DNA of 64,000 nucleotides from Brevirhabdus pacifica (lineage in GTDB: Bacteria; Pseudomonadota; Alphaproteobacteria; Rhodobacterales; Rhodobacteraceae), in the NCBI RefSeq assembly GCF_002797755.1, contig NZ_PGFI01000011.1:1426001-1490000 (forward strand), read 5' to 3'. Shown piece by piece: positions 1 through 64,000 of this stretch (the first letter of the stretch is position 1; each line of letters starts with the position of its first letter). A program made the position numbers and the translations under genes. The notes under the pieces were generated by a model. The model had not been told where the DNA came from, made no database searches, and was given only the letters and a program-made list of their open reading frames with translations.

Positions 1-936
1 GGCACTGCATCCAGCCAAATGCGTTCGGCCTACGTGGCCGAAACCACCGCGGGCACGATTCCCGCCCTCCCCGGATTCACCACCCTGCACCAACCGGCGC
101 GGATGACCGCAGCGGTGGAGCCGATTTCCGGCCGGTCCCTTGTCGCCAGCGGCGCCCGCATGGGCCACGGCATCCAGGGGATCAGCGTGTCGGGATCGCT
201 GGAAAGCCCGCTGATCTACGGCGTCTACGACACGCTTCTGGCAACCCTCCTTCAAGGCTCGTGGGCGACCAACGTGCTGAAGGACGGCAAGGCCGTTTCC
301 ACCGTCGCCATCGAGAACACGCTTCCGGCTGGCGTGGGCGGCACCTCGACCATGCTGCGGTTCCGGGGCGTGGAGGCGACCGGCGGCACCCTATCCCTGC
401 AATCGAAGTCGGCGGCGCAGCTGTCCCTGACGCTGGCGGGCATGGGGTCCGACGACGCGACCACGACAGCCATCACGGGTGCTACCTATACCGACCCGAC
501 CGAGGCCGACCCCCTGTCCAGCGGGACGGATGTCGGAACCATCGCCTTCTCGGGCTATACGCTCGACTGCATGCAGGCGCTGGAAATTGCGCTGACCTAC
601 GAGAGCCGGGAGCCGCAAAACCAGATCGGGTCGGATGACCTGTGCGGGCACACGCGGGGCGACCTGCTGCCCGAGCTGACGGCAAACATCCTGATCGAGG
701 GAAACTTCCTCGCGATCTACAACGCCATCCGGTCGCGGACCCACGCGGCGTTCTCCGTCACCGTCCCGCTCGGCTCCGTGTCGGGGGAGAAATACACGAT
801 GGTCTTCCCGTCCTGTCACTTCGGCATGGGCGAGATCGACACATCCGGTGCGCAGGCGCTCCAGAAGGTGACGATCCTGCCCCAGTACGACACCACCGAG
901 GACGCCGTGGTCAAGATCACGCGGGCCGTCGCATGA
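1..936 (+). CDS. Phage tail tube (major tail) protein, 5' end cut by window
   Basis: The frame is open to base 1 (codons for GTASSQ precede the first in-window ATG at 19), so the true start probably lies just outside. About 311 residues are visible. The N-terminal segment with SAYVAETTAGTIPALPGF matches the way phage tail tube proteins of the Phage_tube family begin, and the protein sits immediately upstream of a frameshifting chaperone pair and the tape measure gene, as lambda gpV does. It would polymerise around the tape measure protein to form the tail tube. Its stop overlaps the next start (ATGA). The assignment rests on resemblance and order rather than a catalytic motif. Confidence 0.75.
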   Translation, partial: GTASSQMRSAYVAETTAGTIPALPGFTTLHQPARMTAAVEPISGRSLVASGARMGHGIQGISVSGSLESPLIYGVYDTLLATLLQGSWATNVLKDGKAVSTVAIENTLPAGVGGTSTMLRFRGVEATGGTLSLQSKSAAQLSLTLAGMGSDDATTTAITGATYTDPTEADPLSSGTDVGTIAFSGYTLDCMQALEIALTYESREPQNQIGSDDLCGHTRGDLLPELTANILIEGNFLAIYNAIRSRTHAAFSVTVPLGSVSGEKYTMVFPSCHFGMGEIDTSGAQALQKVTILPQYDTTEDAVVKITRAVA

Positions 937-1058
937 TCGCCCTGAAACGCTTCGTCGGCGTGATTGACGGCAAGGAGCGCCGGTTCGAGAAGGGCGACAA
1001 GATCACCAAGGCCGAAGCCGAGGCGATGGATCTCGTCAGGAAGGGGCTGGCGAAATGA
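933..1058 (+). CDS. Small phage protein, 41 aa, unknown
   Basis: A 41-residue, Lys/Arg/Glu-rich soluble protein (starts MIALKRFVGVIDGKERRFEK) whose ATG overlaps the tail tube stop as ATGA and whose stop overlaps the next ATG. Coupled translation on both sides argues that it is a real gene. No signal peptide or membrane segment. I do not recognise a family; position suggests a tail assembly accessory. Confidence 0.6.
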   Translation: MIALKRFVGVIDGKERRFEKGDKITKAEAEAMDLVRKGLAK

Positions 1059-1519
1059 AGCTGAACCAACGCGAACTGCCGCTGGTCAACTTCCGCCGCG
1101 TCCTGCCCGAATTCCTCGGCCCCGGCGGCGAGTGCTTTCTGGAGGTGGATGCGCGGCCCGGCGGGTCGATCAACCCGGCCTATATCGCAGGCGCCGAAGC
1201 GTTGATGCTTCGCGGCAGCGTGGCGCAGCGGCGTCTGGAGCGCGAGACCGACGACGAGGCCTATGTTTCGCAGGGCTACAAGGCGGCGCAGGAAATCACC
1301 CTCGAACGGCTTGGCCTGCTCTATGACGCCTGCGTGATCGAGTGGCGCACCAACATCCAGGACGACGGCAAGGATCTGGTCTGCGACCGGGCCAACTTCC
1401 TCGCCCTGTGCGAAGCGCGGGTGCCCGAGATCGCGGAAGCCGTGGCCGACCTTGAGGGGGCGTTGGTCGAAGCAGCCGATGATGTGGATGCATCGGACAA
1501 GGCCACGGAAAAAAACTGA
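1055..1519 (+). CDS. Tail assembly chaperone (gpG-like), zero-frame product
   Basis: A 154-residue acidic protein placed between tail tube and tape measure genes, where lambda gpG lies. Its last codons run through seven A residues and then a TGA stop. The heptamer A AAA AAC at 1510-1516 is in the correct reading phase for a -1 slip, which would join this protein to the frame ending at 1812. In lambda-type phages the short form and the frameshifted long form bind the tape measure protein during tail assembly. Family membership is inferred from size, place and the slippery site; sequence similarity to gpG could not be tested. Confidence 0.7.
   Translation: MKLNQRELPLVNFRRVLPEFLGPGGECFLEVDARPGGSINPAYIAGAEALMLRGSVAQRRLERETDDEAYVSQGYKAAQEITLERLGLLYDACVIEWRTNIQDDGKDLVCDRANFLALCEARVPEIAEAVADLEGALVEAADDVDASDKATEKN
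1510..1516 (+). promoter_or_regulatory. Programmed -1 frameshift site A AAA AAC
   Basis: Zero-frame codons are GAA AAA AAC TGA, so the heptamer A_AAA_AAC sits exactly one codon before the stop of the chaperone ORF. A -1 slip places the ribosome in the frame that stays open to 1812, immediately overlapping the tape measure gene start. This is a classic efficient slippery heptamer and a conserved arrangement in tailed phages. No downstream pseudoknot was evaluated. Confidence 0.75.
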
Positions 1520-1812
1520 TCGCGGCCCTTGAGTTTTCGCTGACCTATTCCGCCGACGAGCTGGAGTATCTGCGAAACAAGGGGGCCGTGATCGAAGCGC
1601 CAGACCCCGGCAATTGGCTGGCTTGGCGGGCTTTCAACATGCTCCGAGGCTCAAGAGGTCTGGGCGCGACCATACCATTTTCAGAGATCGCGGCGAATTG
1701 CGACTTCTTCGGGCTGACCTGCCCGGTGCAGCGGCAACGCCATGTGCGGTTCATCGTGGCTCTGGATAACGCGGAGGCGGCATATCATGGCAAATCTTCG
1801 CCTCAACCTTGA
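1516..1812 (+). CDS. Frameshift extension of the tail chaperone (gpT-like part of gpGT)
   Basis: After the -1 slip at 1510-1516 the frame reads 98 further codons (LIAALEFSLTYSADELEY at its start) to the stop at 1810-1812, giving a predicted fusion of about 252 residues. No ATG with a ribosome site exists in this frame near its beginning, only a GTG at 1588, which supports expression by frameshifting rather than independent initiation. The end overlaps the tape measure start by 26 bases, as in other siphoviruses. Confidence 0.65.
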   Translation: MIAALEFSLTYSADELEYLRNKGAVIEAPDPGNWLAWRAFNMLRGSRGLGATIPFSEIAANCDFFGLTCPVQRQRHVRFIVALDNAEAAYHGKSSPQP

Positions 1813-3520
1813 CCCGAGGCCCCTTGAAACGGGCGCCGACCGCGCGGAGCGGTCGCTGGAAGGGGTCAAGACCAGCGCATTTCGTGCCGAGAGCGCTGTG
1901 GAGCGCCTGGGGCGGGGCGTCAGGCGCGGTTCGCGGCGGTTGAGCGAGGGAACCAGCGTCAATCGCAACTTCGGACGCAGCGTCCAGAACGTGTCGTTCC
2001 AGATCGGCGACTTCGCGGCTCAGGTGGGTGCTGGCACGGCGGCGTCGGTCGCGCTCGGTCAACAGATGCCGCAATTGCTGGGCGGTTTCGGCGTCCTTGG
2101 CGCCGCGATGGGTGCCGTGGTTGCCATCGCCGTTCCCCTCAGCAACGTGCTGTTCAAGATGACCGCAGGCGCAATCGACTTGTCCGCAGCATTTCCTATT
2201 CTCGCCGGCTCGTTCTCGGGCGTCTCCAGCATCGCAGAGACCTTTGATAAGGTGGTCGGCTTTGCGGTCGAGAACCTTGAGCGGGTGGTGTTTATCGCGG
2301 GCACGGCGGCTGCGCTGTTCGCGGGCAAGTTCGTGGTAGGCCTTGTTGCCGCAAGGGTTGCCACGATGTCGCTGGCCGGCGCTCTGACCTTCCTTCGGGG
2401 CGCGTTGATCCGCACAGGCATTGGCGCTTTGGTCGTCGGCGCGGGCGAACTCGTCTACCAGTTCAGCCGTCTTGTGCGCGGCGCGGGTGGCTTCGGTGAG
2501 GCAATGGCCATCCTGAAGGACGTGGCGTCCGAAGCCTTTGGCCGGATCGACGACATCATGGAGGGGCTGAAACACACGTTCGCCTCGGCGGCGGCCTATC
2601 TCAAGTCGGTATTCCTCGATGCGATCCATTCCGTGCTTAGTGGCTTCATGGAGCTGACCAATCAGATTGCGGACGGCATGAACGCGCTGTTCAACACCAA
2701 CATTTTTAGCGGCGCGAAGCTCGGGCTGGTTGTAAAGGATCTGGATCTAGCAGCGCGAGAAGCCCTAGGACGGTCGGAGTCATCCAGCGCCACCGCCTCG
2801 TCGGCGTTTGATAGGGCCACGGCTCCGCTGGAAAGCCTCGGGCGCCTCAAGGACACGCTGAGCAAGGTCGATGCCGAATACAAGAAGGTTGCGGACTCGA
2901 GCGACAAGGCCGGGAAGAAGGGCAAGGGCGCGGCAGACAAGGCCGCCAAAGCAGCCAAGAAGGCAGCGGACGCGGCCAAGAAGCTGGCCGAGGAAACGGG
3001 CAAGGTCTGGGAGCAGTTCAAACAGGCTGGCGGGTCTGCCATCGACCGGCTTATCGACGGGACGGCCACGCTCAAGGACGCCTTGATCGACGTCATCAAG
3101 GAGTTGGGCAAGGCCATCCTCAAGAAGAACCTGCTGAGCAAGATCCAGGGCACAACCGCATCCGACAGTGTGGGAACGATGCTGTTCAAGGGCCTGTTCA
3201 GCGGCTTCTTCGACGGCGGCGGCACCATTGGAATGGGTCAGTATGGCGTGGTCGGCGAGAACGGGCCGGAGATCGTCCGTTCAACGTCCAGCGGCGCGGT
3301 TGTCACCAGCCGGGCCGACACGGCCCGGATGATGGGCGGAAACCAGAACGTGAATGTGCAGGTGGGCGTGAGCGTGGACGATGCCGGGTCTCTGCGGGCT
3401 TATGTCCAGAACGTGTCCACAAGCGCGGCGAGGGGCGCGGCCGGGGCTGCGGTCCAGCAGGTCAAGGGCAACTTCAAGAACTGGCAGAACCAGCTTGAAA
3501 CGGATGGAGCGCTGGCATGA
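1787..3520 (+). CDS. Tail tape measure protein (short type)
   Basis: 577 residues from the ATG at 1787, chosen because GGAGG lies about ten bases upstream; an earlier ATG at 1742 in the same frame has no such site. The N-terminal part resembles lambda gpH-type tape measures. Residues about 90-220 hold long hydrophobic Ala/Gly/Val-rich stretches, and residues about 370-405 form a Lys/Ala repeat likely to be helical. The C-terminus carries GMGQYGVVGENGPEIVRS, a motif common at the end of tape measure proteins. It would set tail length and be ejected on DNA entry. The length suggests a rather short tail. ATGA overlap with the next gene. Confidence 0.85.
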   Translation: MANLRLNLDPRPLETGADRAERSLEGVKTSAFRAESAVERLGRGVRRGSRRLSEGTSVNRNFGRSVQNVSFQIGDFAAQVGAGTAASVALGQQMPQLLGGFGVLGAAMGAVVAIAVPLSNVLFKMTAGAIDLSAAFPILAGSFSGVSSIAETFDKVVGFAVENLERVVFIAGTAAALFAGKFVVGLVAARVATMSLAGALTFLRGALIRTGIGALVVGAGELVYQFSRLVRGAGGFGEAMAILKDVASEAFGRIDDIMEGLKHTFASAAAYLKSVFLDAIHSVLSGFMELTNQIADGMNALFNTNIFSGAKLGLVVKDLDLAAREALGRSESSSATASSAFDRATAPLESLGRLKDTLSKVDAEYKKVADSSDKAGKKGKGAADKAAKAAKKAADAAKKLAEETGKVWEQFKQAGGSAIDRLIDGTATLKDALIDVIKELGKAILKKNLLSKIQGTTASDSVGTMLFKGLFSGFFDGGGTIGMGQYGVVGENGPEIVRSTSSGAVVTSRADTARMMGGNQNVNVQVGVSVDDAGSLRAYVQNVSTSAARGAAGAAVQQVKGNFKNWQNQLETDGALA

Positions 3521-4212
3521 GTTACAGCCCGGTCATCTACGACTGGCGCTCGGACTGCGTTCCGTTGAGCCAGGTGTTTCGCGCGGGCGGCAGGGCAAAC
3601 GAAGGCGGCATGACCCTCGGCGGGATCAACGTCGTCAGCCCCGCACCGGGCGGGCGCGGTGAGTTGCATCTGGAGTTCGGACCCTTCGCCACCACGGCGG
3701 CCAACAAAGCGGCCAGTTGGACCATCAGCCGCATGATGAACGGGGCCATCATGCGGATCGGCCTCTGGAACAGCGTCCAGCTGGTGCCCAACAGCGCCTT
3801 GGGGATTTCCAACGGGCTTACGTGGTCGAATGGGCAAACGTGGTCCAGCGGGGCTTTCTGGCGCTCCCGGCCCTCGGCGGCGATCACGGCGGCGGCAGGG
3901 CGGGGCACGACGACCCTGACGGCGGATCTGGGCACCTATGGCGAGATTGTCGAAATCGGCCATGTCGTCGGCGTGAAGGCCGGCGGGTTCGAGTTCGCGC
4001 ATATGGTCGAGGAAATCAGCTACGACGCTTCGGACGTGGCGACCATGACCGTCTCGCCGCCGCTTCGCAGGGCCGTCACCACGTCGGACACCCTGCAATT
4101 CCGCCCCTCGATGCTGGTGCAGTGCATGAACGCCCGCGAGGTGATGAACAACTTCCAGAGCGGGCGTCACATGGCGTTCAGCAAGGCCGAATTCGTGGAG
4201 GCGCTGGTATGA
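3517..4212 (+). CDS. Minor tail protein, unassigned family
   Basis: A 231-residue soluble protein, translationally coupled to the tape measure gene by ATGA and to an 18-codon ORF by another ATGA. It has a mixed beta-rich composition with several Trp/Ser/Gly motifs (GLTWSNGQTWSSGAFW). Its place directly after the tape measure corresponds to lambda gpM or a distal tail protein that joins tube and tip. I cannot identify a specific family. Confidence 0.6.
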   Translation: MSYSPVIYDWRSDCVPLSQVFRAGGRANEGGMTLGGINVVSPAPGGRGELHLEFGPFATTAANKAASWTISRMMNGAIMRIGLWNSVQLVPNSALGISNGLTWSNGQTWSSGAFWRSRPSAAITAAAGRGTTTLTADLGTYGEIVEIGHVVGVKAGGFEFAHMVEEISYDASDVATMTVSPPLRRAVTTSDTLQFRPSMLVQCMNAREVMNNFQSGRHMAFSKAEFVEALV

Positions 4213-4265
4213 TCCGCATCGGCGAAAACAGGCCCGCGCCGGTCAAGACGGGGGGCGAGGAATGA
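4209..4265 (+). CDS. Tiny coupled ORF, 18 aa
   Basis: MIRIGENRPAPVKTGGEE is framed by ATGA overlaps at both ends (4209-4212 and 4262-4265). It may be a genuine micro-ORF or only a translational bridge that carries ribosomes to the next gene. There is no family evidence. Confidence 0.35.
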   Translation: MIRIGENRPAPVKTGGEE

Positions 4266-4906
4266 GCGACTTCTCGACGGTCCTGCTTGCGGCCACTGGT
4301 GCGGCCACGGACGCCCACGACATCCGGGCGGTGGTTCGGCGATGCTTCTTCTATGACTTTCTCGGCTATCCCGTGCGGATCTGGGACGGCGAGGGGGTGC
4401 TGACCACATCGGACGGCAACGAATGGCTTGGCTCCATCGACGGCAACGGCACCAACCACCACCGGGCGGCGGCGGTCAGGGACGCGAGGGACGGGGCCAG
4501 CCCGCGCTATGAATTCTCCATGCCCTTCATCGACCAGGCCACATTCGATGCGCTGAAGGCCGACCAGGATCTGGCGGCGGGCCGGGAAGTGACCTGCCAT
4601 AACGCGATCTTCATCCACGGGGAGGGCATCGCGCCGACCACGCCCATCCGGTTCAACTACCGCCTGCAAATCATGGGCGTGAAATTCGGGGAGCGGGCCG
4701 AAGCGCTCGAGGGGACCACCACCAAGACCTATTCGGCCTCGGTGCTGTGTCGCTCGCTGGAATATGGCCGGTCGCGGGTTCCTTCCGGCACCTACACCGA
4801 TACGGCGCAGAGAGAGCGGGCGCGGCTCGAGGGCTATGCCGCCGACACCTTTTGCAGCTTCGTCGCAGCCAACAGCAACCGGACCTATGTCATCGGCGGA
4901 AATTGA
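4262..4906 (+). CDS. Minor tail / tail tip protein, unassigned family
   Basis: A 214-residue soluble protein, start overlapping the previous stop. By order it occupies the position of lambda gpL, between the tape measure neighbourhood and the NlpC-like and gpJ-like genes. Two cysteines lie near the C-terminus (SVLCRSLE and DTFCSF), fewer than the four that hold the iron-sulfur cluster of gpL, so equivalence is unproven. Coupled by a 20-base overlap to the next gene. Confidence 0.55.
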   Translation: MSDFSTVLLAATGAATDAHDIRAVVRRCFFYDFLGYPVRIWDGEGVLTTSDGNEWLGSIDGNGTNHHRAAAVRDARDGASPRYEFSMPFIDQATFDALKADQDLAAGREVTCHNAIFIHGEGIAPTTPIRFNYRLQIMGVKFGERAEALEGTTTKTYSASVLCRSLEYGRSRVPSGTYTDTAQRERARLEGYAADTFCSFVAANSNRTYVIGGN

Positions 4907-5273
4907 CGCCCTCAAGGCGCACTGGCGGTCAAGCCGGTTCGAATGGGGCGGGGCAAACTGCGCCCTGTCGGTCTGCGACTATGTGCGTGACCGGACGGGC
5001 GTAGACCCTGCCGCCCCGTGGCGGGGCGCCTACAGCGACGAGGACAGCGCACGGGCGATCCTTGATGCTCACGGCGGGCTGCTGGGGCTGTTTCGGTACG
5101 GCATGGAGCAGGCGGGCTTTCCCGAGGGCGAGGCTATCGCGGGTCGGCCGGTTGTGGCGCGGGTTTTCGGGGTGGAGGCCGCGGGGGTCTGCGCGGGACC
5201 ACGGCAGATATTCAGAACGGAACGCGGCGTCCTTGAGATGCGGGCGGAAGTGTTGGGGGCGTGGATCGTATGA
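4887..5273 (+). CDS. Small tail-cluster protein with NlpC/P60-like Cys motif (DUF6950-like)
   Basis: 128 residues from ATG 4887. The motif FEWGGANCALSVCDYV (Cys25, Cys30) followed by an AHGG motif (His62) resembles the Cys/His layout of phage tail NlpC/P60-type proteins and of the DUF6950 family found next to gpJ-like genes. In lambda this position is taken by gpK, a tail tip peptidase. The protein is short and a complete Cys-His-His triad is not evident, so peptidase activity is uncertain. Its stop overlaps the next ATG (ATGA at 5270-5273). Confidence 0.55.
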   Translation: MSSAEIDALKAHWRSSRFEWGGANCALSVCDYVRDRTGVDPAAPWRGAYSDEDSARAILDAHGGLLGLFRYGMEQAGFPEGEAIAGRPVVARVFGVEAAGVCAGPRQIFRTERGVLEMRAEVLGAWIV

Positions 5274-7510
5274 AGTGGCTCGTTCTGTTCATGCTGGTTG
5301 TGCCATTCCCGTCGCAGGCGGAGCCGGTTTCGGCCTTCTTCTACGGTATCAGCACGTTTGTCAGCACAGGCGTCGTTGCGGGCGCCGGCGTCACGGGGGC
5401 GTTTGCGCTAGGCACCAATGTCGCCGCGTTCTTCTCGTCCACCCTCGGCTCGATCCTGCTGAACGTCGGCCTGGCCTTCCTCACGGCGTCCAAGCCGAAG
5501 GGGCCACAGGCGCCGACCATCGAGGAAGCGCGGGTGAACAGCCGCCTTGCCGACGCGCCCCGCTGGCAGATGGCCGGGACCGTCTCGCGCGGGGGCGAGG
5601 TAGGGATCTTCGGCGAACACGATGAGAGCGGCAACTTCTGGTATCTCGCGGTTCACGGGGATGCGGAAATCACCGGCACCCCGACCTATTATCTCGACGG
5701 GATCGAGGTCACGCTATCGGACGGCACGGATGGGTTCACGGCTGGCGACGTGCTGACAGATGATTTCTGCCTGACCGACGAATACGAGCAATACGAGGGC
5801 ACCGGAACGCGGGTGCCGTATTTCCGGCTTTACACGGTCACGCCTTCATCGGGCAGCGACTACGGGACCAAGCCTTCGGCCTTCACGTCGGCCTTCTCGA
5901 ACCTGCCGGCCAACTTTCTGGGCGTCGGCGTCTGCTACACGGTCATCCGCTGCAAGGCCGCGCCGCCCGAGCATCGCGGCAAGGTCTATCGCTGGCGCGG
6001 CGCAATCGGCATAGGCGAACCTTCTGTCACCATCGTCGCCAATTTCAACCGGATGTATGACCCGCGCAACGGCGCCCACGATATAGACGATCCGACGACA
6101 TGGACGGCAGGCGACGGCAACCCCGCGATTGCCTGGGCATGGTTCCGCACCTCGTCGCGCGGACGCAACCGGCCGATGACGGAGATCAACTGGACGAAGG
6201 TCGCGGCAGAGGCGGACAAGTGCGATGCGACGGTGCTGGATCGCAGCGGCAACAGCATCCCCCGCTATCGCTGCGGGGTGGCCTTTCCCGACAACAAGCC
6301 CCGCCATGAGTGCGAGGCCGAAATCCTGATGACGGCGGATGCGTTCGTTGTCTACGACAGCGAGGGCAAGGCATGGCCGCGCGTGGGCGTCTACGAGGCC
6401 CCGACACTGACTTTCTCGGCCGCGCGGGACATCATGTCGGCGGAGACCGAGGTGGTTGACGACGGCGAGGCGGCAGTGGACGGGGTGATCGTCAACTACA
6501 TCTCGCCCGACCACGACTACACCAAGCAGCCCGCGGCGCCGTGGCAGAATACCAATTACTACGACGGGGTGAGTGAACCGAACTACCGCACGTTGGATAT
6601 TCTGGGATGTCAGAATCACAACCAGGCTGTGCGGCTGGCGAAGGCCATCGGCCTGCGGTCGGCGGCAAGCAAGCGGATCGGCGTCGGGACCACGGTCAAG
6701 GGCATCCTCGCCAAGGGCGAGCGCACGATTGATCTGGACTATGACGCGCAGTTCACCGGGGATTACGAGATCGTGACGCCGGTCGAGGAAGACCCCAGCG
6801 GCATGGCGACCAGCTTTGCCTGTGTGCCGATGCAGACCGATCGCTATGACCTTGGCGCCGGGGAGGAGGGCGTCCCGCCGGCACCGACGCCCGCGCTCAA
6901 CATCAGCGACACCATCGCGGCCGCGACGAACGTGGTGATTACGGCGGCCCCCGTGGAGACCAGCAGCGGGGCGGCTGTGCGGCTCGAGGCGACGTTCGAC
7001 GCCCCCTCGCGCGTGGATCGCCGCTATCGCTTCCGCTACGCGCCGACGGGAACAACGGTCTACGAATATTTCTTCGTGGATATGGACGACCAGCGGGCCT
7101 ATTCGGCGGTGGTCGAGGATGGCGTGGTCTACGACGTGCAATACCAGACCACGACGGCGGGGGGCAGGGCCTCGGCGTGGTCTTCCATCGTCAACGTGAC
7201 GGCGACGGCCAACCCGACAGCTCCGGCAGCCCTTGCCAGCGCCAGCGCGACCGGCGGGGCGGGTGAGGCGACGGTGGACTTCACCACGGCCAACGACACC
7301 AACCAAGCCAGCGTGGCGATCTATCGCAACTCGGTCGCCACCTACGGCAGCGCGACCCTGATTACCACGGTTATTGCCGGGGCGAACGTGACCAACTCGG
7401 CGACGGAGACCGGCCTTGCCGCCGGAACCTATTACTACTGGGCGACCCCGCAGAACGGCAGCGGTGTGGCCGGAACACCAAGCGGGCCGTTCAGCGTGAC
7501 CGTCACCTAA
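5270..7510 (+). CDS. Tail tip / host specificity protein (gpJ-like) with N-terminal signal-like segment
   Basis: 746 residues from ATG 5270, chosen for its ATGA coupling; an in-frame GTG at 5261 is possible. It begins with a hydrophobic signal-like stretch (MKWLVLFMLVVPFPSQA) and a Gly/Ala/Val hydrophobic region to about residue 75. The middle (about 300-500) resembles the phage tail tip domain of gpJ-type proteins, with FRTSSRGRNRPMTEINW and a region rich in acidic residues. The last 180 residues look like two fibronectin type III repeats ending in NGSGVAGTPSGPFSVTVT. It would sit at the tail tip and contact the host receptor. Followed by a hairpin terminator. Confidence 0.75.
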   Translation: MKWLVLFMLVVPFPSQAEPVSAFFYGISTFVSTGVVAGAGVTGAFALGTNVAAFFSSTLGSILLNVGLAFLTASKPKGPQAPTIEEARVNSRLADAPRWQMAGTVSRGGEVGIFGEHDESGNFWYLAVHGDAEITGTPTYYLDGIEVTLSDGTDGFTAGDVLTDDFCLTDEYEQYEGTGTRVPYFRLYTVTPSSGSDYGTKPSAFTSAFSNLPANFLGVGVCYTVIRCKAAPPEHRGKVYRWRGAIGIGEPSVTIVANFNRMYDPRNGAHDIDDPTTWTAGDGNPAIAWAWFRTSSRGRNRPMTEINWTKVAAEADKCDATVLDRSGNSIPRYRCGVAFPDNKPRHECEAEILMTADAFVVYDSEGKAWPRVGVYEAPTLTFSAARDIMSAETEVVDDGEAAVDGVIVNYISPDHDYTKQPAAPWQNTNYYDGVSEPNYRTLDILGCQNHNQAVRLAKAIGLRSAASKRIGVGTTVKGILAKGERTIDLDYDAQFTGDYEIVTPVEEDPSGMATSFACVPMQTDRYDLGAGEEGVPPAPTPALNISDTIAAATNVVITAAPVETSSGAAVRLEATFDAPSRVDRRYRFRYAPTGTTVYEYFFVDMDDQRAYSAVVEDGVVYDVQYQTTTAGGRASAWSSIVNVTATANPTAPAALASASATGGAGEATVDFTTANDTNQASVAIYRNSVATYGSATLITTVIAGANVTNSATETGLAAGTYYYWATPQNGSGVAGTPSGPFSVTVT

Positions 7511-7538
7511 CCAACCAGAGAGCAGCACGACCCCTCAG

Positions 7539-7558
7539 CCCCGCCAGCGGGGTCTTTT
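7539..7558 (+). terminator. Hairpin terminator after the gpJ-like gene
   Basis: CCCCG, loop CCAG, CGGGG, followed by TCTTTT. It lies 28 bases after the gpJ-like stop and 20 bases before the fibre start, so it may be partial and let some transcription reach the fibre gene. Confidence 0.6.
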
Positions 7559-7577
7559 GTCGTGGCAGGAGAGCAAT

Positions 7578-9752
7578 ATGAGCATCAAGCAGGCCGCTGA
7601 GAACGCCATTTTCAGCTATCCGAAGGACACGGCCAATCAGCCCTCAACGCAGGGCATCGCCGACCTCTTCGAGAATATTCGGTATGCGTGGGATACGGCT
7701 GCTGAGTTCAAGGCGGACACGACTGCGAGCTACACCCTTGGAGCGGCCAAGTATGTGGCGGCGGGAGATATCGTCCTGATCGGCGGGGTCCGTGCTGTGG
7801 TTCTAGCGTCGGGGTCCGCCGGGCACTTGGCCAGCGCTGCCGCGACACCCGTCCAGGTGGATATTCTGCTCGATGCCAAGGGCGGTTACAGCGCTGAGGC
7901 GTTCGGTCTTGTCCGCTCGGGCGGCGATGTCACCTCTGCGGTGCAGGCAGCCGTTACCGCCGCGCGGACGAAGCGGGTGGACAAGGTGACGATCCCGGCG
8001 GCTGATGCGGGCGTTGCCTATGGCATGACCTCGACCCTCACGCACGCGGCTGGTAGCGGGCGGCTGATCCTGGAGGGCGCCGGGAAGCAATCAACCACGC
8101 TCCTCTGGTCGGGCTTGGCTTCGACGGCCTATGCGCTGCACCTCGACAAAGACGCTGTGGATGTCGCCTATCACTTCGGCATCCGTGACATCACCTTGCG
8201 CGGCGACACGACCGGAACGCGCACCAACGGTGCCCTGATCGAGAACGCGTCCTATTGCGACATCAGCGACACGGAATTCTACGGCTTCCGGGACGGCCTC
8301 GTCTACGGCGGGACCTCCACCTTCTCCAACGGCCACCGGGGCCTGACCTTTTACGACATCAGCCGCTACGGGGTGCACTTCGAGGCCTTCACCGGCGGCG
8401 GGCACTACACGTTCGGCGACAGCACCGTTACGGGCGACATCGGCATCTATATCGACAGCGCGTCTGCAGTTTCTCAGATGTCGCTTGCCTCGGTCAACTT
8501 CGAGCAGACGGTGACGAACGAGTTCCGCTGCGACGGCGACCTCTGGGGCCTTGACGGTGTGATCCGCACCGAGGGCTGCAACGGCGCTTATGGCTTCCTG
8601 TTCTACCCCGCGACGAACAAGACGGTGGCTGGCTTCAATCTCCACGGATCCTATTTCACGTCGGATGCGGGTGCCCATATCCCGATCTTCTGCGGCGGGA
8701 ATGGCGGCAAGGTGGCCGGCGGCGTCGTCAGCGGCAACTACATCGGGTTCGCCACAATTGGCTCTCACTTGCTCGAACTTAACGGCACTGGCGAGGCGAT
8801 TGTCGTTCAGGGCAACTACGGCGAGAACCTGGCCGCAACCATCCGCTCCGAGAACATGATCGCGAAGGCGGCCACGTGGTCGGCAGGCACGGATCGGGCC
8901 GACAACGCCCTGGGTCTATATCCGGGCCTCGAGGTCGCAAGCGCCGGGTCCACGCAAGACCGGACATCGGCGCCCTGTGAGGCGATGAAGGCCGGCATCG
9001 AGTATCACATGCGCTGGGTCTACGCGGCGGGCACGTCTGCCAACGCCTCGGTGCAGCTGCATGATACCGGGGTTGCCCTGGTCGCGTCAGGGACGGTGGG
9101 GAACCTGCTGGTCACCAGCAACACCGGCGCGACGGATTTCGTCGTCACCCACAACAAGGAGCTGGCGACCGGCATCTGGGAGGTCGGGCTGCGGTTCAAG
9201 CTCAGCGCCGACAGCTCGTCGCTTTGGGGCTTTGGTCCCTACAGCACGACGGTTGGCCAGACGGCGATTGTCTATTTCGGCTCGGTCAACGGTCCCGTGG
9301 TCAAGGGGCTGCGCGCGGGGGTTCACGTCAAGGCCAACAGCAACGCTGCCGGGCCTCTGGCGGAATACGAGGGCGAAGCGCGCTGGAAGCTGGAGCAGAA
9401 GTCGTGGACGCCGGTGGACAAGAGCGGGGCGGGCCTGACGTTCACGTCGGCCAGCGGGTCCTATCAGGTCATTGGGGACACGTGTGAATACCGGGCTGTC
9501 ATCGTCTTCCCCACCACCACCGACACAACTCAAGTCACAATCAACATGCCGGTGCTTGGTGATCGCGCAGACACGTCATCCCGCGCCGGGATGCGCATTA
9601 CATCTACCTACGGCACTGCGATCTCGGGCTTCCACGGCTTTCCCACGGCCGACAAGATGCAGGTCTTCACGCAGGCCGGTTTGGGGGGTGTGACGAACGC
9701 CAACCTGTCCGGTCAGACGCTCTACCTGAGCGGATCGTTCAAGGTGGCGTGA
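7578..9752 (+). CDS. Tail fibre / tailspike with right-handed beta-helix
   Basis: 724 residues from ATG 7578, selected because CAGGAGAG lies 5 to 12 bases upstream. The N-terminal 120 residues are probably the virion-binding part. Residues about 130-420 hold repeated short strands with Gly/Asn turns (GIRDITLRGDTTG, GALIENASYCDISDTEFYGF), typical of pectate-lyase-like beta-helix spikes. The C-terminal domain is beta-rich and ends LSGQTLYLSGSFKVA, a common style for the last domain of receptor-binding fibres. Polysaccharide binding or cleavage is inferred from the fold only. The stop overlaps the next ATG. Confidence 0.75.
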   Translation: MSIKQAAENAIFSYPKDTANQPSTQGIADLFENIRYAWDTAAEFKADTTASYTLGAAKYVAAGDIVLIGGVRAVVLASGSAGHLASAAATPVQVDILLDAKGGYSAEAFGLVRSGGDVTSAVQAAVTAARTKRVDKVTIPAADAGVAYGMTSTLTHAAGSGRLILEGAGKQSTTLLWSGLASTAYALHLDKDAVDVAYHFGIRDITLRGDTTGTRTNGALIENASYCDISDTEFYGFRDGLVYGGTSTFSNGHRGLTFYDISRYGVHFEAFTGGGHYTFGDSTVTGDIGIYIDSASAVSQMSLASVNFEQTVTNEFRCDGDLWGLDGVIRTEGCNGAYGFLFYPATNKTVAGFNLHGSYFTSDAGAHIPIFCGGNGGKVAGGVVSGNYIGFATIGSHLLELNGTGEAIVVQGNYGENLAATIRSENMIAKAATWSAGTDRADNALGLYPGLEVASAGSTQDRTSAPCEAMKAGIEYHMRWVYAAGTSANASVQLHDTGVALVASGTVGNLLVTSNTGATDFVVTHNKELATGIWEVGLRFKLSADSSSLWGFGPYSTTVGQTAIVYFGSVNGPVVKGLRAGVHVKANSNAAGPLAEYEGEARWKLEQKSWTPVDKSGAGLTFTSASGSYQVIGDTCEYRAVIVFPTTTDTTQVTINMPVLGDRADTSSRAGMRITSTYGTAISGFHGFPTADKMQVFTQAGLGGVTNANLSGQTLYLSGSFKVA

Positions 9753-10036
9753 TGACCAAGCCCGAGTTCTCCCCCGCCATCACCCTTGGCAATGTGATCC
9801 AGATCGCGGTCCTGCTGGTCAGCGTCGGTGCCTATTACGCATCAACGGCCAATTCGCTCGAAACCATCACGCTCCAGATCGAGCAAGCGCGGATCGACCG
9901 CCGCGACATGGATATCCGTATGCGACTGCTGGAGACGCAGGCAGCCCGCACGGACGAGCGGTTCGCCAGCATCCTCACATTCATGGCCCGCAGCGACGCG
10001 CGTCAGGAGCGGCTTGAGAGGGAGAAGAAGCAATGA
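9752..10036 (+). CDS. Small membrane protein with coiled coil, lysis block
   Basis: 94 residues. One transmembrane helix near residues 15-35 (IQIAVLLVSVGAYYAS) is followed by a charged heptad-like region (about 40-94) likely to form a coiled coil. The ATG overlaps the fibre stop and the protein's own stop overlaps the endolysin ATG (ATGA). The topology fits an XhlA-like holin-associated or spanin-like protein, but no family is recognised. Confidence 0.6.
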   Translation: MTKPEFSPAITLGNVIQIAVLLVSVGAYYASTANSLETITLQIEQARIDRRDMDIRMRLLETQAARTDERFASILTFMARSDARQERLEREKKQ

Positions 10037-10800
10037 ACCGAAAGGCATTCTACGAGGCTCTGCGGCGCGACAAGCGTGTGTTCGGCTTCAAGCTGTCCCA
10101 ACCCCAGGTCGATGTCTGCGAGGCGATCCTTGATGAATGCGAAGTGCGCGGGGCTGACCTCGGACAGACGGCCTACATCCTCGCCACGGCATACGGCGAG
10201 ACGGGCGGGAAGATGCAGCCCCGCCGTGAAAACCTCAGCTACAGCGCCAAGCGCCTTCGCGAGGTTTGGCCGCACCGTTTCAGGACCATGGAAGAAGCCA
10301 AGCGCTTCGCCCGAAAGCCGCGTGACCTCGCCAACCGCGTCTACAACGGTCGCATGGGCAACCGGGTCAGTTCCGACGACGGTTGGCTCTATCGCGGCAA
10401 CGGGCTGGGCCAGATCACGGGCCGCGACAATCACCAGAAATGGGGCGACCGGCTGGGCGTCGATCTGATCGGCAACCCCGAAGCCTTGTCAGATCTGCGC
10501 CTGTCGGTCCGTGCCCTCGTTCAGCCGATGCTCGAGGGCTGGGCCACGGGCGTCAGCCTGCCCCAGTGCGTCGAGGGCGACCGCCGGGACTACAAGGCCG
10601 CCCGGCGGGTCTGGAACGGCACCTTCGAGGCCGGGAAATACGCCGACTTCGCGCTGTCCTTCGAGGCGGCGCTGGAGGCCGCGGAGTGGGGCACACGGCC
10701 CCCGGCGCTGCCCGATGCCGTCGCCACGCCCCCGAAGGTCGCAGGGCTGTGGCCGGCCCTCGTCTCTTTCATTCTCAGCATTCTCGGGAGGTTCAAATGA
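10033..10800 (+). CDS. Endolysin, GH19 chitinase-like, with C-terminal hydrophobic tail
   Basis: 255 residues. The motifs AYGETGGKM (Glu56 as the likely catalytic acid) and YRGNGLGQITGRDNH match the GH19-type phage lysins, in which the family pattern is HESGG and YRGRGLxQLTG. It would cut peptidoglycan glycan strands at the end of infection. The last 20 residues (VAGLWPALVSFILSILGRFK) form a hydrophobic helix, unusual for a soluble endolysin, and could anchor or delay the enzyme at the inner membrane. Coupled by ATGA to both neighbours, with holin-like genes next to it. Confidence 0.85.
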   Translation: MNRKAFYEALRRDKRVFGFKLSQPQVDVCEAILDECEVRGADLGQTAYILATAYGETGGKMQPRRENLSYSAKRLREVWPHRFRTMEEAKRFARKPRDLANRVYNGRMGNRVSSDDGWLYRGNGLGQITGRDNHQKWGDRLGVDLIGNPEALSDLRLSVRALVQPMLEGWATGVSLPQCVEGDRRDYKAARRVWNGTFEAGKYADFALSFEAALEAAEWGTRPPALPDAVATPPKVAGLWPALVSFILSILGRFK

Positions 10801-10970
10801 CCGAAGACATCAAGCGCCTCGTTCGCCACCTCGTCCCCGTGGCCGTGATCTATGCCGTTTCGCGCGGATGGATCCCCGAGGCGATGCAAGCCGACATGAC
10901 CGAGGCGGCGCTGATCCTGTCGTCCGTGGCGTTTTCCCTCATTTGGTCGAAACAGCGCGACCTCAAGTGA
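10797..10970 (+). CDS. Putative holin, 57 aa
   Basis: Two hydrophobic helices (HLVPVAVIYAVSRGWI and EAALILSSVAFSLIW) joined by a short acidic turn, with a charged tail KQRDLK. The size, two-helix topology and ATGA coupling to the endolysin fit a class II holin. There is no sequence proof of function. Confidence 0.6.
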   Translation: MTEDIKRLVRHLVPVAVIYAVSRGWIPEAMQADMTEAALILSSVAFSLIWSKQRDLK

Positions 10971-11167
10971 CCGACCTGATCGCAGAGGACGCAGCGGCGG
11001 CGAAACGGGTCGTGGAGAGATACCTGCGCGGCACACCGAAGCTGCGCAGGATCATGGCCGGAGAGGACGAGGCGCTGATCCGCCACGTCATGCGGCTGGA
11101 GCAGGCGGTCGCCGTGCTGGCGGCAAAGCGGGGGGAACCCGATGGGAACACCGAGCATAACGCTTGA
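10967..11167 (+). CDS. Small phage protein, 66 aa
   Basis: Starts at GTG 10967, which overlaps the holin stop as GTGA. Soluble, helical and Arg/Glu/Ala-rich. Its 3' end overlaps the phosphoesterase start by 26 bases. No family recognised. Confidence 0.55.
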   Translation: MTDLIAEDAAAAKRVVERYLRGTPKLRRIMAGEDEALIRHVMRLEQAVAVLAAKRGEPDGNTEHNA

Positions 11168-12266
11168 ACAGGCCAAGGAGGCCCACAAGGCCCTGTGCCA
11201 GTTCGGGTCGCAGGTCGCAGCGGCAGAGGCCCTGAACCTGTCTCGCGGCGGCCTACAGGGCAGGCTGCGGGCCTACGAGAGCTTCGTCAATCGAGACCCG
11301 GCCATTCAGGCCAGCATGGACGCGGTTGGCACCCAGATGGAACCCCGCCTGGCGTGGGCGAAGGTGCCGGCCAAGGACGGCCAGCCCGGTTATTCGGTGC
11401 TTCTCAAGCCTCAGGATCTGCCGGACGATATGCTCAAGCGGATGCGCGAGGCGTTCGAGGGGATGGAGCCAGCGACCGAGGTGGCGACCCCACAGCACAC
11501 GCTGGACGACCTTTGCACGGTCTATCCCATCGCAGACGCGCATATCGGCATGATGGCATGGGGCAGGGAGACCGGCGAGGACTATGACACCAAGATAGCA
11601 TGCGACCGTCTGCGCGACTGGATGGGGCGCTGCGTGGCCTCGGCCCCGGCATCCGACACCGCCGTTATCCTCGACGTGGGGGACGGGCAGCACGCCGACG
11701 ATCAGTCGAACCAGACGCCGCGCTCCCACCACCAGCTCGACGTAGACACCCGGCATTTCCGCACCCTCGACATGTCGATCGAGGCGCTGGGGGCTGCTGT
11801 GGAACTGGCGCGGCAAAAGCACCGCAACGTGATTATCCGCATCCTGCCCGGCAACCACAACCCGACCAGCTACATGGCCGTGATGTTCGCGCTTGCCGAG
11901 CGCTACCGCAATGAACCGCGCGTCAATGTCGAGAAGGACCCCGGCGAGTTCTTCATGATGGAATGGGGTCGGGTCATGCTCGGCGCCCACCACGGCCACA
12001 AGGCCAAGCCCGAAAGGCTGGTTCATTTCATGGCCGACCAGTTCGCTGTGATGTGGGGGCGCACCCTGCATCGGTATCTCTACACGGCGCACGAACACCA
12101 CCACCGGAGCGCGGACATCGGCGGGGTGCTGTGGGAGAAGCTGCGGGCGATGACCGCGCGGGACGCCCACGCTTACAGCAACGCCTTCTCGGCTCGGGCG
12201 CAGATCCAGGCAATCACTTACGACAAGACGCGCGGCGAGATCCATCGCGTGAAGGTGGGGCTGTGA
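11142..12266 (+). CDS. Calcineurin-like metallophosphoesterase with N-terminal HTH-like segment
   Basis: 374 residues. The metal-binding series of the calcineurin-like family is present in order: D132-x-H134 (PIADAHIGM), GD at 180-181 (LDVGDGQHAD), GNH at 237-239 (LPGNHN), HHGH at 283-286 and AHEHHH at 316-321. Residues 8-45 look like a helix-turn-helix (AAEALNLSRGGLQGRLRAYE). It should be a two-metal phosphodiesterase or phosphatase; DNA or nucleotide is the likely substrate but this is not shown. It is embedded between lysis genes and overlaps both neighbours, so it is transcribed late. Similar genes occur in alphaproteobacterial prophages. Confidence 0.75.
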   Translation: MGTPSITLEQAKEAHKALCQFGSQVAAAEALNLSRGGLQGRLRAYESFVNRDPAIQASMDAVGTQMEPRLAWAKVPAKDGQPGYSVLLKPQDLPDDMLKRMREAFEGMEPATEVATPQHTLDDLCTVYPIADAHIGMMAWGRETGEDYDTKIACDRLRDWMGRCVASAPASDTAVILDVGDGQHADDQSNQTPRSHHQLDVDTRHFRTLDMSIEALGAAVELARQKHRNVIIRILPGNHNPTSYMAVMFALAERYRNEPRVNVEKDPGEFFMMEWGRVMLGAHHGHKAKPERLVHFMADQFAVMWGRTLHRYLYTAHEHHHRSADIGGVLWEKLRAMTARDAHAYSNAFSARAQIQAITYDKTRGEIHRVKVGL

Positions 12267-12625
12267 TCGCCCTCGTCCTCAAGTGGCTCAGCGGGGGCGT
12301 GGTGGACCGCCTCGCGGACGCCTACGCAGCCCGGCACAACGCCAAGAACGAGAGCGAGCGCATCGCGGCGAATGTCGAGATCGCCCGCCTCGAGGAACGG
12401 CAGGCCAACCGCGCCCTCGGCGGCCGCATCACGGCGCTGGTGCAGATGGCGTGGGCCGCGCCGTTCATCATCTACACGTTCAAGCTGGTCGTCTGGGACA
12501 AGGTTCTGGGCCTCGGCATCACCGACCCTCTCAGCCCGGAATTACTGTCCCTGCAAGAGCGTATCGCAACGCTCTACTTCGGCGGGGCAGCCGCGATTGG
12601 GGTGGTCCGCGCATTGCGCAAATGA
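12263..12625 (+). CDS. Membrane protein, holin-like (3TM holin style)
   Basis: 120 residues from GTG 12263 (GTGA overlap). There is a short amphipathic N-terminal helix, a charged coiled segment (residues 25-50, ERIAANVEIARLEERQAN), then hydrophobic segments ALVQMAWAAPFIIYTFKLVV and TLYFGGAAAIGVVRAL. This layout resembles the holin_3TM family found in gene transfer agents and phages. Assignment is tentative. Confidence 0.5.
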   Translation: MIALVLKWLSGGVVDRLADAYAARHNAKNESERIAANVEIARLEERQANRALGGRITALVQMAWAAPFIIYTFKLVVWDKVLGLGITDPLSPELLSLQERIATLYFGGAAAIGVVRALRK

Positions 12626-12638
12626 AGGAGTAAGACCA

Positions 12639-12974
12639 ATGCGGAAATGCTTCGACCTGACCCTCGTTATCGTGTTGCTGGTTGCCGGAGCGCTGGCTGC
12701 GGCGATCCTCTGGCCTATGCCGGTGAAGGCGGAACCCGGCCCGCCCTGCGGCCCCCGCGAAAGCATGGTGGAGACGCTGACCGAGCGGTATTCTGAGCAG
12801 CGCCGAATGGCAGGACTGACCGCCGACAGGCGGCTCATCATCGAGTTCTGGGGAAACGACGACACCGGCGGCTGGACCATCACGCGGACAAGCCCGACCG
12901 GAGAGACCTGCGTGGTCGCCATCGGCTCAGGGTTTGCTCTGTTCGATCCGCTGCCGGAAGGTGAGCCGGCGTAG
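12639..12974 (+). CDS. Exported or membrane-anchored small phage protein, 111 aa
   Basis: A clear Shine-Dalgarno sequence (AAGGAG) precedes ATG 12639. One N-terminal hydrophobic helix (LTLVIVLLVAGALAAAILW) followed by VKAEPGPP suggests a signal peptide or anchor. The rest is a small soluble domain with two cysteines (Cys37 and one in GETCVVAIGSG) that could form a disulfide in the periplasm. Function unknown; the position suggests lysis or superinfection control. Confidence 0.6.
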   Translation: MRKCFDLTLVIVLLVAGALAAAILWPMPVKAEPGPPCGPRESMVETLTERYSEQRRMAGLTADRRLIIEFWGNDDTGGWTITRTSPTGETCVVAIGSGFALFDPLPEGEPA

Positions 12975-12977
12975 GCC

Positions 12978-13205
12978 ATGCCGGAACCCCTCCAAGAAGT
13001 CAGCACGGCCTTCCACATATTCCGGCGCGATCTTGCCGGCCGGCTATCTGCGCTTCGATGGCTCATCTGCGGCCTGACCGGGTGCGCTGCTGTCGCGGTA
13101 TTCCTGATACTCGGCAAGGTCGATCAGCTGGAGACCGCCGCGGCGAGAAGCACCGCCATCCTCGAAAGGGTCGAGGCCCAGATCAACCGTATCGCGGCGC
13201 GGTAA
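12978..13205 (+). CDS. Small membrane protein, 75 aa, last late gene
   Basis: Begins three bases after the previous stop. One transmembrane helix (WLICGLTGCAAVAVFLILG) is followed by a coiled-coil-like tail (QLETAAARSTAILERVEAQINRI written in two parts: QLETAAARSTAIL and ERVEAQINRI). It is similar in design to the 94-residue protein at 9752. A spanin or holin-regulator role is possible but unsupported by motif. Confidence 0.55.
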   Translation: MPEPLQEVSTAFHIFRRDLAGRLSALRWLICGLTGCAAVAVFLILGKVDQLETAAARSTAILERVEAQINRIAAR

Positions 13206-13274
13206 GCCGCCCCGTGTTCCTCCGGCCTTTGCGTCGAGGGGGCCGGTAATTCGCTGATCCAGTTGGATTGAGGG

Positions 13275-13397
13275 TTAGTCGCGAAGACAGGGGCACGACA
13301 TGCCGATGTCATCGCCGCAGATCGGGCATTCGTCTTCGTCGTCCTCGTCTGGACGATAGCCCTCTGTCAGCGCATCATCATACCATTCATCATCCAT
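13275..13397 (-). CDS. 40-aa acidic protein with CPxC zinc-ribbon-like motif
   Basis: The minus-strand ATG at 13397 is preceded by AAAGGA. The product is strongly acidic (about 14 Asp/Glu in 40 residues) and carries ECPICGDD and a terminal SCPCLRD, a CxxC plus CxC pair that could hold one zinc. It is the last gene of the minus-strand small-gene cluster. No homolog is recalled. Confidence 0.6.
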   Translation of the reverse strand: MDDEWYDDALTEGYRPDEDDEDECPICGDDIGMSCPCLRD

Positions 13398-13451
13398 GTC
13401 GTTTTCCTTTCTGGGGGCCGGTCCCTCTGCCTTGGGGTGACGCGGTTGGGG

Positions 13452-13631
13452 CTATTTAGCCTCGCCGCGGAGGCGACGAATTTCGGCTTCTTGCGCAACG
13501 ATGATTTTCGCCGCCTCGCGGTAATCTTCAAAGTCCTGTGGTTGCATGTCTCGCGCTTCACGACCTACGCTTGCGGCCCACCGATAGTGCTCTAGCTGTT
13601 CAGGGTCAATGCTCCAAAGTGGTCTGGTCAT
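13452..13631 (-). CDS. 59-aa small phage protein
   Basis: The ATG at 13631 is preceded by GGAGG five bases away on the minus strand. The product starts MTRPLWSIDPEQLEHYRWAA, is helical and rich in Arg/Glu, and ends RRLRGEAK. Expressed with its neighbours as a small early cluster. Function unknown. Confidence 0.6.
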   Translation of the reverse strand: MTRPLWSIDPEQLEHYRWAASVGREARDMQPQDFEDYREAAKIIVAQEAEIRRLRGEAK

Positions 13632-13640
13632 GGTGCCTCC

Positions 13641-14046
13641 GGGGTTAGTTGGATTCGGGTTTCGGCGGGATGTATTCTTGGTTCCGGCTGGCCTTGAATT
13701 GGAACCCGGTGAAGGTCAGGCCATGCTTGTCCTGCCACGCGTCCATTGTCTCGCGCACCATCTTTTCAAGGTCGGCGCGGAGTTCCGGTTTGATCGGAAA
13801 GATTTCGACGTCTCCCTCGGGGTCACCGTGATCCTCGTAGGCGCGTTCTTCGGCTTCCTCTGCGAACATGTGGCCGTCAAAGTATCGGCTTATCTTGATA
13901 TTGGCTGGCTTCATCGCCTCAACAATGTGGCCGCCGTCCTGTTCTTCGGATGCGATGTAGACCGCTTCCTCTCTGGTTTCGCATTCGGTGTGGTAGCGTT
14001 CATCGTCGTGGCCGACCCACCATTTCCAGTTCTCTTGTTCGCTCAT
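13641..14046. repeat. Direct repeat copy A, about 406 bp
   Basis: This stretch matches 14322-14727 at an offset of 681 bases. All coding frames that cross it read the same in both places, so the copies appear identical at the base level. The unit contains one ORF; the 72-aa Cys-rich ORF lies between the copies. Confidence 0.85.
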
Positions 14047-14073
14047 TCTATCAGCACGTCCGCGCTTCGCCAT
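13645..14073 (-). CDS. Duplicated small acidic phage protein, copy A (142 aa)
   Basis: The start at 14073 is chosen because GGAGG lies five bases upstream; it adds nine residues (MAKRGRADR) before the MSEQENW start used by copy B. From MSEQ on, the 133 residues are the same as in copy B at 14326-14727. The protein is Trp/Glu/Asp-rich with no membrane segment and no motif that I recognise. The new N-terminus was created at the edge of the duplication, so the two paralogs differ only there. Confidence 0.7.
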   Translation of the reverse strand: MAKRGRADRMSEQENWKWWVGHDDERYHTECETREEAVYIASEEQDGGHIVEAMKPANIKISRYFDGHMFAEEAEERAYEDHGDPEGDVEIFPIKPELRADLEKMVRETMDAWQDKHGLTFTGFQFKASRNQEYIPPKPESN

Positions 14074-14088
14074 ATCGGCCTCCGGGCG

Positions 14089-14307
14089 TTAGTTGGGCAG
14101 TGGTTGATCAAAAGAGTGTTCGCGGCAGAAATGTCCTGCGCCGGTGGTCTCGACCCGTGCCGGCCTGTAGCGGCGGCAGATGCCCTCGCCGTCGCCCATC
14201 CAATCACGAAGCCACCAATAGCACGTGTCGCAGCGCCGCCCTTTGGCCCTTTGCTCCGCCATGTGGCAGGCGACACAAGCCCCGCCGTCGCAGTCGTTAT
14301 GAAGCAT
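14089..14307 (-). CDS. 72-aa Cys-rich, probably zinc-binding phage protein
   Basis: The ATG at 14307 is preceded by GGAGGAGAG on the minus strand. Cysteines and histidines occur as GGACVACH, CDTCYWW, a single Cys in GICRRY and HFCREH, enough for one or two zinc sites. This fits a small zinc-ribbon protein of the kind common in phage early regions. It lies between the two copies of the duplicated ORF. Function unknown. Confidence 0.65.
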   Translation of the reverse strand: MLHNDCDGGACVACHMAEQRAKGRRCDTCYWWLRDWMGDGEGICRRYRPARVETTGAGHFCREHSFDQPLPN

Positions 14308-14321
14308 CTCTCTCCTCCGGG

Positions 14322-14727
14322 GGGGTTAGTTGGATTCGGGTTTCGGCGGGATGTATTCTTGGTTCCGGCTGGCCTTGAATTGGAACCCGGTGAAGGTCAG
14401 GCCATGCTTGTCCTGCCACGCGTCCATTGTCTCGCGCACCATCTTTTCAAGGTCGGCGCGGAGTTCCGGTTTGATCGGAAAGATTTCGACGTCTCCCTCG
14501 GGGTCACCGTGATCCTCGTAGGCGCGTTCTTCGGCTTCCTCTGCGAACATGTGGCCGTCAAAGTATCGGCTTATCTTGATATTGGCTGGCTTCATCGCCT
14601 CAACAATGTGGCCGCCGTCCTGTTCTTCGGATGCGATGTAGACCGCTTCCTCTCTGGTTTCGCATTCGGTGTGGTAGCGTTCATCGTCGTGGCCGACCCA
14701 CCATTTCCAGTTCTCTTGTTCGCTCAT
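14322..14727. repeat. Direct repeat copy B, about 406 bp
   Basis: Partner of 13641-14046, same orientation, offset 681 bases, no difference seen in any translated frame. Confidence 0.85.
14326..14727 (-). CDS. Duplicated small acidic phage protein, copy B (133 aa)
   Basis: Starts MSEQENWKWWVGHDDERY at 14727, with CGGAG about eleven bases upstream. It matches copy A at 13645-14073 over its whole length. In-frame extension further upstream has no ribosome site. The family is unknown. Its regular start suggests that it is the ancestral copy and that copy A arose by duplication. Confidence 0.7.
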   Translation of the reverse strand: MSEQENWKWWVGHDDERYHTECETREEAVYIASEEQDGGHIVEAMKPANIKISRYFDGHMFAEEAEERAYEDHGDPEGDVEIFPIKPELRADLEKMVRETMDAWQDKHGLTFTGFQFKASRNQEYIPPKPESN

Positions 14728-14754
14728 GTTATAGGTCTCCGGGCGGTTGTTGGA

Positions 14755-14777
14755 CTGGCGGGGCCGAACCCCGCCAG
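14755..14777. repeat. GC-rich hairpin, 9-bp perfect stem
   Basis: CTGGCGGGG, loop CCGAA, CCCCGCCAG. It lies five bases beyond the stop of the 47-aa gene on the minus strand and before the start of copy B. There is no T-tract, so it may be an mRNA-stabilising or attenuating structure rather than a full terminator. Confidence 0.55.
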
Positions 14778-14782
14778 CGGGT

Positions 14783-14926
14783 TTAGGCGCCCTCTGCGCT
14801 TCTGAGCGCACACAGAGCGTTTGCGGCGTTGCAGGCCGCTTGTGAGAAGTGCAGCGCCTCGGCGGCACTGTGCGCCTCAGCCGCTTTGGCGATCAGCAGC
14901 TTGATTTGCTCGGCCTGGTCTTTCAT
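14783..14926 (-). CDS. 47-aa small phage protein, first gene of the minus-strand cluster
   Basis: The ATG at 14926 has CGGAGGT about nine bases upstream. Ala-rich helical product (MKDQAEQIKLLIAKAAEAHS at the start) with two cysteines. It is the promoter-proximal gene of the leftward small-gene cluster whose promoter lies in the operator region at 15013-15055. Function unknown. Confidence 0.6.
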   Translation of the reverse strand: MKDQAEQIKLLIAKAAEAHSAAEALHFSQAACNAANALCALRSAEGA

Positions 14927-15012
14927 CGGGTTCTACCTCCGAATGTGCCCGCGCTTGGTTTGGGTATTGCCGCGAGGCGGGCGGTTTCGCAGCAATCCGT
15001 GTTCCCCTTGAT

Positions 15013-15092
15013 GTATGCTATTCGATTACATACAGTATGTCAAACATTGACATACATTTAATAAGTTGCCAGTATGCAGGCCATGAGCATAC
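15013..15092. promoter_or_regulatory. Divergent phage control region with three 21-bp palindromic operators
   Basis: Three sites of the form GTATG-N11-CATAC, each 21 bp, lie at 15013-15033, 15035-15055 and 15072-15092. The middle site has nine-base arms and contains two outward-facing TTGACA boxes: 15047-15052 on plus, 15043-15038 on minus. On minus, TAGCAT follows at 17 bp inside site 1. On plus, the -10 position at 17 bp (CAGTAT, weak) overlaps site 3. The layout resembles a lambda-type switch where a dimeric repressor controls both directions. The repressor gene is not in the window. Confidence 0.7.
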
Positions 15093-15280
15093 AAACGCGC
15101 ATGGCGTGGCAAGATTTCCTGACCGATGAAGAGCGTGCTGAGCTTGAAGCCGCAGATGCGAAATTCGCTGAGGCGCAAAGGGCTTTGGAGCCGGTCAAGG
15201 CCGACAGGGATGCCACCTTGCGCAAGTTGAAAATCCGGTGCGATGCGCGGATGCGTCGCGCCAAGGAAAGCGACACATGA
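15083..15280 (+). CDS. Small early phage protein, 65 aa, coiled
   Basis: Starts MSIQTRMAWQDFLTDEERAE. ATG 15083 is preferred because an in-frame ATG at 15074 would sit in the predicted -10 region; neither has a good ribosome site, so a leaderless mRNA is possible, as for lambda cI from PRM. The charged helical product (DEERAELEAADAKFAEAQRA) has no helix-turn-helix, so it is not an obvious repressor. The start codon lies inside operator site 3. Its stop overlaps the next ATG. Confidence 0.55.
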   Translation: MSIQTRMAWQDFLTDEERAELEAADAKFAEAQRALEPVKADRDATLRKLKIRCDARMRRAKESDT

Positions 15281-15354
15281 CCTTTCCCTTGCCGATGGTG
15301 GCGGCCGAACAGAACGCAGCCAATGTGCGCAAGTCGCGCGCGAAGAGATCCTAG
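15277..15354 (+). CDS. Tiny coupled ORF, 25 aa
   Basis: MTFPLPMVAAEQNAANVRKS followed by five more basic or polar residues. The ATG overlaps the previous stop as ATGA, and an AAGGAG for the following gene begins just after its stop. It may be a real micro-protein or only a coupling ORF. Confidence 0.35.
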   Translation: MTFPLPMVAAEQNAANVRKSRAKRS

Positions 15355-15368
15355 AAAGGAGCGCAGCC

Positions 15369-15611
15369 ATGGTTGGCGGAAAAATTATTGAAATTATGCC
15401 GATTGGCAAAACGCCCGAGGGCCGCAGCGTTTCGCGCCTGTGGTGCGTTGACCGAAGCGGCGACGAGTGCGCTGTTCATGTCGAGGATGCGCCAGCAATG
15501 CCACTTTTGGGCGATGAAGTTTGGTGGCAGGCTGGCAAGGTCTATTGGGACCATGACCGCCGCGAATTGCGGAAGGTCGGCTACAGCTATGACCCCCGCG
15601 CTAAAGTCTGA
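15369..15611 (+). CDS. Small phage protein, 80 aa
   Basis: AAGGAG nine bases before ATG 15369. The product is a small beta-rich domain with a Trp-rich core (DEVWWQAGKVYWDHD). It belongs to the plus-strand early operon under the palindromic operators. No family recognised. Base composition is a little less GC-rich than the tail genes. Confidence 0.6.
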   Translation: MVGGKIIEIMPIGKTPEGRSVSRLWCVDRSGDECAVHVEDAPAMPLLGDEVWWQAGKVYWDHDRRELRKVGYSYDPRAKV

Positions 15612-15625
15612 ACAGGAGCGGACGC

Positions 15626-15829
15626 ATGGCGACGATTGAAGCCCTAAACCGAAGTCTGCGCATCATTCTGTTAGATGATGGGAAAACGTACCCGATCACA
15701 AATTGGTTCGACAACCACGGCAATGACTGTGACCCAGACGAAGCTGAATTTGCAGTTGCTGGGCCGGATGCAAACGGAAAGTGGTACACGATTGAGCTTG
15801 GTGCCTATTCGCACCTCGGAGTCCATTAA
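15626..15829 (+). CDS. Small phage protein, 67 aa
   Basis: CAGGAG precedes ATG 15626 by about ten bases. The product reads MATIEALNRSLRIILLDDGK at its start and contains NWFDNHGNDCDPDEAEFAV. It resembles its neighbour at 15369 in size and beta-rich character. The gene is clearly lower in GC than the host genes, in line with foreign origin. Last protein gene before the tRNA-like element and the attachment site. Confidence 0.6.
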   Translation: MATIEALNRSLRIILLDDGKTYPITNWFDNHGNDCDPDEAEFAVAGPDANGKWYTIELGAYSHLGVH

Positions 15830-15851
15830 AGCCGAGGTTCGGGGAACGACA

Positions 15852-15923
15852 GGGCCGCGTGGCGGAATGGTTAGACGCACTGCCTATGGCGGCACATTCC
15901 GGGTTCGACTCCCGGCGCGGCCC
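15852..15923 (+). tRNA. tRNA-Leu-like element with abnormal anticodon arm
   Basis: The ends pair as GGCCGCG with CGCGGCC. The D region GTGGCGGAATGGTTAGACGC follows the leucine tRNA pattern, and the T arm is perfect (CCGGG, TTCGACT, CCCGG). The middle, CTGCCTATGGCGGCA, does not give a normal 5-bp stem with a 7-base loop, and the long variable arm of a leucine tRNA is missing. At 72 bases it is either a degenerate tRNA, a mini-tRNA carried by the phage, or a tRNA-mimic. Anticodon cannot be assigned. Confidence 0.4.
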
Positions 15924-16047
15924 TGCCCCGGACGCAATGGATAGGAGGGAGCCGATCCCCCCGTGTCACAGTTTCCCCCTACGTTTCTGCTATGTCCCTG
16001 TGATCCGGCGTAGGCTAGGGCGTTGAAATCGCCCGGTGTCGGGACAA

Positions 16048-16102
16048 TTCAAAATCCCCCGGTGGCAACACCTTGTCGGTTCGAGTCCGACCTCGGGTAC
16101 CA
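16048..16102 (+). other. attR: 3' half of a tRNA-Leu(CAA) gene
   Basis: From the anticodon loop TTCAAAA (anticodon CAA) on, this is a normal leucine tRNA 3' half: stem TCCCC, variable arm GGTG-GCAA-CACC, T arm GTCGG-TTCGAGT-CCGAC, acceptor CTCGGGT, then ACCA. The bases to the left do not supply the 5' half (GCCCGAG would be needed). This is what remains at the far end when a phage integrates in a tRNA gene and restores it at the other end. The intact copy should lie at attL, left of the window. Confidence 0.75.
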
Positions 16103-16230
16103 ACATTCATCAGCAATCAATTAGCGTGACTGCCGCGACATCGCGGCCCGAACACAATGCCCGGCGCCCGATTGCACCGCCCGGCGCGGGGCGCTAGCTT
16201 GCGCCGACGTATTTCCTAGGGCCGGATCCC

Positions 16231-17040
16231 ATGCGCGCGCTGCTTGCCATTACCCTCATGCTGGGCCTTTCGGGGCTGGCGCCGTTGCCCGCCGGGGCGG
16301 GGCAGGTGAGCGTGGCCGCCGCCTCGAACGTGGTCGAGCCGCTGGAGGCCCTGGCGCCGATCTTCGCGGCCCGGACGGGCCACCGGGTCAGCATCATCAA
16401 CGGCTCCACCGGCAAGCTTTACGCCCAGATCCTGCGCGGCGCGCCTTTCGACGTCTTTCTTGCCGCCGACCAGGAACGGCCGGCCCTTCTGGAAAAGGCC
16501 GGTCTTACGGTGGGTCCCGCGCGGACCTACGCGCTGGGGCGGCTGGCGCTGTGGTCTTCGCGCCCGACTAAAGCGGCCAAAGAGGCCGAGGGGACAGGAA
16601 CCACCCCGCCCGACGACGCTGCGGTGGGCCAGATGCTCAAGGCGCGGCTTTCGGGGGATTTCGGGCGCCTGGCCATCGCGGATCCGGTCCTGGCCCCCTA
16701 TGGTCTGGCGGCGATGCAGGCATTGAAGGCGCTTGGGATGGACGAGGCCCTGTCGGACCGCCTGGTTCTGGGCGAGAATATCGGCCAGACCTTTGCATTC
16801 GTCGCCACCGGCAACGCGGGGCTGGGTCTTGTGGCGCTGTCCCAACTGCGCAGCCCGCGCCAGGACCTGAACGATCAATGGCTGGTGGTGCCCGACAGCC
16901 TGCACGATCCGATCCGCCAGGACGCGGTGCTTCTTGCGGGCGAGCGGGATCCGGCAGCCGCGGAATTCTTCGAGTTTCTTTTCAGCGACGAGGCCCGCGC
17001 CGTGCTGAGTGATTTCGGCTACGGAACCGATGGGGAGTGA
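16231..17040 (+). CDS. modA: Molybdate ABC transporter, periplasmic substrate-binding protein
   Basis: 269 residues with a signal peptide (MRALLAITLMLGLSGLAPLP, cleavage after about residue 24). VSVAAASNVVEPLEALAPIF and FDVFLAADQERPALLEKAG are typical of ModA, in which the early Ser residues bind the oxyanion. It captures molybdate (or tungstate) in the periplasm for ModBC. First gene of modABC; its end overlaps modB by eleven bases. No clear ribosome site is seen before ATG 16231. The gene lies right next to the prophage attachment site, with only 128 bases between. Confidence 0.88.
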   Translation: MRALLAITLMLGLSGLAPLPAGAGQVSVAAASNVVEPLEALAPIFAARTGHRVSIINGSTGKLYAQILRGAPFDVFLAADQERPALLEKAGLTVGPARTYALGRLALWSSRPTKAAKEAEGTGTTPPDDAAVGQMLKARLSGDFGRLAIADPVLAPYGLAAMQALKALGMDEALSDRLVLGENIGQTFAFVATGNAGLGLVALSQLRSPRQDLNDQWLVVPDSLHDPIRQDAVLLAGERDPAAAEFFEFLFSDEARAVLSDFGYGTDGE

Positions 17041-17737
17041 TCCGGCCAACAGCGCAGGGGGATGGGCGATCGACTGGTCGCCGGTCTGGCTGACCCTGCA
17101 CCTTTCGGCGTTGACGGCCGTGTTGCTGCTGGCGCTGGCGGTGCCGCTGGCCTGGTGGCTGGCGACCACCCGGGCCCGCATCCGCCCGCTGATCGAGGCT
17201 GTGACCGCGCTGCCGCTGGTTTTGCCACCGACGGTGCTGGGCTTTTACCTGCTGATCCTCTTCAGCCCCGACACGGGCCTTGGTGCAGCCTGGGTGCGGC
17301 TGACCGGCGAGACACTGACCTTTTCCTTCACCGGGCTTGTGCTGGCCTCGATGGTCTATTCGCTGCCCTTCGCGGTCCAGCCCCTGCAAACCGCGTTCGA
17401 GGCTGTGCCGCGCCCCCCGCTCGAGGCCGCGGCGACGCTGGGCGCGGGGCCGTTCGACCGTTTCCGCACCATTGTCCTGCCCCAGTCGCGACGCGGGCTG
17501 CTGACCGCGCTGGTCCTCAGCTTTGCTCACACTGTGGGAGAGTTCGGGGTGGTGCTGATGGTGGGGGGCAACATCCCCGGCCAGACGCGGGTCATCTCGA
17601 TCGAGGTCTACTCGGCCGTGGAGACGCTGGATTACGAGCGCGCGCACGTGTTGTCCTCGGGGCTGCTGGTCTTCAGCTTCCTGGTGCTGAGCGCGGTCTA
17701 CGTCCTCAACCGCAGGGGGCGGCGCGATGTGTTCTGA
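17030..17737 (+). CDS. modB: Molybdate ABC transporter permease
   Basis: 235 residues from ATG 17030, whose start lies inside modA; an in-frame GTG at 17009 is less likely. Five hydrophobic segments are visible, with the ABC permease loop EAAATLGAGPFDRFRTIVLP and the ModB-typical GEFGVVLMVGGNIPGQTRV. It forms the membrane channel that pairs with ModC and receives molybdate from ModA. The 3' end overlaps modC by eleven bases, so the three proteins are probably made in coupled fashion. Confidence 0.92.
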   Translation: MGSDPANSAGGWAIDWSPVWLTLHLSALTAVLLLALAVPLAWWLATTRARIRPLIEAVTALPLVLPPTVLGFYLLILFSPDTGLGAAWVRLTGETLTFSFTGLVLASMVYSLPFAVQPLQTAFEAVPRPPLEAAATLGAGPFDRFRTIVLPQSRRGLLTALVLSFAHTVGEFGVVLMVGGNIPGQTRVISIEVYSAVETLDYERAHVLSSGLLVFSFLVLSAVYVLNRRGRRDVF

Positions 17738-18773
17738 GCTGATCCTCGAATTGGCGCTGAGGCGGCCGGGCTTCGATCTTGCGGTCGATCACGCCATTGC
17801 CCTGCGCGGGGTGACGGCCGTCTCGGGACCCAGCGGCAGCGGCAAGACCAGCCTTTTGCGCGTCATCGCCGGGCTGGAGCCGGGGGCCACTGGCCACGTC
17901 AGCGCATTCTGCGAGGAATGGCAGGGTCCGAAGGTCGGGCTGATGCCCGCTTGGCGCCGCAGGGTCGGCTATGTCTTTCAGGAAGCTGCCCTTTTCGACC
18001 ACATGAATGTTGCGCGGAACCTCGACTACGGGCTGGAGCGGCGGCGCGCCGGCCCCTCCGGCGGCGCCGGGCAGCGCGGACCCGAGCGGGACGCGATCAT
18101 CGACACGCTGAGGCTGGAGCGGCTTCTGGATCGCATGCCCGGGCGGCTGTCGGGGGGCGAGCGTCAGCGCGTGGCCCTGGGCCGTTGCCTGATGTCGGCA
18201 CCCCGGCTGATCCTGCTGGACGAGCCGCTGAGCGCAGTCGATCACGCCAGCCGGTCCGAACTGATCCCCTATCTTCAGCGCAGCCTTGCGCTGGCGGGGG
18301 TGCCGGCGATCCATGTCTCCCACTCGCGCGCGGAGTTGCGCAAGATGGCCGACAGGGTCCTGCGGATGGATGCGGGACGCATCACCGCCAGCGGCGGATC
18401 GGAGCTGTTGCTGCCCGAAGGGGCGATCCTGCTGGATGCCCGGGTGCTGGAGGTTGGGCCCGAGGGCACGCGGCTGGACATCGGCCATCTGGGCCAGCGG
18501 CTGGACCTGCCGCCGGGGGCCGAGTTCCAGTTGATGGTGCGGCGGGACCAGGTCGTGCGGATCAGCGGATCCGAAGCCGGGGTCGCGGCGGCGGGGCGTA
18601 TCGAGGCGCGGGTCGCGCCCCCCGGTCCCGACGGCATGCCCCTGCTGGAGGTGGCGCGCCAGGCGCTGGCCCTGCCGCCGGTCGCGGGCCCCCAGGAGAC
18701 GCCCGCGCCGGGCGAGGCGCTGACGCTGGCGCTTGCAGGCTATGAGGTGCTGCCGCCGCGCGCGGCGGACTGA
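17727..18773 (+). CDS. modC: Molybdate ABC transporter ATP-binding protein
   Basis: 348 residues. Walker A GPSGSGKTS (about 34-42), Q-loop YVFQEAALF, signature LSGGERQRVALGR, Walker B LILLDEPLSAVD, then a His switch HVSHSR. The last 120 residues match a TOBE/MOP-type regulatory domain, as in ModC. It energises molybdate import. The 3' end overlaps a convergent nucleotidyltransferase gene by 34 bases on the opposite strand. The linker after the Q-loop contains a Gly/Pro-rich insertion (RRRAGPSGGAGQRGPERD). Confidence 0.92.
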   Translation: MCSELILELALRRPGFDLAVDHAIALRGVTAVSGPSGSGKTSLLRVIAGLEPGATGHVSAFCEEWQGPKVGLMPAWRRRVGYVFQEAALFDHMNVARNLDYGLERRRAGPSGGAGQRGPERDAIIDTLRLERLLDRMPGRLSGGERQRVALGRCLMSAPRLILLDEPLSAVDHASRSELIPYLQRSLALAGVPAIHVSHSRAELRKMADRVLRMDAGRITASGGSELLLPEGAILLDARVLEVGPEGTRLDIGHLGQRLDLPPGAEFQLMVRRDQVVRISGSEAGVAAAGRIEARVAPPGPDGMPLLEVARQALALPPVAGPQETPAPGEALTLALAGYEVLPPRAAD

Positions 18774-19402
18774 CCTCCGTCGGCGTCCTGATCGTCCGGG
18801 TTGCCGGCGCGCCAGCGTTCCCAATCCTCAGGCGTGTCCAGATCCTCCGTCGCGCGGGCGCCGGGCAGGGGGACGGGCAGGGGCGGTTGGGCCTGGGACC
18901 GGATAATCGCGACCGCACCCCTGTCGTCGCTCAACCCCGAGAGGGCCGGGAAAAGGGCGGCGGGAAAGATGACCGGGTGGCCCGGGCGGCCATTGTCATC
19001 GGTGCCGCGAAGGATCCGGTCGGGGTTCTCCAGGTGGGCCTGTGCCATTGCGCGCACCTCCTCCCGCCCGATCCCTGGCATATCCCCCAAAAGAACCATC
19101 AGTCCCGACGCCTCCGCAGGCAGCTCCGCTGCCCCGGCGGCGAGGGAGCGGCCCATCGCCACCACCCCCTCGGGCGCCCGGATCGTCGAAAGGGGCAGGC
19201 CGGCAAGCACCTCTGCCCGTCCGGCACCGAAGGGCGCGTCCGGGGCCGGCAACACCACCCGCAGGGGCAGCCCGGCCGCGATTGCCGCCTCGGCCAGGCG
19301 GCGCAACACGGGCACGCCCGCAACCTCTTCCAACAGCTTGTCGGCCCCTCGCATCCGCGCGGCGCGGCCGGCGGCAAGGATCAGGGCGTGTAGCTGGGAC
19401 AT
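18740..19402 (-). CDS. MobA/MocA-like NTP transferase, molybdenum cofactor family
   Basis: 220 residues from the ATG at 19402, chosen because CGGAG lies about nine bases upstream; an in-frame ATG at 19417 lacks a site. The nucleotide-binding signature LILAAGRAARMRGADKLLE and the metal site LLGDMPGI are those of MobA-like transferases (MocA cytidylyltransferase, MobA guanylyltransferase). NGRPGHPVIFPAALFP fits the MocA/CoxC branch, which makes the cytosine dinucleotide form for xanthine dehydrogenase-type enzymes. Its position head-on to modABC supports molybdenum metabolism. Substrate nucleotide is not certain. Confidence 0.8.
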   Translation of the reverse strand: MSQLHALILAAGRAARMRGADKLLEEVAGVPVLRRLAEAAIAAGLPLRVVLPAPDAPFGAGRAEVLAGLPLSTIRAPEGVVAMGRSLAAGAAELPAEASGLMVLLGDMPGIGREEVRAMAQAHLENPDRILRGTDDNGRPGHPVIFPAALFPALSGLSDDRGAVAIIRSQAQPPLPVPLPGARATEDLDTPEDWERWRAGNPDDQDADGGQSAARGGSTS

Positions 19403-19503
19403 CGGATGCTCCGTCATGTCATGGGCATGGTGGGCGCGGGCCGGGCGGCGGTCACGCGGCCGGAAGCCTGCGACAGGCGCGCGGGCTTTGCAACCGCGCC
19501 CCC

Positions 19504-21384
19504 TCAGCGGCTGAGGCTGGGCGCGCCTTCGCTGTAGTCGCGGAAACGCTCGACCAGGTTGCGGTTGTAGCGGCTGAAGATGCGGGCCGGCAGGTCGCCG
19601 CCCGATATGCCGCGCATGGTCTTGCCCTCGGCCGGGCCGATCCAGACGCCGGTGGTCAGATCGTCGGCGGTGAAGCCGATGAACCAGGCATCGCGGTTTT
19701 CCTGGCTGGTGCCGGTCTTGCCGAAGGCGCGGCCCCCGACGAAATCGGCGTTGCGCCCCGTGCCCTCGGTCACGGCCATCCGCAGCATGCGGCGCATGGC
19801 GTCGATGCTGGTGGGGGAGGCGACGGCGCGCGACCGCTCGGGCGGGGCGCCGAAATGCACTCGGCCGAAGGCACCCAGAACGGCGCGGATGGCGCGGGGA
19901 TGGGGCACGCGCCCGCCGGCGGTCAGCGAGGAATAGGCGGCGGTGTTGCGCAGCAACGTGGTCTCGGCCGCCCCCAGCACGACCGAGGATCCGGGCGTCC
20001 CCTTCGCCACCATCCCCAGCCGCGCCGCCATCTCTGAGATGCGGCGCATGCCCACGTCCTGGGCCAGGAACATGGTGCAGACGTTGCGCGACTGGGCCAG
20101 GCATTGATCCATGCGGATGCTGCCCAGATAGCGGTCATCGGCGTTGCGCGGCTCGAACGGGCCGGTCAGGGCGTCGCGGCTGTCCTGGACGGCGTAATCC
20201 ACCTGCCACCGGGCTTCGAGCGCGGCAAGATAGGTGGCCAGCTTGGCGGTCGAGGCGGCCTGCCGTTCCCCTTGGGTCGCGATGTTGAAGGTCGAGCGGC
20301 CGTAGTCCCGCCCGCCGTAAAGGGCCACGATCCGCCCCTCGCGATCAAGGGTGACGAGCGCCGCGCGCCGGGCGCCCGAGGCGCGCCGCTCGGACATCTC
20401 GCCCTCGACCACCAGACGGGCCTGGTACTGGGCGATGGGGTCGAGGGAGGTGACGATGCGGTACCACCCAGGCTTGCTATCGAAGCCCAGTTCGCGGAAC
20501 TCGGCCAGCAGGTGATCTTCGATGAAACGGTCGCGGGCGGGGCGCTTGCGCGGGCCGTCGGGCAGGGCCGCGGCGATGTCCACGCGCAGGCTGGCGGGGA
20601 TGTGGCCGGCCCGGCGCATCAGGTTTACCACCGTCAGTGCCCGGCCGGCGGCGGCCTGGGGGTGTTCGATCGGCTGGTAGGTGGTCGTGGCTTTCAGCAT
20701 GCCGACCAGCAGGGCCGACTGCGCCAGGCTCAGATCGGCAGGCTCGACCCCGAAATAGACCTCGGCCGCGTCACGCAGCCCGAAGACCGGCACCCCCCGG
20801 ATCGAACCGAACCGCACCCGGCTGAGATAGAGGCGCAGGATGTCGTCCTTGCTGTAGAGGCTTTCGATCCGCCAGGCGAACATGGCCTCGTGGATCTTGC
20901 GCTGGATCAGGTCGTAGTCGCCTGTCAGGGCGGATTTGGCCAGCTGCTGGGTCAGGGTGCTGCCCCCTTCGGCAAAGCCGGTGGCGGCGGCACGGACCAG
21001 CGCGATGGGATCGACGCCGCCATGATCGAAAAAGCGCCGGTCCTCGGTCGCGACAAGTGCGTCGCGCACCATCAGCGGGATCTCGTCGTCGCGCAGGGTA
21101 CGGTTACAGTTGCACTCGGCAAGGCCAAGACCCTGGGGCGTGACCTGCACCAGCATCAGCGGCCGCGACAGCGCCGCGCGCAGGCCCGCGTCGTCAAGAC
21201 GGGTCACCTGATACCAGATCAGGCCAAGGTAGATCCCCAGCGCCAGGCTCAGCCCCAGTCCGACCCTGAGCAGCAGTTTTACTAGTCCGAAGATCACCGG
21301 GGAAAATCTCTTGTCTGGTCGATCGGCTGATTGGGGCGGCAAGCAGGCCGCCGGGCTTCTCCCGGATATAGTCCTTTTGCGCAC
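19504..21384 (-). CDS. Class A penicillin-binding protein (glycosyltransferase-transpeptidase)
   Basis: 626 residues. One transmembrane helix (about 31-58) is followed by a GT51 domain with EDRRFFDHGGVD (Glu114) and GGSTLTQQLAKS (140-151), then a transpeptidase domain with STAK (nucleophile Ser378, Lys381), QSRNVC and GKTGTSQ. It polymerises and cross-links peptidoglycan in the periplasm. The domain order is that of PBP1-type proteins, somewhat short, resembling PbpC or the smaller alphaproteobacterial 1A proteins but without an obvious C-terminal PbpC extension. The N-terminal 30 residues may be an over-extension; a GTG at codon 30 is an alternative start. Confidence 0.88.
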   Translation of the reverse strand: MRKRTISGRSPAACLPPQSADRPDKRFSPVIFGLVKLLLRVGLGLSLALGIYLGLIWYQVTRLDDAGLRAALSRPLMLVQVTPQGLGLAECNCNRTLRDDEIPLMVRDALVATEDRRFFDHGGVDPIALVRAAATGFAEGGSTLTQQLAKSALTGDYDLIQRKIHEAMFAWRIESLYSKDDILRLYLSRVRFGSIRGVPVFGLRDAAEVYFGVEPADLSLAQSALLVGMLKATTTYQPIEHPQAAAGRALTVVNLMRRAGHIPASLRVDIAAALPDGPRKRPARDRFIEDHLLAEFRELGFDSKPGWYRIVTSLDPIAQYQARLVVEGEMSERRASGARRAALVTLDREGRIVALYGGRDYGRSTFNIATQGERQAASTAKLATYLAALEARWQVDYAVQDSRDALTGPFEPRNADDRYLGSIRMDQCLAQSRNVCTMFLAQDVGMRRISEMAARLGMVAKGTPGSSVVLGAAETTLLRNTAAYSSLTAGGRVPHPRAIRAVLGAFGRVHFGAPPERSRAVASPTSIDAMRRMLRMAVTEGTGRNADFVGGRAFGKTGTSQENRDAWFIGFTADDLTTGVWIGPAEGKTMRGISGGDLPARIFSRYNRNLVERFRDYSEGAPSLSR

Positions 21385-21417
21385 GGGCGCAGAATTTTCT
21401 GCGCCCGTGCCGTAACG

Positions 21418-22710
21418 CTACCTTTCGGGAAGCAGGCCGCGCGGGCTGAAACGCAGCACCACGAGCAGGATCACGCCCATGGTCAGCAGGCGCATGTGGG
21501 CCGCTGACTCGATCAGGTGCTGGCGCAGCGGATTGCCGCCGTCCATGCCCGAGGTCACCAGCTCCATCACCCAAAGGCCGATGGGTTCGACCTGGACCCA
21601 GAGGAACCAGATCAGGAAACCGCCCAGCACCGCGCCCAGGTTGTTGCCCGAACCGCCGACGATCACCATCACCCACACAAGGAAGGTGAAGCGCAGGGGC
21701 TGGTAGCTGCCGGGGGTCAGCTGACCGTCGAGCGTGACCATCATCGCCCCCGCGATACCGCAGATGGCCGAGCCCAGCACGAAGATCTGCAGATGCCGCG
21801 CGGTCACATCCTTGCCCATGGCGGCGGCGGCGGTCTCGTTGTCGCGAATGGCGCGCATCATCCGTCCCCAGGGCGAGTTCAGCGCCATCTGCGCCAGCCA
21901 CAGCAGCGCCAGCAGCACCAGCGCGAACAGTCCCGCATAGGCCAGCTTGACCGTGATCGACGAGGCGGTGACCGGATCGATTCCCCAGTCGCGGGCCCGC
22001 GCCACGAAGCTTTCCGAGGATTGCAGGTCCACCTCGTAGGGAACGGGTCGGGGCAGGCCGATGACGTTCTTGACGCCCCGGCTCAGCCAATCCTCGTTCT
22101 TGAGAACGGCGATGATGATCTCGGCGATGCCCAGCGTCGCGATCGCCAGATAGTCCGAGCGCAGCCCGAGGGCAGTCTTGCCGATGGCCCAGGCCGCACC
22201 CGCTGCCAACAGCGCGCCCGCGGGCCAGCCCAGCAGCACCGGCAGGCCCAGACCGCCCAGATAGCCGGTGGAGGAGGGGTTCACCGCCTCGATCGCCTCG
22301 ACCGCCGGGTCGAGTATCGCGCGGAACAGGAAGAACCCGACGACCAGCACCGCGACCGTTGCCAGGGCGCGGGACCAGCCCGGGCGCATGGCGCGCCGCA
22401 GGGCGATGGTGGCCACAACAGCCCCGGCGCCTGCCAGCAGCGCCAGCAGGATGCGCGGACCGCCGGCGGACCAGGCGTCGGGCGTGGGCGGCATGCCGAC
22501 CAGCACGGCGGCCAGACCGCCAAGCGCCACGAAGCCCACGACGCCCACGTTGAACAGGCCCGCATAGCCCCATTGCATGTTGACCCCCAGCGCCATGATC
22601 GCGCTGATCAACCCCATGTTGAAGATCCCCAAGGCGACGTTCCACGACGAGGTGAAGCCGGTGACGACGAACAGCAGCCCCACCAGGGCAAAGAGAAACA
22701 CGGTGCGCAT
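21418..22710 (-). CDS. livM: Branched-chain amino acid type ABC permease LivM
   Basis: 430 residues from ATG 22710, which shares a base with the livH stop (TGATG). About ten hydrophobic segments, with the LivM motif LALRSDYLAIATLGI-like stretch (LGLRSDYLAIATLGIAEII) and the EAA-type loop MRAIRDNETAAAAMGKDV. It forms the inner membrane channel with LivH. The protein is larger than usual (300-350 residues) because of extra hydrophobic sequence between about 80 and 190. The true substrate may be amino acids, urea or amides; the family does not decide. Confidence 0.88.
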   Translation of the reverse strand: MRTVFLFALVGLLFVVTGFTSSWNVALGIFNMGLISAIMALGVNMQWGYAGLFNVGVVGFVALGGLAAVLVGMPPTPDAWSAGGPRILLALLAGAGAVVATIALRRAMRPGWSRALATVAVLVVGFFLFRAILDPAVEAIEAVNPSSTGYLGGLGLPVLLGWPAGALLAAGAAWAIGKTALGLRSDYLAIATLGIAEIIIAVLKNEDWLSRGVKNVIGLPRPVPYEVDLQSSESFVARARDWGIDPVTASSITVKLAYAGLFALVLLALLWLAQMALNSPWGRMMRAIRDNETAAAAMGKDVTARHLQIFVLGSAICGIAGAMMVTLDGQLTPGSYQPLRFTFLVWVMVIVGGSGNNLGAVLGGFLIWFLWVQVEPIGLWVMELVTSGMDGGNPLRQHLIESAAHMRLLTMGVILLVVLRFSPRGLLPER

Positions 22711-23723
22711 CAGACGGCCTTTCCGCGGAAGAGGCCGGTCGGCCGGAACAGCAGGACGATCACCAGGATCACGAAGGAGACGGCGAACTTGTAATCCGTG
22801 CTCAGAAGCTGGACGAGGCCGTCGGGCTCCCACGCCTCGGGCAGCAGGTAGCCCGCCACCTTCTTGAAGGCATAGGTGATGGCCACCTCGGAGAAGGCGA
22901 TGATGAAGCCGCCTGCAATGGCCCCCAGCGGACTGCCAAGGCCGCCGACGATCGCGGCCGCGAAGATCGGCAGCAGCAGCTGGAAATAGGTGAATGGCTT
23001 GAACGACTTGTCCAACCCGTAAAGCACGCCCGCGATGGTCGCCAGCGCCGCCACCAGAACCCATGTCAGCATGACCACCCGTTCGGGGTTGATGCCCGAC
23101 AGCAGGGCCAGATCCTCGTTGTCGGAAAAGGCGCGCATGGATTTGCCGGTGCGGGTGCGCTCGAGAAACCAGAAAAGGAAGGCCACGACGATCACGGCCG
23201 TGACGATGGTGATCGCCTGCGAGCTGCGGATCGCGAGCCCCTCGTCAAGGCCGGTCATCTGCTTGAAATCCCGTGCCGAGATCAGGAAGCGCGCGCCGTC
23301 GGCGAAGTTCTGGTCATCGGGACCGATGATGAAACGCACCAGCCCGTTGTAGACGAACATGACCCCCATCGAGACGATCACCAGGAAGACCGGTTTGGCC
23401 TTGGCCCGGCGATAGAAGCGGTAGACCGTGCGGTCTGTCACCAGCACCAGCAGCACCGTCGCGGCGACGCCGGCGGGCAGGGCCAGCAGCGCCGTCGGCA
23501 AGGGACCAAGGCCGATGCCCTGGGATTGCAGCCACCAGGTCACCAGGATCGTGCTCATGGCGCCGAAGGCCATGGTGTCGCCATGGGCGAAGTTGGAAAA
23601 CCGCAGGATGCCGTAGATCAGCGTCACGCCAAGAGCGCCAAGCGCAAGCTGGCTGCCATAGGCCGTGGCCGGGATCAGGATGAAATTGGTGATCGCCACG
23701 AGGGCGTTGAGGATATCGGACAC
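22710..23723 (-). CDS. livH: Branched-chain amino acid type ABC permease LivH
   Basis: 337 residues, hydrophobic, with YGSQLALGALGVTLIYGILRFSNFAHGD in the first 60 residues (typical of LivH, written here as a 19-residue core LALGALGVTLIYGILRFSN) and the loop MRAFSDNEDLALLSGINPERV. It pairs with LivM. It lies six bases downstream of livF and overlaps livM, so the transport genes form one minus-strand transcript. Confidence 0.9.
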   Translation of the reverse strand: MSDILNALVAITNFILIPATAYGSQLALGALGVTLIYGILRFSNFAHGDTMAFGAMSTILVTWWLQSQGIGLGPLPTALLALPAGVAATVLLVLVTDRTVYRFYRRAKAKPVFLVIVSMGVMFVYNGLVRFIIGPDDQNFADGARFLISARDFKQMTGLDEGLAIRSSQAITIVTAVIVVAFLFWFLERTRTGKSMRAFSDNEDLALLSGINPERVVMLTWVLVAALATIAGVLYGLDKSFKPFTYFQLLLPIFAAAIVGGLGSPLGAIAGGFIIAFSEVAITYAFKKVAGYLLPEAWEPDGLVQLLSTDYKFAVSFVILVIVLLFRPTGLFRGKAV

Positions 23724-23729
23724 GGGCGA

Positions 23730-24473
23730 TCAGCCTCCCAGGAATGTGCGGCGGACCTCGGGGTCGGCCAGAAGGGCCTTGCCGGTGTCGGTATAGGCAT
23801 TGGCACCCTGCACCAGGACATAGCCGCGATGGGCGATCTCAAGGGCCTGGCGGGCGTTCTGTTCGACCATCAGGATCGAGATGCCGGTGCGGGCGATCTC
23901 GATGATGCGGTCGAAAAGCTCGTCCATGACGATGGGCGACACGCCTGCGGTCGGCTCGTCCAGCATCAGCACGCTGGGCTTGGTCATCAGGGCGCGGCCC
24001 ACGGCCACCTGCTGGCGCTGGCCGCCCGACAGCTCGCCTGCGGGCTGGCGGCGCTTGTCGCGCAGGATGGGGAACAGGTCATAGACCTGCTCCATCGTGG
24101 GGCGGATATCGTCGCGGCGCAGGAAGGCGCCCATCTCAAGGTTCTCCTCGACCGTCATCGAGGTGAAGATGTTCGAGGTCTGGGGCACGAAGCCCATGCC
24201 GCGCGACACCCGCTCTTGCGGGCTGAGGGCGGTGATGTCCTGCCCGTCCAGCCGCACCGATCCCGAGTGCAGGTCCAGCATCCCGAAGACGGCCTTCATC
24301 GCGGTGGACTTGCCGGCGCCGTTGGGCCCGACGATCACGGCAATCTCGCCACGGTTCACGGCGATGGTGCAGCCATGAAGGATGTCGGGACCGGTGCCGT
24401 AGCCGCCGGACATGGCCTCGCCGATCAGGAAGGGCGCGTCCCCGGCAAGGGGGGCGGATGCATGTTCTGTCAT
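23730..24473 (-). CDS. livF: Branched-chain amino acid type ABC ATPase LivF
   Basis: 247 residues from ATG 24473 (ATGA overlap with livG). Walker A GPNGAGKST, Q-loop MGFVPQTSNIF, signature LSGGQRQQVAVGRAL, Walker B VLMLDEPTAGVSP and the LivF-typical ILMVEQNARQAL. Works with LivG to drive transport. The first 15 residues extend beyond most LivF proteins, and no strong ribosome site is seen, in keeping with coupled translation. Confidence 0.92.
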   Translation of the reverse strand: MTEHASAPLAGDAPFLIGEAMSGGYGTGPDILHGCTIAVNRGEIAVIVGPNGAGKSTAMKAVFGMLDLHSGSVRLDGQDITALSPQERVSRGMGFVPQTSNIFTSMTVEENLEMGAFLRRDDIRPTMEQVYDLFPILRDKRRQPAGELSGGQRQQVAVGRALMTKPSVLMLDEPTAGVSPIVMDELFDRIIEIARTGISILMVEQNARQALEIAHRGYVLVQGANAYTDTGKALLADPEVRRTFLGG

Positions 24474-25246
24474 GTCTCGACCTTGTTCTTCAGCCCGGTG
24501 CCCAGGTAGGCCTCGATCACGGCTTCGTTCTGCATGATCTCGTCGGCCTTGCCCTGCGCAAGGACCGAGCCGGAGGCCATCACGATCACCGGGTCGCAAA
24601 GGCGCGCGATGAAATCCATGTCATGTTCGATCAGGCAGAAAGTGTAGCCGCGTTCGCGGTTCAGCCGCTGGATCGCCTCGCCGATGGTGCGCAAAAGCGT
24701 GCGGTTCACGCCGGCACCGACCTCGTCCAGAAAGACGATTTTGGCATCGACCATCATCGTGCGCCCCAGCTCCAGCAGCTTCTTCTGGCCGCCCGACAGG
24801 TTGCCGGCGAGTTCATGCGTGAGATGAGAAATGGTCAGGAAGTCCAGAACCTCGTCGGCCTTTTCGGCCAGCGCGCGTTCCTCGGCGGCGATCTGGCCGC
24901 GCCGGAACCAGGCGTTCCACAGGGTCTCGCCGGTCTGGGCGGCGGGGACCATCATCAGGTTCTCGCGCACGGTCATGGTGCTGAACTCATGCGCGATCTG
25001 AAAGCTGCGCAGCAGGCCCTTGTGAAACAGCTGGTGCGGGGCAAGGCCGGTGATGTCCTCGCCATCCATCAGCACCTGTCCCGAGGTCGGCTTGTGAACC
25101 CCGGCGATGACGTTGAACAGCGTGGACTTGCCCGCGCCGTTGGGGCCGATCAGGCCGGTGATCGAGCCTGTCTCGATCGTCAGGCTCGCGTCGTCAACGG
25201 CGCGGAACCCGCCGAACGACTTCACCATGTTGCGCACTTCGATCAT
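24470..25246 (-). CDS. livG: Branched-chain amino acid type ABC ATPase LivG
   Basis: 258 residues: Walker A GPNGAGKST, the LivG-typical insertion GLAPHQLFHKGLLRSFQ, signature LSGGQKKLLELGR, Walker B IVFLDEVGAGVN and CLIEHDMDFIARL. Walker B ends in Val-Gly where most family members have Pro-x. First gene downstream of the binding protein gene, separated from it by a strong hairpin, so the binding protein is probably made in excess. Confidence 0.92.
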   Translation of the reverse strand: MIEVRNMVKSFGGFRAVDDASLTIETGSITGLIGPNGAGKSTLFNVIAGVHKPTSGQVLMDGEDITGLAPHQLFHKGLLRSFQIAHEFSTMTVRENLMMVPAAQTGETLWNAWFRRGQIAAEERALAEKADEVLDFLTISHLTHELAGNLSGGQKKLLELGRTMMVDAKIVFLDEVGAGVNRTLLRTIGEAIQRLNRERGYTFCLIEHDMDFIARLCDPVIVMASGSVLAQGKADEIMQNEAVIEAYLGTGLKNKVET

Positions 25247-25266
25247 TCATCAGTTCCATTTATGCA

Positions 25267-25291
25267 AACAGCCCGGCAAAGCCGGGCTGTT
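25267..25291 (-). terminator. Hairpin between livJ and livG
   Basis: AACAGCCCGGC, three-base loop, GCCGGGCTGTT, an 11-bp perfect stem between the binding protein gene and livG on the minus strand. It probably reduces read-through and stabilises the livJ message, a common arrangement in ABC transporter operons. Confidence 0.7.
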
Positions 25292-25310
25292 GCGTCGTAA
25301 AGTTCAGAGA

Positions 25311-26504
25311 TCAGCGATACTTGACGGTCTCGATCTTGCCGTCCTTGATGGTGATCTCGCGGTAGCTGCCGGCGGATTCACCCGGGCCGATCAGCTCGAC
25401 TGCGGTGGCGCCAACATAGTCGATGTCGCCGCCGTTCTTCAGGATTTCCAGCGCCTTGGCCAGCTCACCGGGGAAGATCTGCTCGCCGGGGGCGTTGGCG
25501 ACCATCTCGATCTTGTCCTTGTAGTCGCCGGGCTCGGCCGAACCTGCGGCCTGCATGGCCAGCATCATCAGCGCCGCGGCGTCATAAGCCTCGGGGGTGA
25601 AGGGCGAGGAGGCGTCAGCGGCATCGCCGGCCAGTTCCTTGAACTTGTCGCCGCCGGGGCTGTCGGTGCCCGGAAGCTGACCCGAGGAGCCTTCGATCTC
25701 GTCGCCGAACTTCTCGGTCAGCGCGTCGCCGATCATGCCGTCGGGGAAGTGGAACGTGTCGAAGGCGCCGGCGTCCAGCGCCGCGCGGACGATGCCCGAA
25801 CCGCCCTGATCGACATAGCCCACGACGACCAGACGCTCGCCACCGGCGGAGTCAAGTGCACCGACCTCGGCCGAATAGTCGCCCTTGCCGTCCTCATGCG
25901 CGGCGCTGATCGTGACCTTGCCGCCGGCCTTCTCGAAGGCGGCTTGGAAAGCGTCGGCCAGACCCTTGCCGTAGTCGTTGTTGGTGTAGGTGACGGCGAC
26001 TTCCTTGACGCCCTGTTCCATCAGCACGTCGGCCATCACCTCGCCCTGACGGGCATCGGAGGGGGCGGTGCGGAAGAACAGGCCATTGTCCTCGGCTTCG
26101 CTCAGCGCGGGCGAGGTTGCGGAGGGCGAGATCATCACGATGCCGTTCGGCACGGCCACGTTGGCCAGAACCGCGCCGGTCACGCCCGAACAGTCGGCGC
26201 CCATGATGCCCTTGATGCCGTCATCGGTGATCTGACGCTCGGCCACGGCGGTGGCGGCGCTGGCGTCGACACAGGTCGAATCGCCGCGCACGGGCGTCAC
26301 GGTCGCGCCGTCCAGAAGCAGGCCCGACTCGTTCACTTCGGTCATCGCCAGCTCGGCGCCGGCGGCGATCGAGGGGGTCAGCGATTCGATGGGGCCGGTG
26401 AAGCCCAGCAGCACGCCGATCTTGATCTCGTTCGAGTGGCTGGCGGCAAGGCCCGGACCGGCCAGCAAGGCAGTGGCCGCAGAGGCCAGAAGCAGCTTTT
26501 TCAT
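25311..26504 (-). CDS. livJ: Branched-chain amino acid type periplasmic binding protein
   Basis: 397 residues from ATG 26504, chosen because GGGAG lies upstream and because MKKLLLASAATALLAGPGLA is a proper signal peptide; an upstream in-frame ATG (26528) adds eight residues. EIKIGVLLGFTGPIESL and GADCSGVTGAVL are typical of the LivJ/Leu-binding family of type I periplasmic proteins. The ligand cannot be read from sequence; the neighbouring MttB-family gene allows a methylated amine or amino acid. Confidence 0.88.
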   Translation of the reverse strand: MKKLLLASAATALLAGPGLAASHSNEIKIGVLLGFTGPIESLTPSIAAGAELAMTEVNESGLLLDGATVTPVRGDSTCVDASAATAVAERQITDDGIKGIMGADCSGVTGAVLANVAVPNGIVMISPSATSPALSEAEDNGLFFRTAPSDARQGEVMADVLMEQGVKEVAVTYTNNDYGKGLADAFQAAFEKAGGKVTISAAHEDGKGDYSAEVGALDSAGGERLVVVGYVDQGGSGIVRAALDAGAFDTFHFPDGMIGDALTEKFGDEIEGSSGQLPGTDSPGGDKFKELAGDAADASSPFTPEAYDAAALMMLAMQAAGSAEPGDYKDKIEMVANAPGEQIFPGELAKALEILKNGGDIDYVGATAVELIGPGESAGSYREITIKDGKIETVKYR

Positions 26505-26769
26505 TTGATATTCTCCCTGTTCGGACAAAAATCCATTGCGCTAGCTAAACCAAAGGCCGTGGCCCCGTAAAGCAGCAGTTTAACCAGATGATCAAGCCGA
26601 TCGGCCATTCCCGGGGCAGGCGGCCGTAACGTCATGCAACCGGTCACGGTGTCGCTTTCCATCCTGATCCGCCGCAATCCGAGCGAGGCGCCGCCGCGAG
26701 GTGCGCTAGACCGGGCGTGAACCGGGCCGCCGCAGGCCCGCAACCAGACGTGAACGCGAGGCTGCCTAG
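26505..26769. promoter_or_regulatory. Divergent promoter region between livJ and the MttB-family gene
   Basis: 265 non-coding bases lie between the two starts. I could not pick out a convincing -35/-10 pair, an operator or a riboswitch by eye. It must carry both promoters since the genes diverge. Confidence 0.4.
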
Positions 26770-28320
26770 ATGAGTGAAACCGCACAACCCGCCCGCAGAC
26801 GTACCCGTGGCGGCGGTGGGGCGGCCCGCCGGGCCGAGCGCACGGCCGTCCGCTTCGAGACCGCGCCCGCCATCCGCCGCCGCATCCCCGATCTGGAGAT
26901 CCTGGACGAGGAGGCGCTGGAAATCATCGAGCGCAACGCCGAGACCGTGCTGGAAGAGATTGGCGTCAACTTCGTCGACAACCCCGGCGCGCTGGAGCTG
27001 TGGCGCGAGGCCGGCGCCGACGTGCGCGGCGAACGGGTGCACATCCCCCGCGGCCTGGCCCGCAGCCTGTGCGCCACCGCGCCCTCGCAATTCACCCAGG
27101 TCGCTCGCGACCGCAACAAGGACGTCGAGATCGGAGGCCGCAATCTGGTGCTGGCGCCGGTCTACGGCCCGCCCTTCGTGCGCGATTCCGAAGGCGGGCG
27201 CCGCTATGCCACGATGGCGGACTTCGAGAAATTCGTGAAGCTGGGCTACATGTCCAAATGGCTGCACCACTCGGGCGGCACCGTGTGCGAGCCGACCGAC
27301 GTGCCGGTCAACAAGCGTCACCTTGATATGCTGTTTGCTCACATGACCCTGTCGGACAAGGCCTTCATGGGATCGGTCACCGAACCCTCGCGGGCGCAGG
27401 ACTCGGTTGATATGTGCGAGGTGCTTTTCGGTGCCCATTTCGTGCAGCAGAACACCTGCATGACCTCGCTCATTAACATCAACTCGCCGCTGACGTTCGA
27501 CTCGGTGATGATGGGCGCGCTTGAGGTCTTCGCGCGCAACAACCAAGCCTCGATCATCTCGCCCTTCATCGTGGGCGGCGCGATGGCGCCGGTTTCGGTT
27601 GCGGGCACGCTGGCGCAGGTGCTGGCCGAGGTGATGGCGGGCGTGGCCTACAGCCAACTTGTCCGCAAGGGTGCGCCGGTGATCTTCGGTGCCTTCGTCA
27701 CCTCCATCGACATGAACTCGGGCGCGCCCACCTTCGGCACCCCCGAGGCCGCGCAGATCACCTATGGTGCGGGGCAACTCGCACGGCGTCTGGGGCTGCC
27801 CTACCGCTCCGCCGGGTCGTTCTGCGGCTCGAAGCTGCCTGATGCCCAAGCCGCCTACGAGACGGCGAACTCGCTCAACACAGGGCTGCTGTCCGGCGTG
27901 AACTTCATGCTTCATGCCTGCGGCTGGCTTGAGGGCGGGCTTGTGGCCTCGCCCGAGAAATTCGTGCTGGACGCGGATCAACTCGGCGCGCTGCATCACA
28001 TGGCGCGGGGCGTCGAGATGGACGAGAACGCCCAGGCGATGGATGCGCTGCGCGAGGTGGGGCCGGGCGGGCACTTCCTGGGCTGCGCCCATACCCAGGC
28101 CAACTTCAAGACTGCCTTCTGGCGCAGCGAGGTCTTCGACTACAAGCCCTTCGAGACCTGGTCCGAGGAAGGCGCCCGCGACAGCGCCACCCTTGCGGCC
28201 GTGCGCGTCGACAAGCTGCTGTCCGATTACCGGCAGCCCGAGATGGATCCTGCGACCCACGAGGCGCTGCGCGACTTCGTGGCCCGCCGCAAGATCGAGA
28301 TCGACGGCCGCAGCGGCTGA
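26770..28320 (+). CDS. Trimethylamine methyltransferase family protein (MttB-like, non-pyrrolysine)
   Basis: 516 residues. Conserved MttB stretches are present (LEILDEEALEIIERNAETVL, YKPFETWSEEGARDSATLAA, GPGGHFLGCAHTQANF). The gene is read through without any in-frame TAG, so it belongs to the large pyrrolysine-free group, some of which demethylate glycine betaine or other quaternary amines to a corrinoid protein. No corrinoid protein or methyltransferase partner gene is seen nearby. It diverges from a liv-type transporter, which may import its substrate. The N-terminal 30 residues are Arg/Gly-rich and probably disordered. The start lacks a strong ribosome site (GAGG at ten bases). Confidence 0.85.
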   Translation: MSETAQPARRRTRGGGGAARRAERTAVRFETAPAIRRRIPDLEILDEEALEIIERNAETVLEEIGVNFVDNPGALELWREAGADVRGERVHIPRGLARSLCATAPSQFTQVARDRNKDVEIGGRNLVLAPVYGPPFVRDSEGGRRYATMADFEKFVKLGYMSKWLHHSGGTVCEPTDVPVNKRHLDMLFAHMTLSDKAFMGSVTEPSRAQDSVDMCEVLFGAHFVQQNTCMTSLININSPLTFDSVMMGALEVFARNNQASIISPFIVGGAMAPVSVAGTLAQVLAEVMAGVAYSQLVRKGAPVIFGAFVTSIDMNSGAPTFGTPEAAQITYGAGQLARRLGLPYRSAGSFCGSKLPDAQAAYETANSLNTGLLSGVNFMLHACGWLEGGLVASPEKFVLDADQLGALHHMARGVEMDENAQAMDALREVGPGGHFLGCAHTQANFKTAFWRSEVFDYKPFETWSEEGARDSATLAAVRVDKLLSDYRQPEMDPATHEALRDFVARRKIEIDGRSG

Positions 28321-28372
28321 CGATTGATCCCGGCCCGGCCCCCGCGCGATCGGGGGCCGGGCCGGCCACGGT

Positions 28373-28666
28373 TCAGGCCGCGCCCTGACGGCGCAGCCTT
28401 GCCTCGCCGATCAGGGCGACCAGCACCTCGATATGGCGGCTTACGCTGTAGGCGGCGTCCCCCTCGCGCCGGGCAGATTCCAGCGCATCTTCCTGATCCA
28501 TCAATCGGTCCAGCGCCCGGTCGGGCGCGGGCGGCCTGTCGGTTGCCAGCAGCCTTCGCAAAAGCTTGCCGCGATCATAGTCGCGCAGCGCATGGCGCGC
28601 GGCACGGATCAGAAGTCGTGGCCGGCGCAGTGCATCAAGCCGTGTCGAAACGTCATCCATGTCCAT
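28373..28666 (-). CDS. DUF6477 family protein
   Basis: 97 residues (MDMDDVSTRLDALRRPRLLI at the start). The ALRRPRLLIRAARHAL motif and the helical Arg-rich body are what I associate with a small Rhodobacteraceae-specific family. Soluble, no catalytic motif. ATGs at 28666 or 28660 are both possible; a longer in-frame start at 28753 is unlikely because its leader reads as random sequence. Divergent from the DUF6456 gene across an AT-rich palindrome. Confidence 0.65.
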   Translation of the reverse strand: MDMDDVSTRLDALRRPRLLIRAARHALRDYDRGKLLRRLLATDRPPAPDRALDRLMDQEDALESARREGDAAYSVSRHIEVLVALIGEARLRRQGAA

Positions 28667-28745
28667 CCCCCAAGTTGGTCCAGGACCGTCATCATGGCGA
28701 CGGGCGGGGTGCTGTTGCGCGCTGGGGGATGTGCCGCGCCATGGT

Positions 28746-28794
28746 TTAACCAATGTTTAGCGAATGGAAACAATTTGAGCCAAATTGGTATGAT
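28746..28794. promoter_or_regulatory. AT-rich control region with palindrome and CtrA-like motif
   Basis: CAATTTG-AGC-CAAATTG (28771-28787) is a perfect 7-bp inverted repeat immediately before TATGAT (28789-28794), a good -10 for the plus-strand DUF6456 gene at 28857. TTAA-N7-TTAG at 28746-28760 is one base from the CtrA consensus TTAA-N7-TTAA. The stretch is far more AT-rich than its surroundings. Whether CtrA acts here is only a suggestion. Confidence 0.45.
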
Positions 28795-28856
28795 TTAACG
28801 AGTAAGTAAGACAATCAAACGATGTTTCCGCCGGTGAACCAAGGGGTTGGAGGGCG

Positions 28857-30068
28857 ATGGGACATCAACCGGACATGACCGGAGGAGGCCGCGCGCTGCG
28901 ACTTCCGGACTGGGTGCCCGAGGACGTGCGCCTCTACCTTCTCCATGTCGAGGCCGGCGCCAGCCTGCGCGGCCTGGCACGGGGAAGACGGGTGCATGCC
29001 TCGACCGTGCTTCGCCAGGTCCGGCGTTGCGAGACCCGGCGCGACGACCCGCTTTTCGATCAGGCATTGAACGAGATCGGACAGGCCTGCGGGCGCGTCC
29101 CCTCCGCCCCTCGGGGTCACGGCATTTCACATGAAAAGAATATTGAGGAATCCGCGCCCATGACGACGATGATCCGCTCCACCACCTCACTCGATCAGGA
29201 CACCATCGAACGGGAGGCGCGTCGCATCCTGCGCCGCCTGTGCGAAACCGGCGCCTCGCTGGTCGTCTCGCCGGGGCTGGCCAAGGCCGTGGTCCTGCGC
29301 CGGACCGAACCGGATCAGGATCCGGTTCGCACGGCGGTCCTCGACAACGAGGTCGCGCGCGCCTTTGCGGTGAAGGAATGGATCGCCTGCGCCGCCAAGG
29401 GGCGCATCGCCCGCTACGAGATCACGACCGTCGGGCGCGCGGCGCTGAAGCGGCTGCTGGCCCAGGCCCGCGGCGGACGGGCAGAGGGCACACCGCCGCC
29501 CGATGACAAGGCGGGCGTGGACGGGGCCGAGGGGATCCAGCCCTTTGCCGATCAGCACCGGGACTGGGCGCCTGAGGATCATTCGGGCCCCATTCCCGCC
29601 GCCGGCCAGGCGCCGCGCCGGGCGCGTTACAACCTGGCCGAGTCGCCCTTGCTGGCATTGTCGCGCCGGCGCGATGCCAAGACCGGCCAGGCCTTCCTGC
29701 CGCCCGAGCTGGTGCGCGCGGGCGAGCGTCTGCGCGAGGATTTCGAGCTGGCGCAGATGGGGCCGCGCGTGGCCCAGAATTGGGACAGGTTTCTCAGCGG
29801 GGGGGATCGCGGCGCCTATGGCGCGGGCGGGGCAGGGCACGGCCCCCAGGCGGCCCGGGACCGGGTGATGGCGGCGCTGTCGGCGCTGGGGCCGGGGCTG
29901 GGCGACATCCTTTTGCGCTGTTGCTGTTTTCTGGAGGGGCTGGAGGCCGCCGAGAAGCGAATGGGCTGGTCGGCCCGGTCGGGCAAGGTCGTGCTACGCA
30001 TCGCCCTGCAACAGCTTCACGCCCATTACGATAGCCTGCCCGAGGGCAATTCGCGCCTGATCGGCTGA
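28857..30068 (+). CDS. DUF6456 domain protein with N-terminal HTH-like segment
   Basis: 403 residues from ATG 28857 (GGAGG seven bases upstream). Residues about 20-60 contain ASLRGLARGRRVHASTVLRQ, which reads as a helix-turn-helix. The middle (about 115-205) is a second winged-helix-like part (VAKEW/YEITTVGRAALKRL region), and the C-terminal half holds the DUF6456-type domain (NLAESPLLALSRRRDAKTG, VLRIALQQLHAHYD). Probably a DNA-binding regulator of unknown regulon in Alphaproteobacteria. The AT-rich palindrome before the gene may be its own operator. Function inferred, not shown. Confidence 0.65.
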   Translation: MGHQPDMTGGGRALRLPDWVPEDVRLYLLHVEAGASLRGLARGRRVHASTVLRQVRRCETRRDDPLFDQALNEIGQACGRVPSAPRGHGISHEKNIEESAPMTTMIRSTTSLDQDTIEREARRILRRLCETGASLVVSPGLAKAVVLRRTEPDQDPVRTAVLDNEVARAFAVKEWIACAAKGRIARYEITTVGRAALKRLLAQARGGRAEGTPPPDDKAGVDGAEGIQPFADQHRDWAPEDHSGPIPAAGQAPRRARYNLAESPLLALSRRRDAKTGQAFLPPELVRAGERLREDFELAQMGPRVAQNWDRFLSGGDRGAYGAGGAGHGPQAARDRVMAALSALGPGLGDILLRCCCFLEGLEAAEKRMGWSARSGKVVLRIALQQLHAHYDSLPEGNSRLIG

Positions 30069-30094
30069 TCCCCGGCGCCCCCGTCGCAATGCAA

Positions 30095-30122
30095 AAACGC
30101 CCGGCCGATTGGCCGGGCGTTT
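30095..30122. terminator. Bidirectional terminator between DUF6456 gene and katA
   Basis: AAACGCCCGGCC, loop GATT, GGCCGGGCGTTT: a 12-bp stem with A and T runs on both sides, between two convergent genes. Confidence 0.85.
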
Positions 30123-30156
30123 CCATTTGTCGGCTGCCCCTTGCAGGGCGCGCGGT

Positions 30157-31668
30157 TTACTCGGCCGCCTCGGTCGGGGTCTCGTCGCTGACCGGGATCG
30201 CGTTCACGTCCGAATCCGAGGCCGCGTCCGCCGCCCGCACGCCGGCGGCGTAGTCGGGATGCACCTTCTCCAGTACCGCCAACCAACGATCCTTGACGCT
30301 GCGCGAGCAGGGGCCGAAGGCCGCCGCCATGTTCTTGTGCAGCCGGTCACGCTCGGCATCGTTCAGCACCTCGGCGTAAAGCTTGCGGGGCTGGACGTAA
30401 TCGGCGTCGCTTTCCTGCTGCACGTAGCGGTCGGCGTCGCCGTTGATCCGAAGCGGAGGCTCGGCCACCGACGGATCGGCCACGGGGCCGCCATACTGGT
30501 TCGGCTCGTAATAGGCGTCGGGGTTGCCGAAATCATTGGTGAAGAACCGCATGGTGCCGTCCTTGTGGTAATGATTGAGCCCGGCCGCGGCCTTGGGCGC
30601 GTTGGCCGGCAGCGCCTCGTAATGGGTGCCCAGACGATAGCGGTGGGCGTCGGCATAGGAAAAGACCCGCGCCTGAAGCATCTTGTCGGGGCTGTAGCCG
30701 ATGCCGGGCACCTTGTTCGAGGGGCTGAAGGCCGCGTTCTCGACCATCTGGAAATAGTTCTCGGGGTTGCGGTCGAACTCGAGCATGCCGACGGGGATCA
30801 GGGGGTAGTCGCCATGCGGCCAGACCTTGGTCAGGTCGAAGGGGTTGAAGCCGCAGGTCTCGGCCTCGGCCTCGGGCATGACTTGGATGTTTAGCTCCCA
30901 GCGGGGGAAGTTGCCGTCCTCGATCGCGTTGTAGAGGTCTTCCTGATAGCTTTCGCGGGTCGACCCGATCAGCTTCTCGGCCTCGGCATTGGTGTAGTTC
31001 TGGATCGGCTGCTGGCAGCGGAAGTGGAATTTAACCCAGTGGCGCACGCCGTCCTTGTTCCACATGGAATAGGTGTGGCTGCCGTATCCGTGCATGTGCA
31101 TCGGGTTCACCGGAATGCCCCGGTCAGACATCAGGATCGTCACCTGATGCACGGATTCGGGCTGAGCCGCCCAGAAATCGAACATCGCCTCGGGGCTGCG
31201 CAGGTTGGTCTTGGGGTGGCGCTTCTGGGTGCGGATGAAGTCGGGGAACTTGAAGGCGTCGCGCACGAAGAAGATGGGGGTGTTGTTGCCCACCACGTCC
31301 CAGTTGCCCTCATTGGTGTAGAACTTCAGCGAAAAGCCCCGGACGTCACGCTCGGCATCGGCGGCGCCAAGCTCACCGGCGACGGTGGACCAGCGCGACA
31401 GGATCTCGCATTCATTGCCCACCTTCGAGAAGATGTCGGCACAGGTGTATTGGGTGATGTCGTGGGTGACCCGGAACGTGCCCTGCGCACCCCAGCCCTT
31501 GGCATGGACGACACGCTCGGGGATCCGCTCGCGGTTCTGGTGGGCCAGCTTCTCGACCAGCTGGTAGTCCTGAAGCAGAACGGGACCGCGCTCGCCCGCC
31601 GTGGCGCTGGTGTTGTTGCTGGGAACCGGGGCCCCCGCGGTGGTTGTCAGGCGGTTCTTGTCGGACAT
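30157..31668 (-). CDS. katA: Catalase, small-subunit haem type
   Basis: 503 residues from ATG 31668 (GGAGGAGA seven bases upstream); the frame extends upstream without a good start. Distal His55 in [10 protein letters not shown], distal Asn128 in [10 protein letters not shown], and proximal haem ligand Tyr338 in [14 protein letters not shown]. Length and motifs fit clade 3 NADPH-binding catalases, which break hydrogen peroxide to water and oxygen in the cytoplasm. Divergent from oxyR, which very likely controls it. The C-terminal 20 residues are acidic and Ala-rich (an unusual short tail). Confidence 0.95.
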
Positions 31669-31764
31669 GGTCGTCTCCTCCGATGAATGGGTTCGGGCGA
31701 AGTATGACGGGGCGGGGATATAAATAGAAATTGTATTATCTTTGCGGTGCGATAATTTAAGATT
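31669..31764. promoter_or_regulatory. katA-oxyR divergent promoter region
   Basis: 96 bases, AT-rich in the centre (ATAGAAATTGTATTATC and GATAATTTAAGATTAT). OxyR binds ATAG-type quarter sites spaced by ten bases, and ATAG, ATTATC and GATAAT elements are present, but spacing was only judged by eye. Confidence 0.5.
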
Positions 31765-32703
31765 ATGGACATCACCCTTCGCCAGCTTAGCTATTTCGTG
31801 GCCCTTGCCGATACGCAATCGTTCAACATGGCCGCCACGCGGGTCAATGTATCGCAACCGGCCCTGTCCCAACAGATCAAGGAGATGGAGCAGCGCCTGG
31901 GCACTATCCTGGTCGAACGTCTTCCGCGGGAAATTCGGCTGACCCGGTCGGGGCAGGCGGTGCTGGTGCGGGCGCGCCAGCTTCTGGCCGACGCGCAGGA
32001 TCTGCGGCGAGTGGCGGGGCTGGGCCGTGGATTGGCGGGGGCGCTGCGGCTGGGGGTGATCCCGACGATCGCGCCCTATCTTCTGCCCGTGGCGCTGACC
32101 CGTCTGAAGGCCGCCGACCTGACCCTGGACATTCGCGTCCGCGAGGCGATGACCGGCCAGCTGGTGACCGACGTGGCCGAGGGACGCCTGGATGCGGCAG
32201 TGATGAGTCTGCCGATCACCGCCCCGACATTGCGCGCCATCCCCTTGTTTCGCGACCGGTTCGTGTTGGCGGGCTCACGCTCGCGCCTGGCCGGTATGGA
32301 CCGGGCGCAGGAGCATCTGCGCCCCGACACGCTGCCGCAGGACCAGCTTTTGTTGTTGGATGAGGGGCATTGCCTGGCCGACCAGGCGCTGGAGGTCTGC
32401 GGCATGGGGCGCGACGGGCGCAGCCTGGATCTTGGCGCCTCGTCGCTGTCGACCCTGTCGGGGCTTGTCGCCCAGGGGTTCGGCCTGACCCTGCTGCCCG
32501 AGATTTCCCTGCCCACCGAAACCCGCGCCGCGCCCGAGCTTGCGACCCGCCGCTTCACCGCGCCCGAACCCGCCCGCCAGGTTGCCCTGGTCCACCGGCT
32601 CAGCACCCCCGACGACGGCTGGCTGGGCGAGTTGGCCGACACCATGCGCGAAGCCGGAGAGGAATTGATTCGCCACGCCGCCGGTCTGCCGCAGGCGGCC
32701 TGA
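31765..32703 (+). CDS. oxyR: Hydrogen peroxide sensor OxyR (LysR family)
   Basis: 312 residues with the LysR helix-turn-helix at 18-45 ([20 protein letters not shown]). The redox pair is present: Cys203 in DEGHCLADQ and Cys212 in LEVCGMG, nine apart as in E. coli OxyR (Cys199/Cys208). Peroxide oxidises these to a disulfide and turns on catalase. The divergent katA gene is the obvious target and supports the name. Confidence 0.93.
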
Positions 32704-32817
32704 GGGCCGGGCCAGGCCACGGAGCCATGCGCAAGGGGCATTCGTCAGCTGCCATTGGCGTTGCGGATGCTGCGCCTGCATCCATGCTTGGCCAGAGCCT
32801 TGGGGAGAGCACGAAAA

Positions 32818-32844
32818 AACCCGCCATCCGGGGGATGGCGGGTT
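32818..32844 (-). terminator. Terminator downstream of the peroxiredoxin gene
   Basis: AACCCGCCATCC, three-base loop, GGATGGCGGGTT, with TTTTTT following on the minus strand. A 12-bp stem, 34 bases beyond the stop at 32878. Confidence 0.85.
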
Positions 32845-32877
32845 GCAAACGCGCGCGGCGCTGAGTGCCGGTTGGCC

Positions 32878-33426
32878 TTAAGCGGCGCGGCTCTTGGCGG
32901 CGTCACGCAGGTAGGCCAGGACCGTCTCGGGCGAGGACTCGCCATAGGGGTCATCGGCGCAGTTGTCCTCAAGCCCCGGCTCCTGGAACCAGGCCTCGAC
33001 CTTGCCGTCGTCGATGACGGCGGCATAGCGCCACGAGCGCAGGCCGAAGCCCAGGTTGTCCTTGCGAACCAGCATGCCCATGCGGCGGGTGAACTCGCCC
33101 GCGCCGTCCGGGATGACCTTGATGTTCTTGATGCCCTGGGCCTCGGCCCATTTGTTCATCACGAAGGAATCATTGACGGAAAGGCAGTAGATCTCGTCGA
33201 TACCCTGCTCGCGGAACGCCTCGAAATTATCCTCGAAGCCCGGCAGCTGGTAGGTCGAGCAGGTCGGGGTGAAAGCACCCGGCAGGGCGAAGAGGACAAC
33301 GCGCTTGCCGCCGAAATAATCCTGGGTCGTGCGGTCTTCCCAGCGGAAGGGGTTGTCGCCACCAAGCGACTCGTCGCGTACGCGGGTGTGGAAGGTCACG
33401 TCGGGAAGTTCGTTGCGGGGTTTCAT
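32878..33426 (-). CDS. Peroxiredoxin, Prx5 type
   Basis: 182 residues. The active site PGAFTPTCS puts the peroxidatic Cys at 56; further cysteines are at 81 and 156. The sequence KRVVLFALPGAFTPTC and the length fit the Prx5/glutaredoxin-linked (TSA/AhpC-like) peroxiredoxins that reduce hydrogen peroxide and alkyl peroxides with glutathione or thioredoxin. It lies beside oxyR/katA and converges on oxyR, so it fits a peroxide defence group, although OxyR control is only inferred. Confidence 0.9.
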   Translation of the reverse strand: MKPRNELPDVTFHTRVRDESLGGDNPFRWEDRTTQDYFGGKRVVLFALPGAFTPTCSTYQLPGFEDNFEAFREQGIDEIYCLSVNDSFVMNKWAEAQGIKNIKVIPDGAGEFTRRMGMLVRKDNLGFGLRSWRYAAVIDDGKVEAWFQEPGLEDNCADDPYGESSPETVLAYLRDAAKSRAA

Positions 33427-33743
33427 CAGCTTCTCCTGTAGTTCTGCACGTCAGCGGGACTGAACGCCGATCACGAGGGGGTTCGACCCCGACAACGCAC
33501 GTCCCCGGGGATGGATCCCCGTTTTCACGGCTTGATGTGGACCATCTGCCGCCCCGAAACAAGGTCACCGGGGCCTAAAGGGGCGCGGTTATTGCGCACA
33601 TGCAGCATTGCGCGGGGTGCAAGGCGGAATTCCGCGGGATCGGCAAGACAATCGCGCGCGAAGCGGATATATCCGGCCTGACGCCTACGGTCGCACCGGT
33701 TGCCGGAGCCGTCGCAATGCCCGCCAAACGGAAAGGGTCCGTC
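33427..33743. promoter_or_regulatory. Divergent prx-lipA intergenic region (317 bp)
   Basis: It contains a terminator-like hairpin on the plus strand at 33506-33525 (CGGGGA-TGGA-TCCCCG then TTTT). The lipA reading frame stays open upstream to 33600 (48 more codons), but the extra residues do not look like LipA and have no ribosome site. The rest holds nothing I recognise; both promoters must be here. Confidence 0.45.
33506..33525 (+). terminator. Terminator-like hairpin in the lipA leader
   Basis: CGGGGA, loop TGGA, TCCCCG, then TTTTC. No plus-strand gene ends nearby, so it may be an attenuator of the lipA leader or stop stray transcripts from oxyR. Confidence 0.4.
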
Positions 33744-34694
33744 ATGCGCGATCTTCGCCTGCCCCAGGAGCGCCACCCCGAGAAGGCCCACCGGCCCGAC
33801 AACGCCCAGCCGAAGAAACCCGACTGGATCCGGGTGAAGGCGCCCACCTCGGAAGGGTATCGCCAGACCCGCGACATCATGCGAGAGCACAAGCTGTCCA
33901 CCGTCTGCGAAGAGGCAGGCTGTCCCAACGTCGGCGAGTGCTGGTCCCAGGGCCACGCCACGATGATGATCATGGGCGAGATCTGCACCCGCGGCTGCAC
34001 CTTCTGCAACGTGGCCACCGGCAAGCCCCAGGCGCTGGACGTGTTCGAGCCGGGGCGCGTGGCGGATGCGGTCAAGAAGCTGGGGCTGAAGCACGTGGTC
34101 ATCACCTCGGTCGACCGGGATGACGTGGACGACGGCGGGGCCGAGCATTTCGCCCAGACGATCCGCGCCGTGCGCCGTCAGGCCCCCGGCACCACGATCG
34201 AAATCCTGACCCCCGATTTCCTGAAATGCGACCCCTCGGTCGTCAAGATCGTGGTGGACGCCCGGCCGGACGTCTTCAACCACAACCTCGAGACGGTGCC
34301 CGCCCTTTATCCCGGCGTCCGCCCCGGTGCGCGGTACTTCCATTCTCTGCGCCTGTTGCAGCGGGTGAAGGAGATGGACCCCTCGATGTTCACCAAGTCG
34401 GGCATCATGGTCGGTCTGGGCGAGGATCGACAGTCGGTGTTGCAGGTCATGGACGACATGCGCGCCGCCGACATCGATTTCCTGACCATCGGCCAATATC
34501 TGCAACCCACCCCCAAGCATCACCGGGTCGACCGGTTCGTCACCCCTGACGAGTTCGCGGGCTACGAGCGGGCGGCCTTCGGCAAGGGGTTCCTGATGGT
34601 CTCGGCCACGCCGCTCACACGCTCAAGCTATCACGCGGGCGACGATTTCGAGCGGCTGCGCGCGGCGCGTCAGAAAAAGCTGGGCATCAGCTAG
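33744..34694 (+). CDS. lipA: Lipoyl synthase
   Basis: 316 residues from ATG 33744, which gives the normal LipA length and start ([20 protein letters not shown]); GGAAAGG lies upstream. The auxiliary cluster Cys55, Cys60, Cys66 ([12 protein letters not shown]) and the radical SAM cluster Cys81, Cys85, Cys88 (CTRGCTFC) are intact, with a C-terminal RSSYHA motif whose Ser binds the auxiliary cluster. It inserts two sulfurs into octanoyl groups on lipoyl domains. Stands alone; lipB is not seen. Confidence 0.96.
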
Positions 34695-34727
34695 GCGGCG
34701 TCACAGCACTGGCTTGCCCTCGGCGCA

Positions 34728-35705
34728 TCATTTCGCCCCGTCACCCGTGCCTTCGCTCCCGGCGGGCAGGGATTTCAGGTAGGCGGCGATCGCCTTCAAC
34801 TCGGTCTCGGGCAGTTTCGACAGGTTCTCCACCACCTCGGCCATCTCGGCGCCGGCGGTGTCGTATTCGGGCGTGAACCCGGTCTTGAGATAGTTTGCGA
34901 TATCGGCCTCGGACCAGCTCAGCCCGCGCGGCGTGATGTCGGGGATGCGCCCCTTGCCGGTCGGGTTCGGCGCCCCCGACAGCCAGGCGCCGCGATCAAT
35001 GCCGCCCAGTGCGTTGCGCGGCGTGTGGCATTCGCCGCAATGGGCCAACGCCTCGACCAGGTAGCGGCCGCGCGCGATCTGGGGCTCGGCGGCATTCGCG
35101 ACGACCCAGTCGTGATCGACGAAAAGTCGTTTCCAGATTCCCATGTTGCGCCGGATGTTGAAGGGAAAGCCGATCTCGTGCGGCTGGCTCGGGGTGGCAT
35201 CCGCCGGCAGGCCCCGCAGGTGCGCGACCAGCAGCGCGATGTCGGCCGGATCGGCCCGGCCATAGGTCGCGTAAGGAAAGGCGGGGTAGTAATGGGCGCC
35301 GCCCGGCGAGATGCCCCGCATGATCGCGTTCATCAACTGCGCGTCGGTCCAGGCGCCGATCCCGGCCTTCGGGTCGGGTGAGATGTTGGGCGCGACGAAG
35401 GTCCCGAAGGGGGTCGCGAAACGCTTGCCCCCCGCAAGGACGGGGCGGTCGGCGGGTTCGGCCCCCGGTGCCGCGTGGCACGAGGCGCAGCCCGCCGCGT
35501 CGAAGACCTGCTGCCCGCTCAGCCCCGATGCGCCGGGGGTCGCGGCGCCCCCGGCCTCGACCGCCTCGGCGGCGGCAAGCGCGCCGCTAAGCTGCGCGCC
35601 GCTCAGCGGGGCCGGCCGGGTCAGCAGCCAATAGGCGCCGAGCCCGACCGCCAGAAGCCCCAGCATGACGAGGCCCGCGCCAAGACCCCTGCGCCCGGCC
35701 CCCAT
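34728..35705 (-). CDS. Di-haem c-type cytochrome, membrane-anchored
   Basis: 325 residues with an N-terminal helix (LVMLGLLAVGLGAYWLLT) and two haem-binding sites: CASCH in the first domain and CGECH in the second. PNISPDPKAGIGAWTDAQL resembles the cytochrome subunits of alcohol or aldehyde dehydrogenases. Start at 35705 avoids overlap with the previous gene; an in-frame ATG at 35750 would overlap it by 31 bases. It lies directly downstream of the cytochrome c' gene and probably is cotranscribed. Its electron partner is not in the window. Confidence 0.85.
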   Translation of the reverse strand: MGAGRRGLGAGLVMLGLLAVGLGAYWLLTRPAPLSGAQLSGALAAAEAVEAGGAATPGASGLSGQQVFDAAGCASCHAAPGAEPADRPVLAGGKRFATPFGTFVAPNISPDPKAGIGAWTDAQLMNAIMRGISPGGAHYYPAFPYATYGRADPADIALLVAHLRGLPADATPSQPHEIGFPFNIRRNMGIWKRLFVDHDWVVANAAEPQIARGRYLVEALAHCGECHTPRNALGGIDRGAWLSGAPNPTGKGRIPDITPRGLSWSEADIANYLKTGFTPEYDTAGAEMAEVVENLSKLPETELKAIAAYLKSLPAGSEGTGDGAK

Positions 35706-35719
35706 GCCCGTGCGCCCGA

Positions 35720-36196
35720 TTACTCGGGCTTGCGGAAGGGCTTGTGGCACCCGCCGCAGGACTTGCCCACGTCACCCATCGCGCCCTGAAGCGCGGCCAG
35801 GTCGGTGCCCGCGGCCTCTTCCAGGCTCATGGTAGCCTGGATCAGCGCGTCCTGGGCGGTCTCGAACTCGTCCATCTTGGTCCAGATGTCGGGCAGGGCG
35901 CGGGTCTTGAGCGCCTCTGCGTCGCTTCCCTCGGGCCAGTAGCGGGTCTGGTCGACCGAGGCGAGGGCCGAGAGGTTGGCGGCGGCGGCTTCGGCGGCCG
36001 AGGCGTCGTAATCGACCTCGCCCTTGGCCATGCCGCCCAGCAGCCCGAGGTTGAAGGCATAGAGCTTCATGTGGGCCTGACGCGCGGCAACCGCATCTTC
36101 CAGCGCCTTGGGATCCATGTGGGCGGCGCCGAGAACGGCCGTCGCGGTGACCGTGGCGCCAAGCAAGCCGGCCAGTAGCAGGGAAGAATGTCTCAT
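35720..36196 (-). CDS. Cytochrome c' (exported)
   Basis: 158 residues. Signal peptide (MRHSSLLLAGLLGATVTATA, cleavage near AHM). The haem motif CGGCH lies close to the C-terminus (KSCGGCHKPFR), the position typical of four-helix cytochromes c'. Proteins of this family bind nitric oxide and protect against it. Upstream, a LysR gene is transcribed the other way; downstream is a di-haem cytochrome. Confidence 0.88.
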   Translation of the reverse strand: MRHSSLLLAGLLGATVTATAVLGAAHMDPKALEDAVAARQAHMKLYAFNLGLLGGMAKGEVDYDASAAEAAAANLSALASVDQTRYWPEGSDAEALKTRALPDIWTKMDEFETAQDALIQATMSLEEAAGTDLAALQGAMGDVGKSCGGCHKPFRKPE

Positions 36197-36274
36197 GAGA
36201 ATCTCCTGAGGGAACGAGGTTTTGCACGGGAATCTTATCTGTGATTATACTGGCGGACAGACTGAAATTTTGCA

Positions 36275-37171
36275 TTGATCGGTGTAAATTTGCACAAGTC
36301 CGGATGGGATGACTTCCGATATGTGCTGGCGGTCGCCGAGATGGGGTCGGTCTCATCCGCAGCGCGCCGGCTGGGGGTCAACCACGCCACCGTCCTGCGC
36401 CGCGTCGCCATGTTCGAGGAGCGCTGGGAATGCCCGGTGTTCGAACGCACGCCGCGCGGCTACGTGGTGCTGCCCGACCGTCTGCGCCTTATCGAGGCGA
36501 TCCGCCAGATCGACGGGGCGGTCTCGGCGGCCGAGCGTCAGATCGGCGGCATCCACAGCCCCCTCAGCGGGACGGTGCGCGTCACCTCAACCGACACGTT
36601 CTGCCACGCGGTGCTGCCGCCGCTTCTGTCCGGCCTTTGCGGCGAGGAGGATGAGTTGAGCGTGCAGCTTATCTGCTCCAACGGGCCGGTGGAGCTGGGG
36701 CGGCTGAAGGCCGACCTGACGGTGCGCCCGACCCAGAACCTGCCCGAGGACCTGGACGGGATCTGCGCCGCGCAACTGGGATTTGCCGCCTATGCCGGCA
36801 TCGGCGCCGAGGATGACGCGCTGCCCTGGCTGGAGCTGGGCGGCGTGCTGCGACGCTCGGGCCCGGCGGAGTGGATGGAGGCCAACGTGTCCCCCGACCG
36901 GGTGGTCGGCGGGGCGGACAGTTTCATCACGCTGCGCGAGATGGCGGTCGCGGGGCTGGGCCGCGCGCTGCTGCCGTGTGTCATCGCCGATGCCGACCCG
37001 CGCCTGCGCCTGTTGCGGGACACGGCCCGGGGGCTTTCGGTGCCAATCTGGGTCGCCTGCCACGCTGAGCTGTCGGAGGTGCCGCGCATTCGCGTGGTGC
37101 GCTCACGCCTTGCCCAGGCACTGGAGCGGCAGGCCGACCGGCTGCTTGGTGCGGCGGGGCAGGCGGGCTAG
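36275..37171 (+). CDS. LysR family transcriptional regulator
   Basis: 298 residues with helix-turn-helix near 24-45 (SSAARRLGVNHATVLRRVAM) and a substrate-binding domain. No ATG precedes the conserved WDDFRYVLAVAE, so TTG 36275 is taken as start; TTG 36290 is another option. Divergent from the cytochrome c' gene across 78 bases, which suggests that it controls the cytochrome pair. Effector unknown. Confidence 0.8.
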   Translation: MIGVNLHKSGWDDFRYVLAVAEMGSVSSAARRLGVNHATVLRRVAMFEERWECPVFERTPRGYVVLPDRLRLIEAIRQIDGAVSAAERQIGGIHSPLSGTVRVTSTDTFCHAVLPPLLSGLCGEEDELSVQLICSNGPVELGRLKADLTVRPTQNLPEDLDGICAAQLGFAAYAGIGAEDDALPWLELGGVLRRSGPAEWMEANVSPDRVVGGADSFITLREMAVAGLGRALLPCVIADADPRLRLLRDTARGLSVPIWVACHAELSEVPRIRVVRSRLAQALERQADRLLGAAGQAG

Positions 37172-37195
37172 GCCCCCGGGCCGCCGGGGCACCGG

Positions 37196-37378
37196 TCAGA
37201 GTTTCGGCACCCGGCTGACCGGAGCATTGACCTTCAGCCACTCGGGCCAGCCCACGAAATACTCGACCGCTCCCAACGCCAGCGCCACCGCGACCACGCC
37301 CAGCACCAGCTTGACCCGGGCCGCGCTTGGCGGGTTGTGGGCCCATTTGGCCATGCGCAAAAGCCAGCGCTGGTTCAT
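37196..37378 (-). CDS. 60-aa inner membrane protein
   Basis: ATG 37378 has AGGAGG upstream. One transmembrane helix (VKLVLGVVAVALALGAVEYF) is followed by WPEWLKVNAPVSRVPKL. I recall similar small proteins in Rhodobacteraceae, without a known function. It converges on the LysR gene. Confidence 0.65.
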   Translation of the reverse strand: MNQRWLLRMAKWAHNPPSAARVKLVLGVVAVALALGAVEYFVGWPEWLKVNAPVSRVPKL

Positions 37379-37563
37379 TGCATCCTCCTGCGCGGATCGG
37401 ATCCGGGGGCTTCGGGGGGCGGGGAGAGGCCGGCGCCGGACCGCATTCCGCTTGCACCCGGCTGGCATCATTGATTTTCATGGCTTAAACAAATCCGCGC
37501 CCGCCGCCAAGTCCGGGGCGCGCAGGGCCCGGGCCGGGCCGCACAGACGAGTTCACGGAGCAC

Positions 37564-38061
37564 ATGCCCACACATTCCGAACAGAAGATCCTGCCCTACA
37601 CCGCCGCGCAGATGTTCGCGCTGGTGGCCGATGTCGAATCCTACCCAGAGTTCCTGCCGTGGTGCGCGGCGGCGCGCATCCGGTCGCGCCGACCCTTCGA
37701 CGGCACGCCCGTGGCGGGCGACACGCCTGCCGGCGACAAGGCCGAGGGCGCCGAGGTTCTCGAGGCCGACCTGGTCATCAGCTTCAAGGTCTTCCGCGAA
37801 CGTTTCGGTAGCCGGGTCGTGCTGTGGCCGCGCGAGTATCGCATCGATACCTCCTACCTCGACGGGCCCTTTCGCTACATGGAAAGCCGCTGGCAGTTCA
37901 CAGACCTTCCCGAGGGCGGATGCAGCGTCGATTTCCACGTCGATTTCGAGTTTCGCAACAGGGTGTTGCAGGGTGTCGTCGGAGTGGTTTTCAACGAGGC
38001 GATGCAGCGGATCGTGCGCGCGTTCGAGCGGCGCGCGGCCGAGCTTTACGCCCAGGGCTGA
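37564..38061 (+). CDS. RatA/COQ10-like START-domain protein
   Basis: 165 residues, SRPBCC fold (YTAAQMFALVADVESYPEFL, WCAAARIRSRR, VVFNEAMQRIVRAFERRA). Family members bind coenzyme Q (Coq10) or are annotated as RatA of a toxin-antitoxin pair; in Alphaproteobacteria the quinone role is more likely. No antitoxin partner (RatB) is adjacent. A Gly/Asp-rich loop (FDGTPVAGDTPAGDKAEGAE) is longer than in the E. coli protein. Confidence 0.82.
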   Translation: MPTHSEQKILPYTAAQMFALVADVESYPEFLPWCAAARIRSRRPFDGTPVAGDTPAGDKAEGAEVLEADLVISFKVFRERFGSRVVLWPREYRIDTSYLDGPFRYMESRWQFTDLPEGGCSVDFHVDFEFRNRVLQGVVGVVFNEAMQRIVRAFERRAAELYAQG

Positions 38062-38097
38062 GGCGGGCCCTGCGGTTCGATTGATCCGGTTAAACGA

Positions 38098-38125
38098 AAA
38101 ACGCGGGCCTTTCGGCCCGCGTTTT
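38098..38125. terminator. Bidirectional terminator between RatA-like gene and amtB
   Basis: AAAACGCGGGCC, loop TTTC, GGCCCGCGTTTT, a 12-bp stem with A and T runs on both sides between convergent genes. Confidence 0.85.
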
Positions 38126-38155
38126 CCTTGTCTGAAATAGTGGCGTGGCGTGGCC

Positions 38156-39337
38156 TCAGCTCACGTGGTCATAGGCCCGTTCGCCATGCACGGCCAGATC
38201 CAGGCCGGTCACTTCGGTCTCGGCATCCACGCGCAGCGGCGTCACCAGCCCGACCAGTTTGATCAGTACGATCGTGCCCACGACGGTGAAGATCCCGACG
38301 ATGGCCAAACCACCCAACTGCGCGACCCAGCTCCCGGCACCGAAAGCCGCGATCATGATCGTGCCGAAGATGCCGCCCACGCCGTGCACGGCAAAGACGT
38401 CCAGCGTGTCGTCGATCTTGAGTTTGTTGCGCACAAGGTTGACCGCCTCCTGGCAGAGGATGCCGGCCACGGCACCGATGATCAGCGCCTCCATCGGACC
38501 GACGAAGCCCGAGGCGGGGGTGATCGAGGCCAGACCCGCGATCGTGCCGGTGACGATGCCGACCAGCGAGGCCTTGCCATACTTGATCCGCTCCCACAGG
38601 GCCCAGGTCAGCGACGCGGTCGCGGCCGAGATATGGGTCACTGTCAGCGCCATGGCAGCACCGCCGTCGGCGGCAAGCTGGCTGCCGCCGTTGAAGCCGA
38701 ACCAGCCGACCCACAGCATCGAGGCGCCGATCATCACGTAACCGGGGTTGTGGGGCGGCTTGGAGCGGTCGCGGCGCGGCCCCAGGAAGACGGCGATCAG
38801 CAGGGCCGCGATGGCCGCGGTCTCGTGCACGACGATGCCGCCGGCGAAATCCTTGACCCCGGTCTCTCCGAAGATGCCGCCGTCGGCCAACATGCCGCCG
38901 CCCCAGATCCAGTGCACCACCGGCGCATAGATCAGCAGCATCCACAGCCCCGAGAACAGCAGCACGAAGCCGAAGCCCACCCGCTCGACATAGGCGCCGA
39001 CGATCAGGGCGGGGGTGATGATGGCGAATGTCATCTGGAAGGCGAAGAACAGGATCTCGGGCAGGGTGCCCGACAGGGTGTCGGCGTCGATCCCGGCCAG
39101 GAACAGCTTGTCCAGGCCGCCCCAATACCCGGTGTCGCCGCCGCCGAAGGCGATGGAATAGCCGACCGCGAACCACAGGACGCTCATCAGGCAGGCCACG
39201 GCATAGCATTGCATGAAGACGCTGAGCACGTTGCGCGCGCGCACCAGGCCCCCGTAGAACAGTGCGAGCCCCGGCAGGGTCATGAAAAGCACCAGCGCCG
39301 TCGCCACCGTTATCCAGGCAGTATCCGCACCATTCAT
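38156..39337 (-). CDS. amtB: Ammonium transporter
   Basis: 393 residues from ATG 39337 (AGGAAG upstream; the longer frame is non-coding leader). Eleven hydrophobic segments, with the Amt signature around DFAGGIVVHETAAIAALLIA and the twin channel histidines in VVHET and FAVHGVGGIFG. It carries ammonium or ammonia into the cell. No glnK (PII) gene is next to it, unlike in many bacteria. The N-terminus (NGADTAWITVATALVLFM) begins directly with the first helix, so a cleaved signal peptide seems absent. Confidence 0.93.
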   Translation of the reverse strand: MNGADTAWITVATALVLFMTLPGLALFYGGLVRARNVLSVFMQCYAVACLMSVLWFAVGYSIAFGGGDTGYWGGLDKLFLAGIDADTLSGTLPEILFFAFQMTFAIITPALIVGAYVERVGFGFVLLFSGLWMLLIYAPVVHWIWGGGMLADGGIFGETGVKDFAGGIVVHETAAIAALLIAVFLGPRRDRSKPPHNPGYVMIGASMLWVGWFGFNGGSQLAADGGAAMALTVTHISAATASLTWALWERIKYGKASLVGIVTGTIAGLASITPASGFVGPMEALIIGAVAGILCQEAVNLVRNKLKIDDTLDVFAVHGVGGIFGTIMIAAFGAGSWVAQLGGLAIVGIFTVVGTIVLIKLVGLVTPLRVDAETEVTGLDLAVHGERAYDHVS

Positions 39338-39356
39338 CTTGCTTCCTTTCGACATT

Positions 39357-39376
39357 TTGGCAGGTTTGGGTGCCAA
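39357..39376. promoter_or_regulatory. Palindrome TTGGCA-N8-TGCCAA upstream of amtB
   Basis: A 20-bp inverted repeat 20 bases before the amtB start. The place suits an operator or leader structure. The half-site TTGGCA resembles the -24 element of sigma54 promoters (TGGCAC) but no TTGC -12 partner was seen at the right distance. Confidence 0.4.
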
Positions 39377-39450
39377 TGGCCGACAGACGGGCGCAAAGAA
39401 AAGAAGCATTTGCATGGGCGGGCGCTGAATAGCTGTGCAAACTGGGGAAA

Positions 39451-39465
39451 GCCCCATATTTGTGC
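39451..39465 (-). promoter_or_regulatory. NtrC-box-like sequence upstream of amtB
   Basis: On the minus strand GCAC-AAATA-TGGGGC differs at one base from the enteric NtrC box GCAC-N5-TGGTGC. It lies about 115 bases before the amtB start. Whether the Rhodobacter-type NtrC of this genome uses this box is not known. Confidence 0.35.
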
Positions 39466-39494
39466 GCGCCCCGGGACGAATGCCCAAAAAAGCG

Positions 39495-40019
39495 TCAGTC
39501 GTGAAACAGCTCGGCAAAGCCCGCAATCAGCAGTTGCAGCGCATGCTCGCAGGAGGCCTGGCGCACGTTCTCGCGGCCCAGGGCACCGAACTCGACCGTT
39601 TCGGTCCGGGTCGCGAGGCCAGAACTCTCGGCAAAAGCCAGGCCGAAACAGACCCGGCCCTCGGGCTTGTGCTCGGACCCGCCGGGGCCCGCGATGCCGG
39701 TGATCGAGACCGCAAGGCCTGCCTTGGCACCCGCGCGCAACCCCTCGACCATCTCGCGCGCGACCTCTTCCGAGACGGCGCCGACGGCGTCCAGCGTTGC
39801 CTTGCGCACCCCCAGCAGGGACATCTTGGCGTCGTCCGAATAGGTCACGATGCCCCGGTCAAACATGTCGGACGAGCCCGCCAGCCGGGTCAGACGCGCC
39901 GCGACCAGCCCGCCGGTGCAGCTTTCGGCGCAGGCGAGGCGGATGCCGTGGGCGCGCGACAGTTCCAGCAGCCGGGCCTCGGGCGTTTCGGCGTCCGGTC
40001 TGTCGGCGGGCGTCTTCAC
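39495..40019 (-). CDS. pncC: CinA-type nicotinamide-nucleotide amidase
   Basis: 174 residues from GTG 40019 (GTGA overlap with the pgpA stop). ACAESCTGGLVAARLT and SITGIAGPGGSEHKPEGRV are the family motifs; the Ser-Thr residues in SCTGG form part of the active site in known enzymes. It hydrolyses nicotinamide mononucleotide in NAD salvage. Only the C-terminal (PncC) domain is present, as in stand-alone forms. Coupled to pgpA. Confidence 0.9.
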   Translation of the reverse strand: MKTPADRPDAETPEARLLELSRAHGIRLACAESCTGGLVAARLTRLAGSSDMFDRGIVTYSDDAKMSLLGVRKATLDAVGAVSEEVAREMVEGLRAGAKAGLAVSITGIAGPGGSEHKPEGRVCFGLAFAESSGLATRTETVEFGALGRENVRQASCEHALQLLIAGFAELFHD

Positions 40020-40534
40020 AGCCCCAGCGCCCCGTGGGAGATGGCGGCCGCCAGCGCCACGACCACGGCCGCCAGCAGACCCGCGATGACATCGTCCATC
40101 ATCACGCCGAATGGATCCTCGCGCCGGTCGGCCCAGCCGACGGGGCCCGGTTTCCAGATGTCGAAGAGGCGGAACATCAGGAAGGCCCCGATCCAGCCGG
40201 GGTAGGGAAAGATCCAAGGATCGACCCCCGCGTGCCACAGGCCCGCCGACAGGGGCCAGAGGGCGATCCACTGGCCCACCATCTCGTCGATGACCACCTC
40301 GGACGGGTCGTGGCTGCCGGTGGCGCGCACATGCACCCCCGTTGCCCACCAGCCCAGCCCAAAGGCCAGGATCGTCAGGATCACCAGGCCCGGAAAACCC
40401 ATCGTGGCATGGATGACCCAGGCCAGCGGGATCGCGGCGGCGGATCCCCATGTCCCCGAGGCCGGGCGCAGAAAACCGATGCCGCCCATGGTGGCGACGG
40501 GCGTGGCAAGCGGGGTGGTGAACAGCCGGCTCAT
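40016..40534 (-). CDS. pgpA: Phosphatidylglycerophosphatase A
   Basis: 172 residues with [38 protein letters not shown] (the conserved DE metal site) and [11 protein letters not shown]. About three to four membrane segments. It dephosphorylates phosphatidylglycerophosphate to phosphatidylglycerol in the inner membrane. Overlaps pncC downstream by four bases and ispDF upstream by four bases, so the three genes are one coupled operon. Confidence 0.93.
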
Positions 40535-41685
40535 TCGGCGATCAGGGTAACGGTGGCCATGGCGGCGATCCCTTCCTCTCGACCGGTGAAGCCCAGCCGC
40601 TCAGATGTGGTGGCCTTGACGCTGACCCGGTCTTCTTCGATCCGCAGGATGCGGGCGATTTCTTTTGTCATTGCAGCGGCATGCGGGCCGATCTTCGGGT
40701 GCTCGCAAATAAGCGTGCAATCGGCGTTCGACAGGCGGAACCCCCGCTCGGCGGCCAGGGCGACGGCGTGGTCCAGAAACCGCTCCGAGGCCATGCCGCG
40801 CCATTGCGGATCACTGGGCGGAAAATGGCGACCGATGTCGCCCGCGCCCAACGCGCCGTAGATGGCGTCGGTGATGGCATGCATGCCGACATCGGCGTCG
40901 GAATGGCCGACAAGGGCGCGGTCGTGATCGACCCGCACGCCGCAAAGGATAACCCCGTCGCCGGGGCCGAAGCGATGCACGTCGAAGCCGTTTCCGGTAC
41001 GTATGTCCACCCGGTCCCCCAGCAGTTTCGCGGCGCGCGCGAAGTCGGCGCCGGTGGTCAGTTTCAGATTGGTTTCATCCCCCGCGACGATACGGACGTC
41101 AAGGCCGGCGGCGCGGGCCACCTCGACATCGTCGGCGGCGGGCGGCGCATCCGTTTGGGCGGCGCGGGCCAGATGGGCGGCGCGCAGGGCGGCGGTCGCG
41201 AAACCCTGGGGTGTCTGGGCGCGAAACAGCCCGGCGCGGTCGCGGGTGCCGCTGACCAGATCGTCCCTGCCGGTCCAGAGGGCATCGGTCACGGGCAGGG
41301 CGGGGGCGGCGCCGGGGGCTGAGTCCAGCGCATCGATCACCCGGTCTATGAGGTCGGCCGCCACCAGCGGACGGGCGGCGTCGTGGATCAGGACGCCCGC
41401 CGTCTCGACCGCCTCCAGCCCCGCGCGGACCGAGGCGGCACGGTCCGCGCCCCCGTGAACCTGGCGCAGGCCGGGAAAGCGCGCCTCCAGATCCAGGGCG
41501 GCAAGCGTTTCGGCATCGTCGGGATTGGTGACGAGGATCAGCGCGTCGATGCGTGGATGATCGGCAAAGGCGGCAAGGGTGCGCAGCAGGACGGGGGTGC
41601 CGGCCAAGGGGCGAAACTGCTTGGGCAGGCCGCCGCCCGCGCGCAGGCCGCGCCCGGCGGCCACGATGATTGCGGTGATGTTCAT
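40531..41685 (-). CDS. ispDF: Bifunctional IspD/IspF of the MEP isoprenoid pathway
   Basis: 384 residues from ATG 41685. The N-terminal IspD part has [19 protein letters not shown] and [10 protein letters not shown]; the C-terminal IspF part, from about 229, has [29 protein letters not shown] and the C-terminal [17 protein letters not shown]. It catalyses cytidylyl transfer to methylerythritol phosphate and the later cyclodiphosphate formation. The fusion is common in Alphaproteobacteria. The IspF zinc ligands (DxH, and His in GHSD) are intact. Confidence 0.95.
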
Positions 41686-41853
41686 GCCCCCGTCATAAGC
41701 AGCGGCACGCGCTGTGGCAACGGCGGCCCCATTGGCCCGGAAGTCTGCACAAATTTTGGGCACTGCATGTCTGGGGTCATTTCCGGGGGGCGGTTTTGTT
41801 GCATCCCGGCTGCCTCTGCGGTAGCTCGAGGATGTTGCACAAGGATTGAGCAT

Positions 41854-42843
41854 TTGACCGTTCGGATAGCATCCATAACCCCGGATACCCCCGTCTTCCT
41901 GGCCCCCATGGCCGGAATCACCGATCTGCCCTTCCGCACCCTGGTGCGCCGCTTCGGTGCCGGGCTTGTGGTCTCGGAGATGGTGGGCAGCCAGGAGATG
42001 GTCCAGGCCAAGCCTTCGGTCCGCGCCAAGGCCGAGCTGGGGCTGGGGGTCGAGGGCACGGCCGTGCAGATCGCCGGCCGCGAGGCTCATTGGATGGCCG
42101 AAGCCGCCCGCATGGCCGAGGCCGGCGGCGCGCGCATCATCGACATCAACATGGGCTGCCCCGCCAAGAAGGTGACAAGCGGCTATTCCGGCTCGGCGCT
42201 GATGAAGACGCCCGATCACGCCCTGTCGCTGATCGAGGCTGTGGTGAACGCGGTCTCGGTGCCGGTGACGCTGAAGACGCGGCTGGGCTGGGACGACGCC
42301 TCGCTCAACGCGGCGCCTTTGGCCCGCCGCGCCCAGGAGGCCGGGGTGCAGATGGTCACCATCCACGGTCGCACCCGGTGCCAGTTCTATAAGGGGACCG
42401 CCGACTGGGCCGCCATCGCCGACGTGGTCCAAGCGCTCGACCTGCCGGTGATCGCCAATGGCGATATCGTCGATACCGCCACCGCCCGCAAGGCGCTGTC
42501 CCTGTCCGGCGCCGGGGGCGTGATGGTGGGGCGCGGCGCCCGCGGTCGTCCCTGGCAGCTTGCCGCGATCGCGGCGGGGCTTGAGGGCCGGGGCCAGTGC
42601 CCGGAGCCCCAAGGCCACGACCTGGCCGACCTAGTGGCCGAGCATCACGCCGCGATCCTGTCCTTCTATGGCCAGGAGCTGGGGATGAAGAACGCGCGCA
42701 AGCACCTGGGCTGGTATCTGGACGCGGCGGGGCAGGGGGCCCACCCCGAGCGTCACGCCCTGCTGACCGAAACCCACCCCGACCGGATCGCGCCACGCCT
42801 GCGCCGGATCCTGGCCGAGGCCCCTGTCGAGGTGGCGGCATGA
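41854..42843 (+). CDS. dusB: tRNA-dihydrouridine synthase B (NifR3)
   Basis: 329 residues. No ATG precedes the domain; TTG 41854 has AAGGA nine bases upstream and is taken as start. [25 protein letters not shown] (catalytic Cys), [10 protein letters not shown] and IANGDI are Dus signatures. It reduces uridines in tRNA D-loops with FMN. It is the first gene of the nifR3-ntrB-ntrC arrangement known from Rhodobacter capsulatus. ATGA overlap with ntrB. Confidence 0.93.
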
Positions 42844-43913
42844 CCCTTCTGCCCGAAACCATCTGGGCCTCGTTGCCCGTGCCGGCCGTGATCGTGGATG
42901 TCGATGACCGCATCGACCTGGTCAACCCGGCGGCCGAGCTGTTCCTGAACTCCTCGGCCCGGGCGCTGCGGGGCGCGCCGGTCTGGGACCGCATCCATGT
43001 GGACGCGCCGCTTGAGGGGGCGTTCGAGCGGGTGCGCGCCAACCAGGCGCCGCTTTTCGTCAATGATGTCGATGTCGGCTGTGGCGAGCGGCCGCCGATG
43101 CAGTGCAACCTTCAGATCGCGCCCCTGGTCGATGACGGAACCCGGGTTCTGATCCTGCTGGAGCCGCGCGAGTTCGCGGACCGGCTGGGCCGGGCGCTGT
43201 CGTCGAAATCGGCCGCCCGCTCGGCCATTGGCATGTCCGAGATGCTGGCCCACGAGATCAAGAACCCGCTGGCCGGCATCACCGGCGCGGCCCAGCTTCT
43301 GTCGATGAACCTGCCCGCCGCCGACCGCGAGATGACGGACCTGATTGTGGCCGAGACCCGGCGCATCACCTCGCTGCTGGATCAGGTCGAGCAGTTCGGC
43401 AACCTGCGCCCGCCCCAACGCCAGCCGATCAACCTGCATGACGTGCTGGACCGGGTGCGCAAGTCGGCGATGCTGGGCTTTGCCGCGCATATGCAGATCG
43501 TCGAGGATTACGACCCCTCGCTTCCCAACACGCTGGGCGATGCCGATCAGCTTGTGCAGGTGTTCCAGAACCTGATCAAGAACGCGGCGGAGGCCAGCCC
43601 CCAGGGCGGCACGATCCGCATCCGCACCTTCTACGAGCTGTCGATCCGGGTGAAGCGCCGGGATGGCACCGGCGGCCCCGTGCCCTTGCACGTCGAGATC
43701 ATCGACGACGGCCCGGGCCTGCCGCCCGAGATCGCCGGCGAGGTCTTCGAACCCTTCGTCTCGGGGCGGGAGAACGGGACCGGGCTGGGCCTGGCGCTGG
43801 TCTCCAAGATCGTCTCGGAACACGACGGCTGGATTTCCCTCGATACCGTGCCGGGCCGCACGGTGTTCCGCATCTCGCTGCCCATGGCCCGCGCTGACCA
43901 GGAGACGAACTGA
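42840..43913 (+). CDS. ntrB: Nitrogen sensor kinase NtrB
   Basis: 357 residues. A PAS-like sensor at the N-terminus, phosphoacceptor His138 in [15 protein letters not shown], then a GHKL ATPase with N box [10 protein letters not shown]1 [10 protein letters not shown] box [16 protein letters not shown]. Cytosolic, no membrane segment. Its activity toward NtrC is set by PII proteins. Coupled to dusB (ATGA) and to ntrC (shared base). Confidence 0.94.
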
Positions 43914-45286
43914 TGGATGGCACGATCCTTGTAGCCGACGACGACCGCACGATCCGCACCGTCCTGACCCAGGCGCTGACCCGGGCGGGGTGCAAGGTGC
44001 ACGCCACTTCGTCGCTGGTGACGCTGATGCGCTGGGTCGAGGAGGGGCGCGGCGATCTGGTGATCTCGGACGTGGTCATGCCAGACGGCAACGGTCTTGA
44101 GATGCTGCCGCAGATCACCGCCAAACGTCCGGGCATGCCGGTGATCGTTATCTCGGCCCAGAACACGATTATGACGGCGATCCAGGCCGCCGAGGCCGAG
44201 GCATATGACTACATGCCCAAACCCTTTGATCTGCCGGACCTGATGAAGCGGACGGCCCGCGCGCTTGAGGTCAAGCGCCGCGCCCCTGCCGCCGCGGCCC
44301 GCCCCGCCGGCGCCGAGACCCCGCAGGAGGATCTGCCGCTGGTCGGGCGCACGCCGCAGATGCAGGCCCTCTATCGCCTGGTGGCACAGGTGATGAACAC
44401 CGACCTGCCGGTGCTGGTCACCGGAGAGTCGGGCACCGGCAAGTCCCTGATCGCCCGCGCCGTGCATGATTTCAGCGACCGGCGCACCTTGCCCTTCGTC
44501 ACCGTCAGCGCCGCCGATCTGACCAGCGTCGACAGTGCCACCAACATCCTCGCCCGCGCACGCGGCGGCACGATCCTGTTTGACGAGATCGGCGATCTGG
44601 ACGCCGACGCCCAGGCGCGGGTGGTGCGGATGCTGGACGCGCTTGGCCAGAACGCACCGCGCATCATGGCCTCCTCCCAGCAGGACCTGCTGCGCAAGGT
44701 CGAGGCCGGCGTGATCCGCCAGGATCTTTATTACCGGCTGGGCGGGGTGACGATCCAGGTGCCATCGCTGCGCGAACGGGTCGATGACATTCCGCTGCTG
44801 GCACAGCACTTCCTTTCCAAGGCCGAACGTGAGGGGGCCCCCGCGCGCAGGCTGTCGGCCGATGCCGAGGCAATGATCCGCGCCTACAGCTGGCCCGGCA
44901 ACGTGCGCCAGCTTGAGAACGCCGTCCGCCGCCTTGTCGTGACCTCGCCCGAGGACGAGATCGGCGTCAACGCGGTGACCAGCGTTCTGGGCAGTCAGCC
45001 CGAGGTGGAACCGCTGATCGGGCTTGATGACGGCGATCGACTGACCTCGTCGGTCTACAAGCACCTGCGGCGGTATTTCGACCTGCATGGCGGGGTGCTG
45101 CCGGCGCGCGGACTTTATCAGCGTATTCTCAAGGAGGTGGAGGTTCCGCTGATCGAGATCGCGCTGGAGGCCACGGGCGGAAACCAGGCCAAATGCGCCG
45201 AACTTCTCGGGATCAACCGGAATACCCTGCGAAAAAAGATCACCGAGCTGGATATTCACGTGACACGCCGCCGCAAATTGATGTAA
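43913..45286 (+). CDS. ntrC: Nitrogen response regulator NtrC, GAFTGA-less type
   Basis: 457 residues. Receiver domain with phospho-Asp53 ([10 protein letters not shown]), AAA domain with Walker A GESGTGKS (171-178) and Walker B ILFDEIGD, then a Fis-type HTH at the end ([16 protein letters not shown]). The segment between 195 and 217 runs from [11 protein letters not shown] to LARARGG without the GAFTGA loop that contacts sigma54. This matches the Rhodobacter capsulatus NtrC, which activates with the housekeeping sigma factor. Coupled to ntrB. Confidence 0.94.
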
Positions 45287-45404
45287 GAATGCAACAGGTG
45301 CGTTGCGCTTCGGGGACAGGCCCTCGGTCACGCACCCACAGTTGGAGGTTCGCTTTCTGGTCACCACCAGAAATCGTTCCCTGTTCGAGCGGTCAGGAGA
45401 CAGC

Positions 45405-47696
45405 GTGCGTCGGCCCATCCCATCAACGCCGCCGGCGGGGGCGCAGCGGCATTCGCGAAAGAAGCGGAACACCTGGGCACGGGTAAACCAGCTGCGGCAT
45501 CAGCGGCGGGTGCAGAATATCGTGACATTCGGCCTGGTGGTTCTGGGCCCGGTCCTGGTGGTGGCGACCTACCTGGTTCTCGGCCCCCTCAACCTCGGCT
45601 CGGCGGCAACAGCGCTGCGGCTGGTTTTGCTGGCCGACCTGATCTATGTGCTGTCGATCGCGGCGCTGGTGATGCAGCGGGTGGCGCGGATGATCGCGGC
45701 GCGGCGGGCGCGCTCGGCCGGCTCGCGGCTGCACCTGCGCCTGACCGGCGTTTTCGCCATTGTCGCCCTGATCCCCACGATCCTGGTCGCCGTCTTCGCC
45801 ACCCTGACCGTTAACATCGGCCTTGAGGGCTGGTTCTCGGACCGGGTTCGGCAGGTGGTGGGCAACTCCCTCGCCGCCGCCGAGGCCTACGAGCAGGAGC
45901 ATCGCGACGACCTGCGCCAGGACGCCGAGTCCCTGGCCGCCTATCTCAACGTGGCGCGGCAGGCGACTTTCCTGTTGTCGGACGGCAATTTGCGCCAGCT
46001 TCTGACCCAGGGCCAGGCGCGGATTCAGCGCGGCCTGCGCGAGGCTTACGTCATCGACGGCACCGGCGAGATCCGCGCCCGGGGCGAACGCAGCTATCTT
46101 TTCGATTACGAGCTTCCCAGTCGCCGCGATTTCACCCGCGCCACCGAGGACGGGATCGCCATCATCGAGGATTGGCGCAACAACGAGTTTCGCGCCCTCG
46201 TGGCGCTTGAGGCCTTCAACGACCGCTATCTCTACGTCTCGCGCGAGGTCGACGGCCAGATCCTCAACCTTCTCGACGACACCCAGGAAACCGTCCGCCT
46301 CTACCAGCAGCTCGAGAATGAGCGGGGCAGGGTGCTTTTTGAGTTCGGCCTTCTCTACCTTGGTTTCGCGGTGATCCTGATGCTGGCGGCCATCTGGCTG
46401 GGATTGTGGTTCGCCGAGCGTCTGTCGCGGCCCGTGGGTCGCCTGACGAGTGCGGCACAGCGGGTTGGCGACGGGGATCTGAACGTGCAGGTGATGGAAG
46501 AGGATGGCGACGACGAGATCGCCATGCTGGGCCGGATCTTCAACAAGATGACCCGGCAGCTGAAGGGCCAGCGCGAGACGCTGCTTGAATCCAACCGCCA
46601 GATCGAGCGGCGTCGGAGGTTGTTCGACTCGGTCCTGTCATCCATCACTGCCGGTGTGATCGGCCTGGACAGCAAGGGGCGGATCGATTTCGTCAACCGC
46701 TCGGCCGCGGTGCTGCTGGACCTGGAGGAGGGCGCCGGGCTTGAAGGGGAGTTGGCCCTTGTGGTGCCCGAGTTCTCGCACCTGCTGGAGCAGCTTCGCG
46801 CCGGACAGCGCGACACCACCCAGGAAGAGATCAAACTGACCCGCCACGGCAAGCGCGAAAGCCTGCTGGTGCGGATGAGCGTGCGGGTCAACGCCAAGGG
46901 ACGGCTAGAAGGTTACGTGGTGGCCTTCGATGACGTGACGGACCTGGTCAGCGCTCAGCGGATGGCCGCGTGGGGCGACGTCGCCCGGCGCATCGCCCAC
47001 GAGATCAAGAACCCCCTGACGCCGATCCAGCTTTCGGCCGAGCGGCTCAAGCGCAAGTTCGCCCCCCGGCTGGGAGAGGATGGCGAGGCCCTGGCCCAGA
47101 TGACCGATGTCATCATCCGCCAGACCAACGACCTGCGCCGCATCGTCGACGAGTTCTCGAAATTCGCCCGCATGCCCGAGCCCGAGCGGCGTGAGCATGA
47201 CATCCTGGAACTGATCCGCGGCGCCGTTCTGCTGCAGCGCCCCGCGCTGGAGCCTGTGAGGCTGAACGCCGACATCCCCGACGGCACGCTGCCGGCGGTT
47301 CTGGATGCGACCATGATCTCGCAGGCGTTGACGAACCTGATAAAAAATGCCGGCGAGGCCATTGAAAGCCTTGTCGAAAAAGGCGCACCCGAGGATTACG
47401 ATCCCGAGGTGCGCGTCGCTGTCGAGACCACGGACCAGAAGGTCGTGATCCGCATCAGCGACAACGGGATCGGCCTGCCGGTCGATCGGGCCCGACTGTT
47501 CGAGCCCTACGTTACCACCCGCGAAAAGGGCACCGGCCTCGGCCTGCCCATCGTCAAGAAGATCATCGAGGAACACGGCGGCACGCTGGAGCTGACCGAT
47601 GCGGACCCCTTCGGGGAGACTGCGCATCGCGGGGCCATGGCGGTCGTCACCTTGCAGGTCGGCGCCGAACGCGCCGGCGTCCTGAAATCGGCCTGA
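45405..47696 (+). CDS. ntrY: Membrane sensor kinase NtrY
   Basis: 763 residues from GTG 45405, which has AGGAG five bases upstream; the frame is open further up to TTG 45303. Four hydrophobic segments near residues 35-55, 65-85, 105-130 and 315-335 frame a periplasmic sensor part. HAMP, PAS, HisKA ([19 protein letters not shown]) and HATPase (NLIKNAGEA, ISDNGIGLP, GTGLGLPIV) follow. Works with NtrX in nitrogen or redox control. Confidence 0.93.
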   Translation: MRRPIPSTPPAGAQRHSRKKRNTWARVNQLRHQRRVQNIVTFGLVVLGPVLVVATYLVLGPLNLGSAATALRLVLLADLIYVLSIAALVMQRVARMIAARRARSAGSRLHLRLTGVFAIVALIPTILVAVFATLTVNIGLEGWFSDRVRQVVGNSLAAAEAYEQEHRDDLRQDAESLAAYLNVARQATFLLSDGNLRQLLTQGQARIQRGLREAYVIDGTGEIRARGERSYLFDYELPSRRDFTRATEDGIAIIEDWRNNEFRALVALEAFNDRYLYVSREVDGQILNLLDDTQETVRLYQQLENERGRVLFEFGLLYLGFAVILMLAAIWLGLWFAERLSRPVGRLTSAAQRVGDGDLNVQVMEEDGDDEIAMLGRIFNKMTRQLKGQRETLLESNRQIERRRRLFDSVLSSITAGVIGLDSKGRIDFVNRSAAVLLDLEEGAGLEGELALVVPEFSHLLEQLRAGQRDTTQEEIKLTRHGKRESLLVRMSVRVNAKGRLEGYVVAFDDVTDLVSAQRMAAWGDVARRIAHEIKNPLTPIQLSAERLKRKFAPRLGEDGEALAQMTDVIIRQTNDLRRIVDEFSKFARMPEPERREHDILELIRGAVLLQRPALEPVRLNADIPDGTLPAVLDATMISQALTNLIKNAGEAIESLVEKGAPEDYDPEVRVAVETTDQKVVIRISDNGIGLPVDRARLFEPYVTTREKGTGLGLPIVKKIIEEHGGTLELTDADPFGETAHRGAMAVVTLQVGAERAGVLKSA

Positions 47697-47718
47697 GAAA
47701 CAGGGAGTTTGCAGTATC

Positions 47719-49140
47719 ATGAGTGACATTCTTATCGTTGATGATGAAAAGGATATCCGGGAACTGATCGCGGATATTCTCCAGGACGAAGGCTATTCCA
47801 CCCGCCTGGCCGCGAATTCCGGCGAGTGCATGGCCGAGATCAACCGCACGCCCCCCGGGCTGATGGTTCTGGATATCTGGCTCAAAGACAGCGACATGGA
47901 CGGGATCGACATCCTCAAGACCGTCAAGCGCGACAACCCGGACATTCCCATCGTCATCATTTCGGGCCACGGCAACATCGAGATTGCCGTCGCCGCGATC
48001 AAGCAGGGCGCCTATGATTTCATCGAGAAGCCCTTCAACATCGACCAGCTCATGGTGGTGATCGGGCGGGCGATGGAAACCTCGCGCCTGCGCCGCGAGA
48101 ATGCCGAGTTGAAGCGCGCCGACGGTGGCGCGACCGAGATGATCGGATCAAGCGCGGTCTTCAAATCGTTGAAATCGCAGCTTGACAAGGTGACGGGATC
48201 CAATGGTCGTGTGATGCTTTCTGGCCCCGCCGGGTCGGGCAAGGAGGTGGCGGCACGCTACATCCACCAGCATTCCAACCGGGCCAGTGCACCCTTCGTC
48301 TGCGTCAACTGTGCCTCGATCGAACCGGACCGGATGGAAGAGGTGCTTTTCGGCAAGGAAAGCGCCGACCGCTCGGTCGAGCCCGGTCTGCTGGAACAGG
48401 CCCACGGCGGCATCATCTATTTCGACGAGGTGGCTGACATGCCGCTGGGCAGCCAGTCCAAGATCCTGCGCGTGCTGGTCGATCAGCAGTTCCAGCGCGT
48501 GGGCGGGATGGACAAGGTGCGGGTGGACCTGCGGGTCGTGGCCTCGACCAGCCGCGACCTCAAGGCCGAGATGGCGGCCGGCCGCTTCCGCGAAGAACTT
48601 TACCACCGCCTGAACGTGGTGCCGATCGCCGTCCCCTCGCTGGAGGAACGGCGCGAGGACATCCCCGAACTGGCGCGGCATTTCATCGATGATTTTCACC
48701 GCAGCCAGGGCCTGCCCCTGCGCGAGCTTTCGGAAGAGGCCGAGGCGCTGCTTCAGACCATGGTATGGCCGGGCAACGTACGCCAGCTTCGCAACGTGAT
48801 CGAGCGGGTGCTGATCCTGGGCCCCGACAGCGGCGAGGTTTCGGTCAAGGAGCTGCCCTCCAGCGACACCGGCCCCGAGGATCCCGATCGGGTCATCCTG
48901 TCGGGAAGCCTTGCGACCTTGCCGCTGCGCGAGGCGCGGGAGCTGTTCGAGCGGGAGTATCTGATGACCCAGATCAACCGCTTCGGGGGCAACATCAGCC
49001 GCACGGCGACCTTCGTGGGCATGGAACGCTCGGCCCTGCATCGCAAGCTGAAGTCGCTGAACGTGGTGACCAGCGCCAAGGCGGGCACCCGCGTCGCCCG
49101 CGTCGACGAGATGGAAGAGGCGGAGGCCGACGGCGCATAA
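47719..49140 (+). CDS. ntrX: Response regulator NtrX, GAFTGA-less type
   Basis: 473 residues. Phospho-Asp52 (MVLDIWLKDS), Walker A GPAGSGKE (169-176), Walker B IIYFDEVADM, C-terminal Fis-like HTH (ISRTATFVGMERSALHRKL). The place of the GAFTGA loop reads VLFGKESADRSVEPGLLEQ, so a sigma54 contact is not expected, as is known for NtrX of this group. It lies 22 bases after ntrY and is its cognate regulator. Confidence 0.93.
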   Translation: MSDILIVDDEKDIRELIADILQDEGYSTRLAANSGECMAEINRTPPGLMVLDIWLKDSDMDGIDILKTVKRDNPDIPIVIISGHGNIEIAVAAIKQGAYDFIEKPFNIDQLMVVIGRAMETSRLRRENAELKRADGGATEMIGSSAVFKSLKSQLDKVTGSNGRVMLSGPAGSGKEVAARYIHQHSNRASAPFVCVNCASIEPDRMEEVLFGKESADRSVEPGLLEQAHGGIIYFDEVADMPLGSQSKILRVLVDQQFQRVGGMDKVRVDLRVVASTSRDLKAEMAAGRFREELYHRLNVVPIAVPSLEERREDIPELARHFIDDFHRSQGLPLRELSEEAEALLQTMVWPGNVRQLRNVIERVLILGPDSGEVSVKELPSSDTGPEDPDRVILSGSLATLPLREARELFEREYLMTQINRFGGNISRTATFVGMERSALHRKLKSLNVVTSAKAGTRVARVDEMEEAEADGA

Positions 49141-49303
49141 GACGGCCCCCTAGCCGCAGGGTCCGAGGGACGGGTCCGAACCGGCGCGCGCGCCACGCAG
49201 GGCGGCCATGCATTCGCAGCAGGCCGCCCGTGGTCGCGCGCGATTGACGGCTTGGGGCGCTTCTGCCATGCAGGGCGCCTGACAGCCGCAACAGGGCAGA
49301 GAC

Positions 49304-50680
49304 ATGAAGGTCATCATCTGTGGTGCCGGACAGGTGGGCTGGCAGATCGCCCGCCACCTGTCGGGCGAGCGCAATGACGTCACCGTCGTCGACAGCAACC
49401 CCGACCTCGTGCGCCGGGCCACCGACACGCTGGACGTGCAGGGCATCGCCGGCTTCGCCTCCTATCCCGAGGTGCTGGACCGCGCAGGTGCGCGCGACGC
49501 CGACATGATCATCGCCGCCACCCACTCGGACGAGGTCAACATGGTCACCTGCCAGGTGGCCCATTCGGTCTTCGCGATCACCCGCAAGATCGCCCGTCTG
49601 CGCAGCCAAAGCTACCTGACGGCGATCTACTCGGACCTCTACCGCCGCGAGCATATGCCCATCGACGTGGTGATCAGCCCCGAGCGCGAGGTCGCCGAGG
49701 CCGCCCTGCGCCGGTTGAACGCGCCTGCGGCCTTCGACACCGAAAGCTTCCTTGAAGGCGATGCGCAGCTTCTGGGCATCCTGCTTGAGGAAAACTGCCC
49801 GGTGGTGAACACGCCGCTGAAGCAGCTTTCTGAGCTTTTCTCGACCCTGCGGGCCATCGTCGTGGGCATCCGGCGCAAGGGCAACCTTTTCGCGCCCGAG
49901 CCGGGGGATCAGCTGTTCCCGGGCGACCAGATCTACCTGATCGCCCATGTCGAGGATGTCTCGCGCACGCTGGAGATCTTCGGCAAGTCCAGCCGCAAGC
50001 AGGAGCGGGTGGTGATCGTGGGCGGCGGCAACGTCGGCCTGTCGGTGGCCCGCTCGCTTGAGACCCAGACCGACCGGGTCCGCGTCAAGGTGATCGAGCG
50101 TAACCGCGCCAGCGCCGAGCGTGCCGCCGACGAGCTGGAGCGGACAATCGTTCTCAACGGCGACGGCCTGGATCGCGAATTGCTGGAAGAGGCCAACATC
50201 TCGCGCGCCGACGCCATCCTGGCCGTGACCGACGACGACAAGACCAACCTGCTGGCGGCCGTGCGCGCCAAGGCGGCGGGCTGCCCCATGGCCATCGTGC
50301 TCATCAACGACCCGACGCTGGTGCCGCTGCTGGAGCCGATGAACATCGACGCCTACATCAACCCGCGCTCGACCACCGTGTCGTCGATCCTCAAGCATAT
50401 CCGCCACGGGCGGGTGCGCGCGATCTACTCCATCGGCGACGCCGAGGCCGAGGTGATCGAGGCGCAGGTCCTGTCGACCTCGCCCATCGCCGGCCGCATG
50501 ATCCGCGAGATCGATTTCCCGGAAGGGGCGCTGGTCGGTGCGGTGCGCAAGGGCGACAAGGTGATCCGCCCGACGGCGACCACCAAGATCGAGGAGGGGG
50601 ACATCATCGTCCTCTTCGCCCTGACCGAAGACGTGCCCGAGGTCGAACGGCTGTTGCAGGTCTCTGTGGACTTCTTCTAG
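49304..50680 (+). CDS. trkA: Trk potassium uptake regulatory subunit TrkA
   Basis: 458 residues with two Rossmann (KTN/RCK) halves: KVIICGAGQVGWQIARHL at 1-20 and VVIVGGGNVGLSVARSLE near 230, each followed by a TrkA-C domain. It binds NAD(H) on the cytoplasmic face of TrkH and gates K+ uptake. Three bases upstream of trkH. The order ntrX-trkA-trkH is typical of this bacterial group. Confidence 0.95.
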   Translation: MKVIICGAGQVGWQIARHLSGERNDVTVVDSNPDLVRRATDTLDVQGIAGFASYPEVLDRAGARDADMIIAATHSDEVNMVTCQVAHSVFAITRKIARLRSQSYLTAIYSDLYRREHMPIDVVISPEREVAEAALRRLNAPAAFDTESFLEGDAQLLGILLEENCPVVNTPLKQLSELFSTLRAIVVGIRRKGNLFAPEPGDQLFPGDQIYLIAHVEDVSRTLEIFGKSSRKQERVVIVGGGNVGLSVARSLETQTDRVRVKVIERNRASAERAADELERTIVLNGDGLDRELLEEANISRADAILAVTDDDKTNLLAAVRAKAAGCPMAIVLINDPTLVPLLEPMNIDAYINPRSTTVSSILKHIRHGRVRAIYSIGDAEAEVIEAQVLSTSPIAGRMIREIDFPEGALVGAVRKGDKVIRPTATTKIEEGDIIVLFALTEDVPEVERLLQVSVDFF

Positions 50681-50683
50681 GCC

Positions 50684-52192
50684 ATGCGGGTCCTGTTCAA
50701 CCTGCCGGTCATCGTCCTTCTCATGGGGATCGGTGCCGTGGCGATGTTCATCCCCTCGCTATTCGCGCTGGCGCAGACGGATTACACGACCTCGCGCGTC
50801 TATTTCTACTTCGGCACGCTTTTCCTGATCGTCACCGGGCTGATCGGGCTGGCAACGGCCAACTACCCCCAGTCCAGCGCCGCGCGCAGCCATCTGCTGT
50901 CGCTTCTGGGCAGCTTCACCCTGCTGCCGCTGGTGCTGGCGGTGCCCATGTCCGAAGCGGTCCCCAACCTGCGGTTCGTGAACGTCTATTTCGAGATGCT
51001 CTCGTCGCTGACGACGACCGGCGCGACCATATTTCAGCCCTCCGCCACGGTGCCCGACGCGGTCCACCTGTGGCGCGGGCTTGTGGGCTGGATGGGCGGA
51101 TTCCTGATCTGGCTGGCGGCCACGGCGATCCTGGCGCCGCTGAACCTGGGCGGGTTCGAGGTGACATCCCTGCGCCAGGCGGGCCAGACCACCTCCATGC
51201 GCCAGATCAGCCATGTCGCCGACCCGACCGAGCGGCTTGTGCGCTTCACCCAGACCCTGCTGCCGCTTTACTCGTCGCTGACGGTGGCCCTGTGGATCTT
51301 GCTGATCGTGGCCGGGGGCGATCCCTATTTCTCGGTGATGGCGGCGATGGCTACCATGTCGACCAGCGGCATCATGCCCCCCGGCGGCGTGGTCGAGGCG
51401 GGCTTCCTGCCCGAGTTCGTGATCGCGGTCTTCTTCATCTTCGCCTTGTCGCGGCAGACCTTCGCCAGCGAACGGCGCAGCGGCAAGCTGGCCCATTTGC
51501 GCGACGACCCGGAACTGCGTCTGGCGGCCGTGGTCGCGGCGGCGCTGCCGGTCGCGCTGTTCCTGCGCCACTGGTACGGCGCCATCGAGGTGGACGACCT
51601 GTCCAACACCGAAGGGGCGCTGCGGTCGCTCTGGGGGGCGTTCTTCACCGTGGTCTCGTTCCTCAGCACCACCGGCTTTGTGTCAGCTGACTGGGACGCG
51701 GCGCAGAACTGGTCGGGCTTGCAGACACCGGGTCTGATCCTGATGGGCCTGGCGCTGGTCGGGGGCGGGGTGGCCACCACCGCGGGCGGCGTCAAGCTGT
51801 TGCGGGTCTACGCGCTTTATTCTCACGGTGTCAGGGAGTTGGAGAAACTTGTTCACCCCTCCTCCGTGGGCGGGGCAGGGCGCGCCGGTCGTTCCATCCG
51901 TCGCCAGGGCGCCTATATCGCCTGGATCTTTTTCATGCTTTTCGCGCTGTCGATCGCGTTGATCATGACGGCGCTGACGCTGACCGGGCTGGGGTTCGAG
52001 CCGGCGATGGTGCTGACCATCGCCTCGCTTTCCACGACGGGGCCCATCGCCCAGGTGGCCTCCCAGGCGCCGATTGCCTACGCGACATTGCCTGACGCGG
52101 CCAAGTTCATCCTGATGGGAGCCATGGTCCTGGGGCGGCTGGAGACCCTTGCCATCATCGCCCTGCTCAATCCGGACTTCTGGCGCTCTTGA
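50684..52192 (+). CDS. trkH: Trk potassium uptake channel TrkH
   Basis: 502 residues, about ten to twelve hydrophobic segments with four Gly-centred filter loops (SSLTTTGATIF, MATMSTSGIMP, FLSTTGFVSAD, ASLSTTGPIAQV), as in the Trk/Ktr family. Forms the K+ channel with TrkA. No strong ribosome site is seen; translation is probably coupled with trkA. Confidence 0.94.
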   Translation: MRVLFNLPVIVLLMGIGAVAMFIPSLFALAQTDYTTSRVYFYFGTLFLIVTGLIGLATANYPQSSAARSHLLSLLGSFTLLPLVLAVPMSEAVPNLRFVNVYFEMLSSLTTTGATIFQPSATVPDAVHLWRGLVGWMGGFLIWLAATAILAPLNLGGFEVTSLRQAGQTTSMRQISHVADPTERLVRFTQTLLPLYSSLTVALWILLIVAGGDPYFSVMAAMATMSTSGIMPPGGVVEAGFLPEFVIAVFFIFALSRQTFASERRSGKLAHLRDDPELRLAAVVAAALPVALFLRHWYGAIEVDDLSNTEGALRSLWGAFFTVVSFLSTTGFVSADWDAAQNWSGLQTPGLILMGLALVGGGVATTAGGVKLLRVYALYSHGVRELEKLVHPSSVGGAGRAGRSIRRQGAYIAWIFFMLFALSIALIMTALTLTGLGFEPAMVLTIASLSTTGPIAQVASQAPIAYATLPDAAKFILMGAMVLGRLETLAIIALLNPDFWRS

Positions 52193-52319
52193 CGCAAGCG
52201 TAAGCAATAACAGGCGAAATTCGCCCGATTGGGGCTGGAATATGTTGTGAAGCCAAGACATACTCTGGCGACAAGAAAAGCGGTCGGAGGGCCGCTTTAA
52301 CAATAAAAGGCTAAATGTA

Positions 52320-52553
52320 ATGGCTGCGGACAAACAAAACTTGCAAGATACATTTTTAAACCACGTCAGAAAGACCAAGGTCCCGGTAACCATTTTCCTC
52401 ATCAACGGGGTCAAGCTGCAGGGCGTCATTACCTGGTTCGATAATTTCTGTGTTCTGTTGCGCCGCGACGGTCAGTCCCAGCTTGTCTACAAGCACGCGA
52501 TTTCGACCATCATGCCGGCCCAGCCGATCAATCTCTACGACGGGGACGATTGA
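52320..52553 (+). CDS. hfq: RNA chaperone Hfq
   Basis: 77 residues with the two Sm motifs ([20 protein letters not shown] and [10 protein letters not shown]). Forms a hexamer that pairs small RNAs with mRNAs. The N-terminal [18 protein letters not shown] matches the poly-U binding face. Its stop overlaps the TTG start of hflX. Confidence 0.97.
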
Positions 52554-53833
52554 GCACTCCGTTCTCGACCGACGCGCCGGTCACCCGCGCCTGGGTCATC
52601 CATCCCGACATCCGCAATGACCGGCAGCGTCGACAGGCGCTGGCCGCTCTGGACGAGGCTGCCGCCCTGGGGGATGCCCTCCCGGGGCTCGAAGTCGTGG
52701 GCAAGGAGGTCGTGGCCCTTCCGAAGGCCCGCGCCGGCCTGCTGTTTGGCAGCGGCAAGATCGAGGAGCTGGCCAAACGCTTCGAAGAGGCCGAGGTCGA
52801 TCTTGTCCTGATCGACGGCCCCGTCACCCCCGTCCAGCAGCGCAACCTCGAGAAGGCGTGGAAGGTCAAGATCCTCGACCGAACTGGCCTGATCCTCGAG
52901 ATCTTCTCGGACCGCGCCCGCACCCGTGAAGGTGTGCTTCAGGTCGAGATGGCGGCGCTGAGTTACCAGCGCACGCGCCTGGTCCGCGCCTGGACCCACC
53001 TCGAGCGTCAGCGCGGCGGCCTCGGCTTTGTCGGCGGCCCCGGCGAAACCCAGATCGAGGCGGACCGCCGGGCGATCGACGACGCCATGGTGCGCCTGCG
53101 CCGGCAACTCGACAAGGTCGTCAAGACCCGCGCGCTGCACCGCGACGCGCGCAAGAAGGTGCCGTTTCCGATCGTGGCTCTGGTCGGCTACACCAACGCC
53201 GGAAAATCCACGCTTTTCAACCGCATGACCGGCGCCGAGGTGATGGCCGAGGACATGCTGTTTGCGACGCTTGACCCGACCATGCGTGCGGTGGAGCTGC
53301 CTTCGGGCCCGCGGGTGATCCTGTCGGACACGGTGGGCTTCATCTCGGACCTGCCGACCGAGCTGGTCGCCGCCTTCCGCGCCACGCTGGAAGAGGTGCT
53401 GGACGCCGATCTGGTCGTGCATGTCCGCGACATCGCCCATCCCCAGTCCGAGGAGCAGGCCGCCGACGTGCGCCATATCCTGGCCGACATGGGGATCGAC
53501 GATCAGGCACCGCTGCTGGAGGTCTGGAACAAGATCGACGCGCTGCCCGCCGAGGCCCGCGACCCGGTCCTTGCCACGGCCGAGCGTGATCCGGGCGTGC
53601 TGGCGCTTTCGGCGCTGACGGGCGAGGGGATCGAGGCGCTTTATGGCCGTATCGCGGACATGCTGGCGGCCCCCCGCACGCGCGAGACCCTGACCTTGGG
53701 CTTTTCCGAGGGGCGACGCCGCGCCTGGCTGTTCGAGCAGGGCGTCGTCGAGGAGGACCGTCAGGTCGAGGACGGCTACGAGATGCGGGTCTACTGGACC
53801 GAGCGTCAGAAACAGCAGTTCTCCGCCCTCTGA
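52550..53833 (+). CDS. hflX: GTPase HflX
   Basis: 427 residues from TTG 52550, overlapping the hfq stop. N-terminal glycine-rich HflX domain ([32 protein letters not shown]), then GTPase motifs G1 [10 protein letters not shown]3 [11 protein letters not shown]4 NKID. Binds the 50S ribosome and rescues stalled ribosomes under stress. Position after hfq is conserved in bacteria. Confidence 0.95.
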
Positions 53834-53872
53834 TCCGGTCTTGGCCGGACGTTTCCCAATGATCCCGTGAAG

Positions 53873-53908
53873 CACACGCCCGGCAGGTTGCACTCCGCCG
53901 GGCGTGTG
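53873..53908. terminator. Terminator hairpin between hflX and the acylase gene
   Basis: CACACGCCCGGC, 12-base loop, GCCGGGCGTGTG: 12-bp stem between two convergent genes, three bases before the acylase stop at 53911. No T-run on plus. Confidence 0.65.
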
Positions 53909-53910
53909 GC

Positions 53911-56397
53911 TTAGCGTGGCTGTGCCGCAGGCAGCAGGACCGTGTGTCCGACGGCGGCGGCGGCGGCCAGGCCGATGTCCAAGCTCATGGGCGTGTATTC
54001 CCCCCGCCGCCACAGGTCGCCGAGGTTGTCGTAGAAGCGGCTGAGCGGGTGGCCCGACTGGCCGGTGGCGGTGACGAAGACCGAACTGTCGGGATCGGCA
54101 AAGTCATAGACCCCGCGATAGCCCGCTGCCTGGATGTTGGCATAGGGCATCTTGCCCGTGGCGGCCGTCAGGCCCCGCTGCAACGTGTGATCGCCGCCGC
54201 TTGTCGACTGGCGGATGTTGACGAACCACGACAGCAACGGGATGTCGCCCAGGATCGGGTGGCGATGCTCGGCCAGATGGGCGTCGCCCCAGCGCAGGCT
54301 TTCCAGCCCGGCGCCGTGGGTCTCCTCCAGCTCGACGATGGCGGTGTCGAGGGCGGCGCGGGAGATGTCGGTGCAGGTTTCGACAACGGCCGACTGGACC
54401 ACGTCGCACCAGACGCCCGCCCCTTCGATGTCGCGGAAGACCCGCTCGATGAAGACCGGGTCGACCCGGGCCAGCCGGTCGGCGACCTCGCCCAGCTCGT
54501 CGCGGATCAGAAGGTGCTGCAGGTTGCGTGCCCAGGCGGCGTAGATCAGCGGCTCGGGCAGGTGCTCGTTCATCTCGCCGTTCCAGTTGGCCAGAAGCTC
54601 CAGCGCGGTCTGGCGCTTGCGCTCGGGCGTGCCCTGGGCGGGGGCGGTGCCGGTGAACCACAGGTTGCGCGCGATCAGCGGCAGCACCGTGCGGGCGGCG
54701 TTGCTGACGGTATCAAGCTGCGCCTCGATGAAGCTTTCGCGGGTGTGGACGCCACGGCTTTGCATCAGCCGGCGCCACCGCTGGATCCTAAGCATGTCGC
54801 CCCAGTTGCCGCTGACGTTGCGGGGGAAGGGACGGTCGACCATGCGGTTGTTGGTGTTGCCGACGATCCCGCCTTCGGGGTCCGAGAAGCCGGGATTGTC
54901 CGCGTAGGGCAGGGTGCCGCGCCAGGGGCTGCTGGCCAAACGCCCGGGCGTCGGCAGCCGCCCCTCGCCCTGCTGCTCGTCCGAGCGTTCGGGGAGGGCA
55001 CCCACGGTCTGCATCGCGATGCCGCGCCGGTCGGCAAGAACCAGGTTCCAGGCGGGGGCTACGAAACGCTCGCCGGCCTTCAGCGCCTGGCCTGTGGTGC
55101 GCGATTTCATCAGCGCGCGGAAGCCCGCGATCGTGGTGTCGCGATCGCTGAGCCCGGTCCAGGACAAGGCGATGACATGGCCCGGGGGGGTCACGCTGTT
55201 CAGGTCGAAATGGTTGCCCGGAAGGACGGGGCCGTTGCGGGTCCAGCGCAGGGTGATCGTGACCGGGGCCGCGTCCTTGACCCGGATGACCGCGCTTTCG
55301 GTGCGGAAGGGGACGAACCCTTCCTCGGTCTCGTAGCGGCGCGAATTGGCCGGATCCAGCCGCTCTACGAACAGATCCAGGTCGTCCGCGAAGGCCGAGG
55401 TGATGCCCCAGCCCAGCCGGTCGCTGCGCCCGGCCATGACCTGGGGCATGCCTGGCATGGTCGCGCCGATGACGCCGCCGCTCTCCAGCTCAAGCCGTGC
55501 CAGGTACCACTGGGTCGGGGCGGTCAGCCGGTTGTGGGGGTCGTTCGCCAGCAGGCTGGCGCCGCTGGCGGCGCGGCTGGGCGCGGCGGCCCAGGCGTTC
55601 GAGGCACCGGCCAGGGCAAGCCCCGGCTCATCCGCGCTGTCGGCGCTTTGGCGCGCGCCGGACTGTGCGGCCAGGGCCGCACGCCGGCGGGGACTGGTCG
55701 GGCCGCCGTCGGTCACGGGCGGCAAGGTGGCCAGGGCCGGGCCGCTGGGCTCGGGCAGGATGTCGCGCAGGCGCGGCTCGTCCAGGCGCAGCGAAACCTG
55801 CGCGCGCAGGACCTCGGCCCGGATCTGGTCTGTCGTCTCGAAGGCCAGCAGCTTGCCGATGGCGATGGAGTCGGCCGGCTGCCACGGGGCGATGGCGTTG
55901 GAGAACATGAAGAATTCGGGCGCGCCCCGTCCCATCGCATCGCGGTTGACGATGTCAATCCATGCGTTGACGCCGCGGGAGTAGGCCTCAAGCGCGGCGC
56001 GGTCCTCGGCCTCCATCGCCTGGAACGAGCGGACCGACAGCCGGTAGAGGTCCAGCCGGCGCATCAGCTCGTCGGTGGGCAGCATCCGCTCTCCGAAGAC
56101 CTCGGACATGCGGCCCTGGGCACGGCGGCGGCGCAGGGTCATCTGCCACAGGCGGTCCTGGGCATGGACCAGCCCGAGGCCAAAGAACGCATCCTCGTCG
56201 GTCTTGGCCATGATGTGGGGGATATTGGCATTGTCGCGGATGATCTCGATCCGCTGCTCGGCGCCGCGCACGCGATATTCCGCCGTATAGTCGGGCAGCG
56301 AGCGCGAGGCGAAATAGTAGACAAGCGACAACGCAAGCACCGCCAGCACCACCAGCGCGACGAATATCCTTAAAAGCCAGCGAAATGCCAGTGCCAT
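53911..56397 (-). CDS. Penicillin acylase family (Ntn) hydrolase
   Basis: 828 residues with an N-terminal hydrophobic segment (residues 10-30) for export or anchoring. The N-terminal alpha part holds GLGLVHAQDRLWQM; the predicted self-cleavage site is GA-S266-NAWAAAP, where the new N-terminal Ser is the nucleophile. Downstream, LLANDPHN and GNTNNRMVDRPFP fit the beta subunit. Many members cleave N-acyl amides including acyl-homoserine lactones, but the substrate here cannot be read from sequence. Stands alone between convergent and divergent neighbours. Confidence 0.87.
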   Translation of the reverse strand: MALAFRWLLRIFVALVVLAVLALSLVYYFASRSLPDYTAEYRVRGAEQRIEIIRDNANIPHIMAKTDEDAFFGLGLVHAQDRLWQMTLRRRRAQGRMSEVFGERMLPTDELMRRLDLYRLSVRSFQAMEAEDRAALEAYSRGVNAWIDIVNRDAMGRGAPEFFMFSNAIAPWQPADSIAIGKLLAFETTDQIRAEVLRAQVSLRLDEPRLRDILPEPSGPALATLPPVTDGGPTSPRRRAALAAQSGARQSADSADEPGLALAGASNAWAAAPSRAASGASLLANDPHNRLTAPTQWYLARLELESGGVIGATMPGMPQVMAGRSDRLGWGITSAFADDLDLFVERLDPANSRRYETEEGFVPFRTESAVIRVKDAAPVTITLRWTRNGPVLPGNHFDLNSVTPPGHVIALSWTGLSDRDTTIAGFRALMKSRTTGQALKAGERFVAPAWNLVLADRRGIAMQTVGALPERSDEQQGEGRLPTPGRLASSPWRGTLPYADNPGFSDPEGGIVGNTNNRMVDRPFPRNVSGNWGDMLRIQRWRRLMQSRGVHTRESFIEAQLDTVSNAARTVLPLIARNLWFTGTAPAQGTPERKRQTALELLANWNGEMNEHLPEPLIYAAWARNLQHLLIRDELGEVADRLARVDPVFIERVFRDIEGAGVWCDVVQSAVVETCTDISRAALDTAIVELEETHGAGLESLRWGDAHLAEHRHPILGDIPLLSWFVNIRQSTSGGDHTLQRGLTAATGKMPYANIQAAGYRGVYDFADPDSSVFVTATGQSGHPLSRFYDNLGDLWRRGEYTPMSLDIGLAAAAAVGHTVLLPAAQPR

Positions 56398-56486
56398 GCC
56401 TGTGCGCCCGTCCTGTCCGGTTGACCGTTGCCTCGAATTCGTTTGTTAAGGACAAAGCGAAACAAGCGCAATTGCGGGAGGGCAAG

Positions 56487-57362
56487 ATGGCGAAAGTGGC
56501 ATTCCTCGGACTCGGGGTCATGGGGTATCCGATGGCGGGGCATCTGGCCAAGGCCGGGCATGAGGTGACGGTCTATAACCGCACGGCCGCGAAGGCCGAG
56601 AAATGGGCGTCCGAGCATGGCGGCCGCGCCGCCGCCACCCCTGCCGAGGCCGCCCGCGGCGCCGAGCTGGTGATGGCCTGCGTCGGCAATGACGACGATC
56701 TGCGCGGCATTTGTCTGGGCGACGACGGGGCGCTTGGGGCGATGGAGCCGGGGGCGGTCTTCGTCGACCACACCACCGTTTCCGCCGAGGTCACGCGCGA
56801 GCTTTCTGCGGTGGCCGAGAAGGCGGGGCTTTGCTTTGTCGATGCACCCGTGTCGGGTGGCCAGGCGGGGGCCGAGAACGGCGCATTGGTCGTGATGTGC
56901 GGCGGCGACCAGGCGGCCTTCGACCGGGCCGAGCCGGTGATCGACGCCTATGCCAAGCTGTGCCGGCGGATGGGTGACAGCGGCGCGGGCCAGCTGACCA
57001 AGATGGTCAACCAGATCTGCATCGCCGGCCTGGTTCAGGGCCTGTCCGAGGGGCTGCATTTCGCCCAGAAGGCCGGTCTGGACGGGCGCGCCGTGGTCGA
57101 CGTGATCGCCGGGGGGGCTGCCGGATCGTGGCAGATGGCGAACCGTTACGAGACGATGCTGGACGACAAGTTCGAACATGGCTTCGCCGTCGACTGGATG
57201 CGCAAGGATCTGGGGATCTGCCTGGACGAGGCCGACAACAACGGCGCCAGCCTGCCGGTCACGGCGCTGGTCGATCAGTTCTACAAGGACGTGCAGAAGA
57301 TGGGCGGCGGGCGCTGGGACACCTCGAGCCTGATCCGCCGGCTCAATGGGATCGACGGCTAA
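56487..57362 (+). CDS. NAD(P)-dependent 3-hydroxyisobutyrate dehydrogenase family oxidoreductase
   Basis: 291 residues from ATG 56487 (GGGAGGG upstream; the open frame before it is leader). FLGLGVMGYPMAGHL is the dinucleotide site; VDAPVSGGQAGAENGAL and the catalytic Lys in GSGAGQLTKMVNQ-like (SGAGQLTKMVNQI) follow. Family members act on 3-hydroxyisobutyrate, glyoxylate or succinic semialdehyde; the specific substrate is unknown. Cytosolic. Confidence 0.88.
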   Translation: MAKVAFLGLGVMGYPMAGHLAKAGHEVTVYNRTAAKAEKWASEHGGRAAATPAEAARGAELVMACVGNDDDLRGICLGDDGALGAMEPGAVFVDHTTVSAEVTRELSAVAEKAGLCFVDAPVSGGQAGAENGALVVMCGGDQAAFDRAEPVIDAYAKLCRRMGDSGAGQLTKMVNQICIAGLVQGLSEGLHFAQKAGLDGRAVVDVIAGGAAGSWQMANRYETMLDDKFEHGFAVDWMRKDLGICLDEADNNGASLPVTALVDQFYKDVQKMGGGRWDTSSLIRRLNGIDG

Positions 57363-57392
57363 GCGCCTACCGCCACCCAAAGACGCGAAGGT

Positions 57393-57412
57393 CGGGCCAC
57401 ATGGCCCGCCCT
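57393..57412 (+). terminator. Terminator after the dehydrogenase gene
   Basis: CGGGCC, loop ACAT, GGCCCG, then CCCTTTT. Lies 31 bases after the dehydrogenase stop. Confidence 0.65.
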
Positions 57413-57438
57413 TTTGCGTTTCCCGGGACGTGAAAGCC

Positions 57439-58059
57439 TCAGGGAATGATGCGGTTGTACTTGGTGCCTTCGATGGTGGCGCCGGCCAGCAGGCCCGATT
57501 GTCCGAAGACGACGGCGATCACCGGGTCGAGCACGGTCGTCGTCTCGACGCCCAGGTTGTTGCCCCGGTTGCTGACCACGTATTCCACGTCCGCGCCCAC
57601 GGCCCAGCCGGGGGAGCGGCGGAATTCCCGCAACGCCTCGGGCGTCATGAAGAACAGTGCGTGGGCATATTGCTGGGCGCCGATCTGAAGGCCCAGCGTG
57701 GCCTGGGTGGCCGAATAATAGTCCACCGTCACGTCGTTGATGCGCAGCGCGCCGCGCCCGTAGCTGCCGCCGACGCCGAAACCGGCCTTGGTGATGAGCG
57801 GCATCACCAGCACGCCGGCCGCCTTGCGCGACAGCTCCTCGGTGCCGGGAACGGTGCGGTACATGTAGTTCAGCGCGGCATCGACCCGCGCGTCCGCCGC
57901 CGCCGGTCCCCGGCTGGCGACGCCGTTGCCGCAGGCGGCGGTCGTCATCGTCAGGGCGCCCGCGCCGATCAGAAAGCCCCGGCGGGTGTTGCGCCCGGCC
58001 TCGGTGCCGGTCGAACCGTGAACGCCCTCACGGGTGCCTTGGCGGATAATGCTGCTCAT
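57439..58059 (-). CDS. SYLF (YSC84) domain lipoprotein with twin-arginine signal
   Basis: 206 residues. The signal region NTRRGFLIGAGALTMTTAAC has two arginines and a lipobox-like end (TTAAC), so it is probably a Tat-exported lipoprotein. The rest is a SYLF lipid-binding domain (GVLVMPLITKAGFGVGGSYG, VEYVVSNRGNN). The domain binds phosphoinositide or other lipids in eukaryotes; bacterial role unknown. The frame continues upstream but ATG 58059 gives the natural start. Confidence 0.85.
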   Translation of the reverse strand: MSSIIRQGTREGVHGSTGTEAGRNTRRGFLIGAGALTMTTAACGNGVASRGPAAADARVDAALNYMYRTVPGTEELSRKAAGVLVMPLITKAGFGVGGSYGRGALRINDVTVDYYSATQATLGLQIGAQQYAHALFFMTPEALREFRRSPGWAVGADVEYVVSNRGNNLGVETTTVLDPVIAVVFGQSGLLAGATIEGTKYNRIIP

Positions 58060-58169
58060 GTCTGTGCCCTCGATCTGCTCTGCCGCCCTTATCCGGGCGG
58101 TCGCCTGCGTTATATCCGACCCGTGCGGGCCTGTCACCTTCTGCGCGCCCCACCGGGGCGGATGCGCGG

Positions 58170-59177
58170 CTATTGGCGGGTCTCGGCCAGCATGCGGGCG
58201 GCGCGGGGGGCGAAATAGGTCAGGATGCCGTCGCAACCGGCGCGCTTGAACGCCAGCAGGCTTTCCATCATCACCTTGTCCCCGTCGATCCATCCCTGGC
58301 GCGCCGCCCCCTCGATCATCGCGTATTCGCCCGAGACCTGGTAGGCGAAGGTCGGCGCGCCGAAGCGGTCCTTGGCGCGGCGGCAGATGTCGAGGTAGGG
58401 CATGCCCGGCTTGACCATGACCATGTCCGCACCCTCGGCCAGATCGCGGGCGATCATGCGCATCGCCTCGTCGGCGTTGGCCGGGTCGATCTGGTAGGTG
58501 GACTTGTCGCCCTTCAGCGCGCCGCTGGCGCCGACCGCGTCCCGGAACGGCCCGTAGAACCCAGAGGCGAACTTGGCGGAATAGGACAGGATCGAGATGT
58601 CGTTGTGCCCGGCCTCCTCGAGGGCCGCGCGCATCGCGCCGATCCGCCCGTCCATCATGTCCGAGGGACCCAGGATGTCGGCGCCCGCCTCGGCCTGGGC
58701 CAGGGCCATGCGCACCAGCGCCTCGACCGTCTCGTCGTTGACGATGACGCCATCGCGCACGATCCCGTCGTGGCCGTTGGCGTTGTAGGGATCAAGGGCG
58801 ATGTCGGTCATCACCGCGATCTCGGGGACCGCCTTCTTGATGGCGCGGATGGCGCGGTTGGACAGGTTGTCGGGGTTCCACGCCTCTTCGCAGGTCTCGG
58901 TCTTGAGGGCCGGGTCGGTGTAGGGAAAAAGGCAGATCGCCGGGATCCCGAGGTCGCGGGCCGTGGCGGCGGCATCGACCAGCCGGTCGATCGACAGCCG
59001 GCTCACCCCCGGCAGCGAGGCCACCGGCTCCTCTATCCCCTCGCCGTCGCGCACGAAGAGGGGCCAGATCAGGTCGCCCGTGGCAAGCCGCGTCTCGCGC
59101 ACCAGGTCGCGGATCGCGCCGGTGCGGCGCAGGCGGCGGGGGCGGGATGCGGGAAAAGGGGCGGTGACGGGTTGCAT
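58170..59177 (-). CDS. hemB: Delta-aminolevulinic acid dehydratase (porphobilinogen synthase)
   Basis: 335 residues from ATG 59177 (AAGGA upstream; a longer frame adds 12 residues). Lys202 (YSAKFASGFYGPFRDA) and Lys256 (MVKPGMPYLD) are the Schiff-base lysines. The metal site reads DIALDPYNANGHDG, with Asp where zinc enzymes have Cys, so it is the Mg/K-dependent type. It condenses two aminolevulinates to porphobilinogen, the first common step of tetrapyrrole synthesis. Confidence 0.95.
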   Translation of the reverse strand: MQPVTAPFPASRPRRLRRTGAIRDLVRETRLATGDLIWPLFVRDGEGIEEPVASLPGVSRLSIDRLVDAAATARDLGIPAICLFPYTDPALKTETCEEAWNPDNLSNRAIRAIKKAVPEIAVMTDIALDPYNANGHDGIVRDGVIVNDETVEALVRMALAQAEAGADILGPSDMMDGRIGAMRAALEEAGHNDISILSYSAKFASGFYGPFRDAVGASGALKGDKSTYQIDPANADEAMRMIARDLAEGADMVMVKPGMPYLDICRRAKDRFGAPTFAYQVSGEYAMIEGAARQGWIDGDKVMMESLLAFKRAGCDGILTYFAPRAARMLAETRQ

Positions 59178-59286
59178 GGGGTGATCCTTCTTGGCCTCAT
59201 GCCGAAATCGCACGGTTCGGGGGGCATCTCAAGGGTAGGAATCCCCGATCCCGGCGGATAGTCTTCGCCAACCTCACTGCCAGCGG

Positions 59287-59823
59287 ATGTCGCCCATGGA
59301 TGCTTTTGCCACCATATTCGAATTGATCGACATGCGTTCCTTTTCGAACCTGTGGTTCTGGATCGTGCTGGCGGTGATCTGGTCAACGGCCAGTCACTGG
59401 GTTCTGGGCGTCCCCTACGACATGGTCACGCGGGCCAAGCGCCAGGGCGGTCGGGCAATGGACGATTTGAACGCGTTGGTGGGGATCTACGTGCGCCGGC
59501 TGCTCTATATCGCCCGGGAGGCGGGGGCGGTCCTGGTGGGCATCGTCTTTTTCGCGCTGACCATGCTGGCGGCCCTTGGATTTGGCTACGGGGTCGAGCT
59601 GTGCCAGGCGCTTTTCCTGCTGTTCTGCCCGCTGGTGCTGGTGGGGGCGCTGTCGATGCGCACCGCCTCGCGCATCGCCAGCCGCGACATCCGCGACGAG
59701 GCGCTTTTTCCCGTTCTGCGCTGGCACCGGTTCTGGACCCAGGTCATCGGCATGAACGCGATCTTCATCACCTCCATGTGGGGTATGTTCCAGAACCTGC
59801 GCCTGGGGCCCCTGGCCGGTTGA
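59287..59823 (+). CDS. Four-helix inner membrane protein (annotated in relatives as SufBCD complex component)
   Basis: 178 residues with four hydrophobic segments (about 20-42, 75-98, 102-122, 150-170). It begins FELIDMRSFSNLWFW, which I recall from Rhodobacteraceae proteins labelled 'component of SufBCD complex', a label without direct evidence. No cysteine motif for Fe-S work is visible. Start at 59287 or 59296 is undecided. Divergent from hemB and 34 bases before mfd. Confidence 0.6.
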   Translation: MSPMDAFATIFELIDMRSFSNLWFWIVLAVIWSTASHWVLGVPYDMVTRAKRQGGRAMDDLNALVGIYVRRLLYIAREAGAVLVGIVFFALTMLAALGFGYGVELCQALFLLFCPLVLVGALSMRTASRIASRDIRDEALFPVLRWHRFWTQVIGMNAIFITSMWGMFQNLRLGPLAG

Positions 59824-59854
59824 CTTCGCCCCGAAAGGCGGTACTTCGCCAGCC

Positions 59855-62800
59855 ATGTCCAGCAAAGACCACATAACCGTCAGCGGCGCGCCCGAGGGCT
59901 TCGACGCAAAGATCGTCCTGCGGGAGCTGGAGCGCGCCGGCGGCCCGGTGATCCATGTCGCCCGCGACGACCGCCGGCTTGAGGCGATGCGCGCGGCGCT
60001 GGCCTTCTTCGATCCCAATGTGGTCGCGCTGACCTTCCCGGCCTGGGATTGCCTGCCCTTCGACCGCGTGTCGCCCAACGCCGATGTCTCGGCGGCACGG
60101 ATGGCCACGCTGGCGGCGCTGGCGGCCGGGTTCACGGGGCGCTTCGTGCTGCTGACCACGGTCAACGCCGTGACCCAGCGGCTGCCGGCCCGCGAGGTGT
60201 TGCGCGGTGCCAGCTTCGCCGCCCGGGTGGGCGAGCGGATCGACGAGGAACAGTTGCGCCAGTTCCTGGTGCGCATGGGCTTTACCCAATCGCCCACCGT
60301 GACCGAGCCGGGCGACTATGCCGTGCGCGGCGGCATCATCGACATCTACCCGCCGGGACAGGACGGGCCGGTGCGCCTTGACCTGTTCGGCGATGTTCTG
60401 GACGGGGCGCGCAGGTTCGATCCCGCGACCCAGATGACAACCGAGAAGCTGGACGCGGTCGAGTTGGCGCCCGTTTCCGAGGTCATTCTGGATGACGAGG
60501 CCATCGCCCGGTTCCGCCAGAGCTACCGCACCGAGTTCGGCGCCGCCGGCACCGACGATCCGCTTTACGAGGCGGTGAGCGCGGGGCGCAAGCACCAGGG
60601 TATCGAACATTGGCTGCCCTTCTTCCATGAGCGGCTTGAGACGCTGTTCGACTATCTTCCGGGGGCGCCGGTCGTGCTGGACGACCAGACCACGGCGATC
60701 CGGCTGGCCCGTTGGGAAACCATCGCCGACCAATATGACAACCGCCGCGAGGCGCTGGTCAAGAAGGCGCGCCTGGACTCGGTCTACAAACCCGCCCCGC
60801 CGGGGTTGCTGTATCTGGACGAGGGGGCGTTCGACGGGGCATTGGGTCCCCGCCGGCGGCTTGACCTGTCGGTGCTGCCCCAGGCGACGGGGCCCGGGGT
60901 CATCGACGCGGGCGGCCGTATCGGCCGCAGCTTCGCGCCCGAGCGTCAGCAGGACAGCATCAACTTGTTCGAGGCGCTGGCCGCCCATGTGAAGGCGCGC
61001 CGCGCCTCGGGTCCGGTCATCATCGCCAGCTATTCCGAGGGGGCGCGCGAACGCCTTCAGGGTCTGCTGGAGGATGAGGAGCTTGCCGACACGCGCCTGA
61101 TCTCTGATTTCCGCGACGTGCCGGACAGCGACGCCACCCCGGGCAGCCGCAAGTCGGGTGGCGTCCACCTGGCGGTGTGGCCGCTGGAAGCGGGCTTCCA
61201 GACCGACGGGCTGACCGTGATCTCGGAGCAAGACGTGCTGGGCGACCGGCTGATCCGTTCGGCCAAGCGGCGCAAGCGCGCCGACAACTTCCTGACCGAG
61301 GCGCAAAGCCTCAGCCCGGGTGACCTGGTGGTGCACGTAGACCACGGCGTCGGCCTCTACCGCGGGCTTGAAACCGTCACCGCCATGGGTGCGCCCCACG
61401 AATGCCTGCTGCTGGAATACGCGGGCGGCGACCGGCTGTTCCTGCCGGTCGAGAACGTCGAGCTGCTCAGCCGCTATGGCCACGAGGAAGGGTTGCTGGA
61501 CAAGCTGGGCGGTGGTGCCTGGCAGGCCAAGAAGGCCAAACTGAAAGAGCGGATCCGCCAGGTCGCCGAACGGCTGATCCGGGTTGCGGCGGAACGCGCC
61601 CTGCGCACGGCGCCCATGCTGGAGCCGCCCGAGGACATGTGGGACGCCTTCAGCGCGCGCTTTCCCTATCAGGAAACCGACGACCAGCAGAACGCCATCA
61701 TGGATGTGGTCGCGGACCTGGCGAGCGGCCAGCCCATGGACCGGCTGATCTGTGGCGACGTGGGGTTCGGCAAGACCGAGGTCGCCATGCGCGCGGCCTT
61801 CATCGCCGCCGCCAGCGGCATGCAGGTCGCCGTGATCGCCCCCACGACCCTGCTGGCGCGTCAGCACGCCAAAAGCTTCTCGGACCGGTTCCGCGGCTTC
61901 CCGATGGAGGTGCGGCAGCTGTCGCGCTTTGTCTCCGCCAAGGACGCCGCCGACACCCGCGACGGCATATCGCGCGGCACTGTGGACATCGCCATCGGCA
62001 CCCATGCGCTTCTGGCCAAGGGGGTGCGGTTCAAGAACCTCGGCCTTCTGATCATCGACGAAGAGCAGCATTTCGGCGTCCAGCACAAGGAACGCCTGAA
62101 GGAGATGCGCTCGGACATCCATGTGCTGACGCTGACCGCCACACCCATCCCGCGCACGCTGCAACTGTCGCTGTCGGGGGTGCGGGATCTGTCGATCATC
62201 GGCACGCCGCCCGTCGATCGCCTGTCGATCCGCACCTATGTCAGCGAGTTCGACACCGTCACCATCCGCGAGGCGCTTCTGCGCGAACGCTATCGCGGCG
62301 GGCAGTCGTTCTTTGTCGTGCCCCGTCTGACCGACCTGCCCGAGATCGAGGCTTTCCTGACCGAGCAGGTCCCCGAGGTCAGCTATGTCGTGGCCCACGG
62401 CCAGCTTGCGGCGGGGGATCTGGATGACCGGATGAACGCCTTCTACGACGGGCAGTATGACGTGCTGCTGGCGACCACGATCGTGGAATCCGGTCTGGAT
62501 ATTCCTACCGCCAACACCATGATCGTGCACCGGGCCGACATGTTCGGTCTGGCCCAGCTTTACCAGATCCGGGGCCGGGTCGGGCGGTCCAAGACGCGGG
62601 CCTATGCCTATCTGACCACCAAGCCCCGCGCCAAGCTCACGGCCACGGCCGAGAAACGGCTGCGGGTTCTGGGCTCGCTCGACACGCTGGGCGCGGGCTT
62701 CACGCTGGCCAGTCAGGATCTGGACATTCGCGGTGCAGGCAACCTTCTGGGCGAGGAACAGTCGGGCCACGTGCGCGATGTGGGCTATGAGCTTTACCAG

Positions 62801-63373
62801 CAGATGCTGGAAGAGGCGATCGCCAAGATCAAGGCCGGCGAGGGCGAGGGTCTGAGCCAGACCGACGACCAGTGGGCGCCCCAGATCAATCTGGGCGTGC
62901 CGGTCCTGATCCCCGAGGCCTATGTGCCCGATCTCGACGTGCGGCTGGGGCTTTACCGCAGGCTGTCGTCGCTGGCCACCAAGGTCGAGCTGGAGGGCTT
63001 TGCCGCCGAGATGATCGACCGGTTTGGCCCTCTCCCGCGCGAGGTCAACACGCTGTTGCTGATCGTGCGGATCAAGGCCATGTGCAAGCGCGCCGGCATC
63101 GCCAAGCTGGACGGCGGCCCCAAGGGCGTCACGATCCAGTTCCACAACGACCACTTCCCCAACCCGCAGGGGCTGGTGGAATTCGTCCACGACCAGAAGG
63201 GTCAGGCCAAGGTGCGCGACAACAAGATCGTGGTCATGCGCGACTGGACCAAGGACGCCGAGAAGATCAAGGGCGCCTTCGCCATCGCCCGCGATCTTGC
63301 CCAGAAGGCGGCGCCCGCCAAGCCTTCTGGCAAGACAGCTTCCAAATCGGTGGCGAGGGGCGGCAAGGCCTGA
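59855..63373 (+). CDS. mfd: Transcription-repair coupling factor Mfd
   Basis: 1172 residues. UvrB-like N-terminal part (WDCLPFDRVSPNADVSAARM), RNA polymerase interaction domain (LSPGDLVVHVDHGVGLYRGL), RecG-like translocase with Walker A CGDVGFGKTE, DEEQ box IIDEEQHFG, TATPIPRTL and QLYQIRGRVGRS, then the C-terminal TRCF domain. It removes stalled RNA polymerase at lesions and recruits UvrA. Length is normal. The last 20 residues are Lys/Ala/Ser-rich. Confidence 0.97.
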   Translation: MSSKDHITVSGAPEGFDAKIVLRELERAGGPVIHVARDDRRLEAMRAALAFFDPNVVALTFPAWDCLPFDRVSPNADVSAARMATLAALAAGFTGRFVLLTTVNAVTQRLPAREVLRGASFAARVGERIDEEQLRQFLVRMGFTQSPTVTEPGDYAVRGGIIDIYPPGQDGPVRLDLFGDVLDGARRFDPATQMTTEKLDAVELAPVSEVILDDEAIARFRQSYRTEFGAAGTDDPLYEAVSAGRKHQGIEHWLPFFHERLETLFDYLPGAPVVLDDQTTAIRLARWETIADQYDNRREALVKKARLDSVYKPAPPGLLYLDEGAFDGALGPRRRLDLSVLPQATGPGVIDAGGRIGRSFAPERQQDSINLFEALAAHVKARRASGPVIIASYSEGARERLQGLLEDEELADTRLISDFRDVPDSDATPGSRKSGGVHLAVWPLEAGFQTDGLTVISEQDVLGDRLIRSAKRRKRADNFLTEAQSLSPGDLVVHVDHGVGLYRGLETVTAMGAPHECLLLEYAGGDRLFLPVENVELLSRYGHEEGLLDKLGGGAWQAKKAKLKERIRQVAERLIRVAAERALRTAPMLEPPEDMWDAFSARFPYQETDDQQNAIMDVVADLASGQPMDRLICGDVGFGKTEVAMRAAFIAAASGMQVAVIAPTTLLARQHAKSFSDRFRGFPMEVRQLSRFVSAKDAADTRDGISRGTVDIAIGTHALLAKGVRFKNLGLLIIDEEQHFGVQHKERLKEMRSDIHVLTLTATPIPRTLQLSLSGVRDLSIIGTPPVDRLSIRTYVSEFDTVTIREALLRERYRGGQSFFVVPRLTDLPEIEAFLTEQVPEVSYVVAHGQLAAGDLDDRMNAFYDGQYDVLLATTIVESGLDIPTANTMIVHRADMFGLAQLYQIRGRVGRSKTRAYAYLTTKPRAKLTATAEKRLRVLGSLDTLGAGFTLASQDLDIRGAGNLLGEEQSGHVRDVGYELYQQMLEEAIAKIKAGEGEGLSQTDDQWAPQINLGVPVLIPEAYVPDLDVRLGLYRRLSSLATKVELEGFAAEMIDRFGPLPREVNTLLLIVRIKAMCKRAGIAKLDGGPKGVTIQFHNDHFPNPQGLVEFVHDQKGQAKVRDNKIVVMRDWTKDAEKIKGAFAIARDLAQKAAPAKPSGKTASKSVARGGKA

Positions 63374-63382
63374 GGCCGCCCC

Positions 63383-64000
63383 TCAACTCGCCCGGATCAG
63401 CGCCAGACCGCTGCCCACCACCAGCACCGCGCCGAAGGCCAGCCAGAAGGGCGTGCCGTCATAGGCGGCCGCCACCGGCACCGACAGCAGCACCCCGACG
63501 ATGGTCGAAAACGCCCCGATGGCCGAGGCCGCGGTGCCCGCGATGTGGCCCAGCGGCTCCATCGCCAACGCGTTGAGATTGCCAATCGTCATGCCGGCGG
63601 TGAAGAAGATCGAGGTCTGCCAGAAGATCCACGCCGGAAAAGCCAGCCCCTCGGGCCAGGAGAGCGGACCGTTCATCAACAGGGTCACAAGCGACAGGAC
63701 AAGCTGGATCGCAAAGACCACCGAGACGATGTTGCGCATCCCCAGCCGACCCACCAGCACTGCGTTCAGCAAGGTCGAGAATGCCGACAGCAGCGCCATC
63801 ACCCCGAACCAGAAGGGAAAGGTATCGGCGGCATCGAAGGTGGTCGTGAAGACCTGCGCAGACGAGGCCAGAATTATGTAAAGCAGTGCAAAGGCCAGGG
63901 CCTGGGCCAGGGTGGTCAGCAGCGCCTGACGGTTGGTCAGGACCTCACGCAAGGCAACCAGTATCGGCCCGGGATGGAGCGAGCGGCGCATCTCGGGGCG
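63383..64000 (-). CDS. MFS transporter, C-terminal part (5' end cut by window)
   Basis: The frame is open to base 64000 on the minus strand; at least 205 residues are visible with six hydrophobic helices (LLTTLAQALAFALLYIILAS, FPFWFGVMALLSAF, IVSVVFAIQLVLSLVTLL, and so on). The pattern fits the C-terminal half of a Bcr/CflA-type drug transporter of the major facilitator superfamily. The visible part is converging on mfd, with nine bases between stops. Confidence 0.75.
   Translation of the reverse strand, partial: RPEMRRSLHPGPILVALREVLTNRQALLTTLAQALAFALLYIILASSAQVFTTTFDAADTFPFWFGVMALLSAFSTLLNAVLVGRLGMRNIVSVVFAIQLVLSLVTLLMNGPLSWPEGLAFPAWIFWQTSIFFTAGMTIGNLNALAMEPLGHIAGTAASAIGAFSTIVGVLLSVPVAAAYDGTPFWLAFGAVLVVGSGLALIRAS

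Follow-up and report, generated by a model that had tools for sequence, protein, structure and literature searches.

What do three closely set palindromes near the right end of a Brevirhabdus pacifica prophage control, and which protein recognizes them? They lie in a stretch of 64,000 nucleotides (C1:1426001-1490000 of the genome), called the window here. The initial annotation had read them as the operators of a divergent phage switch, at which one dimeric repressor would choose between a cluster of small leftward genes and the rightward early genes.

Operators and promoters at the right end of the prophage

The three GTATG-N11-CATAC sites that had been annotated were all found (Table 1), each with 10/10 of the specified bases, and they are the only 3 exact copies in the genome (3,424,577 bases, ~3.42 Mb). 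At the composition of the window, chance would provide 0.005 exact copies per 64 kb and 0.28 per 3.42 Mb, and a control motif, read backward, had 0 exact copies in both the window and the genome. When ≤2 mismatches were allowed, the window held 6 sites in total, which was not above the number in shuffles (mean 8.57); the signal therefore consists of the three exact, clustered copies. The sites, described as evenly built, are indeed alike, but they are not evenly spaced, their start-to-start distances being 22 and 37 bp.

Site 2 is composed of GTATGTCAA-ACA-TTGACATAC and carries, as annotated, two outward TTGACA boxes. The leftward box is paired with a TAGCAT that does lie within site 1, and the resulting promoter was the sole promoter-like match (10/12) in a consensus scan of 14900-15400. 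Since shuffles of this region give 0.5 such matches on average, the weight of the leftward promoter rests on its conservation. The rightward box is paired with CAGTAT, a weak -10 that overlaps site 3 as predicted, and this putative promoter was not reported by the scan of 14900-15400. An array of operators over divergent promoters is thus supported, with a weak rightward promoter. The rightward start codon had been placed where a transcript would begin; the ATG (15083-15085) does lie about 7 nt after the weak -10, and a leaderless message, suggested on that ground, is compatible with this arrangement and possible.

Table 1 Features of the array and its surroundings (window positions unless marked C1).
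Feature	Position	Strand	Description
Leftward gene 6 (predicted)	13275..13397	-	40 aa, Cys-rich
Leftward gene 5 (predicted)	13452..13631	-	59 aa
Leftward gene 4 (predicted)	13645..14073	-	142 aa; second copy of gene 2
Leftward gene 3 (predicted)	14089..14307	-	72 aa, Cys-rich
Leftward gene 2 (predicted)	14326..14727	-	133 aa, acidic; phrog_1672
Leftward gene 1 (predicted)	14783..14926	-	47 aa; ORF with Shine-Dalgarno-like sequence; no Pfam/PHROG match
Operator site 1	15013..15033		GTATGCTATTCGATTACATAC; exact match; left half overlaps leftward -10
Operator site 2	15035..15055		GTATGTCAAACATTGACATAC; exact match; both outward -35 boxes inside
Operator site 3	15072..15092		GTATGCAGGCCATGAGCATAC; exact match; overlaps rightward -10 and ATG
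Leftward promoter	15015..15043	-	TTGACA-N17-TAGCAT; -35 at 15043-15038, -10 at 15020-15015, 17 bp apart
Putative rightward promoter	15047..15075	+	TTGACA-N17-CAGTAT; -35 at 15047-15052, -10 at 15070-15075
CDAR-family gene, candidate autoregulator	15083..15280	+	65 aa; adjoins array on right
Short ORF downstream of CDAR gene	15369..15611	+	80 aa; weak Pfam match, E 0.13
Short ORF	15626..15829	+	67 aa; weak matches to uncharacterised families, E 0.009 and 0.033
Right attachment core	16047..16061		ATTCAAAATCCCCCG; common to tRNA-Leu(CAA), C1:1400311-1400394; right prophage end
XRE repressor-like (CI-like) gene	C1:1409992-1410324	-	Pfam HTH_3
YdaS/Cro-like gene	C1:1410414-1410644		Diverges from CI-like gene

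The prophage extends over about 41.7 kb, from the tRNA-Leu(CAA) gene, with a phage-integrase gene at this left end, to the right attachment core, after which a stretch resembling the 3' part of a tRNA-Leu was seen by eye. A tRNA-like sequence without clear anticodon (15852-15924; ARAGORN 'tRNA-???') lies just inside attR. The array is located at the right end. On its left are six predicted small leftward genes (14926 to 13275), and on its right three short rightward ORFs precede attR. The latter show no sign of being early replication genes, and their designation as early genes was not borne out; among the flanking genes, most of them without assigned function, there was no match to a replication gene. 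Leftward gene 2 has a partial relative in Paracoccus phage vB_PsuS_Psul1 (37.5% over 59%) and another one in prophage G395, far from the array of the latter. Leftward genes 4 and 2 (13645-14044 vs 14326-14725) are identical at 400/400 compared bases, which reflects either a recent tandem duplication or an assembly effect.

Operators and CDAR genes stay together in different surroundings

According to the initial annotation, the window holds no repressor gene. This holds for the CI-like gene, which is located about 15.7 kb to the left of base 1. The strongest candidate for the regulator, however, is inside the window, namely the first rightward gene, for which we coined the name CDAR after the conserved RCDARMRR-like end of its product. 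Members of the family in the six prophages carrying the array have 58-68 aa. The protein encoded in the window is acidic in its first part (residues 1-36, net -5) and basic at its end (residues 37-65, net +5), and its predicted structure (AF2/AlphaFold; pLDDT 89.5, pTM 0.50) is a short helix followed by one long helix (15-64). No Pfam match was obtained at E≤1, and the 65 residues contain neither a GIY-YIG nuclease domain nor an HTH or other recognised DNA-binding domain. Foldseek found no match to the model in the PDB; a sequence search of the PDB gave at best E 0.052, with helical proteins such as syntaxin. Two PHROG matches were weak (E 0.017 and 0.081), three relatives had none, and the annotated phage and plasmid record collections contained no match. 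Among 385 genomes of the class, a CDAR profile matched the own genome alone. Third codon positions vary most in 6/6 pairs among the CDAR genes of four prophages, and the reading frame looks to be under purifying selection. Two CDAR clades differ by a seven-residue stretch (one heptad), as expected for a coiled coil. The best matches of a literature search held no description of an operator-CDAR element, which is not a claim that it is absent from print.

Viral contigs were scanned for two neighbouring GTATG-N11-CATAC sites, and 22 contigs were retrieved. The gap was 1 bp in 7 of these, namely the own prophage (L028), five other prophages (G394-G398) and L020; six of the 7 adjoin a CDAR gene, and L020 is not among the loci obtained by protein search. 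The motif thus recurs, at an identical 1-bp gap, in five prophages besides the own one, and the first of the two outcomes named by the initial annotation as refuting it, a lack of enrichment in related prophages, did not occur. The other 15/22 contigs contained repeats or other palindromes. In two low-GC viral contigs (L012, L014), paired GTATGTT..ACATAC palindromes occur at a constant 10-bp gap and are perhaps the operators of another regulator; four contigs of 57-58% GC (L013, L015, L022, L027) have large composite palindromes, with GTATGCA/GTATGGG units around TATACGTATA. The two-site pattern was present in 1/394 sampled genomes of the family (the own one). In the genome collection, the 1-bp-gap pattern was found in 3 stretches: one is a Leisingera copy of the G394 cassette, and two, from Phocaeicola, look unrelated to it.

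The six array prophages (the own one and G394-G398) are largely dissimilar. In 6/6, the outer 5+5 bases of site 1 are identical, as are GTATGTCA and GACATAC in site 2 and the 1-bp gap between both sites; the left flank of the array is not conserved (mean 3.2/6), whereas sites 1 and 2 do not vary in their outer half-sites. The leftward TTGACA-N17-TA(G/A)CAT (TARCAT) is also kept in 6/6, with its -35 in site 2 and its -10 in site 1, so that these inverted repeats are part of the core promoter. An exact site 3 is present in the own prophage, G394 and G396; the site has 1 mismatch in G398 and has lost its left half in G395 and G397, and the rightward promoter is weak and variable across the six. 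When ORFs of ≥35 aa were compared by all-against-all BLASTP (E<1e-4), CDAR was the only cluster represented in all six prophages; no other cluster occurred in more than 4/6, and the two reaching four were antisense ORFs over the CDAR gene. Pairs of prophages share 1 to 11 ORF clusters, shadow ORFs included. At the DNA level, the homology block between the own prophage and G396 (40709-40975 with 41635-41901) matches the operators and CDAR gene, and blocks comprising the array and CDAR recur between the own prophage and G394 or G398, G394 and G398, G394 and G396, and G395 and G397. Homology blocks are found elsewhere too, in a recombinase (G394/G397), a GapR-like gene and leftward gene 2. A serine-recombinase-like gene follows CDAR in G394, G397 and L032, and the Leisingera copy of the G394 gene matches Pfam Resolvase. 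The GapR-like DNA-binding gene of the own prophage (C1:1414256-1414504; PF10073, E 1.3e-33) has relatives in G394 and G398.

Twelve CDAR loci were accepted: the own prophage as the start, five first obtained by the motif scan and six by protein search alone; protein searches free of the motif also return the six array prophages. Several of the CDAR searches used alignments seeded with motif-linked members, and L077 and L078 were found with an alignment holding L065. In the 200 bp upstream of the gene or operon, the best site had 0 mismatches at 7 loci, 1 at three loci, and 3 and 4 at one locus each. A site with ≤1 mismatch is therefore present at 10/12 loci, compared with 73/6000 random 200-bp windows, the latter being an upper bound, as true sites were masked only roughly and 8/6000 windows contained an exact site. 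The six loci from protein search alone include one exact site, three sites with one mismatch and two loci without a site. Left out of the set were L060, L061 and L062 (E 5e-4 to 9e-4), L063 (match within a longer, different-looking ORF), and L066 and L067 (E 4e-5 and 6e-4; a stop inside each); on inspection, none of these six rows had a CDAR tail, and L060-L062, L066 and L067 had no site with ≤2 mismatches.

L065, L077 and L078 come from 3/125 genomes of one other genus and have a standalone CDAR gene preceded by a site; 8 or 9 nt separate the end of the site from the ATG, and the match is exact in L065, with one mismatch each in L077 and L078. Across the site from the L065 gene lie a Peptidase_S24 (umuD-like) gene and a gene resembling umuC; L078 has umuD-like and umuC-like genes after a 108-aa ORF, and DNA likeness suggests an umuD-like neighbour across the site in L077. 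Since each of the three has a separate GAAC-N7-GAAC box on the umuD-like side and the site lies so close to the CDAR ATG, the site goes with CDAR. In L032:2743-3180 and L057:2162-2689, the CDAR segment is the C-terminal part of GIY-YIG nuclease proteins.

Candidate binding proteins

We think it probable, from these comparisons, that the CDAR product, or a factor tied to CDAR, binds the operators and represses both its own promoter and the divergent operon. Against an autorepressor stand the 2/12 CDAR loci without the motif (the GIY-YIG fusion of L057, and the divergent member L059, which has ATACACC-N7-GGTGTAT palindromes instead), the imperfect site 3 in 3/6 prophages, the poor rightward promoter of G395 and G397, the lack of a recognised DNA-binding domain in CDAR, the divergent orientation of the CDAR gene, which unlike aca genes is not part of the operon, and the rarity of the cassette.

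We considered the possibility that a host-encoded regulator binds the array, CDAR being a passenger with a host-controlled promoter. This main rival draws on the same lack of a DNA-binding domain and on the finding that no phage gene besides CDAR is common to all six prophages. Yet, the host genome contains no further exact site, and the extended motif with 2 mismatches finds 4 other sites vs 3 in the backward control, from which we claim no host-wide regulon. Furthermore, the two-site array is absent from 393/394 sampled genomes of the family, operator and CDAR stay together both in prophages and beside umuDC-like genes, and the divergent relative in L059 has different palindromes. A host regulator is, in our view, unlikely. 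LexA was also considered and rejected: GTTC-N7-GTTC boxes are scattered in the prophages and, in the relatives, precede the umuD-like gene, but none is at the array.

Alternatively, the real binder might be a ribbon-helix-helix (RHH) regulator similar to those of L032 and L057, which the remaining prophages would encode at another place. In L032, a one-mismatch site is followed by an RHH-like gene and the GIY-YIG::CDAR fusion, and in L057 an RHH gene (NikA-like, by Pfam) precedes the fusion. However, L057 has no site upstream, the L032 gene was assigned by eye and has no Pfam RHH match, and neither RHH protein was convincingly matched in the six array prophages (best E 0.36), making this explanation quite improbable.

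In the lambda-type CI/Cro switch, a tripartite operator lies over divergent promoters. RacR/YdaS of Rac (PMC5700373) also lends itself to comparison. The array resembles such switches in that its three operators cover divergent promoters and the prophage is a temperate one, which does have an XRE/YdaS-Cro-like pair; the CI-like gene of this pair lies left of base 1, where the initial annotation had advised a search for an HTH repressor. This pair (C1:1409992-1410644) is, however, about 31 kb left of the array, which sits at the attR end; it does not flank the operators, and the palindromes between its two genes, CTAGACAAGTTTCCTAG and TACTAGAAAACTAGTA, are of a CTAG type unlike the array sites. 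Moreover, no other GTATG site with ≤1 mismatch exists in the prophage, the CI-like/Cro-like promoters included, and the CI-like gene was found (E≤1) in 1/6 array records, that of the own prophage, though the records may be incomplete. The region of the pair is likely to be the immunity region of the prophage; the array could not be upheld as the phage decision switch, and we give very little credence to an immunity switch bound there by the CI-like repressor. Close to the immunity region, a RelA/SpoT-domain gene (C1:1407631-1408854, L005:1631-2854; PF04607, E 8.7e-17) matches the PADLOC candidate defence family PDC-S33 (E 5.7e-87).

A role of the repeats as replication-origin iterons or as a partition site, which their close spacing and an A+T-rich gap might suggest, is scarcely credible, for they are palindromes rather than direct iterons, the conserved features include promoter hexamers, and no gene besides CDAR goes with the array in all six prophages.

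A proposed regulatory cassette and its relation to known systems

Returning to regulation by CDAR, we propose that the array serves as the control region in a mobile regulatory cassette, about 265 bp long, which consists of the operators and the CDAR gene and borders a variable locus of accessory genes near attR. The leftward promoter within sites 2 and 1 would drive a swappable set of small genes, with an anti-defence gene in at least one relative, and the weaker rightward promoter would drive the CDAR gene, possibly as a leaderless message. Binding of the palindromes by the CDAR protein (or, with lower probability, by a factor linked to it) would block both promoters, the outcome being an early burst followed by shut-off. 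What the comparisons establish is the presence of the sites, how well they and their spacing are preserved, the kept hexamers of the leftward promoter, and the linkage of operator and CDAR in different surroundings; CDAR binding, repression, its timing and any anti-defence role in the own prophage are what we infer from them. Models of binding by antiparallel rods were dropped because a length change of exactly one heptad between the CDAR clades, with no change in operator spacing, would argue against them.

The leftward genes beside the array vary among the six prophages, with a pyrophosphatase-like gene in G396 and a phrog_625 gene (a family without assigned function) in G394. In G397, the first leftward gene matches PF24729 Acb2_Tad1_hairpin (E 4.5e-15). 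CBASS and Thoeris are the systems targeted by Acb2 and Tad1. Both proteins are phage-encoded and sequester second messengers used in abortive defence (PMC12043709). In the other five array prophages, the own one included, the leftward genes that were scanned comprised no recognised counter-defence gene, and the remaining scanned leftward genes gave no informative match. That a recognisable anti-defence gene is seen in only 1/6 prophages, which is not the own one, counts against the proposal.

Besides its main immunity region, phage P22 has a second one for regulation, immI (Arc/Mnt). The array similarly stands apart from the likely immunity region of its prophage, but no Arc/Mnt-type gene was found beside it, and layout and operators differ. 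A further comparison is with acr-aca operons and their anti-CRISPR-associated repressors, Aca1-10 (PMC9410906), in which inverted repeats likewise lie in a core promoter, which there serves a few counter-defence genes, and are paired with the gene of a small phage regulator. In contrast to the aca genes, which are inside the operon and after the counter-defence gene, CDAR is divergent from the operon; it also has no HTH (no Pfam HTH, and one long helix by AF2), repression is putative here, and a known acr gene was not found at the array. I-TevI, a T4 homing endonuclease of the GIY-YIG type, uses its DNA-binding part to repress its own promoter (PMC2988022), and in L032 and L057 a GIY-YIG protein has the CDAR segment as its C-terminal part. 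Unlike I-TevI, the CDAR of the own prophage has no GIY-YIG domain, and the operators here are palindromes that extend over a divergent promoter as well.

If CDAR binds the array, a protein of 58-68 aa without a recognised DNA-binding domain would be a minimal autorepressor with an operator predictable from sequence. Operator and CDAR together are found at the edge of variable operons of small genes, and since one of these carries an Acb2/Tad1-type protein, the cassette could point to new counter-defence genes in these prophages. A bolder reading, less likely than not, is that CDAR proteins form a new class of DNA-binding repressors, very small and built of a single long helix, perhaps as parallel coiled-coil dimers with basic C-terminal ends. 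They would have arisen from GIY-YIG nucleases or been donated to these, would move together with their operator and would control whichever counter-defence genes are adjacent. If this were true, the cassette would be a marker for undiscovered anti-defence genes, as aca genes are for anti-CRISPRs.
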